DNA of 64,000 bases from Sphagnum magellanicum. Its lineage: Eukaryota > Streptophyta > Sphagnopsida > Sphagnales > Sphagnaceae. A program made the position numbers and the translations under genes. The DNA lies in the NCBI GenBank assembly GCA_021904315.1, contig CM038910.1, forward strand, positions 5,518,001-5,582,000, given 5' to 3'. Below the pieces are notes generated by a model that did not search any database, was not told where the DNA came from, and saw only the letters and a list, made by a program, of their open reading frames with translations. Below, piece after piece: positions 1-64,000 of the stretch (the stretch's first letter is position 1; every line of letters starts with the position of its first letter).

Positions 1-1974
1 TCAATTGAATTGTCAAGATAAGTGGAATGTGTTTTGTTTTTCAATATCAAATCCTAAAAACATATGTTGTGGCCAATTCCATTATGGTAATCAATTATTA
101 TCTTATAATTCAAATTTAGTCCATTCTATTTATTCTTGCACATCTTGCCATTTCATGGTATTCGAGCATTGATTACTTTTAAAAATTTGTTTGTAATCTG
201 CATCTAATGTTGCATAGTAGGAATCATATGGGCTCCACAAGTTCTTTTTGTGCAACATGTTCAATTTGTTTACACTTGATGAAAGTGAGGACTTTGTTTT
301 TTTAATCACTATTGCTATGTTGTTGAGGAATTACATTATTGTTAGTGGACCCACCCTTCGAGTCCTTGCCTCTTCCTACCAAACTCAAATTGAAAATGCC
401 CATTGCAAATGAATTTGTGCTTATAGGAAGAAAACTTGAATGCAAAAGTTGTAACAAGGTTTTACACAAAGGTTACAACATGATGCTTCACAAAGGGTGC
501 AATAGGGCACATGAAGGTGGCAACTAGAGGGGTGAAAATGACAAATTTTGAAAAGAGGGATCAGTGATTGTTGCTAGAGATTATCACTTGTTAATATTGT
601 TTCGGTGATGATAACTTTTCAATAATATTATTGGCAAGAATATTCAAATTTTGAAGATTTTAGGTTTTGGAGTGATAGTTTACAACTAATTACTACCACA
701 TATTTTTCTACCACATATTTTTGTGTGGTTGCTAATGAGCCACATAAGCACACCACGCAAACTACTTATCCATCCATGAACATGTAATATAAACAATTTT
801 AACTTTCATCAAGTCTTTATTCCTATGTGTGAATGTACCTTAAGATGCCATATTAAACCCAATAAATATTAAAATTGAACTCAAAGACCTTGATTTAATC
901 TAAACATGGAATATTTTAACTTGTTATGGACTGGGCAATACTACTAAGTTTGGACTAATAATGGGCTTGTTTGGGAGACCACTGTGTATGAGACCACTTT
1001 GGAAAGGGCTATCTTGTGCAAGATCTCATGGCCCATTAAAGGTAGTCATTAGTTGAACTAAACCTACTAGGTAAGGCCAATGAGCATCACAATAGGTTCA
1101 CAATGGGGGCCTACCTATTAAACTTAATAGAGTTTGAGAGAAGTCAAAGGTGGTGGGTGCATACTTGGGTCTTGGCTTTTTTTTGGAAAATGATTAATAT
1201 GATTCTAATATTTTTGGGAACCATGCAAATGTGACAAAAAAAATTTGGGGTGAAAATGTCTTGGGTGCTTTGCTCTTCAATTAGAGATTAAATCGCAATC
1301 CCTTTGAAAATTTCAGGGTGATGGGAGATATTTATAAAAAAAAGGTTCACTTCCAAGTTCTTGCTCTTACATAAACAAATTCCATCTTCAAATGTTGTTG
1401 CTCACTCTTTGCAATAATTTGCAAAACCAATTGAGGGACCACATTTGAGAGAAAAGAAAAATTCCCTTCACCATCTCACATCAACCATTGAACGTGTGGT
1501 GGTGACATCAATGGTGTCCAAGTGCTCTTCGGTGAAACCCTAATCCCAAATCATGCTCTTGAATGAACCCCTCACCTGTGGAAGTTTACAAGCAAACTCT
1601 ATGACTCGACCCTTTTGAGAGGTTGGGTGTGATTTGGCCCCATCTACAAATCTTATAGGCAAACCTTGGGTCCAAAGTCACATTTTCCTCACAAAAAAAT
1701 GAGGTTTTTTGTCATTGTTTTATCCTCATATTTCCATGGGAACATGGGAACATATAAAATTGGGGGAGCTCTCCTGGCGCCCTACTAGGGTTTATTATTG
1801 GTTGGGTCTGTGTTTGGATTTGGATCTAGGTCAAGGAACCGGACCCATTGTGTCTAAATTGGCCCAGAACCGACCAAGAGCCCAACCTAGTGGGTTTACA
1901 TGGACCCATATCCAGCCTTAGAATCACCTTGGCAAGCCTATAATGGACCCAGACCTGGCTGGATGTGTATGAAG
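1..1974. other. Non-coding AT-rich stretch, nothing recognised
   Basis: No coding region, RNA gene or clear repeat is supported here. A short open frame at 339-527 contains a Cys-x2-Cys pair but has no recognisable domain and no partner exon, so I do not call it a gene. The part near 1,760-1,930 is more GC-rich than its surroundings and may be an old retroelement scrap; that is a guess from base composition only. Confidence 0.5.
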
Positions 1975-2100
1975 GGGTTTCTTTTAGGGTCTAGGTCATA
2001 GGGTTATGTAGGGGGCTAGGGTCAAATGTTTCGATAGGGTTTAGGGTCTTTAGGTTTTAGGGTCCTATGTTTGAGTTCTAGGGTTTTAGGTTTTAGGTCC
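1975..2100 (+). repeat. Degenerate telomere-like (TTTAGGG) tract
   Basis: About 125 bases dense in variants of the plant telomere heptamer: many AGGGTTTAGGG, AGGGTTTTAGG and TAGGGTC words, none in a perfect run. This is seen directly. It is an interstitial, eroded tract and not a chromosome end, since ordinary sequence follows on both sides. Such tracts are known from sites of break repair or old rearrangement; which applies here cannot be told. Confidence 0.6.
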
Positions 2101-3537
2101 TAGCCGAATGGCAACATTAATATGGCCTTTTCACAAATACGTTATGATGTTCCCTATGTTGGATAGAGATCAAAATGTTTTTGGTTAATTGTTCCTTTAC
2201 ATTGTTCCCTATTGTTGCTCTTAAGAATATGTTAGGGAACACTTTGGGAACCCATTTGGAAAGTTAAGAGAATTTGATAGGAAGACCATGGGAACCTTTT
2301 GAGAACCTAGCACGAACATTTTGAGAACACCAAAATCCCAAAAATTCAAAACTTCTTAGAAATCAAGATTGGAAGAAATTTTTGAAATTTCATCTATTTT
2401 TGATTTTGATTTTGATTTTTTGATAATCACCAGATTTTAGATTAAATTCTGGTAGGTAGCCAAAAATATAAAAAGATACTTCATTTTCAAATTATAGCCA
2501 AATCTGGCTTAGTTGTCTTATGGATGATTGCCACTTCAGCTGAGTCACAAAATTGAAAAAAGCCCAAAAAAATAGTGGGAAAAAGGCCAGTTAGAGTAGC
2601 TCATAGTTACATTGCATTCACCATTCATGTAAAGTATGGTGTGCAATTCTAATGGTTGTGAGCATTCACATTTCATTGAATGATATGATGAAGTCTTTCA
2701 ATTTGACACTTCCCACATTCAATGAGTTGATTTGCAATTCTTCCTTCAACATTCATGTTTTCCATAGCATATTAACTCACAACACTAGCAAAAATTAAAT
2801 CTTGTAGCTATGTGAATGGATGGTGACCAAACTCTTTAAACACTATTTCATTCAATGTCCCTCATCCGTCCTATGATGAAGCCTTACCTTTGTAGTAGTT
2901 GATGATGTTGATGGTAAGTAGGCTTCATTTCTCCATGTACCCAAATCCGTTTTATGAATGGAACCAAAATATCCATTGAATGTCCCTCCACTCCCATCAA
3001 AGATTCTCATGTCCAACATCAAAGTTCTTGAAGAGGTCGGATGGGGTACTCTACTCTCTTGCAGCCAACTATGTGCTTTTTTGAAAAAAAGGGCAAAAAT
3101 TCAAGTGACAATGTTTCATTAGAATTGGTTTATGTAGGAAGGGATTTTGGTGATCATCACTATGACAATTCCAAAATCATTTCGGATTATAATTCGTTGT
3201 AGATCAAATTTTATTTTAGAATTTTTATTTTTAGTTTTAGTTTGTATTTTGTTGGGTGTTTTACACCTTTTCATTGTTTTTTAGATTTTGTTTGTTTGTA
3301 TTTTATTGTGAACTTCTCTAATGAATCAGATTTTTCTTGGCATTTTGCCTAGCAAATTAAGAATATAAAAAAATATTAATAGAACAAAATGACTTCTAGT
3401 GAAATTTACAAAAAAATTTCTTTTGAAAAAAATAAAAATTACAAAAAAATTATTATGTTCACAAAAAATAATTTAATCACTGCTCAAACTTATTAGTTAA
3501 CAATTTGAGGAAAGATCATGGTGAGCATTGGGAACAT
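2101..3537. other. Non-coding; contains one copy of a dispersed repeat
   Basis: No gene seen. Positions about 2446-2570 carry one member of a dispersed repeat (GGTAGGTAGCCAA ... AGCCAAATCTGGCT ... TTGCCACT) that recurs at about 40315-40445 and, more diverged, at 38195-38283. The rest is AT-rich with no visible structure. Confidence 0.5.
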
Positions 3538-3700
3538 ACACCTTAACCCTAAACTCTAAAACCCACAATCATTTGCAGGTAAAACCTCAGCACCAGAATC
3601 TCAATCTTAAACCCTAAAATCTCAACCATAAAAACCTCACTCTTAAACCTAAAGCCATAAAATTTTAATTCTATATAAAACTAACCCTAAAAACTCTAGA
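3538..3700 (-). repeat. Degenerate telomere-like (CCCTAAA) tract
   Basis: Repeated words of the type AACCCTAAA, AAACCCTAAAA and TAACCCTAAAAACTC, in the orientation opposite to the tract at 1,975-2,100. The two tracts face each other about 1.4 kb apart. The copies are loose and interrupted, so this is an old or error-prone tract. Confidence 0.5.
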
Positions 3701-4958
3701 TCATAGAAAACTTATATAGCACAACTAAAGTTGGACTCTCTAACCTGCATAAAAACACATTCTGGGGTCGGTTATGATTATTAGGCTAGTTTGGATTCCA
3801 TTTTATATTATTTTGTTTTCAGAATTTAAAACCAACAATCTGGGTACCCAGTAACTGACCCAAGAACCAGAACTGGACAACACTGGTTTACATGTCAAAA
3901 CAAACAAGGAGCTTAGGAGGAAAACACTCTGCAAGATTTTTCAATATTTTTCCAAAGAGTTGGAGATGTGGAAGGTTGACTCCTATACTACTAGCATATG
4001 TATCTAACTACACTGGCAGGTCGATCTTAAGAAGATATTAGGATTGATGGAAAAAGTGTTGTAACAAGAATAGGGTTCAAAGAGTTGGGCTCTGTAACAA
4101 GATTTACACAATCTTATGACAAAATCAAAGCTACTTTGCCAATAAGTACTTTACTGTATGAGCAATCATAAGAAGCAGAGAAGTGGGTAGTGCTCTGAAT
4201 GTGATTTCCCCAAGGGCACCGTCAACCTCCTTGAGGATAGATACTCTCTAGTAGCCTCTTGCAGTTTGGCACAGGATTTGAACAATCTAGTAGTGTAGTT
4301 TCAACTCCGAAACAAAACCCAATGCTTAAGTTACAGAGAAAGAGGGATGAGGTTTGCTAGAGCACAACATAACACAAATAAAAGAGGTAGACACCAGACA
4401 CCAGACACTTCGGGGAAGAAGCCTACAACCACCGCTTACAACCACCCTTCTCTTTAAGTAGCAACCAATTGTCAGCTCTTCTTCTATTCCTCATCCCATG
4501 TGAGGAAAGAGAGGGATTGGGTTCTTTAGTCTGTGTCTCTGAGCTACTGGTAGAGTTGATTACCTTTGGTCGGTGCTACTGTACATGGTGAAGTGCATGA
4601 TGCACGGCTTAGCTTACCCCCAAATTGTTTGAAGACTCCCTCTGGGAAAGCTGTGACCATTATTACTAGGGAGTGTTCTTTGAGCTTGGAAAGGTTTTAG
4701 TGTCTATGTTGTGCATGTCATAAAATATTTATTTCTTTGTGTTCATTGATAATTTTGGGTTGTTGATCTCTGAATGCCTCCTGATGAGCTAAAAGTGGCT
4801 ATTATTGTAGCTACCACTGGTAATGGGCACTTATCTGTTGAATATTTATTTATTTATTTATTGTAGAAAACAAGGTTTGGCAGTTTCAAATTTAATTTTT
4901 TAGAATTTCAACAGTTGAGAAATAAATATGTAAAATATAGCTTGTAGTGTGCATTTGT
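3701..4958. other. Non-coding, nothing recognised
   Basis: Moderately AT-rich sequence without a sustained open frame on either strand. A small local duplication (CAGACACC twice near 4,395) and a short ATTT run near 4,848 are the only structure I see. Confidence 0.5.
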
Positions 4959-5031
4959 AATAGTCACCCAATGGTTGGGTCAATACATGTTTCACCACAA
5001 AAGTTGTGAGAGTTCAATTCTCAATCTTGGC
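4959..5031 (+). repeat. tRNA-like stretch, possible SINE head
   Basis: A 73-base stretch has the rough layout of a tRNA-derived sequence: an A-box-like TAGTCACCCAATGG near the start, then GTTTCACCACAA, then a B-box-like GAGTTCAATTCTC about 35 bases later. The match to pol III boxes is imperfect and a full cloverleaf cannot be drawn with confidence. It could be the head of a tRNA-derived SINE or chance resemblance. No target-site duplication was identified. Confidence 0.3.
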
Positions 5032-6350
5032 TAAATCTTTTGAGAATTATTTTACCTGGGTAAGGTGTCCTTGAATTACACTACAAAATCTGAGCAAATC
5101 TTCACAAAATTCTAAATGGGTGTGTGGTGATGAAAATTAAAATATTTTCCAAAAATAAATTGTTGGAATAGGGTTGTGTGATGAGAGCTTTCATGTGGAC
5201 ATCTGACCAAGAATTTTCAAGTGGCTTTTTGGGTTTTGCTCAATATGATGAATGCATTGGGCCTTGAACTCATGAATTTAATCCATCAAAGAAGGTGGTG
5301 GGGATCATTAGATGAGTCTAGATAATACTAATGAGAAGCTGAGTCTAGATATAACCCTGGAAACTCATTTACAAGCTAATCTCAGATTTTCAGCACTAGG
5401 ATACAACTAGCGTCTGCTTGAACGGCCAGAATGAACCAGCGTCCACCAGCACTCCTCCAAATGGCCAGAGTGCACACAACACCCACCAGCGCAACATGAA
5501 GGATGGATGGTAGATTGGGGGGATTTCTTTTTTCCAGATTTTTTCTATCACACATTTGATGGCAACAATCTTTTAGAAATCGGTGCTCTAAACAAACAAA
5601 CAGTCAAAATGTCGCAATTAATTAATTTCCTCAGGATTAGAAAATGTGTCTAAAAATGGTGATTATTTACATTTATAAAAAAAATGAGTTAAGAAATGAT
5701 GATTTTTTCTTTCAAACGAAGAAAGTGAAAATATTTTTTCATGCAAAAAATTGGCCATAAAAAAAGTGATGATAGTAAGTGATCAGAAAATAGTTTTTAT
5801 GTTGAGTTCCAAGTCCCTAGCCAACCATAGTGTGATTAGCTCGGTTGCTTTCTTACTCCCTACCTACTAACAAACAACCCACAAGCAGATTTGTTAGTAA
5901 GTAGTACAAACAACCCTTACCTATGTATAAACTATAAACCATCTACGTACCAAGTAGTAGTACATTTTTCCTACCTACCCACCTCTATATAGGCCCATCG
6001 GACCTATTTTCTTACAAAATGGGTTACCGAGGTGAAACCAAATATGAACTCACTTGAGATTCATCCCGCAACTGAGTCATACTGGGCATATCTAGTGGAT
6101 GGTAAGCTGGTGGGTGCTGGTTCACTCTGGCCCCTTTGAAGTTGTTGGCCATTTGCAAAGTTCCTCAAATCCACAATTCAGAAATTCAAAAGCTTCATAT
6201 TTAAGTAATGAACAACAACAACAACTTTGGCTTGGGAATTTTCAAATATGACTTCGTACCTAACTTGGTTATTGTGAATCCGAATCAAATTTACATGCAT
6301 TAGTGTCATCTCAAAAGTCTTTTTTTCCAAGCCCTGAAGCTTTGTAACAA
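5032..6350. other. Non-coding, nothing recognised
   Basis: No gene or repeat structure beyond short simple runs. The words AACCAGCGTCCACCAGC and CACCCACCAGCGC near 5,430-5,490 are locally repetitive. Confidence 0.45.
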
Positions 6351-6536
6351 GCTTGTGGGCGCCACATCCTGGGGTCCCCACGAGCTCAATCTAGTTTTGC
6401 AATCTCATCATCCCTTGCTCGAGATTGGCTGAACATCCACAAACTTGTGGGCACCACATCACGTTGTGGGGTCTGCGTGAGCTAGTCAATCTAGTTTTGC
6501 TATCTCATCATCCCTTTTGCTCCAGATTGGTTGAAC
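6351..6536. repeat. Tandem duplication, unit about 92 bp, two copies
   Basis: The unit beginning CTTGTGGGCGCCACATC at 6352 recurs from 6444 as CTTGTGGGCACCACATC. Both copies continue through CAATCTAGTTTTGC, CTCATCATCCCTT and AGATTGG. The copies differ by scattered substitutions and small indels, so the duplication is not recent. No coding role is apparent. Confidence 0.75.
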
Positions 6537-7162
6537 TTTTCACCAAAGACCGTAGTAGATATGTGAACTTGTGAATCTAAGCAGTTGGTTTTGTAACTGT
6601 GTGTTCATTGATGAATAGATTGGACTAAATTTCTAACTAAAGAATTTAAAATAGATGCAAAATGGATGTACAAAAAGAGCTTAGACTTGGTTGTCAGATT
6701 GAGGAGAGCAATGCAAAAGTCAAGAGAAGCCCCTTGATAAAAATTATCCAGGACTGTGCAGTGTTGTTGTCGTCATTGTGAAAAATATTCAAGGAAAAAT
6801 GGAGCACATTCCATACTTACTTGCCTCAATCAATGTGAATTGAGAACTTCTCTTCAAAGAAGATACGGTGGCTTCAGTACAATTTGCTGGCAGTTTTCTG
6901 GTAAGTAAATGGTCAGTCCAGTGCTCCCACACTCATCCCAGAACTACTACTACAATTCAGCATCTAGTGCTTTGATTATGGAGCGCAGATGGGATCCCAT
7001 ATGAATTGTTTGTTTACATTAGTCTATGATTTAAAGCATGTCATCAAAAAAATGGTTTTTTTTTTCCCCTGAGACTTTTGGGTGGGGGCTTTGATGTTCC
7101 TCTCTTCGCAATAGGTTTGAAGTTTGAATATATAGACTGAGGCAGGTACGGTGCAGTTGAAA
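6537..7162. other. Non-coding, nothing recognised
   Basis: No sustained coding frame and no repeat identified. Confidence 0.4.
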
Positions 7163-7752
7163 GTAAAGTACTGCCTACAGTTGAACTGTATTAACAGACT
7201 GCTGAAAGTCACCACCCTCCATTATAGAATCACATCTTCAACAAGTTGCACACTTTTTCTCAGCAACTGTTGGAGATCGGTGGAGCTTTTAAAAGTAATG
7301 GAAACTCTGAAGTGTGTGTTGTGCAAGTCCCTCTCTTCACAACAGGATTTTCTTTTTTTTCTTGTTTTTTTGGGGGGCAGGGAAACAAACATAATTGATC
7401 CATTTGCAAAGAGCAAGAAACAACTGCAGAGCCAAGACTAGGGGACAACTCCCAAGGGGACCTGGGGCAGAAAACCCCTCACACAACAACCCGAGACCAG
7501 GATTGTTGGAAACACCATAGAACTTTCAAGTCGCTGCTTCTAAGACAAATTTTACATGTCTTCTAAGACCCCCAAAGTTTGTTCCAAGTACTGCCTGCAG
7601 TTGAACTGTATTAACAGACTGCTGAAAGTCACCCACAATTATTGAATCATATCTTTAACAAGTTCCACACTTTCTCTCAGGAACTGTTGGAGATGGTAGT
7701 AGCATTAAGCATTGGAAATTCTGCAGCATATGTATGCTGTAAAAGTCCCTTT
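7163..7752. repeat. Direct repeat pair, about 170 bp each
   Basis: Positions about 7163-7338 and 7583-7752 are copies of each other in the same orientation. Both contain TTGAACTGTATTAACAGAC followed by TGCTGAAAGTCACC, then AACTGTTGGAGAT and a GGAAA(C/T)TCTG word. About 245 bases of unrelated sequence lie between them. Short open frames here run through the repeats on both strands and have no recognisable domain, so I treat them as chance. Confidence 0.75.
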
Positions 7753-9195
7753 GGGTGGTACCCTAGATCTCCATAAAATCCAAAGCATCAACAGCAGCAC
7801 AAGATGGTCACATTTTCTCAAGTTCACAATATTGTGAGCCACTGCCTGCACACAATATAGACAGTACCAATGTTCTGGAGATTGAAGTTTTGGTACCTGC
7901 AAATTCAACTTTATCATCGCCTCATGGCATGTTCTCAGAGTGGCCAAATTTGTGAGAGAGATCTCTATTTGTGAGAGCTTAAGGAAGGCAATAATAATAG
8001 GCAAGAGAAGGATTTAGCAAATTTTCAATGCACATCATCTGCCATTTATGGACTGATCTGCATCAAATCACAAGTAGCATGAGGAGTAATTACAATCTCT
8101 GGACAACAAGTGTGCGAAACCAAAGCTTAGCTTATATGGGTGACTTGGGTTCAAACAGATTCGTGAAGATTTGAATAATACCTGGTCTCATTGCACCAGT
8201 GCTCCTGATGAGTGTGAGCTGACTTAACTTCCATTTGCCTTGTGTACTGGATTGAAACTGGATGTGGAATTGAGGTCAGAACCAGAGTTCATGTATGAGG
8301 CATTCATGACTCCTGAGACCTATACACTACATTGCTACATTAAACCTAACGTAGAATGTGTAATTACACACAAAATGCCAAAGCAAATATTATGCTAAAA
8401 AACATCAGATTGACAAATAATATGCATCAGATTGACAATCACCGGACACCCTTTGGACAACATTTGAAAAGTTGGTAGTCAAAGAAATGGATCCATTGAA
8501 TCATCTGGAGAGCTCTTAACATCAACAACTTGCTTAGTAAAACAACTAATGGACAATTCTGACCTCAAACCACATAACCTCCATCTGCAAAGAGAGTATG
8601 AACAACACAAGCTTGCAGTTGGTTTGAAGCTGTTCACTTGACACTCCTGAAGGTTGGTGCTCCTGAAATTCTTTTGCACACAGCAGCAAACACTCAAACC
8701 AACAGCTGATCCCCATTAAATGAAGCGTTGGTGCACACACAGTTAAAGTTCAGAGAAATCAGATCCCAGCACTCCCACACCCACCTGATCAAAAAAATTC
8801 AAAAGCTTGCAATGCAGTTGATTATCAAAAAATCTTTTCCACCTTCAGCAAGCTTTCCACAGACCTTCAAAAGCAAATCCTTGACAAGGTGAAGAAGTGT
8901 GAGTTCAGGTTCAAGGTCACATCATGGACCTCTGTCATTTATATTTTTCAATCAATATGCAATAATAGCACTTCAAGGGCTGGTCCAACATTTTGAGCTG
9001 CAAATTTCCTGCTGCTGCTGCCTGCTGATCACAACAAAACTACTCCAACTCTATTACCGTTATTCAAGTATACATGGGGCAGCTTCCATCTTGTAGAAAG
9101 ATTTTCTCTGTAATTGAACACATGGCTCGCATTACTATGAAGCTTTTGATCTGAGCTCTGATTCACAAAATCAAATTGGTTTTGCTTGGATTTGC
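7753..9195. other. Non-coding, nothing recognised
   Basis: Several short open frames exist but none has a domain, splice partners or a coding-like composition. This is the far 3' flank of the minus-strand ABCG gene. Confidence 0.4.
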
Positions 9196-9260
9196 TAATG
9201 CTGCTGCTGCTGCTGCTGCTGTTGTTGTCATTGTCCTCCTTGTTGTTGTTGGTTTTGTTG
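9196..9260. repeat. Trinucleotide repeat (GCT/GTT)
   Basis: About seven GCT units followed by GTT and CCT units. On the minus strand this reads as an AGC/AAC microsatellite downstream of the ABCG stop codon, probably in or past its 3' untranslated region. It produces spurious poly-Ala, poly-Ser and poly-Val frames. Confidence 0.85.
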
Positions 9261-9276
9261 GTGTTTTGGATTTCTT

Positions 9277-9462
9277 CCAGCAAGTGATGATGCTCTCCAA
9301 GCTTTCCCCAAGAGCTTTTATGGATTTCAGCTTCCAGCAAGTGATGATGCTCTCCAAGCTCCACCTCCCAGAGCTTTTATGGCTTTCTTCCTGTAAGTGA
9401 TGATGCTCTCCAAGAAGCTCCACACCCCCCAGAGCTTGAAGCAAGTGATGATCTCCTCTGCT
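9277..9462. repeat. Minisatellite, unit about 56 bp, three and a half copies
   Basis: Units start near 9277, 9334, 9390 and 9441, each with the core CAAGTGATGATGCTCTCC (last copy truncated), followed by AAGCT and an AGAGCTTTTATGG word. It sits 80-270 bases beyond the ABCG stop codon and so is likely transcribed as part of its 3' untranslated region. Function, if any, is unknown. Confidence 0.8.
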
Positions 9463-9542
9463 AGAATGGGCTCCTCTTCAAGCTCTCTCCCCCACACTCC
9501 ACTCCACTCCACTCCACTCTCTGGGAGCAGCTTTTCTACTTC

Positions 9543-11750
9543 CTATCTGTGTCTTCTCTGCATCTTGAAGCGAAGGACAAAGAAGGAGAGGATGCGATAG
9601 AGAAGCGCAAACCCCACCATGGTACCCACATCCACCCACTTCACATTGGATCTGTGAGCACCAGGAGTTTCCGCAATCAAACCCTGCTGCATCAGCACTT
9701 CGGATCCCGTGAGAGAACAAGGACCGTCAGGGAAGATGGAGGTTCCAGTACTGAAGCATTTGTCACTGACATGCGAGAATTCGTTGATGAGGAGCGACTC
9801 CAGAGGATACTTGTAGAGCGAGAGATAGTGCATGAAGAGCCAGTAGTTGGGCATGTTGCGCTTGGAGATGAAGAAACCGGAGAAGAGCCAAGAAGCTCCG
9901 AAACCTGCCATGGTGAGAGAATACGCGAGCTGGTAGCTGTTGCTGCGCACAAGAACGCCGAAGAAGGAGACATAGGCGTGCGCCACTACGAGAAGCAGCC
10001 AGAACACAAGCAAGAAGAAGAAGAAGGCAGAAGCTTGCGGCGCGAGTCCTACCATCCAGTACACTGGGAGACTGAAGAGCGCGGCATTGAGGAAGAGGAA
10101 AGGAAGGAAGACGAGCGTGTTGGAGACCACCCAGGAAGACATTCTGTAAGCTCCTCGCGAGGCTTCCCGTGCCAGGATCTTGCATTCTTCCAGCAAGCTC
10201 GGCAAGAGCTCCACTGTCGAGGTGAGCATGAGCGTGACGCTGAAAGCTAAGAAACCGTACCGTTCTGTGAAGCCGCGCATCCCATACCCCATACGCGAGA
10301 ACACGTTGCCGAGACAAACACCCGCGATGAGCGCATAGAGTGTCCGTGAGCGGAAGAGCCGCCGCGTTCTGTAGACATTCTTCGAGAATCGATGCGTCAA
10401 GACTGCAATCTCTTGTAGACTGGAATTCGCAAATGCGCATCTCGTGAGCGGCGCAAGCTGCGACGTTTCTTCTTCTCCTCCTCTGGAACATCTTTTCGAG
10501 CCGGGTTTGCAGCTCATGATGAGACAGGAAGCCGTCGAGGGTGTGGGTGATTGCCCGATCATCTCTTGCTCGTCTGGTGTGAGCATCTTTTGCAACCAAG
10601 GGATGGAAGCATTGGATCGATCTACATGCGAGAATCTGCTGTCATCGCAAGAGGTGGAATGGTCATGAGAGTGATCCGAGCTTGTGTCGATGAGATCGAT
10701 CGCGTACTCCAACACATTGACCTGTTCCGGGATGTCGTGACCGGAAGCCATGAGGATGGAGTGCAGATGCTCGAGAGAGCCGTGATGCACGACTTCACCA
10801 TGCGCGAGAAGAACGATCGAGTGCAGATGCTCGAGGATACGAAAACCGGGTTGATGGATACTGAGAATCACTGTGCGCATGTGCGTGACTGCCATCTTCC
10901 GCAGCATCGTCACGACATGGAGCGCAGATGTCGAGTCGAGAGAGGAGGTAGGCTCGTCGAGGAGCAGGACTGCAGGGTCATGGATCACGTCGATGCCGAT
11001 GGACACGCGGCGACGCTCGCCGCCGGACAATTGATCTCCGACTCGAGAGCATGCGACGTGTGATAGTCCGAGATCTTCCATCGTCGCGCGCACTCGCGCG
11101 AGCTTCTCCGTCATGGAGACGGAAGCCGGAAGACGCAGCCGTGCACTGTAGAGCAAAGTCTCTTCGACTGTCAGCATTGGGAACAGTGCGTCGTCTTGCA
11201 TCACGTAGCCTGAGATTCTGCGGAACTGTGGAACTTCCATAGCTAGCTGGTTCACTAGCAAGCTCGTGGGTGGACTGCTCGGTCGAATGCGCCCTGCGAC
11301 CACGTCTAGTAGTGTGGATTTCCCTGCTCCGCTCGGTCCTGCAATTGCTAGTACCTCGCCTGGTCGCGCGACGAAGCTCACATTCTTCAGTAAGTGTATG
11401 TAGCGAGTCGAGATTCTCGCAGCAGTTGCTGCCGCCTTCTCCTTGCTGCTGGTGCAATTTCTTCCTGATGTCAATCCCGCTTCAAAGAAGTTGCAGCTCC
11501 GAAGAAGAGATTTCAGCTTTGTTCCATTCTCCACTGGCTTCACAACTCTGTACGACAGCTCTCGAAGCTCGATCTCGTATCCCTGGAGGGCACGAGACAC
11601 TGCTGCTCCAGGCAAGAGCACCTCACTGGGCGAGCTGAGATCACTTGCTGCTGTTCCCAGAACAGAAATGCTTGCAGCAGCAGCACCTTCTTCAACGACA
11701 CTGGCTGCGGCGATGGTCCCCATATCAACACCGGCAACAAAAATGGGCAT
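9543..11750 (-). CDS. ABC transporter G family half-transporter (ABCG5-like), intronless
   Basis: A 735-residue reverse-architecture half-transporter (ATPase first, membrane domain second) that should dimerise in a membrane and export a lipid, wax or hormone-like substrate. Numbering from the ATG at 11750: Walker A GPSGAGKST at 138-146, Q-loop Gln185, signature LSGGE at 241-245, Walker B LLLDEP at 262-267, switch His at 299, a His/Asp/Ser-rich linker near 355-370, then about six hydrophobic segments from 470 to 728. Motifs such as THRFSKN, LLTST and the YISL/FKYP-like stretch resemble the ABCG5/ABCG10 group; substrate is not predictable. The open frame extends to 11882, but that codon is GTG and the extra residues are largely poly-Leu from a CAA repeat, so I start at the first ATG (11750); ATG at 11723 is an alternative. 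Odd: the stretch before the signature (VGDQLSGGE) is about four residues shorter than usual for this subfamily. Confidence 0.93.
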   Translation of the reverse strand: MPIFVAGVDMGTIAAASVVEEGAAAASISVLGTAASDLSSPSEVLLPGAAVSRALQGYEIELRELSYRVVKPVENGTKLKSLLRSCNFFEAGLTSGRNCTSSKEKAAATAARISTRYIHLLKNVSFVARPGEVLAIAGPSGAGKSTLLDVVAGRIRPSSPPTSLLVNQLAMEVPQFRRISGYVMQDDALFPMLTVEETLLYSARLRLPASVSMTEKLARVRATMEDLGLSHVACSRVGDQLSGGERRRVSIGIDVIHDPAVLLLDEPTSSLDSTSALHVVTMLRKMAVTHMRTVILSIHQPGFRILEHLHSIVLLAHGEVVHHGSLEHLHSILMASGHDIPEQVNVLEYAIDLIDTSSDHSHDHSTSCDDSRFSHVDRSNASIPWLQKMLTPDEQEMIGQSPTPSTASCLIMSCKPGSKRCSRGGEEETSQLAPLTRCAFANSSLQEIAVLTHRFSKNVYRTRRLFRSRTLYALIAGVCLGNVFSRMGYGMRGFTERYGFLAFSVTLMLTSTVELLPSLLEECKILAREASRGAYRMSSWVVSNTLVFLPFLFLNAALFSLPVYWMVGLAPQASAFFFFLLVFWLLLVVAHAYVSFFGVLVRSNSYQLAYSLTMAGFGASWLFSGFFISKRNMPNYWLFMHYLSLYKYPLESLLINEFSHVSDKCFSTGTSIFPDGPCSLTGSEVLMQQGLIAETPGAHRSNVKWVDVGTMVGFALLYRILSFFVLRFKMQRRHR

Positions 11751-12055
11751 TACAACGGAGATGTCACATTTGAGGCCTGGCAGCAGCAGAGTGGCAATGA
11801 GGAGGAGAAGAAGCAACAACAACAACAACAGGTCTAGATCTCTCAAGCTCCAGGAGATGGAAAAGCTTGAGCTTGCTTGCACACTGCCTCATTGCAAGTC
11901 TCCAGATTGATTGGTGCCCACATTGCTGCACAAACGATATGACAACTGCAGCGATGATCGGCTACTCGCATGCTGACTGAGGAGTTCCTGAAGATCAGAG
12001 GATCGCCATTGCTCTTGAAAGAAACATATGCGCTGAAGTTGTTCTTCTTCTGCTT

Positions 12056-12880
12056 GTTGGACCTAAGAAGAACTTCAAATGAGGAACAGATCATAAGCTC
12101 TGCAAAACTATTGAGCAGCAAGCTCTACAAAGGAATGTGATCTATCAATGCAGTACTCTTCTTCTTCCTTTCTTCTTTTTCTAGGATCTAAGAACATCAA
12201 AATGAGGAACAAATATCAAAAGCTCTCCAAGACTATTGAGCAGCAAGCTCTACAAAGGAATGTGATCTATCAATGCAGTACTGTTCTTCTTCCTTTCTTC
12301 TTTTTCTAGGATCTAAGAACATCAAAATAAGGAACGAATATCAAAAGCTCTCCAAGACTATTGAGCAGCAAGCTCTACAAAGGAATGTGTTCTATCAATG
12401 CAGTATTCTTCTTCTTCTTCTTCTTCTAGGAACTAAGAACATCAAAATGAGGAACAAATATCAAAAGCTCTTCAAGACTATTGAGCAGCAAGCTCTACAA
12501 AGGAATGTGTTCTATCAAAGCAGTATTCTTCTTCTTCTTCTTCTCTGATCTAAGAACATCAAAATGAGGAACCGATCAAAAGCTCTTCAAAACTATTGAG
12601 CAAAAAAGCTTCATAAAGAAATGTGTTCGAACAAAGTTGTATCCTTCTTCTTTTTCTTCTTTCTTCTTCTTGGATCTAAGAACATCAAAATGAAGAACAG
12701 ATCAAAAAGCTCAACAGAACTAATGAACAGCTACCTCTACAAAACAAAAAATGTGTTTTTATCAAGTACTCTTGTTGCTGCTGCTATTGTTGTTCTCCTC
12801 CTCCTCCTCCTCCTCCTCCTTGGATCCAAGAACATCAAACTTAAGAATAAATCAAAAACTTTGCAAAGTTCTTGAACAAG
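12056..12880. repeat. Tandem array upstream of ABCG gene, unit about 124 bp, about seven copies
   Basis: Units begin near 12056, 12184, 12309, 12428, 12546, 12671 and 12820 with a GGATCTAAGAACATCAAAAT core. Each continues through AAGCTCT(C/T)CAAGACTATTG, AGCAGCAAGCTC, AAAGGAATGTG and a CTTCTTCTT pyrimidine tract. The central copies (12184-12545) are nearly identical and the outer copies more diverged, a pattern expected from unequal exchange. The array lies 0.3-1.1 kb upstream of the minus-strand ABCG start, in its promoter or 5' leader region. A CTT and CTC microsatellite is embedded in each unit and expanded in the last copies. Confidence 0.88.
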
Positions 12881-14120
12881 TATTAAAAGCAACAGGGAAC
12901 AGCATTTAGCTTCATGAAAACTCAAAACCTACAAAAACTTGTTGAGCTCAAAAACTTTCCTCTGGGTCCCCAAGCAGAAAAGAAAGCAGCTAAAGAAACT
13001 TTAAAAAAATCTTCAACCAAACCATGATGACTACATTTTTTTGGTGGCCATTTGCTATATTTTTGCTGATAAAAAAACCCACTCAAAGCTCAAGCTCTCA
13101 CAAGCTCAAGCTCTCAAGCTACTACTATAGAGAAGACAAAACTCCAGTCTTACATAATGGGTGGTATTCTTATGAGCTTTAAAAATCAACTATTGCAAAT
13201 CAAAAAGTCTTGTTGATCAGAAGAGACTACACTTCTTATTACTGATGATCTCTCTTTACAAAATCTGTGATGACAACAACAACCTAATGGAAAGATGTCC
13301 TAACAAGTTACAAGAGTTGGGTTTTGTGTAACTGCTATTTTTGCTTAGTAAAATGTGATGAAAATGTAATAAAGTGTGCTTAATAAAAGCTTTATTTCTT
13401 TGCCCTTTTGATAGCAATACCAGAAAATTTTTAGTCAGAAATCACCACCCATTTAATATTTATTATAGTTATGGCATTAATTTCACTTTGTGGGTGGTGA
13501 TGTTAAATGCTTTTTTAGGACATGATAATGGCAGTTCTTGATCCATGCAAACCCAAATTTGAAGTTTTTTTTTTTTGCTGCATCAAACAAACAAACAAAC
13601 AAACAAAAGCAGAGCTCATCATGAATCCAAAACCCATTGATTGAATGTCATTTTGATTTTGATGATGCTCTCTTCTGATTCTTTCTCTCTACATAGGAGG
13701 AGGTTGAATATGCTTTTTGTTTCTTGATGGGTAGTTAACCTAACCTAACCTTTGTTTGGTGTGTGCCTAGATCTGGAGTTTTTTTCTTTTTTTCTTTTTT
13801 TCTTTTTTTTGGTTTTTTTGGGAAGATGGGTATGTTGGGTGTGTATCAATCAAATTTAAAGAAGGAAAATTTTCAAGCACTCTTTTTTTGATTTTTGATT
13901 TTTGATTTTTGTCTTTTAGTGAGATGAAGGAGGGGAAGTTCTCAGTGGAGGTAAAGCAAGCATCATTGTCTGTTGATATGTCTACATGTGTGAGAGCTCT
14001 TTGGGGCACTTGGAAGTTGGAAGTTGGAGTAATGAAACTGCAAATATATTTGTATCTTGTGTATTGATTTTTCAGTTCCTGCAATAGAGGCAGAGGTTTG
14101 ATTGGAGTTTCAAAAAAATA
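12881..14120. other. Non-coding with simple repeats
   Basis: No gene. Contains a (CAAA) run of about six units at 13583-13608, several T and C/T runs near 13,780-13,810 and a TTTTTGA run near 13,890. A minus-strand frame through this part is low-complexity Ile and Lys and is not a gene. Confidence 0.5.
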
Positions 14121-14160
14121 AAAATAATATATTATTATTATTATTATTATTACTAAATTT
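14121..14160. repeat. (ATT)n microsatellite
   Basis: A run of about eight ATT units beginning near 14130, with AT-rich flanks. Simple-sequence repeat only. Confidence 0.7.
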
Positions 14161-14596
14161 TTAAAATGTAATTCCAACTTGAAAGGTAAATGATAAGACT
14201 TGTTTCTAATTGGACTTGGGGAATTGGACTTGCAATTTCAATTTTTCCCAGTTCCTTTATTACAAAGTACTCATTACATACTTACAACCATAGTACCTAC
14301 TCTGGTTTGGCAGCAAGGTGCCTAATAATTAAGTTATTTTTGTGTCAGTTATAATTTATGTTCAGTAGTGAATATAAATAATATTTTTATGATTTAGAAA
14401 TTATACTAAATAATGAAGCTATTGCGGTTTGAGAGCTTCATTCAGATTTTTGGCATAGCAAAGCACATATTTTTCAGATTTTTGGCAATTCCAAAAAATA
14501 ATTAATTAGTGTCTAATCAAGCTCCATATTAGGGTTCCCTATGTAGTGTATAACTCAAGCAACAACAGATCTAACCACCATAACTAACAATTTATT

Positions 14597-14765
14597 GGAC
14601 TTGCCTACCAAGGCAATGGTGTTGAGTTTACATTCATTATAGAGTATAGTAGCTTAAGGGATTTTGGCCTATACATAATAGGTCTTTTTTTTTATATGAG
14701 GATTTTTGAAAGATGATATTTTGACTTGTGTTGAAACTTGAGTTTAGTTATAATAGAGTTATAAT
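14597..14765 (+). repeat. Dispersed repeat, copy A (inverted partner near 23 kb)
   Basis: This segment matches the reverse complement of about 22893-23100. Shared words include TACCAAGGCAA, ATTCATTATAGAGTATA, AAGGGATTTTGGCC, AATAGGTCT, TTTTTGAAAGAT and GACTTGTGTTGAAA. A weaker second copy of its central part follows at about 14772-14830. It is probably a fragment of a mobile element, type unknown; no terminal structures or coding capacity were identified. Confidence 0.7.
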
Positions 14766-14830
14766 AATACCTTGAAGGACTTTGGTTTCTTTTAGAAGGA
14801 TTTTTTTGAAGATTATATTTTTGCATGGTC

Positions 14831-15652
14831 AAATATTTGAGTTTTCATAATACTTCTTTTGCCTTAAGATACTTTTCAATGTAAATGGCAAGGCCAAGGT
14901 GACACACCCCTTGTTATGATTATTATTATTATGATTATTAGTTAATATCTAAGGATTTCAAGGTACACACATTCCTCTACTTTTCTCCTCCTTTTTTTCT
15001 TTGTAGATATTATAAAAAAAAGAGTCTTATACACTCATATACTTACACAAAATGAACTCATAGCTTATATGGTCATGGAAAGTCCCATTTGGGGTATAAT
15101 AGAAGAATGGCACATTCTCACTTCATGCACTCAAATACAAAATAGTTTGTTTATTCATCTATCTACCCAAAAAGAAATCAATTCCACAACAAACTTGTTG
15201 CGGTGTTAAATTGTTGAGTCAAATTGTGTTCACAAAACAAAAAAAGCCATTTTGAAAAAATAAAAATAAAAATAAAAATCCTCTAAGTTCATTACCTACT
15301 TGCCAATGTAATTTGCATGGGATGATGCATTCCATCCAGGTCATAGTGGAGTTGAGCTGTTGTTGTGGTGGTGGAGAAGTGGTGGAAGAAGAAGATTGGG
15401 TATGTAACCATAGTCAGTTCCTCGCACTCATTTAAACTTGTTCTTTGTACAACTTTTGACGCATTGCGTGGGTAGGGTTTGTACCTAGGGTACAAATTGA
15501 TGACACAAACCAGTTATGTCCTATAAGGTACATTGAGAAATATGCCAAGGACTCAAAGAAACTTCTCCAAATATCCCATCATAATATATAATCCATTTTG
15601 TGAGAGTTCAAATTGTATTTTCAAAGACTATGTTTATCACCGGGTTCATTCA
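14831..15652. other. Non-coding, nothing recognised
   Basis: AT-rich, with short AT(T) runs near 14,920 and an AAAAAT run near 15,260. No coding frame or repeat of note. Confidence 0.4.
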
Positions 15653-15679
15653 TAGGGTTTAGGGTTTAGGTTTAGGGTA
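15653..15679 (+). repeat. Short interstitial telomere repeat
   Basis: Near-perfect run of TAGGGTTTAGGGTTTAGG followed by TTTAGGG: about three and a half TTTAGGG heptamers, one of them missing a base. This is the cleanest telomere-type tract in the window and lies 50 bases before a tandem array. Confidence 0.75.
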
Positions 15680-15730
15680 TGTAATATTATAGTATGTAGT
15701 TACTAGGCTACCCTCTGAGAGAAGAGAATG

Positions 15731-16027
15731 GATGTAAATAAAATAGTTAACAAACTAGCGACATGGTCTCCCTTTATTCTTTTCAACGGATGTAAATGAA
15801 ACCGTAAACAAACTAAGGACAATGGTTTCCTTTTATTCTTCTCTCAATGGATGTAAGTAAAACCATAAACAAACTAAGGATATGGTGGTTTCCTTTTATT
15901 CTCTCAATGAATGTAAATAAAACCGTGAACAAACTAAGCATGTGGTTTCCCTTTATTCTTTCAACGGATGCAAAGAAAACCAACCCTAAACAAACTAAGG
16001 ACAAGATTTCCCTTTATTCTCTCAACG
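15731..16027. repeat. Tandem array, unit about 59 bp, five copies
   Basis: Units start near 15731, 15789, 15849, 15909 and 15966 with GGATGTAAATAAAACC-like words, continue through AAACAAACTAAGGA and end in CCTTTATTCTCTCAAC. The copies differ by substitutions and short indels. Open frames on both strands here are products of the repeat. Confidence 0.85.
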
Positions 16028-16630
16028 GCATTTGGTTTTCATTCATGTAAAGGTTTTCGTATCCATCACACTTATTTTTGGTTTTTTTGGTGCAATGCGA
16101 TTGTATTGTATTGGGAGTTTGGACACCAAATACTTACAATGAGTTCTTTTGACCATTCACACTTGGAATATTGAAAAGTTTGTTTTTCTTTTTAAACAAA
16201 AAGAACCCTTTGAACCCCTTTGTGAAACCCTTTGTGTACTAGGTATGTGGTTAAATGGGTATGTTGAAAAGCATTGAATGGTAAAAGAGGGAGGGAGAGA
16301 TATCAAAGAAGATGGACTTTACTTACAACAACAAGTGCTGACACAAAACTAACCAAGAAGCTCCAATTTCACCTTACCAATTAGGTCATGATGGGTACAC
16401 AAGTAATGCACTATACACCTCACTAACCCCAAGTCTTGCAAGGTGGGTTGTGCATTCAACTCACCTCAACCATGCTACTAGATGTTTACCTTAGTAGGAC
16501 ACCCCATGGTAATCGGGGTCCTTGGGTCACCCCAGATATGGTAAAGTCATTCACTAAAAAAATTTCTAGTGTAAATGACGGATACCTTAAACCATGCAGT
16601 GTGAATGCACACAGCACGATTTAACATGGT
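16028..16630. other. Non-coding, nothing recognised
   Basis: No supported gene or repeat. Leads into the next tandem array. Confidence 0.4.
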
Positions 16631-16813
16631 GCGTTTTTACACTCGTTGGCAAGCTCTTATGCAAGAAGGGCAGATTCTTACACTTGTCGACTGGGTTTTA
16701 CACAAGGAGGGCGAGTTCTTATGCTTGTTGGCAAGTTCGTACACTACCTCTGAAAGTTTTACACAAGGAGGGCGAGTTCTTATGCTTGTTGGCAAGTTCG
16801 TACACTACCTCTG
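16631..16813. repeat. Tandem array, unit about 61 bp, three copies
   Basis: Two almost identical units (GGAGGGCGAGTTCTTATGC, TTGTTGGCAAGTTCGTACAC, TACCTCTG) follow one diverged unit that begins TTTTTACACTCGTTGGCAAG. The near identity of the last two copies points to recent duplication. Frames crossing it repeat the same peptide and are not convincing genes. Confidence 0.85.
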
Positions 16814-18700
16814 GCTTCACAAGGATATTATGCACTCAAGAAGATGAAGCACTCTCAAGTTTCCAGCTTGCCCTCAGCTCACGCCACACCGCCATGGGCA
16901 GCAAGCCCTTGTTTCAGGAATGCCTCGTCCCTTGGGCCTTACCTACCAACATAACAATGTGCTGTAATGTGAGCATCCCATGTTCAAATGTTATGGAATG
17001 TCGGGAAACACCACATTGACTTCTCTTTTACCCTAAAAGTAGAAATTTGTCCAAATGTGGCTTAACTCCTAATAGGGTATGACCAAATTTGACAAAAAAA
17101 ATTGCAACAATTTTTTTTTTAATTGTTTTTTTGTCGATTTGAAATTTTGCATCATTTCACCCAAAAAAAGAAACCGCAACACAGCATTGCCTACATTTTA
17201 GGGATGGCTATGTAAAAGGAAACCCAACTCTGAAAATGAGATAGGGTGAAGAGCCACTCAATACCTTTAGTTGGCAATTAATTAAGTATCTTCATTTCTT
17301 GTGATGGTTTTGGTAGGTAGTGGATTGCGAAGGTGGGAAAATGGTGAAGCTTTTGCCTAAGAATGTAAAAATGTTGATCCAAGAAGTTCTTGCAAATCTT
17401 CGACAAGGGTAGATAGAACTTGTGAGGATACAACAGACACTATAGTTAATGCCTATAAACTCAAGGAGAGCTGCATAATATTGGAGTGACTTGAAATTCT
17501 TTTTTTTGGGCACAAATTCTAGTGATGAAAAATTTCAAGGAATTATATAACTAAAAAAATCGCATAAGTAATCTTTTTGTACGTTCTTCCTTGGACAATT
17601 CCAAAAATAATTACCTCATTTTCAAGGTTAATTATCTCATTGTTTTGTTATTAACTAACTACCTCACTCATTTTCATTACCCACCATCAACATGGGTATG
17701 AAAATGCAAATTAACATGTGCATTTTCATGTCCATGAGATTTATATTAAATTCAAGTTAAATTTGACATTGACATAAATGATGGTGAACTATTAAATACC
17801 ACATAAGAAAAGAAAATTGATTGCCATCGGTAGTGCCCAGCAACAATAGAGAAGCCCAAGCTTTATAGAATAAATTAACACACCCAATTGCATTGCATAG
17901 TGGACTCTGAAATGGGCACAAGTTGAGGATCATAATCATAAACAATGTGCATGATTGATTTCTCACCAATTGACTCCGGGGTTACCAGGCACGGGGGTTA
18001 GGTAGTAGACTTTCCCAAACCATTTATGTAGACCGAAAGAGCATAATAATGAGAGAGAGAGAGAGGTGAGAGATGATCTTTTGCCATGGATTCTTGTAAA
18101 ATTACTTACAACAAAAATATAAAAAATGAAAATAAAATTATTTTTTAATTTTTAAAAAATATATATCAAGAGGCTAGGTAGGTTAGTATTTTTTTTTTTT
18201 GGCTTGACAAATTGTAAGAAAATGGCAAAACAAACCAGAAAACTAAATGTCTCTCACTGCATACAACCCAGTGCAGGCAAAGCTGGCTTGTACAATTTGT
18301 TGCCCAACAACTTATTATTATTAAGTATTCATTTATAAACAACACACTATGTAGCTTTGCATTTTTCAATGAATTATTTTCCCACAGCCTGGAAAGCTCT
18401 GCAGTCTGTACAGTTATAAAGTCTCTACCTAACTATGCTGGTAGGGTTTTTTTTTTTTTTTTTTTTTTTTAATTTTAATTTTTAAAAAAAATGTAGGGTG
18501 TGGTTGGTAACTTGGTAGAATTATAATATTGGCAAAGTGTGACAAAGTTCCCTTCTGTAAGCAACATTGAACCACTGGGAAGTTGCGGACCTACAAAAAG
18601 GTTGGTCTTTTCTCAAGCTGAAGAATAATCTAATTTTTCAATTTTATTTTGAACCAAATGGAAAGAATCCATTGCAAAGAGAAAAGATCCAGTGTTGTGT
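16814..18700. other. Non-coding with simple repeats
   Basis: No gene identified. Contains a GA run near 18,053-18,067 and a long T run at about 18,449-18,470. Short ORFs on both strands lack domains. Confidence 0.45.
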
Positions 18701-19620
18701 GTGTAAATGGTTTGGGACTTACACTCCGTGTAAACATAAATCTCATAATGAAATTTATTTACAGTCTGTGTAAGTGTAAATATCTAATATCCATTTACAT
18801 TTGTGTGAATATAAAACACGAAATGTGTAAATGTAAAATCATGTAAATTTATTGTAAGCTGTATAGAATCGTTTACCTCTAAAAATCAATATATTTATAT
18901 GGTTTTATGTGACTATGTAAAATGATGTAAGTATAAAACAATGTAAATTTTTTTTGGTAAAAGGGGGATTTCGTAGTGTTTTTGATGATAGGCCAATCAA
19001 ATGGCCCATTGCAAAATAAAAAAACCCCATCAAAACATGGACCCAAAATTAATTAATATGGATTTGCAAGAAGGTATGGTCATTAAAGGTGTATAGTAAA
19101 AATGTAATACAGTTATTTGTAAAGTAAAGTATATAATAACATCATGAGTTTGATCATAAACAGGGTGAGATTCCAAAAAAAATTTACACATTCAAAGGGG
19201 GAGGGAAGGGGGAACTCAGAAAGCCATAAATCTATGTGATAAACTGAGTTTCATCTTGTCTTTCAGTTTTCTTGAGCGCCTCCACTGCTACTACAAATAT
19301 TTTCGTTGCTCCTACCTGTACGAATACTATAATTACTCTAGACCCTTCTTATGCATTAAATGCTAAGTTTCAGCATTTCATACCCAGATTTAATAAAATT
19401 TTCTCACTTTATGGATACACCTTCAGAGGGGTTTGAAGGTGAAACGAGGCCCAAAGACAAGGTGATGTTATGAATAACCTTAGTATATATACTTACACGT
19501 CCCAAAACGTTTACACGAGATCATGTAAGTGTATTTGACAAATATTTACACTGGCCTCATGTATATGTCAACGGTATATAAGGTTTATACACCATGTATA
19601 CAACTATTGACACTTACATG
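18701..19620. repeat. Region rich in GTGTAA/TTACAC words
   Basis: The words TGTAAATG, GTGTAAAC, TTTACAC, TTACAC and ATGTAA recur many times at 18,700-18,960 and again at 19,480-19,620, on both strands, without a fixed period. This looks like a scrambled or internally repetitive element and not a simple microsatellite. Its class cannot be assigned from sequence alone. Confidence 0.4.
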
Positions 19621-19801
19621 CACAACATGAAAATGAACCGAAGCACAAACTTTTTCAACATGGAAAACTTTCATATGCTCCAGAGTCTCAGGAGCAATCA
19701 AATGAAAAATTGGTTAATTTCAGATCTCTGCAAAGTTGGTTACAATCAGTACCTACTAAAAGAATCATAGTTTCCAGAACTGGTTGCTAGTTGCTAGCTA
19801 G

Positions 19802-20039
19802 CCTCGGGTCAGATTCCACATTGATAAACCGAATTATTATTATTATTTAAAATTTTTTTTAATTTTGAATTTATTATTATTTCCATGATCTAATATGATA
19901 TTGTCATATGAATAATGAAATTTATTCAGAGTGTGGCATATGATAATTATGACAATTTTCACCGTGTCAACTTCATATTTTTCACCAAAAAAATTTACAC
20001 TATTTTGAAGATTATTTAATGATGAAACTGAGCTTAGGG
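19802..20039. mobile_element. MITE-like element, copy 1
   Basis: About 240 bases without coding capacity, AT-rich inside, with imperfect terminal inverted repeats: the left end CCTCGGGTCAGATTCC resembles the reverse complement of the right end, CCCTAAGCTCAGTTTCA. It is flanked by TAG on the left and TAA on the right, which would suit a TWA-type target of the PIF/Harbinger superfamily, though the match is imperfect. A second copy at 22030-22279 shares most internal words, for example CAACTTCATATTTTTCAC and GATTATTTAATGA. Confidence 0.65.
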
Positions 20040-20458
20040 TAAGGGTATCTATTCATTCTTCAAATGCTTTTATTGTATGAGTAAGCAAAGCAGGGAAACA
20101 TGTTCCAAAACAAGCAAGCATGCATGTTCATGTTCCAAAAATGGTACGATTAAAAAAAAATTGAAAATTTTATAAAATTTCTAATTTTCTACTTGCCACA
20201 CTACAAGTTGTTTTAAAAAATTGGAAATTTGTCAAACTTTTCGGGAGAACTTACACTTGAAAAAATTATAGCTCTACCCAATTTGGAAAAAGAAGAGGAG
20301 TAAGTTTAGTCCCTTGACAAGGCACATCAGCCTTCTTCATCACTTAACTAGTTGAAGAAGTATGAGTGCACAAGACATGAGAGAGAGAGAGAGAGAGAGA
20401 GTAATAACATGTTGATGTGTATGAAACAAAGCCTTGATGAGCATACTAAGCATATTGG
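20040..20458. other. Non-coding, with a GA microsatellite
   Basis: A (GA) run of about eleven units at 20,380-20,401; otherwise nothing recognised. Confidence 0.45.
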
Positions 20459-20512
20459 TTTAAGGTTTAGGGTTTAGAGCATGTTGGGGGGGGGGGGTTT
20501 TAGGGTTTAGAC
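20459..20512 (+). repeat. Telomere-like words interrupted by a G run
   Basis: TTTAAGGTTTAGGGTTTAG, then a 12-base G run at 20486-20497, then TTTTAGGGTTTAG. The telomere-type heptamers are few and split by the homopolymer. This is seen directly; origin unknown. Confidence 0.6.
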
Positions 20513-20659
20513 TCGCAGGCCTCATAAAATTTGGCATTCTACAAAAAAAATTTGGCATTGGCCAAAAATAAAAACTCAAAGTTGCCAAAATTAAGTGGGT
20601 ATAAGTAGTAGTAGTTGTAGTAGTAGTAGTAATAATAGGCAAATAATCTTCGGATAGTT

Positions 20660-21120
20660 GGCCTACTGAGTACTCCTTAAGAGAGGGAGGGATCTTTTTA
20701 GGTGTAGGAATCCTCACTCTCCTATGCCGAGTGACCTATGTAAGCATAGGCCTTGAGAGGCCTACTCCTTAAGAGAGGGAGGGATTTTTAGGTGTACAAA
20801 ACCTTGCTCTCCTAGCCTAGTGACCTATGTAAGCTTAGGCTTTGCGAATAGGCCTACTCCTTAAGAGAGGGAGGAATCTTTAGGTGTACACATCCTTGCT
20901 CTCCTATGCCTAGTGACTTATGTAAGCATAGGCCTTGAGAATAGGCCTACTCCTTATGAAAGGGAAGGATCTTTAGGTGTACACATCCTTGCTCTCCTAT
21001 GCCTAGTGACCTATGTAAGCATAGGCCTTGAGAATAGGCCTACTCCTTAAGAGAGGGAGGGACCTTTAGGTGTACACATCCTTGCTCTCCTATGCCTAGT
21101 GACCTATGTAAGCTTAGGTC
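20660..21120. repeat. Tandem array, unit about 93 bp, five copies
   Basis: Units start near 20660, 20759, 20851, 20944 and 21037 with GGCCTACTCCTTAAGAGAGG, then TTTAGGTGTAC, CTTGCTCTCCTATGCC, TAGTGACCTATGTAAGC and ATAGGCCTTGAGA. The second half of each unit holds a short palindromic word (GGCCTA/TAGGCC). Copies 3 to 5 are most alike. No coding role. Confidence 0.9.
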
Positions 21121-21136
21121 CATAATAGTATTTCCC

Positions 21137-21225
21137 TCATGGTTTATGATGCTCATGATGAAGGCCATTCCCAAAATGTCATGCCGGATTCAACCTCACC
21201 CTAGGACTTAAAGGCCCTTTTCAAA
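21137..21225 (+). repeat. Dispersed repeat fragment (partner near 57.5 kb)
   Basis: ATGGTTTATGAT ... AAGGCC ... CCCAAAATGTCATGCCGGA ... CTAGGAC ... AAGGCCC matches, with changes, the sequence at about 57449-57560 (CATGCTTTATGATAGG ... CCCAAAATGTGGGGCCGGA ... CCTAGGCCC). It is probably a piece of a shared element; type unknown. Confidence 0.5.
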
Positions 21226-22029
21226 CGTCAAAACGCTGCAAACGATGGCGGCCACCCTTGAAATTCACTTTCTCACGTTAAAATACACGCACTGCCAATT
21301 TTGCCAAAATTACCCAAAGAAAGTTGCCAAAATTAAATTAATTTTGGCAAAGTTGGCATTTGCCACAAACTATGAGGTCTGGTTTAGAGCCAACCCTAAC
21401 AGCAAATGGGACCACCACCCATTTGCTATATGGGGAGTTGTGGTCATGATGAGAGTGCAGGTTAGCATGTTACTCACTCATTTCCAGTACTTTCATCCTG
21501 CTTTCCTTGCAGAGGGAAAATGAGGAAAAAAACAAGGGAAATTGTAAGTAAAAAAGAGCAGAGGGACAGAAACTCTCTGTTGCACCCTGACAATCTGTTT
21601 GCTTCTTGACCTCATTCTCTTGTAGCTAGTGTGGCTGGAATCATAGTGACTTTGAAGAGTCAAGTTTTCTTTCATTGCACCGACCTTTAGGGAGATATTT
21701 GGAACCTATCTATGTATGTTTTGCTCAACCCTATTCTGTTAAGCCTTGGAACAAGTGCAAATTCTCTTTCCATTTCCTTTCTCATCCCCAATTTTTTTAG
21801 CAAGTCCATATTCTCCTTCCCCCACACCCCAAACTAAAACTTCATGGGTGTCAATGTGGCATGTGCATAAAAATCTCATGTGCAGTTTTACTTAGTCACA
21901 CAATTGTTTTGCAAACAACAACACACATTTATCTATGTTTTGCTGCAAAACCAAAAAACAAAATAAAACCCAATATTTATGTTCTGTTGCAAGAAGCTGA
22001 ATTCAAAAACCTAATTTGGATTTTCGTAG
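21226..22029. other. Non-coding, nothing recognised
   Basis: A 92-codon open frame starts at 21245 but shows no domain or splice partner, and I do not regard it as a gene. Confidence 0.4.
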
Positions 22030-22279
22030 CCTAGGGTCAGTTTCCACATTGACAAAATGAATAATTTTTATTTTTTTAAAAATGAATTCCTTTTAAAAAT
22101 TTGAAATTATTATTATTTTCCATCATCTACTATAATATTGTGATTATGATGAGTAGTGAAATTATTCAGAACATAGCGGATGATAATTATGGTGATTTTC
22201 AACATGCCAACTTCATATTTTTCACAAAAATTCATTTCACTATTTTGAGGATTATTTAATGAGGAAACTAACCTCGGGG
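22030..22279. mobile_element. MITE-like element, copy 2
   Basis: 250 bases. The left terminus CCTAGGGTCAGTTTCC pairs with the right terminus GGAAACTAACCTCGG as an imperfect inverted repeat of about 15 bases. The interior matches copy 1 at 19802-20039 along its length with many substitutions. It is flanked again by TAG (left) and TAA (right). It has no coding capacity, as expected for a non-autonomous DNA element. Confidence 0.7.
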
Positions 22280-22892
22280 TAAAGGAAATGTGATGTGAAG
22301 ATCAACTTGTGTGTGTGTGTTTGTTGTTGTGGCATTTGGGTGTGTTCTTGTGTGTCTCTCTGGCACACACCTACACGAACCCCCCCAATTACAACTAACT
22401 CTCTCAAACAACCTGAGCAGCAGATGACAGATCCACACACACAACACACAACCAAATCCTCCCTCGGTTTAGAGTACTTGACCTACAAACTCTCTATTGC
22501 CTTCACATGATCTTTAAATTCATACAACAACAAACAACAACTACTTCTTGAATGTGTTGTGTTGTGTGGGCCCAATGAAAAGGAAACTTAATATTGTCCA
22601 GACAAAGTCTTCTAGGTACTCTTGATGCAAAAGTCTCCTAACTTACACAAAGGACCAAAATTTGGTTCACCACAAACTTTTGTTGTTGGGTACACCATGT
22701 ATTCTTCCCTCCCCCGTACAAACAAAACAATGGGTGCGTCACACTCTCTAGCCTTGCCATTTACATTAACACGTATCTTAAAGCAAAAGAAGACTTCTTA
22801 TGGAAACTCAAATATTTCACCCATGCAAAAAAAAAAAAATCTTCACAAAAAAAATCCTCGAAAAGAAAACCAAAATATCGTTCAAGATATAA
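22280..22892. other. Non-coding with a GT/CA-rich patch
   Basis: A TG-rich patch near 22,308-22,360 and a CA-rich patch near 22,430-22,455 are partly complementary. No gene is supported. Confidence 0.4.
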
Positions 22893-23100
22893 TATAACTC
22901 TATTGTAACTAATCTCAAGTTTCAATTTCAACACAAGCCAAAATATATTATCTTTCAAAAATGCACATATAAAAAAATAAAATAGACCTATTATTTATTA
23001 CCTAGGGGCCAAAATCCCTTGAGCTACTACTACTATATATATACTCTATAATGAATCTAAACACAATATTGTTGTTGCCTTGGTATGCAAGAAGCCCAAC
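22893..23100 (-). repeat. Dispersed repeat, copy B (inverted relative to 14.6 kb)
   Basis: Read on the minus strand this matches 14597-14765, from TACCAAGGCAA through AGAGTATATATATAGTAG, CTCAAGGGATTTTGGCC, TAATAGGTCTATTTT and TTGTGTTGAAATTG. It is longer than copy A by small insertions. This confirms an interspersed repeat family, not a local duplication. Confidence 0.7.
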
Positions 23101-24646
23101 AAAATAGTGAACTAGAAAGAGATCAAAGATTGTTTGTTCTTCAAGCTTTTTCTTCAAGTACCACTTTTCTTGTCGACAAGTTTTGATGCAAAATCATGCA
23201 CAAATCCCTCCATTGACTCTCAAACTCTGCAATAAGTTATCCTCACCAATTATTGAACAAATTGGAAATATCTATTTTAATTAATGAACCTTCTTTTTTT
23301 TTTCCTTCCCTATAATTGTTGCTAGTGGTTTTTATTTTTTTCAATTTTTGTGATGCTCCTCAAGTGACATCCATGAGTATGTTTAGCTAAATTTGGCTAT
23401 ATTCAAAATATGAAAATAAAAATTCTTAAGCATCTTTTTCATATTGTAGGAAATTGTGACAATTTTTGACAATTTTTTTTCCCAAAAAATTGGGAATTTA
23501 AAGCAAAATATTCTTTTTCAAATATTTTTGCAAAATGGCAAAAAGTTGCCTCCAAAGAAAATTGATCCCTTGTAGGCTCTACATACTAGGGGCAACTTCA
23601 ACACACATCTATCGAATAGTTAATTACTTGTGAAGATTTCATGTTGCAACATAAAATATTCTTGAATATTTCAAAAGATTTGATAGTTTCCTTCACAAAA
23701 ATTTGTCATTTGTAGTTTTTAAAAAAAAAAAAATTAAACATTTTTACATTTCTACAAATAACATAATTAGTGTCAAAGTTGCCAAGGCACTACGGAATGT
23801 GTTGCATAGGTTACATTTGACACCCAATAGTTGTCAAAAAGTCATATGTACCAAGTAAGATAAATATCGTGTACTTGAAAGAAATACACGATAGGTAACG
23901 GCATAACAAAGGATTGGTTGGAAATCACTAAAGGTTCGGTAGGATACGTAATTATCTAGTTATTTATATTCAAGTACATGTTTTAAAAAGTCATACCTAA
24001 CCAACATAAAACATAGATATTGGGCCCTAAACCAAAAATAATAAGAAAAGAAAAGGAAGACACTTAGTATGCCCCCTTGCCATTTAGCCTTTAAAAAATT
24101 GGCTATTGACCATAGATGGCAACATGTACACATACATTTGTCTTTGTATACATGAATGCCTTTGCTCTTGGTTACAAAAGGACCTTTCTAACTTTAAGGT
24201 TTCAATGATGGGTGGGTACCATGTTTTGGAATTGTAATTGAGTTTGAATGATGTTATAATACAAGGAGCTTGAGTATATAGCCCAAGTGGTTCAGATTCA
24301 TGTCCACCTTTGCAAGTAATGGTGGGGTCCAAAAGCATTAGGCCATGCTACTACACAATACATGTTACAACGAACACAAATTATCTCAAAAGGCTATCAT
24401 GTCAACCAATTACAAAATGCCATGTGGGGGCACTTGAAAGTTAAACTTTGCAAAGGGCTTGTGTAAGTTGCAAAAGTGAGTTTTGGAATGGAAGCAATAA
24501 TCTTTAAATGTGAAGCATTGCTCACACATAATAGAGTTATCTCAAAAGCAAGCCAAATAAATGATGAAACTATTCACAAGGTCCAATTGGGATTTTAAAA
24601 AATAAATTAAGCATTAAATTCATACATTAATTTTTATTGAACCCCA
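23101..24646. other. Non-coding AT-rich, nothing recognised
   Basis: No supported gene. A minus-strand frame at 24084-24338 has no recognisable motif. Confidence 0.4.
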
Positions 24647-24710
24647 CAATTAGGACCAAATTGGTTTGAGCAAACCCTTAACCTTGCTCAAACCAATTTG
24701 GTCCTTATTG
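24647..24710. repeat. Near-perfect 27-bp inverted repeat (hairpin)
   Basis: The arm at 24652-24673 (AGGACCAAATTGG then TTTGAGCAA) is exactly complementary to 24684-24705, with a 10-base loop ACCCTTAACC. After one mismatch the pairing extends by CAAT/ATTG on the outside. Seen directly. Such a perfect fold-back is rare by chance. It could be a small-RNA hairpin, a cruciform-forming site or a relic of an inverted duplication. The loop is short for a typical plant miRNA precursor. Confidence 0.85.
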
Positions 24711-27700
24711 CAATGCCCAAAGGAAATCTTGATACATGCAACCTTCTTCCATTTGCTAGCACACCTTCAACAATCACATTAATTCATATGGGTTGTAATT
24801 TGATGACTTTGTTTCAAGTTTGCCCCAATTAACATATGAATTCATAGAAGGGGATAAATTGATGATGAAGGGTCAAATTGGACTCTAAACTAAAGACAAC
24901 TTTGTGGAGAACTTAAATATAGTTGGTGAATTATTTGTTTTCCTCAATTGAAAGTGATAATGAGTTATTTCATTAAATTACTACTTTTTTGTTACAATAG
25001 ATTCTTTTGAATTAGATATAGATTTGTATTGCAACAATAAATCATTTGTAAGATTTATCATTCAATTTGATGTGAATGAGTTCATAACACTTTCATGTTT
25101 GTTGGGTTATCCTTGGAGATTGACTACAAAAGTGTCACTTTCATGTCACCTAATCAAACTATTATATAATGTAAGAATCTAAACACATAAATCACATGCA
25201 CAAACATGAAAAGCAAATTATATCTACATGCATGTCTAATTTGTGTGATTTTATTAGTGTAAGTAGTGTTGGCCACCAATAATATAGTGTGTGATTAACA
25301 CATGATTACACAAGTCCCTAATTTGATTTGAATGTTCACATGTAAGCAACCCAATTTAAATATGTGTCTTTTATTTTATAGTAACATTTTATCTAGTTGT
25401 TTCACCTACAAAATTCCTTGTTATAAATTCCAAAACAATAGTATCCTCAATCATTTCAAACAATTGTTCTTATGAATTGTCTCACAATGTATTTGTATCT
25501 ATCAAATTTTTTAAAATTTTATTCAAATTATAAATTTGGCCTCACTTGAAATTAGGCACATGTTCAAGCATTTGGGGAATTAATTTGGGCTCAAGCAACT
25601 TCCAAAGCGTGATGAAATATACCAAATGTCCTTAATGAAAATATTTTTGAATCCTAAAAGGTGTGGAGTTTGGTGGATTCAATTTCATGAATCAAAATCA
25701 AAAGTTTGAAAAGTTTGACATGTACACCATGACATATTCACATTCATCAAAAGTCACCACTCAAATGTGCTCAAAAATAGTTCCAATAAGAAAAACAAGG
25801 TTTATCGATTTGCGTTTATCACAACATTATACCATGTTTGGCATCAAAAATTGATTTCTATTTCAATCAAAGTTTTTGTTGTATGTTTATAATGGTTTAA
25901 AAGTGTCTATTGAATTTTCTTTTTATGGAGACATGTATGAATAATGTTCACATAATATGAAACAATAGATCCAAAATTTAAACATTATGTCCATGCAATA
26001 TTATAAACAAATCAGAAAAGAAAATTTCTCTATTATTTCATCCTTTTGACACATATATGTTGGTTCCATGCATATTGCAAAAAATTATGTTCTATAATGG
26101 TTGAGTGAGTCCTTAGTCTTACTAATTCAACTTAACATGTGCATTCAAACTTGAAATTGCTTAAAACATTAAGTATGACAATAATATTATTCAATTCAAA
26201 ATCAATTTTCCAATGACCCATATTCATGTTTTTAAAAACCTAATAAAAACGGTCATCATGGATATCAATAAATCACTTTAAACTAAGAAAAGAAATCAAA
26301 TTGGAATGTAAGGTTTTCATTCCTTGATTTTTCTAATTTTGATATCAAGAACTTATATTTAAGAACAAGCACCAAACTAATGAAAATGGAATGGAATCAA
26401 TAGGAAAATTTATATTGGTGTCAAATTGTTTGAAATTAAATAACCAAATCATTGTCCAAGTCAAACTCTCAATGAAGCAATAAGGGCAATAAGCCCACAT
26501 GGATGAAAATTCATGCAATCATGAACTTAGGTGGCAAACTTTCTTTTATTTAAATTGTTTAAAAATTGAGTAATTTCATTTTGAAGATGAAATCCAACAT
26601 AATTTTATGTACCCCTAGGTTTGTCAAGTGGTATTCATGGTAAATAATCTTGTCAATTTTGGATTTTGGAATGGGATGCAAACTCAAAGGCAGTTTCCTA
26701 ATTTCTTACAAGAAAAAAAATGTGGGACTTTTGAAATAAAATTAAGACAAACTCTTACATTAAATTCATGGTCATCTCAAATTGCACAAACAAAGAAGAG
26801 AAGGTGACTAATGTAGTTTGGAATCATAATGGTGCACAAATGAACCATATGAAAACTTGGATTCACACAACTTAATAGACCTCAAACTTTGGAATGGTTA
26901 ATGCACTTTTCTCCCCACATTATAAACCTCAACTTTTTACAAAGGTCACATTAAAATTTACTTTTTTTCTTAGATTCCCAAATTGGAATTTTGAATCTAA
27001 TGAATTATGAATTTCATCACTTTGCAAGTTCACAACTTTCTCATTTCAATTCAAAATCAAAAGCTATAAAAAAAAAAGTTTTTAAAAGTAATTTTCCAAT
27101 GATGTATCAAGCTCCTCAATTGGAGTTGATTTGACATGTTTGTTAAATGATTAAGTGATCGAAAATCATTTTGACAATTTGATTCCCAACCCTTCAAATG
27201 ATAATTTTTTTGTTACAAATAATTTTTTGGGGAATGTGACCGTGTTATAATATGTCATCTTAATAACATATATCAATACAAAATCTTTGTAATTAATTTT
27301 TTGTTGTTTTTTCACTTTGGTAGTAAAAATTAAAAATTCATGAAATTCTTACAATAGAGGTGAGACAAAAAAACAGACCAAATAATTTTTCATTGCTTAA
27401 GCACATTGCACCACCAAGTTTTTTGTTGGTAGTCAATAATGACGTCAAACAAATTTTTAAAATTTTTGACACTATGAGTAATTCATTTTGAAAAAAAATT
27501 GGCATTTTGAAAAAATATTTAATGACTACCAAAATGGTAAAGGTATTCAAATAATAATTTTCAAAAAAATTCCAACAAGTCAGAGAAGGCTCAATTTTGA
27601 CAAAGTTTGATCTTCCAACTATTGATCCAAGATTTAAAATTCTTCATTCCCAAAGTGGAAATCCATTTAGGAATATTAGGACATAATCCCTTGCACTTTC

Positions 27701-30700
27701 CCACACTTGTGTTTGAATCAAAAGGTGCATTGGCTTCATTCCCAACCCATTTCCTTTGTCATCACAATCCCAAGGTTAGGTTCACAACACAAAACATGCA
27801 TGATAAATAAAATTGATTAGTTTGAATCATAAATTCACTATTTCTAAATTCATCATATTCATTGGCATTTTATGAAATGGATACAAAAGAAATGAACGAA
27901 CCATTAATCGGTGGTTTGGGTTTTTTTATTCCATACTCTATTGTGTTCATGATCTATTTTTTGATAATATATACATATATAACCTTTAATCCTAACTCAT
28001 AACAAAATGGTGCCGAAGTTCAAATTGTTTGTACCAAAAATGGCATGGATGATCATGTGACCAACATTTGAATTTTAAACATAGAAATGGAATGTACATA
28101 TATCCAATGCTAGGAGGGCAACTTTGTTTTCAATTGGAAAACTATACAAATAAAAATATAGGGTCCTATATTTTTGGATGAAATTGGCCCTACAATACAA
28201 TCATTTTTATTATTGAAATTAATATATTATTAATATAGGGTATGCATTAATCCCAAATAGTAGAAAACAAATAAAAATAAAATAGCATACATATTTACAT
28301 GGGACTTAAATATTAGCTATAAGTTCGTGTGTTTAACTAATATTATGTGACTTAAGTAGGGTCATTTAATTTTAACACATAGTGTCTTGCTAGGATTGAA
28401 TGTAAATTTTACCCAAGGTTTAAAACACTTCTGAAAATGTTATGTACTAAAACTAATTGTTGTTCATTAATCTGTTGTCATTTTATTAACAAGGGTTTCA
28501 ATTTGTAATCTTTAGTTCCAAACATTTGTGATTTGTTCTAGTGTGGGTAATTGATTGATCACTAGATATTCAAGTACCTACAAATAAACCAATCTTAAAT
28601 TTGAAAGAGTTTTGATAAAACATTTAATTTATTCTCAACACAATATTTGGGGGATGTGTTTTTTTAAGTAAATTATTTGATTAAAAGACATTATGATTGG
28701 CAATGGATTACTAAATTCATATATTTCTATTTTTTTTCTTAATATGTAGCCTAATATTTGATTAATTAATAACAATTTTGAAGGGGAGATCAATTTTAGT
28801 TATTCTACAAGGGAAATTCTATCTTTGATCATGGGTTGGGAAGTGGGAAGATCCCATTGAATTCAATGAGGATGGTGATTCAAACAAATTAATTTCAAAT
28901 TCTTACAATTACATAAAAGTCAAAATAAGTGATATTCTTGGATTATAAATTAAAATGATATTAGAACCAATAATTTATGTTATATAATTTATGTGTTAGA
29001 TGTAGCATATCCCATAGTCTTTGTTGAAGGTTGGATTGTTAAATCAATGTAAAACACTAGCAAACATGTTATCCAACTTGTTTCGAATTATTTGTTGGGA
29101 TGTATAGGATGAAATTTGTCCAATTCCAATCAATTATAAGATATTTTGTTGCACACCAAATCATGATTCTAGCTATTATCAAAAAAAATTTGAAATATCT
29201 TAAGAAGTTCAAGACAACAAATGCATGTAACATTGGGTTTGCTTAACTTATGATACTATAATCCAATTACTTTAAATACATAAGCAAGAAGTTATTATCA
29301 TTTTCTTTATATTTTTTCTCATTCAAAGTTGAAGTTTAATTCACATAGATATGAAAGAATCGAGTGTCAAGAGTAAGACATTTCATTGCATAAAATGTGA
29401 AATTTTTTTGTAATAAGATTTTCAAGGTAACATTTACAAAATGAGAAAACCTTTTAGATAAATGTATTGGTTACAACATCTTTATGGTATAGTGTACAAA
29501 TATAATGTTTATGACATCCTTATCACATTTTGTACAACCTTGAATGGTGTAGACATTAGTCTACTATTGTTTGGTTAAAATTTACGCAACCAATTAGCAA
29601 ATCAAACTTTGGATTTATTTTGTCTTCCCACTCCAATCTTTAATTCACATATGATTGCATGGACATTTGTAGCTAATATATACAATTCATATTTAAAAAC
29701 TTACATTCATGGTAAAAAACCTAACATTTTAACATTTTGTTTAAACCTAAACATAATCACCTTCTTAACATGTTCACACCTAGGAATTTGATTGTTTTGA
29801 TTTTAAAATAGGGCATTATGTAACATGGAATTGAAAGAACGAAATTCAACATATTACTTGTTAACATACCCATGAAATTAATGATTTAAAATCTTAATAG
29901 TGGTCATGGGAATGGAATCCAAAAATAACTTCAACTAATGTTAATTTGCTTTACTCTAATATCAAATTTCAATATCTAACATAGAACAAAATTTTAAACT
30001 TTTTAATTTTTGAAACATGTATGTATTGGATCAACCAATCAAGCCATTATTAATATACATTGTTTGATTTTTATATCTTATGCCATAAATGAAGTTATAG
30101 GTAGATCCAAATACAACAAATATTTTGGTAATTTTCATCCATATATAGATATAATCATCAAATTTTAGACAAATTGCACTAATAAATGTAAAACTTAATT
30201 ATTGTAGCTCATATTTCTTGAATGTCCAAATGTGGGAGCTTTCATTTCAAGCAAATCAATGCCCATATAACACATAAAATCATACATTTGTTCTTTAAAG
30301 GACAAGGTTAACATCTTTATGTTTCATCTTGACCAAAATGAACCAATAGGTCATGCCACCACTACATTGTTTGTTTGAAGCATGTTATGGCTCGCAACTC
30401 AATTTTGGACAAAACTTCATGCAATTCAAGTTGGGTTTTTACAAGGTGACCTATCATATAAAAAATAGGTCAAGAAGGTAGGCTAGAAAACAACTAGCTA
30501 CTAAATAATTATATGCATGTTAATGGTTAGCATGGAAGAAAGGGGCTAGGGGATAGGTAGTAAAAACAACAATCAAACTAATGATTGTTATCAACTAGAG
30601 AAAAAAATTAAGTGAAAAAATTCATGTCTACCACCATATTACATCCAATGTGTTTTCTATACATTAAACGTTGTTTTTATAAGCATTAACAATGCATATG

Positions 30701-31075
30701 TCATATGGAAATTTCTATTCCACAAAAAAATACACAAACAAGTTTTAAATGTTATAAAATTTTTACTCCCTTCTTCATCAAAATGACATGGATAATTATT
30801 AAGGTTGAAATGATAGATTAGGATCATGATAAGCCTTACATGAAATACATCATTCACGATGTGTCTCTTAATAATTGATACCATGTAATCAAAAACAAAT
30901 CTTCACTTAATATCAATGTGGTCATAGTTTGCTTACTAAAACCACCAACGAATCCTAAGCATGAACTTCATTGGCTCTTAATGAACACTTCCACAAACTT
31001 GACTTTAGCCAAAACCAATGTGAATTATGATGAATTAAAAGTTTTTATATGGCTTAAAAATAAATATATGAATGT
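24711..31075. other. Long AT-rich desert, no gene seen
   Basis: More than 6 kb with very low GC and frequent stops in all frames; the longest open frames are about 70 codons and show no domains. It is probably layers of decayed mobile elements, but I could not identify terminal repeats, primer sites or protein remnants. Confidence 0.5.
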
Positions 31076-31315
31076 ATGATGAATGCATGTACATTTAGGT
31101 TTAAGGAATACGATGATGAAAAAAAAAAAAAAACAATGAAAAACGAAGAAGACGATGCTTGTGTTGATCATCGTGTGGTGGTTAAAATTGTGAGTTTCAA
31201 AGATGCTTTCAATGCACTTGTGGTTTTGAAACAATTCTTGGAGCAAAGGCTACATGAAGCCATGCCATTTATCAAAAGTCATGTTCATGCATTTGAAAAG
31301 GAACTTGAAATTTGA
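31076..31315 (+). pseudogene. Possible Tigger/pogo-type transposase C-terminal remnant
   Basis: An 79-residue frame whose last 40 residues (VSFKDAFNALVVLKQF, then LEQRLHEAMPF) recall the helical tail seen after the DDE domain in pogo/Tigger-like transposases of plants. An acidic and lysine-rich stretch precedes it. No DDE or CENP-B-type DNA-binding domain was found upstream, so if the reading is right this is only a 3' fragment. The base composition is less AT-rich than the surroundings, which supports former coding. It might instead be a small unrelated gene or chance. Confidence 0.3.
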
Positions 31316-34300
31316 CATTTAAAAGAATATCATCAAACCATGTTAGATTCATTTTTCAAGTGTGCTTATGTGAATGATACAACATCCAAATCCTCTAGCA
31401 AGTCAATGGTTACCAAGACATAGTTGTAGCTTTATATTCTCACTAAACATTCTTTATGTGTCTTGACAATTTGTGATTAAGATCATGTAATATAGTTCAA
31501 GTTAGGATCGTTCTAATATTTTTGTATTGAGTATTATTACTATGTTATTGCAATTTTGTTAGTCGTTTATTTTTTCAAACGAAGGTAACTTGATCATTCA
31601 TGCATGAAGGATTATGTTTTGCAAGAATATTAATTGGAAAAATTATTTAATTATGAATGCTTATAACTTGTTGTGGGACTTGTACTTTAAGAAAATTATA
31701 TTTATCTAGTGTGGTGGTCATTTTAGCTTTACATGTGTACTTCATTTGCAACCGAGGATGTTTAGGTGTCAATTTGCAAGAGTGCCTTAAAAACATTCAA
31801 GCGTGCAATGGTTTAACATTCTAGAATGCTCCAAGGTTAACTGTAAATTGAAGCCCATAATTAAGAAATGAATAACCTTAATGGGGTCCACATAACTTAT
31901 ACCTTATATAGTCATGAATTAGGGGAAAGGTACATATATAATTCAAAATTTTAAACATATGGCACCTCTTATTAGTTTAAACAATATTTCACAATATTCA
32001 CCAAGGAATAAGGTACATAACATGCAAAAACCAACAAACTGGTCACTATGCCAAGTGATCATTAAAAATTTCACTTAAATTTGTTTGTACACCACTATCA
32101 ATCATTTTGAACACATAAAGGGGTAGGTCAATCTCACAACCCCCAAAAATATGGTATTTGTAATATATGGACATTCAAAAAACTTATGTCCAAATCCTTA
32201 ACATCCTAATGGGTTGTGTATAATTCTACTGAGAAAATAATCAACTACCAAAAGATGCACGTAAGTGTTAATTCTCAATGTTGTGATTTATACACCAAAG
32301 TATTTTGGCAATATAGACATATCATGCATTGAAGTATCAATGTGCAATTTTAGACAAACTAGTGCATGCATAGAATATTATCAAAATACAATGTAAAATT
32401 ATTCACATATACCTATTTCATTTTCTAGAATTATGATTTATTTCTTCTATTCAAAACATTTTTTATGAACAATTTCATATTCAATTCAAATATGTCCTAT
32501 GTAGTATTTTGCACCCAAAAAGTCATAGATTGCTAAAATGGACAACATTTTTGACACACTAAAAAAAATTGACACCCATTTTTAAATACTTGAAATATAT
32601 TCATTGCAAGGATTAAGGAAATTAAAGAAGTTACAATACTCCAATTTATGACCAAAGATGTTTTCGAATATTTGAAAAAGATTCATAATAGGGCTTAAGG
32701 AATGAAACAAACTCTATCAATCCTTGATTGATTACTTTTATAATTATAAATTTATCTTGAATATTTATATTTGTCAAAAATTGTAAACTTGTTATGAATT
32801 ATTGATGCTGAATTTTTTAATTGTTAGGGTGTTAATATTATATATGTGAGACTTGTTTCCCTACTCCCAATCCCTAACACTAAGCTAGGTCCAAGTGTAG
32901 GTGAGAAATCAATTGAATTTAGTAAATTAGATACACCATTTTTACTTTTCTTTTAAAAATATTGAATAATTAATTTCAAATTTAGCCAAAAAGTCTTCCA
33001 ATTGTATGCAATCTATCAATTTGATTTTGGGAAGAAAACAAATGAATGTCATTGAGAACTTATCAGTAGTTCCATCATGTTTTTTTTCCTTGTTGTTTGG
33101 ATAATAGATGTGATGCCTTTAGAATCCAAACCATGCAAAGATGGCATCCAATCTTTGATGTGCATGAGGGTTTTGCTAGTTGTTTAACGATAAGAAAAAG
33201 GTGCCATCACCACTTGCAACATTTTTTTTGGGGCCATTACCGATTCTCATGTGTTAATTATTATAAATAATATTGTCAAATTTCAAATGTTAGACACACA
33301 TGCCACATGGTGCATGTTCATTCTAACTTTTTGTGGGATATAATAATTGTGCATAGAAAGAAGCTATTCTAAAAGATTGATCAATTTGTTTGTCTCATTA
33401 TTAATGCCAATGGTTATATAAAGTCTCACCATTCTTGCCAATTGTAATTACTTGGTCTTAAAGTGGAAGTCCCATCATTGCCTTGTATTTTAGCTAACTA
33501 TATATTGGAGGTGGAGGATTACATCCAAAGGATTATTTAGGAAATTTTGTCCATAACTAAAATGTTAATCACCTATAACAAAAAATGGTGAAAGAATACA
33601 TAGGAAGATGTAGCCAAATTTGGTTATAAATTAAATAAGAAGTACAAACCTTTAATCATCAATCCTTCAATATATTTTTGGTTACACTTTGAAACCCATA
33701 TATATATATAATTTTCCCCCCTTCAAATCAATTCATTTTAGAAATTTTAATTTCGTTTCTTGGTGAAATTTTGCAACAAAAAAAATCTTGATTGTTCTAA
33801 GGGATTTGATGAAATGGTCAAATTCATGTGTTATGGTTGTTATTTTTCAACATATTTTTTTATTGTTTTATACATGTGTGCTCGTTTATCTATGTTTATC
33901 TTCTTGTGTATTACTTCTTCCCCATTTGGGGATGCATTGGTGATGGTTTGATAAAAATTAACCAACTATGTTTTCATTTGCTTTTGGGTAGTTTTGAAGG
34001 CAAAAATTTGACATGTTGATAGATTTGGATCTTTGAAAGGGGAGGGTGCAATTTTCAAGGACTTAAAGATTGTTCAACTGACAAATGTGATGACTAGTGG
34101 GAAATTTGATTAAATGACCAATGTTTCATTACTCAAATTTTTGTGTCTAGTTAAAATTTGGTGAATTAAGTTCCAATTAAAATAAGTGTTGGATTCACTT
34201 CTAAATCATTTTCCCACATAAGAACCTTATAGTAAAACTCATTAGAGGAGGCAAGAATGTGTTGTTCATTAAGAATAACTTCAAGTGTAAAATGTTTCAA

Positions 34301-37300
34301 GCCTAGGAAATGAATGATTTTCCTTTATTGAAATGTCAACATGCTGAACCTAAAGTGATAATGGAAATTCCAACCCATGCTAGCAATGCGTCTCTAAAAG
34401 TGAAGGATTAGGAAAGAAATGAGGCCAAGATAATATTTGAAGACACTTGGATATCCAATTTATCATGTGAAAATATGATTTCTATTGATAGTGAAGTGTT
34501 ACACAACATGAAATTAAAAACATGTTCAATAGTAAACAAGAAAGATAAAGTGTTACCTTAAAGTTGGATATATTTTCCAAACACATTGGGAGAAAAAATG
34601 GCAAGCATGATAATCATATATTGGAATTGAAAAAACACAATTGCATTATGTAGAAAATATTAAACACATGTAAAACAAGGCATGTTTTAATGGTCACAAT
34701 AAAATGTAATAGTGACAAAAGGGGTTAGTGAGTTAACATGAAAGCACATGCTTGAAAAAAAACAACAATTTGGCATTATATTGCATCTCTAAATCCAACA
34801 TGGCCTTCTAATGCTTGAATATGAAGCTTTCCAACTATTATCTATTTTTTGGAGGTTTTTAAGATGGCCAAAAAACATTAAGAAGATAATGCAAGTTGGA
34901 CCATGGTCGAATTTGTGTATCAACAAGTGTAATTCAAGATTAGATACATGATTAAACTAATATTTAAGTATCTTACTTTTACATAAGGTAAAAACTTTTG
35001 ACAATTGAAGTTACATATTTAGATTCGAACATATGTGGTGGAGAATGCAAGTTTGTACCCATTTTGTTTTTTCTTGAACAACTAGTGATTAAATGTGTAA
35101 GATCAAATAACCTCACCATGTTATTATGCGAGTGTCAAAGATGGATGGGGTTTGTCATTATAGATATTTTGTCCAAACACTACAATATAATCATGGTTTT
35201 TCTGTTTTCATGTTAATAACAATTGCAACTAAACTAATTATAAACTCAAAGCTACTAGTTTAAAATGATTAATTGTATTCATTTGGACTAACAAAAAAAC
35301 TAAGTATGTTTGTTCATGATTAACAAAAAATGTATATTTTGTCAAATTGAACATAATGTTGTGCATGTAGTGGATGCAATGCCCATATGAATTTTTTGAG
35401 CTTGATTATTATGACTAAAATGAATCATTCCAATTATGACATTAGTTGCCACACTTCATATGTGACTACAATGCTACTTAAATTTGATGTTACTTTTGAT
35501 GCTATTTATTTATGTGTATTAAAATGTTAAAAGAATGTAATTTTTTTGCATTGAGTCACCAAAAAAATTAAGAATAACATGGTTTTCATTTTTAAAGATT
35601 TTCATATGTAACTTATAAATGATATTTAGAACATGCAAAATTGTAAAATGATTATGTACATTATGAAATTACAAAACTACATTATATAATAAAAGACATT
35701 GCACTGATGTTTTGGAATATATTTTTCAACCCAATCTAATATCTTTAGATTTTGAAAATAAAAATAGAAGAGTAATTATGTAATTAAATAACGTGAAATT
35801 TAACTATGATTTTACAATTGTAATTCATTTTATTATTATATTTAAGAACATATTTTTCAATATATTTATTATGCTTGAATTTTTGGTCCAAAGAAAATTA
35901 TTAATATTAGCGTAATATCTTTTTTATGTTTAAGATTTAAAGACATTATAATATTTCATGTAATTATGAGACTAAAACGTGAATTAATGTTTAAAATGAA
36001 ATTAAAGGCATATGTAATCAATTTCATTGAAATTACATAATTATAAATTAATATTATAATCATGTTCTTTTCATATTTTCCTACTAAGTTTAATGATGAA
36101 GATCCCAAAAAAGATCTAACAATAGATGGTGATAGTTTATGGGGGACAATATATATATATATTTCAAAATATGTGCTACAACTGATGACCTAGCTACATC
36201 TTAAGTCTAGATATGGTAGTTTTGATTTTTTTCCCCAAGATGTTAAAATTATTTTGAATTTCTTTTGCCAAGTTGTGATAATTTGCCAAAAACAAACTGG
36301 TTATAATGCAAAAGAATTTGAAATATGTGTGTTTATATCTTTTTACAATAACATTATTCCTCATCATGTGATGTGGTAATTGGATGGTTAATGTTTTGGA
36401 AAATGGCCAAAGAGGTGAAAGTCCATTTTTCAGTTTTTACATTTTCTAGTTGTGGTTTACATGATTATAGACAATCATGGTGACATGACAAATAATAATT
36501 TTAAAAAAATACATCCATAAATCAAAGGTCCAATGATTTCTTGATGTTTTGTCCACATTATGACAAAAAAGAAAAAGAAAATTGCATGGGTGTTGGAATT
36601 GCAATTTAAATGATAATTTTTTAGCAATTCATCTCACAAGTCTATTTTTAAAAAAAGGCCATTTTGAGTCATGGGTAAAATGCACTATGACAAGCTTTCA
36701 ACATTTTGACAAGGGTGATTTATGCACAAGAAGTAAACCACAAAAGTGGTTTTAAATAATTTGGGAGCGATTTAATATCTAACATTCAAATGCAAACATG
36801 AAAGTAACTCAAAAACTCCTTTTATTATATGATGCAAAACCATCCATCATCAATTGACCTCATAAGAATGTAAATTTCATAAGAATGAAAAGTAATTGCA
36901 TCATAAAAATGTGTAAGAAAATTTCTTGAGAATAGAAGGTGTGAATGTGTTAAAAATTAATTCAATTCCAAAAAAAAAAACACTTGTAAATTACATGTTT
37001 TCACAAAGTCTATGGTATAATTTAAGATGCCAATTTTGATTTATTTGATTTAATTTAAATTTTAATCTACTTGCATTGGCTTTTATTAAAATAAGTAATA
37101 TATTTGTAGCTACTTTCATTCATAATAACCTACTTAATTACTATTTAAACATGTTTTCATTGAATGTTCTTATATATAATAAAGAACCATACTAATCATA
37201 ATCTTTTAATTGTATCAAATTACATGTTAGCACTTTTATGACACATTTAGTTGATGTCTCACTTTTGTAAAGCAACCAATGCCTTGACATTAATATTATC

Positions 37301-38194
37301 AATTAGGTTTCTCACAGAAGGTATTGGCACCATCTACTCAAAATATTGGTTACAAATTAACATTTGTAGGTTGTCAAAACATGCTATTATCATTTATATT
37401 ATGACAAGATTTTTTTATTTATTGTGAACTAGTTTGAGTATGGTAGCCCTAGATATGTAGTCTTGTGTTTTCAAGGTGAACATGAAGATAAAATATTATG
37501 TTGCTACCATCGAATGTGGACCTAGTGATTCATCTTTGGGTTAACATTGAATATGTTGAAATTCGTACCATCATGGATATGGAAATGCTAAAGCTAAGAT
37601 AACATTCTAAATTGTCACATTTACAAAAATCTTTCAATTTAAGTTGTTTCTAAATCCTATAGTTGTTGGCATCCACTTGCCAACATCATTTTGTGATATG
37701 AGATCTTATAATTATTTTTATGATGAATGGAAAAAAATTTGACCCCAAAATGAAAATGTTTGTAAATTGATAACTATATTTAAAAGATTTGTCACATTCT
37801 TGGTCCATTGAGCATATGATTTTATTATAGTTTTGAAACATGTTAACTCTTGTAGATTAGCATGTAACTTTGAACAAACTTTATAAGTTTTCTATTAAAT
37901 TTGGTAATTGATGTTTATGCGAATCATGACAAAGAGGTCAATTACTTTGTGATTTATATCAAATCTCTTGTTTCATCATATGGTGTCTTGTTAAATTATA
38001 ATTGATAGTTATAGGAGTTTAGTGATTTTCATCATTTTTGTGCAAGTTGCCTTTTTATTCAACTTGTATTCTTTTTCATATTCATTTTTTTCATTAAATT
38101 ATAGTGAAATTTCACCAAAAAGAAAAAAATAATCATTTGAAAATAAATTTGTTTTGGAGGTTTTTAAAAAAAAGTTAAAACCACCAAATCTGTT
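31316..38194. other. Long AT-rich desert, no gene seen
   Basis: About 6.9 kb of very AT-rich sequence. Between 34,310 and 34,560 one frame reads fairly well (ending ...KTCSIVNKKDKVLP) but carries a stop and no recognisable motif, so it may be an eroded coding scrap. Nothing else stands out. Confidence 0.45.
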
Positions 38195-38283
38195 AATAGG
38201 ATTCTAGTGTGTAGCCAAAGTTATAGAAAGATGATTAAATATTTTTATTTTATACTTGGTTAACAATTGGATTTGGCTAAATC
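38195..38283 (+). repeat. Diverged copy of dispersed GTAGCCAA repeat
   Basis: CCAAATCTG ... GATTCTAGTGTGTAGCCAAAG ends in TGGATTTGGCTAAATC, the same order of words as the copies at 2446-2570 and 40315-40445. The match is weaker than between those two. Confidence 0.4.
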
Positions 38284-40314
38284 TTCCTTGTTCTTTTTCT
38301 ACATTCGATTATGTTTGTTTGTTGCAGGTTCAGGTGTTTGATGTTTCGAGATTCAATGGAGTGGTGTTGCTAAGTTGGTTTTGATGATGGAGCGGTTTCC
38401 AAGCTACATTTGTTATTGCTCTTGGATATGGTGAGGGAAGATCATGGTTGGTGGGAGAGATTTTGAGGGTGTGGATGTTGAAGGTTTTGGATTCTATAAG
38501 TTGGAGATCTTTGTGTGATGAGGCAAACAATGGATGCAATGATCTAAGTTCTTCTTCTTTTTTAGTGAGAGTGATTGTGCATTTTTTAGTCTTGATCTTA
38601 TTGTGTGAATAGTTGAGGAAGAATGCTCCATTGTTGGTTTTCAACCTTTTTCCCTCAAACAAATATTCCGTTGTGCTATGTGCTTTAGGGAAAGAATAGA
38701 AGACTTGGTATTAGGATTTAGGGACCATTCCAATGGAAGTGATGAATGAGTCTAGAGATCTTATGAGTGGTCGCAATGGCATGTTCAATCTATTGTGAAT
38801 ATAGGGATCTTGGGAGAAACTGTCTAATGGGTTGAATGTGGAAGAGAGTACCTATGTTGTTGTTGCCACTCCGGGGAATTGAGGTGTTAAGAATGTTTTG
38901 TGCCTTATTCTTCTCTGTCCAACTTTCAAAGGGAGAGATCAGTTGGAAATCGAGATTTTGTTGTTTAGTGTTGAGCTACCACACTAAAACTAGTTGGGTT
39001 TAGAGAGGAGATCATAAGCAAACTAATCCCTTGAGGTGCATAGTCTCATGTTGCATTACTAGGAGTTGTAAGATTCAAGGCTTAGGAAGTAGAGATGTTG
39101 GAAACTTTCCACTAATTTGAGGTGATTATGTGTTCATTATGTTAAAATGTTTTGCTTTCATAAGGGAGTGTCATAGCTAAGACACCACTCCCCCTTTTTT
39201 TTGGCAACAAGCCCGTCTCAAAATTGCGACGGTTTGTGCTTTTTGTAATGTTGTAATGTTATCCATATATATATATAAATATACTTTGTGCAAAATTGTG
39301 TCGTGGACCATTTTGTGTTTAAAAATTTTCTTTTGGTTAAACTAGTACTCTAAAAAAAAGCCAATCTTGATGGGCAACTACCTCAACTACTTTAAAGCAG
39401 GAAATTTGTGAGGAAAATGAAATGTACAATTCTCTTCTCAAAGGTATCAACCCAACTTCCAAGTATGAAACCAATTGACTTATTATTTGTATACACAACA
39501 AACCCAAAATGTACTTAAAAACCTGTTCCTGTTTTGCCTTTCTTATTTAGCACAATTGTGGGGGCTGAATTTTGGTGATCTTGAGCATTCATTGCATGAA
39601 GGAGGCATTATATGTGTAACCTACCTTTACACATATATAATGCCTCTAAGGCCCCCCTTGAAAGCTAGACTTTACTGCTTTAAACTAGTGTAAATAGGTT
39701 TTGAAAGAAGTGTAAGGATTTTAGGACCCCTTGTGTATAGGGAGATTACGTTCGTAATGCCCTCATGATTCACGAACTTTTATAGACATTTTTGCTAGGC
39801 AAGATTAGGTAGTCATTACTAGCTCAACTTTGCATGATGTTAGTGTCAATTTTAATACAAATCGATGATTAAAAAGGGCGCTTAAAATGTAGACTGATAA
39901 TTAAAGATTGATTACGGTTTGGAATAAGCCCTAGAAGAACCCATTAGCACCGCATGGAATGGCAGCTTGTACTAAAGAGTTGGGCATGTTACGAGGTGGA
40001 ATGGGCTGTTCCATAATACATAACATTTTGTTTAAAAGACCTAAAAATTGATATTCCTAAAATTGATATCCGTGTGATATAGATCCCTTTTTGGCAAAAC
40101 AATGCTGGAAATGATCTGGGGCGCCCAATTTGATCACCGTCCATGCACAATGAGCCCATTTGAATCATTTTTGTTTTTTGGGGCAAAATTTTGCCAAATT
40201 TCAACCTGAAAAATATGGTTTCAACCTATATAGAAAGGATTTTTTCATGGAAAAAAAATGACCCGAATTCGCAAGATTCCAAATAAATAAATAAATATTC
40301 CATATTTTTATAAT
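38284..40314. other. Non-coding; possible decayed retroelement
   Basis: From about 38,330 to 39,300 the DNA is richer in G on the plus strand than its flanks and ends with CGTCTCAAAATTGCGACGG, a TTTTTGTAATGTTGTAATG stretch and an AT repeat (TATATATATATAAAT). That layout is reminiscent of the tail of a LINE-type element, but no reverse transcriptase motif was found. A 110-codon minus-strand frame in it is not convincing. Confidence 0.3.
39601..39647. repeat. Short inverted repeat (hairpin), 17-19 bp arms
   Basis: AGGCATTATATGTGTAA at 39603-39619 pairs with TTACACATATATAATGCCT at 39627-39645. There is a two-base bulge, a seven-base loop and two more outer base pairs. Seen directly; function unknown. 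Confidence 0.75.
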
Positions 40315-40445
40315 AAGTTCCAGTAGGTAGCCAATAATATATAAGGATATTCCAGTTTGTTTCTACTTTTGTATCTAATCTGTAGCCAAATCTGGCTAAA
40401 TCACCTTATTGATAATTGCCACTCCACCTACATCACAAAATTGGT
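40315..40445 (+). repeat. Dispersed GTAGCCAA repeat near GLX2 promoter
   Basis: AGTTCCAGTAGGTAGCCAA ... TAGCCAAATCTGGCTAAATC ... GATAATTGCCACTCC ... ATCACAAAATTG follows the same word order as 2446-2570. It lies about 360-490 bases upstream of the GLX2 start codon and so could influence that promoter; this is inference. Confidence 0.6.
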
Positions 40446-40801
40446 AAAAGAAAAAAAAAAACCCTGAAAATTTGAATCCAAACATTCAAGGTAATTTTGC
40501 CAGTTTGGATCCATTAATTAGATTGCCATTTATAGGTGGATAAAGCCACAAAGAAGGTACTAATTCTGTAACTAATTAGGTACAAAATTAGTTAATTAGG
40601 TGATAAGGTACTAATTTTGTAACTAACTATTGGGGTTAAGCTAATCTGAGTGGTGGTTTCTGGGTCAGCCCCGGTTATGCAACCCAACACACAGCAGCGC
40701 CTTGGAACGCCATATCCGCCATAGCCACGCTGCTCCAGCAAGCAAGCAAGCAAAGCAAGGAGAGAATCGGCAGATCAAGGCACACAGGGAGCTGTGGCAT
40801 C

Positions 40802-43800
40802 ATGCGGATCGTGCCAGTGCCATGCCTGGAAGATAACTATTCGTATCTGTGAGCTTTTCTCATCACTCTTTTGTTGCTGCTGTTTCCCCAATTTGCCATC
40901 GTTTTTGCATGTGTTGTTCTTTCTTGCTGTGTTTTCTTGTATGTGTACTTGTGGGTGTTGGGCACACATAGGTTTTAGTTTTTTAGGAGGACGCTTTTGT
41001 AATATGTATATTTGGGAACAAGTCAATAGTTTTCAGCGGTCTTTTTTTATTTTCGGAATCTTCTTTATCAAGGGTTCAAGAATGAGGTTCAAAAGAAGTT
41101 CCATTGTTTTTTTGTTTTTCGTTTGAAATGATGAAACTTCGGTTTTTTTTCTTTTCCTATTTGAGGATTTTCGTGTGTGAAGGGATTCTTTGGGTACCAT
41201 GATTGAGAACTGTATCACTGCATCTGATGTGTGTCAAATGGTTCCTTGACATACTAGGGTTGTGTTTTCTACATGGTCGTGCTAGATTATGTACCAGATT
41301 TTAATTTGCAAGATTGGTGGGTTTTTTTAATCGGATGGCAAAGTCTCACATCTAACCCTGTTGGTTTTCTCCTTATAGATCATTCAAGACTGGGGCTGTA
41401 GTGATGTGTTTTTATGTTGGTGAGTTCTTTTAGATTGCAAGATTTTACTAGTTGAATCTTCAAGTTGAGAACAAGGTTTGGTGTGTTGGTGTGAAGTTTG
41501 CTAGTTGAACTTTCAAGCATGAATGATTCAAGATTGTGACATGTCTCAAAAATTAGGTTTCTTAGGCCATTTGGTGTGCTTGATTTGGCTTTTAGGTTGC
41601 AAGATTGTGTGTATGTCCTGACAAGGAGCTTTCTTGTCATTTGTGGTATCCTATGTTGTTGGGTTTTATCAGGGTTTCTCAATTTTCCCAAAGAAATTAA
41701 AATCTTTGAGGTGCAGGGATTGAATTTTCCTTGACTCTTGTTTTGGGATGCTGCTACCAGGATTATTGATGAAGAAACTGGAGATGCGGCGGCAGTTGAT
41801 CCAGTGTGGCCAGAGCAGGTCTTGCAGGCTGCCCAGCTGGAAGGTGCCAATGTGAAGGCAGTTCTTACTACACATCATCACTGGTTAGCTTGGTCACATT
41901 CTCTCTTTCATGTGTTTCTTGATCTGCCAATGGTGTCAAGAAAATCTGTTGGCTCTTTTCTTGCCAGAATCCACCACTAGGAGGATACCAAAAATCTGTA
42001 CAATAGCTGTAGACAAAGCATTTGGCACAGTTCTTAACCTAATAACATGGTGGTCTGGACAGGGACCATGCTGGAGGCAACAATGGTATGAAGAAACTGC
42101 TTAAGGATGTGAAAGTATATGGAGGTGTGAAGGACAAAGTGGAGGGATGCACACATCCAGTACAGCATCATGATGAGTTTCCAATAAGTTCCAGCATCCG
42201 GGTTAAAGCACTGGAGACTTCTTGGTATGTTAGCTTCTTTCCTTGGAGCCTGCATAATGGTTTGTCCCTTTACAGCACGGGTGTTTGTGGTCTAATCTTT
42301 TTCAGGTCTCACTTGCAATTTGACAGTTTGGTGTGGATGTATGCAGTCATACTAAGGGGCACATCAGCTACTTTGTAACCAGCTCTGATCCTGATGACAA
42401 GCCTGTTGTGTTCACTGGTGACACACTGGTATATTTTTGATTGCATATATCACTCAATGTTACAGTGAAATGTCATCACTCATCACATTTGCCCCACTTC
42501 TGTGTGAATAATGCTGGAAATTGTTTGGGATTGGAGAACAGACTTTAGTCAGATGGGTTGGTTATCAAAATGGGCCTTCATTGGAAATGTTGAAGTTCAT
42601 ATATCCACAGGCATCATTCTCCTGGGTTCTGGAGAGAAACAAAGGGGATCAGGGTAAGGAGGGTGAGCAATGTTTTCTGACTGCCAGGTTTTTCTGGATC
42701 TTCCCCTGTGCATATTTGCTCATAGTGCATGATGTTTGTTTTCTATGTCCACAGTTTATAGGGGGTTGTGGCAGATTCTTTGAAGGAACACCAGACCAGA
42801 TGTACGAATCACTGTGTGTGACTCTTGCTTCATTGCCACCTGATACTCGTGTATACTGTGGGCATGAGGTACATTCAATCACATTTCTGGATCCTGAAAT
42901 GTGTTTGTAAACATTAACCTTGTGTTCAGTTATTTTCCAGACGCTCATACCTTGAACTTAGAAGCTTTAGTAATAAGAATTTTTTGTGAATTGAACATGT
43001 GCAAACCTCTTATACCATTTCCACTGATAATGAGGCTTATGTTTGTGAATCTGATTCTAATGGGTCTCTTCTGATCAAGTCTACAGAGGTGCATAGGTCA
43101 TGATGTCAAAGTGCTTGTTGTGTCATCCAGGACAAGAGCTTTGTGAACACATTGTGGAAGCTATGATAGGAATGCGGATAGATCAGCTTTCCCTCTTTGT
43201 GCAACATGCACGAGTTTTTCTTAAATGCTGGTCTTTTTTTTGTCACAGTATACCCAGAAGAACCTTGAGTTTGCACTCACTGTAGATCCAAAGAATGAGG
43301 TACTTGTCAAGAAGATGACATGGGTGCAACAGCAACGCAAAGACAAAAAAGCAACGGTGCCATCAACAATTGGAGATGAGCTGGAATTCAATCCCTTCAT
43401 GAGGGTGGACAAGGAGTCACTACAGGTCACTGGTTTCTCTAAATATTTTCCTGCTGAACTTTTGTGGAGTTCTCTGTCTTTAGCAAAGAACTAAATCAGA
43501 GGCACTGCTAGACTCAATGATGGACCATTTGTTAAGCAACAGAACAGTCATCTCTCTTTCCAATCTGTTCCAACATGAAGGCTTTTGCAGGTTATCTTCA
43601 TCTGTGACCCCTGCTGTAGACTGCTCAAATGCTTGTTTGCTGGGACTCAAGACCCTGGGCATGGATTAGATGCTGTCTGACATCAATCCCCGAGTCCGCC
43701 ATCTCTGTTAATAGTTCTTGTGGTTTGTGTCCATGCGCAGGCTGCTACAGGCAAAGAATCACCAATTGACGTTATGGCAGCCTTGCGGCACATGAAGGAC

Positions 43801-43818
43801 AATTTCAAAGGGCGTTGA
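40802..43818 (+). CDS. GLX2: Glyoxalase II, cytosolic hydroxyacylglutathione hydrolase, seven exons
   Basis: Hydrolyses S-lactoylglutathione to D-lactate and glutathione, the second step of methylglyoxal detoxification. Exons (all GT-AG, phases agree): 40802-40848, 41761-41883, 42063-42224, 42347-42428, 42755-42868, 43249-43425, 43741-43818; 260 residues, near the usual plant cytosolic length. The start ATG opens [15 protein letters not shown], the conserved beta-lactamase-fold beginning, with no transit peptide. Metal ligands: H54, H56, D58, H59 (THHHWDHAGG across the exon 2/3 joint), H112 in CHTKGH, D136 in FTGDTL, H175 in YCGHE. The C-terminus has NPFMRVDKE and a final SPID...MKDNFKGR. Odd: the residues before C111 read ETS where HTP is usual. 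A decayed copy of its last two exons lies near 54.4-55.0 kb. Longer frames called in its introns are not coding. Confidence 0.95.
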
Positions 43819-44870
43819 AGCTTCTCATCTTATTGAAAGGAATCAGAGGTTGTGCTCTAGCAGTAATGTTTTTGGAATGAAAGTGCATCTGGATTTTCTT
43901 GTCCAACCAGCCACTGTTCCTAAGGTATGCATCCTCTGTGTATATCTGTGTAAAGTGAGAGTTGACTTACAGAGGGCCACTGCTGTTTACATCTTCAAAT
44001 GAGGTGAAATCAGGATTCTCTCTGAGAAAAAATTCCCATCTCCTTGTCTCTGTGTATCTGAGGTCTATGCCCACAAGGCTATGGAAGGCAGAAACTGTTG
44101 AGGACAGTCTCTTGTATCAGACACTCACTAACTGCTGAGGAGGATCTTGTACCATGTTGGATTGCAAGTTCTTGAGGTATGTAGTATCCATGTGTGATAA
44201 ATGCTATTGCATTCTTAGTTGGCCTGAAATAAAATTGCTTGAATGTCTCATTACAAGTCATCCTGCTTGTGTGTGGATGTTATGAAGTTGAAGTGCGAAC
44301 TGCAAATGTCAAGTTTATCTCTAATAAATCTGACAACTTTTGCCTGATGATTTTTTATTGAGCCCAATCTGCTATGATGGCGAGCTTTCAGGAGTATGCT
44401 CCACATCCATCTGGTGTGTGCAGATCAATGCAGACTATAATCTAGTTTCGTGATATTGTAAATGTGGATTGGAAACTGGTGTAGCAAATACAGGCATGCA
44501 TGTGAATTGATCACTGCTAAGAGTTATGTGCCACCCCTGCAATCCTGAGCTAGGAAAGAAGTTTTTCCAATTTCAAGCAGCTAGACATCTATTAAGAAGC
44601 TGTTTTTGCCTATATGGAGAATGTCCTAGGGATGCACTATTACTTCACTTGAAGGATTTAATTTGTTTTTTCGATGAGTTCCTTGTAGCCTAGTGGTGAG
44701 ATGTTATGAGGCACACAGACACTTGTTGGGAGAGGGCCACTTGAATCAGAATCAGCCAGCCCTTCAACTGTTGCAGATGTATTGTTCTTGTACATATAAG
44801 AGATACACGCAGCATGTGAATTGCAAGGTTGACAACACTGAGATCTGCAAGGAGCCAGTAAAAATGAGCC
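43819..44870. other. GLX2 3' flank, no further gene
   Basis: Probably includes the GLX2 3' untranslated region. The whole stretch is present again, diverged, at about 55026-56100. AATAAA words near 44,229 and 44,321 are possible polyadenylation signals. Confidence 0.5.
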
Positions 44871-45208
44871 TTATGGCTTTTGTTCAGATCATTCCCTATC
44901 CAGCTGCTATTTGAGTTGAGTGTGAGCGTAGTAAAGAATTGAAGCTGTCCACTGCCACAGTGCTTAACTAGAAGGTGAATAAATCTTATGGCTTTTGTTC
45001 AGATCATTCCCTATCCGGCTGCCATTTGAGTTGAGTGTTAGCGTAGTAAGGAATTGAAGCTGTCCACTGCCATAGTGCTTAACTAGAAGGTGAATAAATC
45101 TTATGGCTTTTGTTCAGATCATTCCCTATCCAGCTGCCATTTGACTCTGGTGTTAATGTAGTAAAGAATTGAAGCTGTCCACTGCCACAGTGCTTAACTA
45201 GAAGGTGG
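44871..45208. repeat. Tandem array, unit about 114 bp, three copies
   Basis: Each unit has TTATGGCTTTTGTTCAGATC, ATTCCCTATCC(A/G)GCTGC, ATTTGA, TAGTAA(A/G)GAATTGAAGC, TGTCCACTGCC and AGTGCTTAACTAGAAGG. The paralogous segment at about 56100-56220 has only one unit, so the array expanded in this copy after the segmental duplication, or collapsed in the other. No coding role. Confidence 0.88.
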
Positions 45209-46481
45209 CTACACATTGAGCCAGGAGTGTAGTTCAAGAACTCTGTCTGCCCAACAGAGCTGAACACCTGAAGACAAATCAAAAGTTGAGATGGGAGCTG
45301 TGCTGATTTATCTATAGATGCCTGTTAACACATACTGGTGCAGGAGCCAAAATTATGAACAGGGACAAATGCCCCTTGAGAGATACCTTCCAAGATTGGG
45401 CAACAAGGAGAAGGTGCATATCAACCAGAGAAGAAACCAGGATGAGCACAAATGAGGAACATGCCAGAAGGTGTGCTACAGCAGCTGGCCAGAGCACAAT
45501 TTTGACAAGCTCTGCTCTGAGAATTAAGTGCGTCTGTGGCTTTTAAGGTTAGGCCTTACAGCTGTGAGCTCCATATCTGAGCTACTCACACCAATAAGGA
45601 TCTGAAGCACCCATTAGTGCATTTCACAACCAGGATCTAATCAAGCTTGTCTTCTATTCATATCCTTCCAATTAGTCAGGTGCTTAGTCCAAAATGTAGG
45701 TACTCTACCAGGCATGGCAATGGCTTCCAATATGAGAATTTAGAACTCTCCATATAGGTGTGCAAATGAAATGTGGTTTAAAATCCAGTGTTGGGTGGGC
45801 ATTTGATGTTTTTTAATAAACACCAATTGCAGGTAGTTGAGAAATTCAGACGCAAGGAGCGGGTTCTGGGGATTTGAAGAAATCAGAACCAAACAACCAC
45901 GGTTCTGGGTATGTGAAAAAAATCAGAATGAAAGAACCACTGGTTTTGGTTATTTCAAAAACCTCAAAGAGCTGCAGGGTTTCATGAAAGAACCGGAAAA
46001 GAAGTGATGGTTTGTGGGCAATTATTTGACTTTGTGAAAGAATGAGGAAGGTGGTATATATCACAGCAGGGTATTTGATTTTTGAAGGCCAGCAAAAAAA
46101 TCACCCTCTCCAGACCCCACATTTTAGACCCCACTTGCAAAGCAGTAGGGGCCCTGCTGCGGAAATCCCGTTCCTCCACTCGTTTTAGACTCCAAGCGGC
46201 GTATAGTTTTCGTCGGTCAGCTGAATTGTTGACTTTGGGTCTGTCGGAGCCACCGTCTTTCTCCCCCATCTTCTGCCAAGCCTTTATGTTGTCACATCAT
46301 CCCACCTTGTGTGAGAGTGATCGAGACTAATTTTATCGGCTGTCAAGCATTTGCGCTCTTGACAAACTTTGATCCTCAATACTTGCTTGCAGGTTCAGTC
46401 TAGGCGGGATTGGATTAGTTTCGTCAGGTCGTCGGGGATCAGCTGCTCTAAGCTGAAGGCGTGCCAGCCGATTGCGCGATC
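45209..46481. other. Intergenic and 5' flank of the hydrolase-like gene
   Basis: Between 45862 and 45965 an imperfect 45-bp repeat recurs two to three times (GGTTCTGGG ... AAATCAGAA ... AAC(C)AC). From about 46,090 the GC content rises, with pyrimidine-rich words (TCTTTCTCCCCCATC) and conservation with 56,930-57,170, marking the probable promoter and 5' untranslated region of the gene starting at 46482. No TATA box is obvious. Confidence 0.5.
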
Positions 46482-49400
46482 ATGAGCCTTCAGGTGAGTT
46501 CTGGCTCCATTTTGCAAAGTGTTTTTTTTGTGACTTTGGGATTGTTGAACAAGTCCATGTGGAGTTCTTATTCATCCATGCGATCTTCGGTGTGGAGATT
46601 TTCAACAGGTCGTCAACTAATGAGTTCAGTTCTCCTACACGGCCAAGATGGGCTCTCGTTGTTTCCGACAGTTTTAGGGCTTTCGCATAGTTATTTGTAG
46701 TGTTAGGAAGATGAGCTGAGTTGATGATCTCATTTGGCAAAGCTTTGTGTTTTTGGTTGCAGATCATCCCGGTGATCACACGACTATGGCCGCCAGAAGG
46801 CGACAACAGGGTCACAAACATGGACGTCGTGTTCTTCAGCGACTTGGAAGATGTGGGGACTGCACCAAGGTCCTGGAATCACGGGGAGACATGGGTGCAG
46901 AAAGGGCATCCAGAGGTGTGTTGGCCCCGACAATGGCTACCGGAAGACCTCGGCAGCAATGTGCGAATTTTTGAAATTCGACCTTTTTATTTTGTCGTGT
47001 TAACCAGGGTTCTCGACCCCAGCGTCGGAGCACCAGCGTTGCGACAATTGGACAGGGTTGCCAGAGACTGGTAAGTGGTTGTGTGTTGTTTGTGCAAATG
47101 TAATGAATTTGGGTGCAAGTTAATTTGAGTAGCATAGAAGATTGGGTTAGACTTATTCCAAAAGGGGTGCACCCAGTTTGTAGCCTAAACCCCAAAGCAA
47201 TCCACCCCTCATGGCAAAATACCGGGGGGAGGAGAGGGGGAGGGGAGGGGAGGGGGGGGGGGGGGGGGGGGGGGTGGGTTTGGGTAGTAACCAGTCGAGC
47301 ATCCAAAATGCATTTCAAGACTTCCCAAATTTTCCCATGCCTTGCTTCTGAAAGATGTGATGTGATAAGAATTACGCCTTTTGTTTCTACACAACTTGTC
47401 ACTTCCAAATGGGTCATGGATGATAATGATGCTTGAAAGGTGACATTTTTTTTCTTACATCTTTTTTGGTGTGTCATGCTTCTTTTAGTCTTTACAAATT
47501 GCGCAAGGAATTTTCTATTGAATACGAACAAGATGGACAAGGGCGCCCATTGGTGTTCGTGGGACATGGTTATGGAGGCGTGGTGCTCAAACAAGTATTG
47601 GTTGAGCTTCATCATCCATCATGTGATTATCAAGACTTACGAAGACTTATCCATAAAACACTATGTGGCATAGTGTTTTATGGTGGAACCAACACAAAGC
47701 TCACAAACAAACATGGTCCGATGTTAATGGAGAATAAAGGTCGGTCTGTGAAAAACGTAAGCAGCTTGAAGTTTGAAAGTTTCAAGGATCGCTTGGTGTC
47801 TGAAAGTGTTGAAGATCGGTTGTCGAAGTTGTCTGAACACTTTGGAGCTGCCTTGGATTGGAGGAAGGTCAAAGTGTGTGTTGTTAATAAGAATAAGTCA
47901 TTTTTGCAGGTTTGTATTTTTTATCCATACTCCAATTAGTTGCTTATGATATGATGGGTACTTTGTAAGATCAATAGATATTATTGCAAAGGAACCTTGA
48001 GGTTGAAGAGTGAGCTACATTTCAAATTAGTCCATCAATAGCCTTTCATCATAAACTTGGTGGCCACACCAATTGATTAGGATGCCCTCTCCAATTTAAA
48101 CCTTCCACTTTTGGAAGGTGTTGCCCCTTACTTGATATAAGTTTTCTTTTGTCTTTCAAAAAAACCATTCCAAAGTATCCTAAGCACAATCCCTTTAGGA
48201 CCTTTGATTGCTCATTCTAGATAAAACTTTCATTTGAAAATTATTTTCTTTTTCACGAGTGTGATGTATTTATTTGGAGACTAAGGATTGTGCATTTTGC
48301 TATTTATATCTCACTATGATGGTCAAAAATGCCTTGTGGTGTAGCAAGTATCCTTGTTGGAGGTTATAATTGTTGACTAATAGGTTGGGTTTGTGTGTTT
48401 AGTTACCATTTTGTCCCCACTTCATTAGGCTATTTTGGAAAGCTTACATGTATTTGCAATTAATTTAATATTTTAGTCAAATAATTAGTTAGTTGGGAGG
48501 ATATTATATTGGCAAGCATTGTGCTTGAAGTTGTATTGACGAAATGATGTGTAGCATCTCCAACAATGTCCAATGCAAGGAGTAATTGGTGAGTTAGCCT
48601 ATTTCTTAATAGGTGAATGTGGTTTGCTTCAGAAAATCAAGGATTATTTTGATTTGGAACGTCAGTTTATTAATGTCATGGATAGTAATGACATTTGCAC
48701 ACCTACTTCCAAGGAAGACCCAAGTTATTGTACAATACTGGAGTTCCTACAACAATTTTTACCAAAGGGTCTACATCAAACAATTGATGACAAGAAGGTG
48801 ATGATCTTTCCACATCAAACTTTGAACTCATAATCCAACTTCATGCTATTTTACACATGCTTATTAACATCCTTTATATGTTTATGACATAAATTTAGTA
48901 CTTGAATTATATGCCACATTAGCCAACCAAATCTATGTGTTCTAGCTTTGACATAAATATGTGCACAGGGTCAAGAAGTTCGACTCAGATTGAGTGAAAC
49001 AAAAGATAAAGAGGCATTGGGAGACATGGAAATTGCTAGCACATCAACAAGAAAAAACAGGTACTGAAAGTTCATGACTTGATTTTGTTACACAATGTCA
49101 AGTTGTTAGATGATGAAAAAAACATCCAAGTCATTGCACATTTATTTGATCAAGTCAACATGTGTGTGATATTTTGCATTAGTTGCCAGCTTTATTTAAA
49201 CATTTAATTAAGTTCACTTTTTTAGTGTTATGTAGAAACATTCCATATTTGAATATAACAAATGAAATTTGTGCTTGTATTGGGTTTCATTGTATTCTCT
49301 TTAATTTGTAACTAATCTTCTATGTACATCATGTTGGGTAAAATAGGGACAAAGCAATGGATGAAAGACAATGTGTTGTCCAAGATGTTGTTTGCAATGT

Positions 49401-51099
49401 TGATGAAGACCATGATATGCTTACTGAAGAGGCCCACAAATTGCGAACATTCTTACGCGAAGAAATGAAAAGGGCTCAAGGGCACGAAGGTCCAACAAAT
49501 TTTCCAAACCTCCATGAACTTCATTCAAAGTTTTTAGAGGACACATCAGTTTTCGTAGGTGCAAGAAAAGTTGAAAAGGATTCCATTGAGTTCCTCTTTT
49601 TGGATGCACAATGTATGAGCAAGGTGGTGGGAGTGGGACTACACCAGGCCTTGGTTACAGTCACAAGTGATAATGATGTGAAAGTGGAGTCCCTAAGTGA
49701 AAGTGCTTGGAAATGTTCATTGGCCTCTATGTTCAAGGAAGTCCAAGATTTGGGAGCTTTTGAACTTATTGGTTTCAGGATGCGAAAGATGGAAGAGGAC
49801 AAGATCGAAACCATGAGTTTGCCATCCGCAGAACAAGTTTCAAAACAATTTGGAGTGGGTTTGAAAGATCGCATTGTTACAATTAATCGGAAGGAAGAAA
49901 TCAACATATTTTTTCCTGTGATATTGAAGGTGGCTGAAGTGTACAATGCATTGAAAGATGGTGATCCTTATGTGTCCAAACGACCTTCAGGAGTTGGATC
50001 ATCTACAGGTGCTTCAGGAGCTTCATCAAGTGGAAGCAGTCAACAGGGGAAGGAGGAAGGTAAAAGTGTACGAAGTTGGTCACTATGGAAGCCATCAACT
50101 TGGTGGGAATATGGGAAGGGTGATGAAAAGGATGACGAAGGCAAACCACCTGGTGGGGATCCACCCCCTAATTCTGGACCTTCAAGTGAACCAGAAATGG
50201 TTCCTCGTACATACACAGTGAAAGTCTATCCAGGGGCTGGGTGCAAATTCCGTGATGCTAGAGAGATTCCACCCGAAATCAAGACCGCGTCTATCTACCC
50301 AGAGTTGACAATTGTGTTTTTTCGAGACAAAACAGGGACTAAATTCCTTAATGTGACAACACAAACACAATGCAATCTTGGTGATGATGCAGTTACTGAA
50401 GATTACTTTGGGTGGTTCCAAGATGATATCATGATTTCTTTTAGGGGGTCTTTACCAGAATGCGAAGGAACAAAGCTAAAAGATTTTAGTGCAAGTGGTC
50501 AAGGGGGTGAGAAGGGCGAACTCACAAAAGAAACAACAAACATAACTTTGGGGGGTTCTACAAGTGTTGCTAACCTAGAGTCCAGGGGCATGTTTGGTCA
50601 AGGTATGGTTGCAGGTTCTGGAATACAAGTTCAAGTTCGAGAAGACACAACAAACACTTTTGGGCAAAATTCCTCGAGGGTTGACACTGAAGAAATAATA
50701 GGTGTGAGACAAATTGGAGGCTTCGAAGTCCATAATCACAATTGGGAAGAAGTTTTGAAGTATAAGTTTTGCATTCCAAGAGGGATTAGGAATAGCAACA
50801 AGCCTATGAGATTCTTGCGATACAAAGATACTTTCACACCAATAATTGTTGGCAAATGGGATGTATCCAAGGAGAATGCCTCTGAAGCAGCTAACTACAC
50901 TTTTAAGGTGGAAAGGCACCTGTTTCACATTGAACAAGGTGCAGTCACTTTTGGGAGAGGACATTTGCAAGATTATGTGCTAGAAATGTTCATTAATCTT
51001 GCAATGACACACTTGGATGGCTTGTGCTCAGATGAAACCATTGTAATTTGTGGGCCAAGCTTTGTTGACCGAGCAATCCAAGTGTTTCCTATTCAATAA
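46482..51099 (+). CDS. SERAC1-like pseudohydrolase fused to unknown C-terminal domains, six exons
   Basis: Exons: 46482-46493, 46763-47070, 47489-47909, 48555-48797, 48969-49060, 49347-51099; GT-AG ends and phases all agree, giving 942 residues. Residues 5-250 follow the order of a SERAC1/PGAP1-like alpha/beta hydrolase: DVVFFSDLE (26-33), WPRQWLPEDLGSNVRIF, PLVFVGHGYGG (127-137), GIVFYGG (167-173). The catalytic motifs are changed: the usual HG after the first strand reads SD, and the GHSxGG nucleophile elbow reads GHGYGG, so catalysis is unlikely. Residues 432-562 contain two related about 60-residue repeats (SKVVGVGLHQALVTV; SKQFGVGLKDRIVTI). Residues 572-642 are a Gly/Ser/Pro-rich linker with a Trp cluster. 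Residues 647-942 form a domain I do not recognise. No P-loop, NB-ARC, LRR, signal peptide or membrane segment is seen. This hydrolase family heads some NLR proteins of bryophytes; an immune or scaffold role is inference only. Exon 2's end is the least certain part. Confidence 0.8.
47223..47286 (+). repeat. G-rich tract with a 23-base G run, inside intron 2
   Basis: GGGGGGAGGAGAGGGGG, then AGGGGAGGGG, then an unbroken run of 23 G at 47252-47274, then TGGGTTTGGG. It lies in intron 2 of the hydrolase-like gene, on the transcribed sense strand. It has strong G-quadruplex potential in DNA and in pre-mRNA. It causes spurious poly-Gly and poly-Pro frames. The exact length of such a run is error-prone in assemblies. 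Confidence 0.9.
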
Positions 51100-52774
51100 T
51101 CATTGCCATTGGACAATGAATGCCAACAATCTATGGATTTTCATATGTTAAGTGTCTAATGTGTTTAAACCAAATTGGATTATTCCCTAATCAAGGGATA
51201 TTAAGTGCCCACCTTCAGCCAACTTTTGTGGATACCTTTGAATCAATATTTGGAAACAAAACATACTAGTTGGGTTTTGAGTTACTTGTGATAGCAACTT
51301 AATTTCAAATTTTGGTAGTGAAACTTCATTAATTTGGTAACAGAATTGTGAACATTTAGCACCAAATACTCAAAGTAGCATTTGCCTTTGGGTCCACTAT
51401 TGTTTCACGGGTTGTGTCGAGTGTCGAATTATGCTTCAGATAGGTCAATTAATTTGCATGGTAGCCAATGTTTGCCTTGGTAGTGTCATTTACATGTGAA
51501 CAATCTCTTCAAATTGCTTCCACACAGAGGTGATGAGTATATTCATACAACCTATAACTTTAGGCTGTTTTGGTGTACATTGAGATGCTCCATTTAGAAA
51601 GGTATTTGTTGCCTGAATACTGGATATCCTGGTCCTTTACGTGCACCTAGATATTCTTCTCCACTGAGTAGTCCTTGCATTCTCTGGAGTGGGGATCAAT
51701 CCCCTTCATGGGTGCCATATTCTCTTCACCGATGCACATCCCCATAATTGATCCGATATACCTGTTACCATGATCTGTTAAAGCTAGGATTCCATCCATA
51801 GCTGAATTCTTTTTGGGTGTTCAATTGGTTACTTAGTGCATGTTATGAAAAAAATCCAACTCTATTCAAACCACTATCCAGGTTGTCCACTGTCCACTCC
51901 TAAAATTATGCAAGTGAATTTTTAACATGTTTCCAAATGCTACTGATACTAGTGCAAGCTACTTGTATGTTGTATGATCTTGCAAAATGAACCTGCACCC
52001 AACAATAGCATTTACCTAAATTCAGGAAACATATTTTGGTTTCTAGAAAGCTAAAGCCTAGTAGAAAAAAGGCTTGCAGCAAACTGGAGATCGCTCTTGA
52101 CCAACTCATCAACTCTCTATAATGTGCATAGATGAGTGTAAAAACTAGGTGTACACTGAAGTAGTAGATGAAAATTGATATTGGCTCACACTTATGAGTT
52201 CCTGAAAGACTTTGAAAGAGATTGAAAGAGTTCAATCTGCAAAAATAATTCAAGGAAATAGATATTACTAGAATTGTGGAGAAACAATCCAGAAATTATA
52301 CCAATTTTCCAACAGTTAACTCTGCATGGGTGACTCAAATATACTCCATTACCAATTTTGTGATAAATAAGCAGCGTAGAAACGTTAGTCAAATTGTATT
52401 CCACAGAAACAATGTTGCGCTCTCACAGCTGCACATGCAAGTGAATTTCTTTCACAAGACCTGTGATGGTGTTGAGTTAACATGGCCTCTGCCAACTTCC
52501 AGAAATACTGCAACGTGGCAATTAAGTTTACCCAAGAGTATGCACTCAATTCCAGCTCTACCAATATACTTTTTATGTGGATGCAGTAGAGTTTTCACAG
52601 AACATTGTAGGGTTGATAGAGTCCAACCAAAAAAATTATGAAAGTTTGATGGAATGGATAGCTAGTGACACAAGATCCTTGAGATTCTTGTAATCTATCA
52701 AGATCAAAATGCAATACTTACAAGTACAAAACTAATGCATTTCTGGAAATGGATGAGATTGCAATAGTCAATCC
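51100..52774. other. 3' flank of the hydrolase-like gene, no gene seen
   Basis: Short minus-strand frames (51906-52253, 52192-52404) have no domain or splice partners. No repeat noted. Confidence 0.45.
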
Positions 52775-52855
52775 AGAACTAATTTCCATGAAACGTTCGT
52801 GAACTAATTTCCATGAAAAGATCGTGAACTAATTTCCATGAAAAGATCTGAAAAG
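52775..52855. repeat. Short tandem repeat, unit 25-27 bp, three copies
   Basis: GAACTAATTTCCATGAAA followed by CGTTCGT or AGATCGT or AGATCT, three times in a row. Seen directly. Confidence 0.85.
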
Positions 52856-53869
52856 TGTAACAATGGCCGTGTTCAACCACAAAGTACCCATCTTTTCAAT
52901 GGATAAATGTGGATATCAAGTGGGGGCAATTTACATTTCTTGCAACAGTTTTCATTAGTTTCACACTAAGTAAAAATGTCTCAGTATTTGCATCACGTAT
53001 CTTTGAGCTGACCAGAAATAATTTTTTGCTCAGACTTTAGGTGAGATTCGTCTACTCAAAAGGGTTTGGGCTTGTTTGTACACACATTAGTGTTCAATTA
53101 AGGTACATTGTAGAGTACTTCTTGTAGGCAAAATAGATGAAAAAGGTTCTGAAACTAAAATTGGTGGCCAATTCCAGTTTCAGCTAGGGTTAGCATACAC
53201 CTACACACCATTCACTGATTACATGTGAATTTCAGCTGCAATCAAATTTGTTCCCAAGAAACTCACCACATGTTTGTCACAAAAATAAATCCTTCTGGAG
53301 TGCACCTCTTTCCCAAACTTTCCTTCAGACTCTTTAGCATGTCTTTTCCACATCCATATTTTGGGTTTCAAACTGTGAGTACTGATCCATGGCCTGTAGC
53401 AGGGGGGACACCTTGAACATGAGTGTTGAAATAGTAAGGTTAATGGTATGCCTTTGGATGAGGTATCCTTGGTTGGCTACCTGATAGTGCAATTCAAATG
53501 ATACATATTACAATGTTTAACAACTGCATGCAAAACAAGTGAGATCTCATTTTAATCAAGATCAGAGTAAGTATCAGAATCAAGCTTTGCATAATCCTAT
53601 CTTAACTAGTACATGCTTTGGAAACTCGTGGTTTTGTTGGTTGAATCCTATGCCTTCCGGTCCTCTTTGAAGTCTGTGAGATGTCTGGCCCCCTTATTGA
53701 CCTTACTGGAACTAGCCAGGCCCAGTGTAAAGAAATGAGTATATCAGAATTGTAAAGCCAGTTTCTGAGGAGACTTGCTACAATTTCTCAGTTGACTCTG
53801 AAAATTTGTGTCACCAGATTTTCAAATTGCATTTCTTCATACTCCTTATGGTTTCATTATTTGCTTCAT
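52856..53869. other. Non-coding, nothing recognised
   Basis: No supported gene. The boundary with the duplicated segment lies close to its right end. Confidence 0.4.
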
Positions 53870-54445
53870 TCTGTTTTTTCTGTGAGAATTTGTTAACTGA
53901 AGGGGTTCTTGGCTACTGTAAATGAAAAATATGTACTGGATCCAAGTTGTGTCCTTTCTTCTAGAATGGTAGTAGATTATGTACCAGATTTTACTTTTGC
54001 AAGATTGCTGGGTTTGTGACTGAATGGCAAAGTTGAACATCTACTCTGGTTGGGTTTGTGGCTTTGGATCATATAGTATTCATGATTGGGACTGTTGTCT
54101 TACTTTGGCAAGTTATTTTGGATTGCAAGATTTGCTGGTCCAACTTCAAGTTGACAATGAGATTTGGTGGGGGATGCCTTAGTTTGTGCCCAGTTTGCTA
54201 TATTTTTTAAGCACAAATGATTCCAGTTTACGAAATTTCTCAGAATTTTGGGTTTGCCGGGCCAGTTGGTGTGCTCCAGATTAATCTTACAAGGTATAGG
54301 CACTGATGATTGAAGGGACAGTTCCTGTCAATTTTTGTCAAAAGGTTGTGAACACCTCTGTAGATAGATCAGCTTTTCCCTCATTATGAAGCATGCACTA
54401 GTCTTTCTTATTGTGGAAGCAACGTTGGTTTTTCTTTTGTCAAAG

Positions 54446-55025
54446 TATACCCAGAAGAAGCTTCAGTTTGCACTCAGTGTAAAAACCAAGGAATGAGGCA
54501 CTAATCAAGAAGACAACATGGATGCATAACAGCAAATAAAAGACAAAAAAGAAAGTGTGCCATCAACAATTGGAGATAGCTAGAATTCAAACCCTTCATA
54601 AGGGTGGAAGGAGTCACTGCAGGTCAGTAATTTCTGTTAATATTTTCCTGCTTGAGCTTCTCTGGATTTCTCTTCTTTAGCAAAGAACTGAATCAAAGGC
54701 ACTGGTGAATCCAATGATGGATTTATCTTTATCTTTATTGACACAACAGAACTCCAGTCTCTCTTTGGAATTTGTTCCAACATGAAGGCTTTTGCAGGTT
54801 ATCTTCACTTATGACTCCTGCTGTAGATTGCTCAAATGCTTCTTTGGAGGGACTCAGGACACTTTGCATGGATTAGAGGCTGTCTGACATCAATCCCTGA
54901 GTCCCCCATCCATGTTAACAGATCTTGGGTCCAGTGTCCCTCCAGAGGCTGCTACAGGCAAAGAATCATCAATGGATATTATGTCCGGCTTGTGGCACAT
55001 GAATGACAATTTCAAAGGGTGTTGA
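54446..55025 (+). pseudogene. GLX2 pseudogene, remnants of exons 6 and 7
   Basis: 54446-54622 matches GLX2 exon 6 (opens TATACCCAGAAGAAGC) and 54948-55025 matches exon 7 (opens GCTGCTACAGGCAAAGAATC, ends TGA). The exon 6 copy has frameshifts and in-frame stops (for example AAATAAAAGAC), and its splice acceptor reads AAAG in place of ACAG. Exons carrying the metal ligands are absent. It cannot encode a working enzyme. Confidence 0.88.
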
Positions 55026-56826
55026 AGCTTCTCGTCTTATGGAAAGGAATCAGAGGTTGTGCTCCGGCAGAAATGTTTTTGGAATCCAAGAGGTTCTAGA
55101 TTTTCTTGTCCAACCAACCACTGTTATTAAGTTATCCATCCTCCAGATGTGTGTATCTCTGTAAAGTGAGAGTTGTCTTGTAGAGGGTTGGTCGCAAAGG
55201 AAGAAGTCCACCTCTGCTATTTACATCGTAAAATGAGGTGAAATTAGGAGTCTCTCTGAAAACAAATTCCCATCTCTTTGTCTCTACATGTGTCTGAGGT
55301 CTATGGCCACAAGGCTATTGTAGGCAGAATCTGTTGAGTACAGTCTCTTTGTATGCTACACTCACTAACTGCTGAGGAGGATCTTGTATCATTTTTGATG
55401 CAAGTTCTCATGCTATCTATTATCCATGTGTGATAAATGCTATTGCATTCTTAGTTGGCTTCAAATAAAATTGTGTCAATGTCTCATCACAAGTCAGCCT
55501 GCTTGTGTTTGGATGTTATGAAGTTGTAGTGCAAACTTCAAACATCAAGTAAATCTCTAATAAATCTGAGAACGTTTACCTCCTGATTTTTGATTGAGCC
55601 AATCTGCTATGATTGCCAGTTTTCAGGAATATGGTCCACTTGCATCTGGCAGATTAATGCACTCTATAATCTAGTTTTTTAAAGTGGTAAATGTGCAATA
55701 TTGGAAACCAGTGTAGCAATGCAAGCATGCAGGTGGATTGATAACTGCCAAGAGCTACAGGCAAGCCCTGCAATCCTGAGTGAGGATTGAAGTCATTTCC
55801 AATTTCAAGCAGTTACAAATATCAGACATCTATCAAGAAGCAATCTTTGCATGTATGGAAAACGTCCTAGAGGTGCACTTTTACTGCACTTGAAGGATTA
55901 TAATTTCTTCTTAGATGATGAGTTCACCGTAGGCTAGTTGTCAGATGCCGTGAGGCACAGAGAGACTTGTTGGGAGAGGGCCACTTGAATCAGAATCAGC
56001 CAGCCCTTCCAACTGTTGCAGATGCATTGTTCTTGTAAGTATAGGAAATGTATGCAGAATGTGAATGGCCAGTTTGACAACACTGAGATCTGTAGATTAT
56101 TCCATAAATCATTCCCTATCCAGCTGCCATTTGAGTTGTTGCCACCTTAGTAAGAATTGAGACTGAAAGACTGCTAATGAAGCTGCCCACTGTGGCAGTG
56201 GTTTTAACCACGGGGTAACTGCAGATTGAGCTAGGAATGTAGTCTAGAACTCTGTCTGCCCAAGGGAGATGAACACCTCAGGACAAATCAAAAATTGGGA
56301 TTGGAGCTGGGCTAATTTATGTATAGATGCCTGTTAACACATACTAAGGCAGTAGCCAGAATTCTCTGAAGCTAGGTGGTATCCATGTGTGACAAATGTT
56401 ATTGCATTCTTGTTGGTCTCAAAAAGTATTGTGCGAATGTCTCATCAGAAGTCATCCTCCTTGTGTTTGGATGTCATGAAGTTGAAGTGAAAACTTCAAG
56501 TAAATCTCTAACAAATCTGAGAACTTTTGCCTCCTGATTTTTGAGTGAGTCAATCCGCTACAATTGCCAGTTTTCAGGAATGTGCTGCTTGGCATGTGCA
56601 GCTTCTTGCAGCCTATACTCTATTTGATTGAACCTAGCAACATGCCTTATTTTGATTCCTCAAGTGACAAATTTTTAGATTGCATTTTGCTTTGTCGACA
56701 ACTCCTTCTGCACAAGCAACTATTAAAAAATATTCCGGTATACAGTGCGACTTAGTCCAGCTCTAAGGATAGATAACTTCGTAAGGCAAGGTAATGCTAA
56801 CTGAAAGGAACCTTACCGACTCATTC

Positions 56827-56898
56827 AGCTGCACCTTCAGCTTGAGAATTTAACTATAATGGAAAGTAAATGGACCATTCAAAGCTGAAGGTGCAGCT
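56827..56898. repeat. Perfect 17-bp inverted repeat, 38-base loop
   Basis: AGCTGCACCTTCAGCTT at 56827-56843 and its exact complement AAGCTGAAGGTGCAGCT at 56882-56898. It lies just before the duplicated 5' region of the hydrolase-like gene. The spacing is compatible with a transcribed hairpin; whether it is expressed is unknown. Confidence 0.8.
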
Positions 56899-56929
56899 AC
56901 TCAGTGGAAAAACACCCTTACTTTTGTTC

Positions 56930-57352
56930 TTTCGCCGTCACTCTCTTCCGCCTCAATCTTCTTTCAAGGCTTTTCGTCATCACATCATTCCAGCTGGGAG
57001 AGAGATCGAGACTAGATTATCAGCTGTCAAAGCATTTGCTCGCTCGACAAACCTTCGTCCTCAGTACTTGGTTGCAGGTTCAGTCTAGACGGCATAATTG
57101 GATTCTGTTTTGTCAGGTCATTGGGATCAGCTGCTCTAAGCTGAAAGCATGCCAGCCAATTGCGCGATCATGAGCGTCCGCGTCCTTATGAGTTCTGGCT
57201 CCATTTTGCAAAGTGTTTTTTTCTGAGTGTCGGATTGTTGAACGAGTCCATGTGGAGTTCTTATTCGGCAATGCGATCTTAGGGGTGGAGATTTCATCAG
57301 TGCGTAGACTAATGACTTCAGTTGTGTGGCACAGTGTTTTATGGTGCAGTTC
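56930..57352 (+). pseudogene. Fragment of the hydrolase-like gene: 5' region, exon 1 and a piece of exon 3
   Basis: 56930-57320 matches 46250-46640: the leader, the start-codon region (GATTGCGCGATCATGAGC versus ATTGCGCGATCATGAGC here) and intron 1. Exon 1's donor is lost: after ATGAGC the copy reads GTCCGCGTCCTTATGAGTT in place of CTTCAGGTGAGTT. From 57323 a short stretch (GTGTGGCACAGTGTTTTATGG) resembles exon 3 at about 47664-47684, suggesting a deletion from intron 1 to exon 3; this last match is short. The copy also has an ATG where the intact gene has GTG 21 bases upstream of its start. Confidence 0.7.
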
Positions 57353-57448
57353 CACACTTACGAACGAATTCTCGAGGCTCTCAAAACAACCCTCGCATTC
57401 ATATGCCTGGTGAAATACATAGGTTTGGTTCATGATAAATTTTTCCTC

Positions 57449-57560
57449 ATGCTTTATGATAGGTAAAGCCCGTGGGCGGCGGGGTGGGGGACATCCCAAA
57501 ATGTGGGGCCGGACTTGGCTATCACCTCGTCCTAGGCCCCTTCTTTTGAGAAGGCCCCCA
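57449..57560 (+). repeat. Dispersed repeat fragment, GC-rich (partner at 21.1 kb)
   Basis: CATGCTTTATGATAGG ... CATCCCAAAATGTGGGGCC ... CTCGTCCTAGGCCCC, related to 21137-21225. It begins about 100 bases after the end of the segmental duplication. A CCTAGG-rich palindromic stretch follows to about 57,590. Confidence 0.5.
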
Positions 57561-57590
57561 GCCTAGGGCTTTACCCTAGGGCCATGGACT

Positions 57591-58462
57591 TGAGCGAGAT
57601 CAGAGTCTGTGTTGTCAACCAGGGTGCATCCAATATGTAGGTTTGCAATCTCATCCATCCTCTACTAGGTAGTTACTTCCAACCTGTGATTTCTTTTTGG
57701 GAGAAGTGTTTTCATTTTTCTTTTAAAAGATTGGGAAACATTTGGATTATAAAAAAACTCGCCAAATTTTCAATATCACAAATTGAAAAGAAAACATCCT
57801 GCTTTCAACATGGGTACATTGTAAATTGGATGGATTATTGCAAAGGACCGTAGGGGTTGTTATGGGTCACCTTTGATCCAAGTAAATCACTATCCATTCC
57901 CCTATAAGCTTGATTAGTGCAATTGAAACTGAAATCTAATAGGAAATCTCTTTATTTTTCACATGTGGGAGCTCCTCATCGGCCCTGTGCAAGCTGAAAA
58001 ACTAGAATTTTTTAGAGACAGAGACAGGAGTTGGAAAGTCAGTGACAGCCTTGATCTTAATAATATTGTTTGAAAAACCTTAAAAATTTTCAAACTTGCT
58101 AGAGTGATGCAGAGTCTAGATGCATATTTGAAATTTTTTGTTTCCAAATATATTTTATATATGAGAAGCACCAGTCTTGAGGTCATTCCTCATCTTGGTT
58201 GGTTTAATGCAATTTCCTTTTTTTCTTCATTTCAAATTGAAGGGGACCACATAAGATTTGTCTTGTTGAAAAATATCCTTTCAGACAATGGACTGCAAAT
58301 TCAGAAGGTAAAAATATCCCAAGTTTTGAGACAGGATGGAGCTTCTTTGCAGAAGGGGGCGAGGTGGGTGGTGTTTAGCCTCTTCCATCACCCATGTCTT
58401 ATTACTATTCAAATATTGTTTTTACATTTTTTCCCCAGGCTCCCTAAGGTGGTTCATCCGTT
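57591..58462. other. Non-coding, nothing recognised
   Basis: A 122-codon open frame at 58104-58472 has no domain, signal peptide or splice partner; I do not call it a gene. Confidence 0.4.
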
Positions 58463-58463
58463 C

Positions 58464-58486
58464 CACGTTTGACAGCACCAAACGTG
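58464..58486. repeat. Perfect 8-bp palindrome with 7-base loop
   Basis: CACGTTTG-ACAGCAC-CAAACGTG. Weaker outer pairing (GTTCAT ... ATGAAC) extends it to about 40 bases. It lies about 85 bases from a primer-binding-site-like word and may belong to the same element. Confidence 0.7.
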
Positions 58487-58560
58487 ACATGAACTAACAT
58501 TGGCCAAACATGGGTTTTACACTCTGGACCAGGTCAGAGTTGAATCCATTACCTAAACAG

Positions 58561-58572
58561 CTTTGATACCAG
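58561..58572 (-). mobile_element. Possible LTR-retroelement primer-binding site
   Basis: On the minus strand TGGTATCAAAGC differs by one base from TGGTATCAGAGC, the usual plant retroelement site complementary to initiator methionine tRNA. If real, a long terminal repeat should end just to the right of it (higher coordinates), within the unusual GC-richer sequence 58,573-58,800. I could not find the partner repeat or coding remnants, so this may be chance. Confidence 0.3.
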
Positions 58573-60350
58573 TTCGGTAAGCTCTGAAACTGGGCTTCAG
58601 TGGCCGAAGGAACTAGACATCCATCAAACCCGGCCTTAGTCAACCAATTATCACCAAATGAAACGGTCACCAACACAGAGTACATTCTGTAATAGGCCTT
58701 GGTAAGTAGAACAAACTACCACCAGACCGAACCAGTTTAAGCCCCATGATGAACCTACTGGAACCGGGCTCAACAAACGACGTGACATGGTCAGGAACAA
58801 AACAGAATTTGCAATTCTTGCATCGCTTTTCTGAAATGCGTATGTATGTGTTGGTGATTTGCGTCTTGAGGAAAAAGAAGAAGATGTTCTGATGAAACCC
58901 TGGCAAACTTAAATAAACAAAGCACCCAGCAAAGGGAGTAGAGGATGGGGAAGAAGGAACAAAGACAGAGGACCCAAGTCGGAGCCAAAAGAGCAAACCC
59001 CAAAGTGGGTTACAAAGGGGCATAAGAACAAATCATGTGCTCTTAGCTTTGTTCTATTAGGGCGACTTTAGATGAGGGTCCAAGGTATAGGGTTCAATGA
59101 AATAGAGCAATCCCATTGGCTGAGAGTCATCAATGGAACCCCTGGCCTTTGGATGAGGGTGCGAAACCAAAATGTGGCAAATTGAAGCTAAAACATGGCA
59201 CGATTTTCGGGGGAAATCAATTGGTTCAGACCCGAATAAAAGTCCTCAAAGAAGAGCTCATGATTCGGAGAACCAAGATGCAAGTTATGGGTCCAAGGTA
59301 GTGTCGAACTCAAGGATTCAATTTGCTTCAAATGAGTCCAAATTGATTCCTACGAATTTGGACACTAGATACCATCTAAAGTGGGCCTTAAGATAGAGAT
59401 AGAGGTTTAGAGGTTTGCTCTGAGTTTTGCTACTTGTGGAGGTCTTGCACAGTTTTCTCTTCCTATCCACTAGCTGCAGGTTCATCTGGATGGAACCAAA
59501 CACACAGGTGATTCCCCAGGACTTTTGGGGGTTTGTGTTTCCTGGACTCGCGCGCAAACGATGATGGTCCATGGCTTCTGGTAATTCAGGAAACAAGAGA
59601 AACTTGCTGTTGGATTTGCTTCGGACTTCTTCAATGATGTTGAAGATCATGGATTTCAGATCTGGAGTTTTTTGTACACTAGTTTTGCAAGTTTGATCAC
59701 AAGGTGTCGTCTGACGATGTGCGCGACAAGATTTGGATAGACTAGATCGAGGTCGAGCTGCTGCTGCTGCGTCGCGGGAGGTTTTTGGTGGGTGGTAGTA
59801 GTACTAGTCTCGACGGTGTGCTTCAGCTTTCTTTGGCTGGTGATCGATCGCAGGCAGCTGTGGGAAACTTGGGTTCACAAGCGATTTGAATTGTGAGAGA
59901 GTAGTCGCATTGCAGCTGGAGAAAACTAGTGGAGCATTGATCATAAGAGCGCCGGCGCTTTCTGTCGCATTCCTGTTCACATCGAGGTTCCGGCGGATTG
60001 GAGATCTGCTCTGTTGTACCCTAATGCGCCGTCTTCACGAGGAACTGAGGCGACGACGACGACGCGAGCTTTGCTCCAGCTTGAAGATCTCGGTACATAT
60101 ACTTATAACTCATGAGGCTCAGCTGCTGATCTCTTAGATTCTGATCTTGCAGTTCGCGCATCCGTTGGCTTCTGAGGATTTGCGGTGCCAAGCTGTAGCT
60201 GGGCACAAACACAAAGAAACATTTCGAGGTTTCTGACTGGCATTGGTGCAAAAGCTTTTGTGATCATGTCTATCAGGATCCCCAAGAGTACGTAGATGCT
60301 ATGAGTCCCGGCGGCAGTAATTTGTAGTACGTCAGGTAGACTGAGAGGAG
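58573..60350. other. Non-coding; right half is probable promoter and leader of the methyltransferase gene
   Basis: 58.57-59.6 kb holds no supported gene. From about 59,690 the GC and CpG content rises steeply (GTCGTCTGACGATG, CGACGACGACGACGCG), as at the ABCG gene, and the sequence probably contains the promoter and a long 5' untranslated region of the gene at 60421. Several upstream short open frames are present. No TATA box stands out. Confidence 0.45.
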
Positions 60351-60374
60351 CTTCTTCTTCTTCTTCTTCTTCTT
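60351..60374. repeat. (CTT)8 microsatellite in the 5' leader
   Basis: Eight CTT units ending 47 bases before the methyltransferase start codon, so probably within the transcribed leader. Length changes here would not alter the protein. Confidence 0.85.
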
Positions 60375-60420
60375 GTAGTTCGAAATCTTCAAGTTGCAGC
60401 CGGAAGAGTTGTAGAAGATC

Positions 60421-61470
60421 ATGACGTTCAAGAATCGGCCGGTTCCGGCCGCACCAAGTCGAGGTCTTTCGTCGACAGTAGTGTACATCTCCATCATCTT
60501 CGTGCTCTCGACTTACGTGGCCGTCGACTTCTCCAAACACCATTCTTCTGAGTTCCGCTTTGCCAGTTTGTCGGAAGCTGTTGAAGCTCCATCAAAGTTG
60601 GCGGCGACAGCGGCCTCGGGAGCCGTGTCGACGCAACCAGCTGAAGACGACATTTGTAACTCAGTGTTTGGTCATCTTCCCGAACACCGATCATCGCAGC
60701 AGCAGGAAGCAGATCCCTGGGATCAGATGAAATGGATAGGAAAACCGGCGAGATGTCGAGTCAAGGGGGAACTGATCGAGAATCTCGACGAACACTACAA
60801 CTTCCGTCGCGGTTACGCGTTGAAGTTCACGGCAGACGTGGAAGACAAGACGCATCTTCTTCCCTGGCTTCTGGGAAGCAAGGTGAATCTGAATGCGCGG
60901 GCGAGACGAGTGTACCTGGACCTGGGTGCGAACGCCTTCGAGACGAGCATTCAGTGGTTCATGCGCTGGTACCCTTGCGACTTCACGGAAGTCCATGCCT
61001 TCGAGATCGACCCGCAGTTGTTCAAGCTTCCGGAAGTGGAGTTCGCTGAAGACGACAATGTGGAAGTACCGAATCCGCGTGCGATCGTCGCGAAGCAAAC
61101 TCCCGGAATTCCCAACTGGATGCTTCAGAGGATGACGGTCTACAACCAGTTTGTGTCGGATGCGGACGACGACGCCACGAAAGCTGTGAACATCACCAGA
61201 TTCATGAAAGAGACGCTGAACCTCTCCGCGTCCGACACTGTGGTCGTGAAGATGGATATCGAGAGCACAGAATGGCCGATACTGCAAAGATGGTTGGAGG
61301 ATCCGCAGATGGCTGACATCGTCGACGAGCTTTTCGTGGAGATTCATTTCCAGCATCCTTCCATGTCCGCATTCGGGTGGGATGGTTTTGCTCCAAGTAC
61401 TCGTGATCAAGCTTCCTACTTGCTCGCTTCCTTGCGCTCTAAAGGCTTCGTCGTGCATCCCTGGCCTTGA
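60421..61470 (+). CDS. FkbM-like methyltransferase, type II membrane protein, intronless
   Basis: 349 residues starting at ATG 60421. Residues 19-37 (VVYISIIFVLSTYVAVDF-like) form a single signal-anchor helix after a basic N-terminus (KNRP...SR), predicting a Golgi/ER type II protein with its catalytic domain in the lumen. A Ser/Ala/Gln-rich stem runs to about 100. The methyltransferase core shows motif I VYLDLGANAFE (164-174), the acidic end of strand 2 in AFEID (193-197), VVVKMDIESTEW (274-285) and ELFVEIHF (303-310), as in FkbM-type and related plant methyltransferase-like proteins of unknown substrate. Intronless and GC-rich like the ABCG gene, in contrast to its AT-rich surroundings. Transfer is not implied, since both resemble plant genes. 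The substrate is unknown; a sugar or cell-wall glycan would suit the location but is inference. Confidence 0.85.
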   Translation: MTFKNRPVPAAPSRGLSSTVVYISIIFVLSTYVAVDFSKHHSSEFRFASLSEAVEAPSKLAATAASGAVSTQPAEDDICNSVFGHLPEHRSSQQQEADPWDQMKWIGKPARCRVKGELIENLDEHYNFRRGYALKFTADVEDKTHLLPWLLGSKVNLNARARRVYLDLGANAFETSIQWFMRWYPCDFTEVHAFEIDPQLFKLPEVEFAEDDNVEVPNPRAIVAKQTPGIPNWMLQRMTVYNQFVSDADDDATKAVNITRFMKETLNLSASDTVVVKMDIESTEWPILQRWLEDPQMADIVDELFVEIHFQHPSMSAFGWDGFAPSTRDQASYLLASLRSKGFVVHPWP

Positions 61471-61846
61471 TGCTGCACTGACGATGGGTGGGTTTGTGGA
61501 TCCGTGCTGCATAACTTCGAAGCTGCATTCATCATCATCACAAGTGATCCATTTGAGCTACTGGAGAAGCTCAAATGGGTTTTTTGTCCAATTTGAGGTT
61601 TTCAGCTTGCAAACAAGGGGCCTATCATGGGAAGCTCCCAAGTGTGAAAAACAAATAGGTTCCCTATTAGATTTCAGTGACAGTAATCAAGAATGCAGAC
61701 CATGAAGGATTAATGGCAGAGTCCCATGTCGTTTCCCATTGACATTTGGAATGGGATAGAACAGACTAATTATGATTTCCCATGTAACGGAATTATAAGT
61801 GAATTCACATGTGAGAACAAGACCAAATATGTGATGCATTTCCACT

Positions 61847-61852
61847 AATAAA
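61847..61852 (+). terminator. Possible polyadenylation signal AATAAA
   Basis: A canonical AATAAA 377 bases after the methyltransferase stop codon, in sequence that turns AT-rich. Plant signals are loose, so this is only the best visible candidate. Confidence 0.35.
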
Positions 61853-64000
61853 ATACATTGTAAAGAACAGCAAATTTGTATGTAACAAAAGTGAGAAAAA
61901 TCAAAGTTTCATTTCAGACCACAATTATCATGTCTACCATAGCTAGGAACTGAGTACGGTACTATGAATCCGTGGTCCAAAAAGATCTACTATGAATTGC
62001 ATATAGTATGCACCTGTGGGTTAAGCAAAACTCCAGAAATGCTTAATCTTTTTCTAAATGTAGAACAAGGTGAAAGCACACTACATTGTCCATTAAAAGG
62101 TTGTTACAAAGCAATTTTTGCAAGATTTTGAGGTTTGTAATTGACCATGTGATTAAGTAAAAATGATTAAGCTAATAAAAGACTCACCACTACAATGTTA
62201 TATATAATATAATCGCATTGTGTTTATTTTTTGAATAGTTTTTGAATTGTCATAATATAATGAATTTTTTAAAAATACCCAAAAACGTATAACAATCCAT
62301 AATCAATAAATAAGGACTTCATGCATTTTGATATAATATTTTTGTTGAATAAAGGACGGAATGATAATATGGTGTGGTAACATTAACATTAAGAAATGTT
62401 TTTTGAAAAGATTTTGATAATCAATTTTTTTTATGTACCTTGAAAATTATGGTTTTTTTTATTGAATATTTTTTTTATTGAAAATAGTAGTTTAGAGGTT
62501 CATATTTCAAATTTCATTTTTTCATAAGATAAACTAAGGTTGAATTTCTTACAATGAATTTTTAATGATAACTTGCAAAATGATTTGTGTGACTCAAGGT
62601 ATTTTACCTTCACATTGCCTTTGCAGTGTTAATTTAAGTAATTATGAACTTTCATATGTGCCTAAAACTGTTACACCTCAATGTGCTTTCATCCAACATG
62701 CTGATTCAAGCTAAGCCTAGTGAATTTAAGAGTTGTTGCCATGGGCAAATCCAATGGTGTTAGTAAAATGTGTTGTTTTCTTGACAAAATCATCATTGCT
62801 CCAAATGTGGCTAGTCTCTACAACATTTGTGTTTTCAAAACTATTTGGAAAACTAATATTTGCAAAGATTCATCCAAGCGTACACCGGGCACTAAAAAAT
62901 TTCAACATTACACTCCAAAACTAACATTATAAAAACCAAGCCAAACAAAGATCGTAAGAGCAAGAAGTAACTACTAGCATGTATAAGATGAACACACACC
63001 CCTTCAACAATACCTTCCAAACATTCTACAATTTCCAAAACTCCAAAAGCCAAAACATTCACAAAATTTAACATGACATACTTTGAAAGTAGGTTTCTTT
63101 TAGGTTTTCGTATCTTTTAGATGTTGTCTTCAAAAAGATTTTGGATTCCATTCTTATCAACTATTGGCAAGTTGACAATTTTGACATAGAAATCCTTTCA
63201 TGCCCACCAAACTACTATATCTAACTAGAGCAATATAGTAATTTGATTTTTTTCTCCTGTTCCTTTGTGTTGGATTGGATTGGGATTACTTGTTGCAACA
63301 AAACTTGAAATACTTCCAAGAACATCATGAATGTTGTCCGAGTTGATTGCTACCATAACAATTATCTTCTTATTGTATATTGAGAGTTTTTCAACACAAA
63401 GCCCCAAGAGAAAAATTTTAAAATTTCAAAACATTATGTACAAAACATGTATTTAATTATTTTTAGATCAAAATGTTAATTTAGGACTTAACTCAACATG
63501 GTGAGTGCCTTGGGGGAACATTTACTGTAAATTTTTGGGATTTACGTGTGTGAAACAACTATTTTTAGAGATGATATTAGATAATTGTCCAACTTACTTT
63601 TTATCACCCTATTATTATTCAATTTTGTAATAGATGCATATTAAAGCCACCCTATTAATTATAATCCATTATTTCAGATTATTGCATACCTTATATTATG
63701 ATTAAATTAATTATTTGAATAAAATGCACCTTATTTTTTAAATAATTAACTTATAATTTGTACACAACGACCAACATTTTGCACCCTATATTTTTTGTCA
63801 CATATTTTCTACTTTTTTTTACTAGTGTTCCCCCTAGGGTGAATGCAAGGAAGACTAATCACCTAATGGCCACCAAATTCAAACAATTTTGAATAAAACT
63901 TACAAAATTATTACCATTTTTATATTCATCTATAATGGTATGTGATACATTTGAGAAAGTTTAAAGCTTGAGAGATATATGCAAACCCCAATATAATCAC
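61853..64000. other. Non-coding AT-rich flank, nothing recognised
   Basis: Frequent stops in all frames, short A/T runs, and no repeats or RNA genes recognised. Short frames at 62720-62932 and 62892-63074 overlap on opposite strands and have no domain. Confidence 0.45.

Follow-up and report, generated by a model that had tools for sequence, protein, structure and literature searches.

What is a moss gene doing with a hydrolase that appears to have lost its catalytic residues, joined to a long C-terminal region of no recognised family? The gene in question lies at 46482..51099 on the plus strand of the window, by which we mean the whole 64,000-nucleotide stretch of Sphagnum magellanicum DNA analysed here. 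An earlier note on this DNA had taken it for a one-off fusion. We found instead ten hydrolase-tail copies, this gene among them and at least two broken; the tail family to which they belong numbers dozens.

Gene model and the degenerate hydrolase

The six exons join in phase with GT-AG borders at all introns (Table 1), as had been proposed, whereas the proposed length of 942 residues had to be corrected. That model, in which exon 4 began at 48555, is ruled out by comparison with nine paralogous loci (L009–L017): homology in exon 4 starts exactly at the equivalent of the 48633 acceptor in six of them (L010, L011, L014, L015, L016 and L017), and in the remaining three the best match starts at exon 4 residue 8. 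The product is therefore 916 residues long. Most paralogues keep exons 2–6 in unchanged order, and exon 1 could be aligned from ATG to GT in all eight tested, which share the ATG and vary in the codons after it. Exon 5 is 87–100% identical over 30 residues in L009–L013, L015 and L016, 90% identical with one stop in L014, and 42% identical in L017. In L014, moreover, exon 2 is not recognisable and exon 6 is only partial; the exon 6 frame of L016 is broken. The source of the second 5' copy in Table 1 spans the upstream region, exon 1 and part of intron 1; the rest of the window gave no match to the protein at an E limit of 1.

Table 1. Positions in the window of the exons, protein regions and altered motifs of the hydrolase-tail gene, and of the second copy of its 5' end.
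Feature	Position	Strand	Remarks
Exon 1	46482..46493	+	Met-Ser-Leu-Gln
Exon 2	46763..47070	+	N-terminal half of degenerate alpha/beta hydrolase
Exon 3	47489..47909	+	hydrolase core including nucleophile elbow
Exon 4	48633..48797	+	hydrolase end; cag acceptor; 48555 in earlier note
Exon 5	48969..49060	+	short connector exon
Exon 6	49347..51099	+	tail exon within a single 585-codon open frame
Ser30-Asp31 replacing L026 His-Gly	46838..46843	+	alignment A2
GHGYGG, Gly replacing nucleophile Ser	47562..47579	+	L026 GYSFGG
Ser265 at likely catalytic His place	48684..48686	+	DSNDIC versus L026 NHLTIC
Tail, first part (residues 395-540)	49531..49968	+	motif A..MSK..GVGL at 49606-49641, similar one at 49828-49863
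Linker (residues 541-615)	49969..50193	+	Gly/Ser/Pro-rich and acidic
Tail C-terminal domain (residues 616-916)	50194..51096	+	conserved G.[FY][QH][DN]..IS and N..MTH-type motifs
Ser/Thr/Gly/Asn-rich stretch (residues 725-775)	50521..50673	+	in C-terminal domain; partly low charge, alternating pattern
Second copy of gene's 5' end	56920..57323	+	80% identical to 46232-46631

Judged from its sequence, the N-terminal part is a degenerate hydrolase of the SERAC1/DUF676 type. None of the Pfam models, those for hydrolases, NB-ARC and LRR included, matches the whole product even with E allowed to reach 10, and two exon-joined paralogues give weak alpha/beta hydrolase matches below the Pfam cut-off. 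The connection comes from a gene in the same genome, L026, which carries in order a hydrolase, an NB-ARC domain (E 3.2e-34), and a 1280-residue frame that contains both LRR and tail. Its hydrolase, with exons joined, scores 24.4 bits against Pfam DUF676 (cut-off 20.3) and aligns over the full length with that of the target at 28% identity (alignment A2), so that the target hydrolase part is homologous to that of a hydrolase-NB-ARC-LRR gene with the same tail. The two introns in the L026 hydrolase have phases 2 and 0, the same as in the target, each being offset by roughly a dozen residues between the two genes in A2. Set against this intact relative, the target resembles the putative serine esterases of the SERAC1/DUF676 type in overall alignment and differs in passing no Pfam hydrolase model and in the loss of both the GxSxG nucleophile and the catalytic His of active members. 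The His-Gly of L026, which we take to be the oxyanion motif, is changed as well. The position of Ser265 was set by counting back from the common IC; the MAFFT columns are gapped there. Gly replaces the nucleophile Ser in all nine copies covering the motif (the tenth, L014, has no coverage there), which, with GHGYGG and DSNDIC, argues against an active hydrolase. The dead, SERAC1-like N-terminal part and the missing NB-ARC and LRR of the earlier note were thus borne out.

A shared tail and its partners

The tail (residues 395–916) fits its family in having the A..MSK..GVGL motif, the linker that had been predicted, and a C-terminal domain with the N..MTH motif. The family alignment (A1, which omits the partial or broken L014 and L016 and the stop-containing L020) holds 18 members and 29 invariant columns, and the core motifs are kept from LRR loci to WRKY loci. 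The tail has no match in Pfam, NCBIfam, PHROGs or PDB sequences, in agreement with the view that its C-terminal domain could not be placed. No bacterial or viral relative was confirmed by tblastn among 162 genome-contig and 22 viral-contig pattern matches, for which the conserved patterns are short, and the matches listed from open-licence PMC literature (titles and abstract starts) include no paper on this tail. These results point to a protein family of some size that Pfam does not model. The duplicated module that had been described did not stand up: domain duplication is not supported, and at most the 15-residue motif A..MSK..GVGL is repeated. Its profile scores of 16.4–16.9 compare with shuffled maxima of 12.8–15.9 (4 x 40 shuffles), but an alternative, earlier split of the tail gave a score of 4.9, with values of 18.6 and 21.2 for two of its 30 shuffles, so the repeat is statistically weak.

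When the tail matches in this genome are merged, 80 loci result, of which 46 are long (47 merged loci reach at least 1200 nt, from which a contig 3 tandem array is excluded; some contain stops). Among the 20 tail loci considered outside the hydrolase subfamily, four have NB-ARC in their upstream DNA (L018, L026, L029 and L037), compared with a chance expectation of 0.07–0.33 loci in three of four settings, which took the number of NB-ARC genes as 380 (candidates, 125 scored) or 1000. These four lie on separate branches of the tail tree, which omits L014, L016 and L020. LRR and tail share one open frame in three of the 20 (L026, L027 and L028), WRKY and tail in one (L030). Elsewhere the tail lies downstream of NB-ARC and LRR frames (L029, L037), behind an ankyrin frame (L019), or behind kinase and NB-ARC frames (L018), and nine of the 20 have no upstream partner above the Pfam cut-off. 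Unless a single open frame spans both, what lies upstream may belong to another gene. By eye, we also saw kinase-like upstream pieces at L022 and L025 (labelled PK in the tree) and a bHLH-like piece at L035, and HMA-like pieces below cut-off lie at L036; none was counted as a partner. That the family lies behind receptors and other proteins suggests a shared immune tail module. Of the 81 hydrolase-NLR-type hydrolase places entered in our list, that of L026 alone has a listed tail within 15 kb, which makes the tail an exception among such NLRs.

Divergence in the tandem cluster and competing readings

Seven further copies, one with a frame break, lie on the same strand as the target within about 210 kb. 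In exon 2 of this cluster (L013, with an internal repeat expansion, and L014, where no exon 2 was found, being excluded), protein-changing divergence is two- to fivefold higher than synonymous and intron divergence. dN exceeds dS in 24 of 28 pairs, at Fisher p<0.05 in 11, and nonsynonymous change between the target and six cluster paralogues exceeds synonymous plus intron 2 change at p 8e-10 to 2.7e-4. Three pooled sets of disjoint pairs, drawn from seven sequences with L017 excluded, gave p 1.6e-6, 2.6e-9 and 7.4e-10 against synonymous sites plus introns, and 0.012, 0.0011 and 0.00012 against synonymous sites alone. No excess is seen for L017, a divergent copy (p=0.73), nor for single pairs such as L010-L012. 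The excess over both synonymous and intron change points to diversifying selection on exon 2 of the cluster, where conserved blocks alternate with variable ones. Tandem copies under diversifying selection mark an R-gene-like cluster, and here the tandem copies come with the dN excess in exon 2. Exon 3 has no general excess: dN is above dS in 14 of its 36 pairs, and only one reaches Fisher p<0.05.

Our leading, still tentative, reading is that the product acts as a sensor or decoy, built from a pseudo-hydrolase and a tail associated with NLRs. The protein is probably intracellular, there being no obvious signal peptide by eye, and would consist of a catalytically dead relative of the moss hydrolase-NLR hydrolase domain joined directly to the tail of NLR-type genes. 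Partners that evolve fast, probably effectors of microbes, would meet a sensor or decoy surface formed by the pseudo-hydrolase. The tail would connect this recognition with immune signalling; the simplest way would be for it to pair with NLRs that have such a tail at their end, or to regulate them. The sequence itself shows the homology to the L026 hydrolase, the missing catalytic residues of the subfamily, the tandem expansion, the exon 2 excess, and a tail common to LRR and WRKY in single open frames and to NB-ARC genes by position. The immune-receptor-related or decoy role raised in the earlier note gains support from the homology to the L026 hydrolase, the NB-ARC and LRR loci with the same tail, and the exon 2 excess, though no longer as a role for an isolated fusion.

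A different and unlikely assignment of roles would make the tail the recognition part, with the dead hydrolase only regulating or anchoring it. Plant TIR-NLRs carry post-LRR domains comparable in position to the tail, which follows the LRR in five of the loci described above. Between most cluster copies, moreover, no portion diverges more than the C-terminal part of the tail (dN 0.10–0.37 and dS 0.05–0.47 without L017; dN up to 0.40 with it), and with such fast divergence recognition could sit there. In this part, synonymous change is mostly larger than intron change, pointing to exchange between copies. Against a recognition tail, the dN excess over synonymous plus intron change sits in exon 2, the core tail motifs are conserved from LRR to WRKY loci, and whole-tail dN/dS against the target is 0.68–1.12. 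For the C-terminal part by itself, however, the ratio is as high as 1.89 between the target and L009, the closest pair.

Somewhat less likely again is a decaying cluster, in which hydrolase-NLR remnants have shed NB-ARC and LRR and evolve under relaxed constraint. The missing catalytic residues, the stops or frame break in L014 and L016, and a tail dN/dS near 1 in several pairs would all fit. Eight hydrolase-tail copies, however, keep an open tail frame of 558–620 residues, splice borders are kept, nonsynonymous change in exon 2 exceeds the neutral rate where decay would equal it, and the alternation of conserved and variable blocks in that exon also speaks against decay.

More doubtful still is the idea that the tail is a mobile exon landing behind many genes without a common function. 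Near-identical tails do follow unrelated upstream sequence, and the tail has therefore been shuffled: L021 and L023 share 2.3 kb at 96% identity from a sharp start at the tail and are unrelated before it, and the tails of L018, L019 and L020 are 93–95% identical to each other. Hydrolase-NLR-type exons are likewise scattered over 17 of 31 contigs, and on contig 3 the first part of the tail is repeated in tandem. On the other side, none of the 18 tails scanned matched a transposon-type domain, NB-ARC partners occur above chance, and many long tail copies stay open. Finally, an executor role for the C-terminal domain, for example as a beta-hairpin membrane-inserting domain as in pore-forming proteins, seems very improbable: residues 735–775 are rich in Ser, Thr, Gly and Asn, low in charge and alternating in hydrophobicity, and may resemble pore-forming hairpins, but no sequence match to such families was found in Pfam or PDB, single-sequence fold predictions at pLDDT 32 and 29 give no structural support, and a WRKY fusion fits poorly.

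Relation to known receptors and wider meaning

Position after the LRR (L026–L029 and L037) likens the tail to the post-LRR or C-JID regions of TIR-NLRs, but it is much longer, is also present without an LRR and has no Pfam match (Pfam includes a C-JID model). The main text of Chia et al. 2024 (PMC11218826) uses neither “C-terminal domain” nor “post-LRR”.

Hydrolase-NBS-LRR proteins (HNL or Hyd-NLR) are a bryophyte class (Xue et al. 2012, PMC3352924; Chia et al. 2024, PMC11218826), and the latter authors report hydrolase-NLRs in Sphagnum. The target shares with them an N-terminal alpha/beta hydrolase and introns inside the hydrolase domain, and L026 links the class to the same tail. It differs in having neither NB-ARC, LRR nor catalytic residues and in the direct joining of hydrolase to tail; its phase 2 internal intron also lies outside the description of liverwort HNL hydrolase introns as phase 0 (PMC3352924).

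NLRs with integrated domains and decoys have been described (Chia et al. 2024, PMC11218826; Sarris et al. 2016, PMC4759884), and the former names kinases and transcription factors among such domains. Comparable here are the tail framed with WRKY, behind ankyrin, and behind kinase and NB-ARC, as well as the evolution of exon 2, which is as expected for an effector-facing part. In contrast to a bait fused to NB-ARC-LRR, which is absent in the target, the candidate bait in the target and L030 sits on a tail module, with no NB-ARC or LRR seen, and it is this tail that NB-ARC and LRR loci have in common. A bolder extension, which we think rather doubtful, would have decoys act in trans, with baits (the dead hydrolase, WRKY, perhaps ankyrin and others) docking onto NLRs via the common tail; decoys may then be exchanged by 3' exon shuffling and not built into each NLR.

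Integrated decoys are central in plant immunity, and work on them has mostly concerned flowering plants. A common tail carries the testable prediction of tail-tail binding. If our reading is true, a tail shared by NLR-type genes, WRKY and fast-evolving pseudo-hydrolases would be another link between bait and receptor, far from the angiosperms.

Gene model and copies of the hydrolase-tail gene

The six exons proposed for this gene do join in phase with GT-AG at all borders; the 942-residue product given with them in the earlier note would require exon 4 to start 78 nt earlier, behind an acceptor that ends at 48554, and is corrected to 916 residues. We rejected that acceptor because the 48633-type acceptor starts exon 4 in six of nine paralogues; the best exon 4 match starts at residue 8 in L009, L012 and L013. 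In the genome of 438,994,042 bases in 31 contigs, where the window is G000:C4:5518001-5582000, exon 6 had at least 78 matches (118 candidates, 75 scored), from which 20 loci carrying its tail (residues 395–916) were taken for comparison. The nine paralogues of the whole gene (L009–L017) retain all or most of exons 2–6, with order and border type unchanged, and the ATG and donor of exon 1 align in all eight tested, although the short coding stretch they enclose varies. That splice borders are kept while codons vary is good evidence that this is a genuine coding gene. Two paralogues look like broken copies: L014 has a stop in exon 5 and only a partial exon 6, and L016 a frame break within exon 6.

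Features of the window and of frames upstream of other tails (the upstream frames at L018–L021 and L024 may or may not share a gene with the tail)
Feature	Position	Strand	Description
Exon 1	46482-46493	plus	GT-AG borders, in-phase joins
Exon 2	46763-47070	plus	GT-AG borders, in-phase joins
Exon 3	47489-47909	plus	GT-AG borders, in-phase joins
Exon 4	48633-48797	plus	GT-AG borders, in-phase joins
Exon 5	48969-49060	plus	GT-AG borders, in-phase joins
Exon 6	49347-51099	plus	GT-AG borders, in-phase joins
ABC half-transporter-type long open frame	9543-11888	minus	ABC_tran + ABC2_membrane
351-residue frame	60415-61470	plus	DUF7870, 28.7 bits, just above cut-off 27
L018 upstream frame			kinase, besides NB-ARC
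L019 upstream frame			ankyrin repeats
L020 upstream frame			phloem protein 2
L021 upstream frame			WRKY + AP2
L024 upstream frame			bHLH

Elsewhere in the window, sequence from before exon 1, exon 1 itself and a portion of intron 1 recur at 56920-57323 with 80% identity, and no further protein match was found at E up to 1. Intron 2 contains a long G run (about 47250-47275). In L013, exon 2 (2327-2788 of G000:C4:5667000-5675000) has an internally expanded acidic VFFSDLED motif.

The N-terminal hydrolase and its evolution

The 916 residues matched no Pfam family even at E 10, in agreement with the reported lack of NB-ARC and LRR domains. Kinship with hydrolases comes instead from L026, a gene 20.9 Mb away on the same contig with hydrolase, NB-ARC and LRR exons in succession: its joined hydrolase passes DUF676 (24.4 bits, cut-off 20.3) and aligns along its length with that of our gene at 28% identity. 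Both have intron phases 2 and 0, each intron being offset by about 12 residues between the aligned genes; two joined paralogues gave hydrolase matches below the Pfam cut-off only. The L026 motifs HG, GYSFGG and NHLTIC read SD, GHGYGG and DSNDIC in our gene, as expected of the dead hydrolase described previously, and the nucleophile Ser is replaced by Gly in all nine copies covering the motif. The subfamily is accordingly a predicted pseudo-hydrolase.

Intact hydrolase exons of the L026 type had at least 138 matches (867 candidates, of which 136 were scored) at 59–100% identity on 17 of the 31 contigs, several of them adjoining NB-ARC matches (e.g. C17:15661153 and C17:15662501), and hydrolase-NLR-type genes look strongly amplified in this genome. 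Among 81 listed hydrolase places compared with the listed tails, only L026 has a tail within 15 kb. Hydrolase-NLRs are reported from Sphagnum by Chia et al. (2024, PMC11218826), who also describe an expansion of integrated domains of NLRs in this genus and in Ceratodon.

Between our gene and six paralogues of its tandem cluster, exon 2 has dN of 0.13–0.19 and dS of 0.015–0.066, intron 2 differs by 0.031–0.049, and nonsynonymous change exceeds pooled synonymous and intron 2 change (p 8e-10 to 2.7e-4); the divergent copy L017 gave no such excess (p=0.73). Of all 28 pairs, 24 have dN above dS and 11 have Fisher p < 0.05. Pooling within three sets of disjoint pairs gave p of 1.6e-6, 2.6e-9 and 7.4e-10 with synonymous and intron sites together as the reference; with synonymous sites only, the values were 0.012, 0.0011 and 0.00012. 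Exon 3 has no comparable excess (dN > dS in 14 of 36 pairs, p < 0.05 in one). The C-terminal part of the tail has dN of 0.10–0.40 and dS of 0.055–0.52 (L017 included), against intron differences of 0.018–0.11 between our gene and cluster copies (about 0.3 for L017), a combination that suggests exchange between copies alongside selection.

A dispersed tail and its partners

The C-terminal region that the earlier note could not place remains without a convincing relative: 18 aligned tails, with 29 invariant columns, gave best E values of 0.14 and 0.1 against Pfam and NCBIfam, the tail profile had no match among PDB sequences up to E 10, and our gene's own tail had none in PHROGs. Two single-sequence AlphaFold2 models (pLDDT 32 and 29) were too low for use, and a seemingly repeated 15-residue motif was not clearly above chance over both shuffling tests. 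Merged matches place tails at 80 or more loci: at least 47 of 1200 nt or longer, at least 16 of 700–1199 nt and at least 17 shorter. One of the 47 consists of a short piece repeated in tandem (G000:C3:1967556-1969985): nine matches, spaced by ~284 nt, each cover the first 36–53 residues of the L026 tail at 62–81% identity.

Beyond the hydrolase subfamily, upstream DNA was read at 20 loci with a tail (L018–L037), a partial survey (L030–L032 comprise only 2.3–3.4 kb in all; L029 and L033–L037, 6–7.5 kb) in which a partner is assigned from its position unless it shares a frame with the tail. With part of the upstream frames scanned, 11 loci have a partner above the Pfam cut-off and nine (L022, L023, L025, L031–L036) have none; two similar upstream pieces at L036 (G000:C2:32583300-32589300) are heavy-metal-associated-like at 15.3–15.4 bits, below the cut-off of 24.8. 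Pfam places NB-ARC at four loci (L018, L026, L029, L037) and LRR frames at five (L026–L029, L037), with LRR and tail in one open frame at L026, L027 and L028. One stop divides the LRR region of L029 into two frames, and part of that of L028 lies in a separate upstream frame, so both may be broken or spliced. At L030 a WRKY domain, represented by its C-terminal part (27.2 bits against a cut-off of 21), is in one frame of 875 residues with a tail. For 30 loci and NB-ARC up to 9.5 kb upstream, chance would give 0.12 cases if 380 NB-ARC genes are assumed (p 8.7e-6) or 0.33 if 1000 are (p 3.6e-4), against four observed.

Shuffling of the tail is seen where closely similar copies have dissimilar upstream sequence. 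From a sharp boundary at the start of the tail, L021 and L023 match at 96% identity over 2.3 kb; the sequences preceding it are unrelated. The tails of L018, L019 and L020 share 93–95% identity and are preceded by NB-ARC, ankyrin repeats and other sequence, respectively; for L018 and L019 the shared stretch reaches some 500 bases upstream of the tail frame. In a maximum-likelihood tree of 27 tails, rooted at midpoint and with long branches of unsure placement for L029, L030 and L031, the hydrolase subfamily (eight rows) forms one clade, adjoined by L018/L019 with support 100/100, and NB-ARC-bearing loci occupy four separate branches. Partner labels, two assigned by eye, change 10 times on the tree, against a shuffled mean of 16.7.

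A possible bait or receptor derivative

Unlike the hydrolase-NBS-LRR class, our gene has neither NB-ARC nor LRR and is therefore not classed with it; it is a derivative architecture. The boldest reading, that the tail docks separate bait proteins onto NLRs, we consider unlikely. Decay or an ordinary metabolic role would suit the family less well than a role as immune sensor or decoy, because it is tandem and fast-evolving, its hydrolase appears dead, and its tail also occurs on NLR-type genes.
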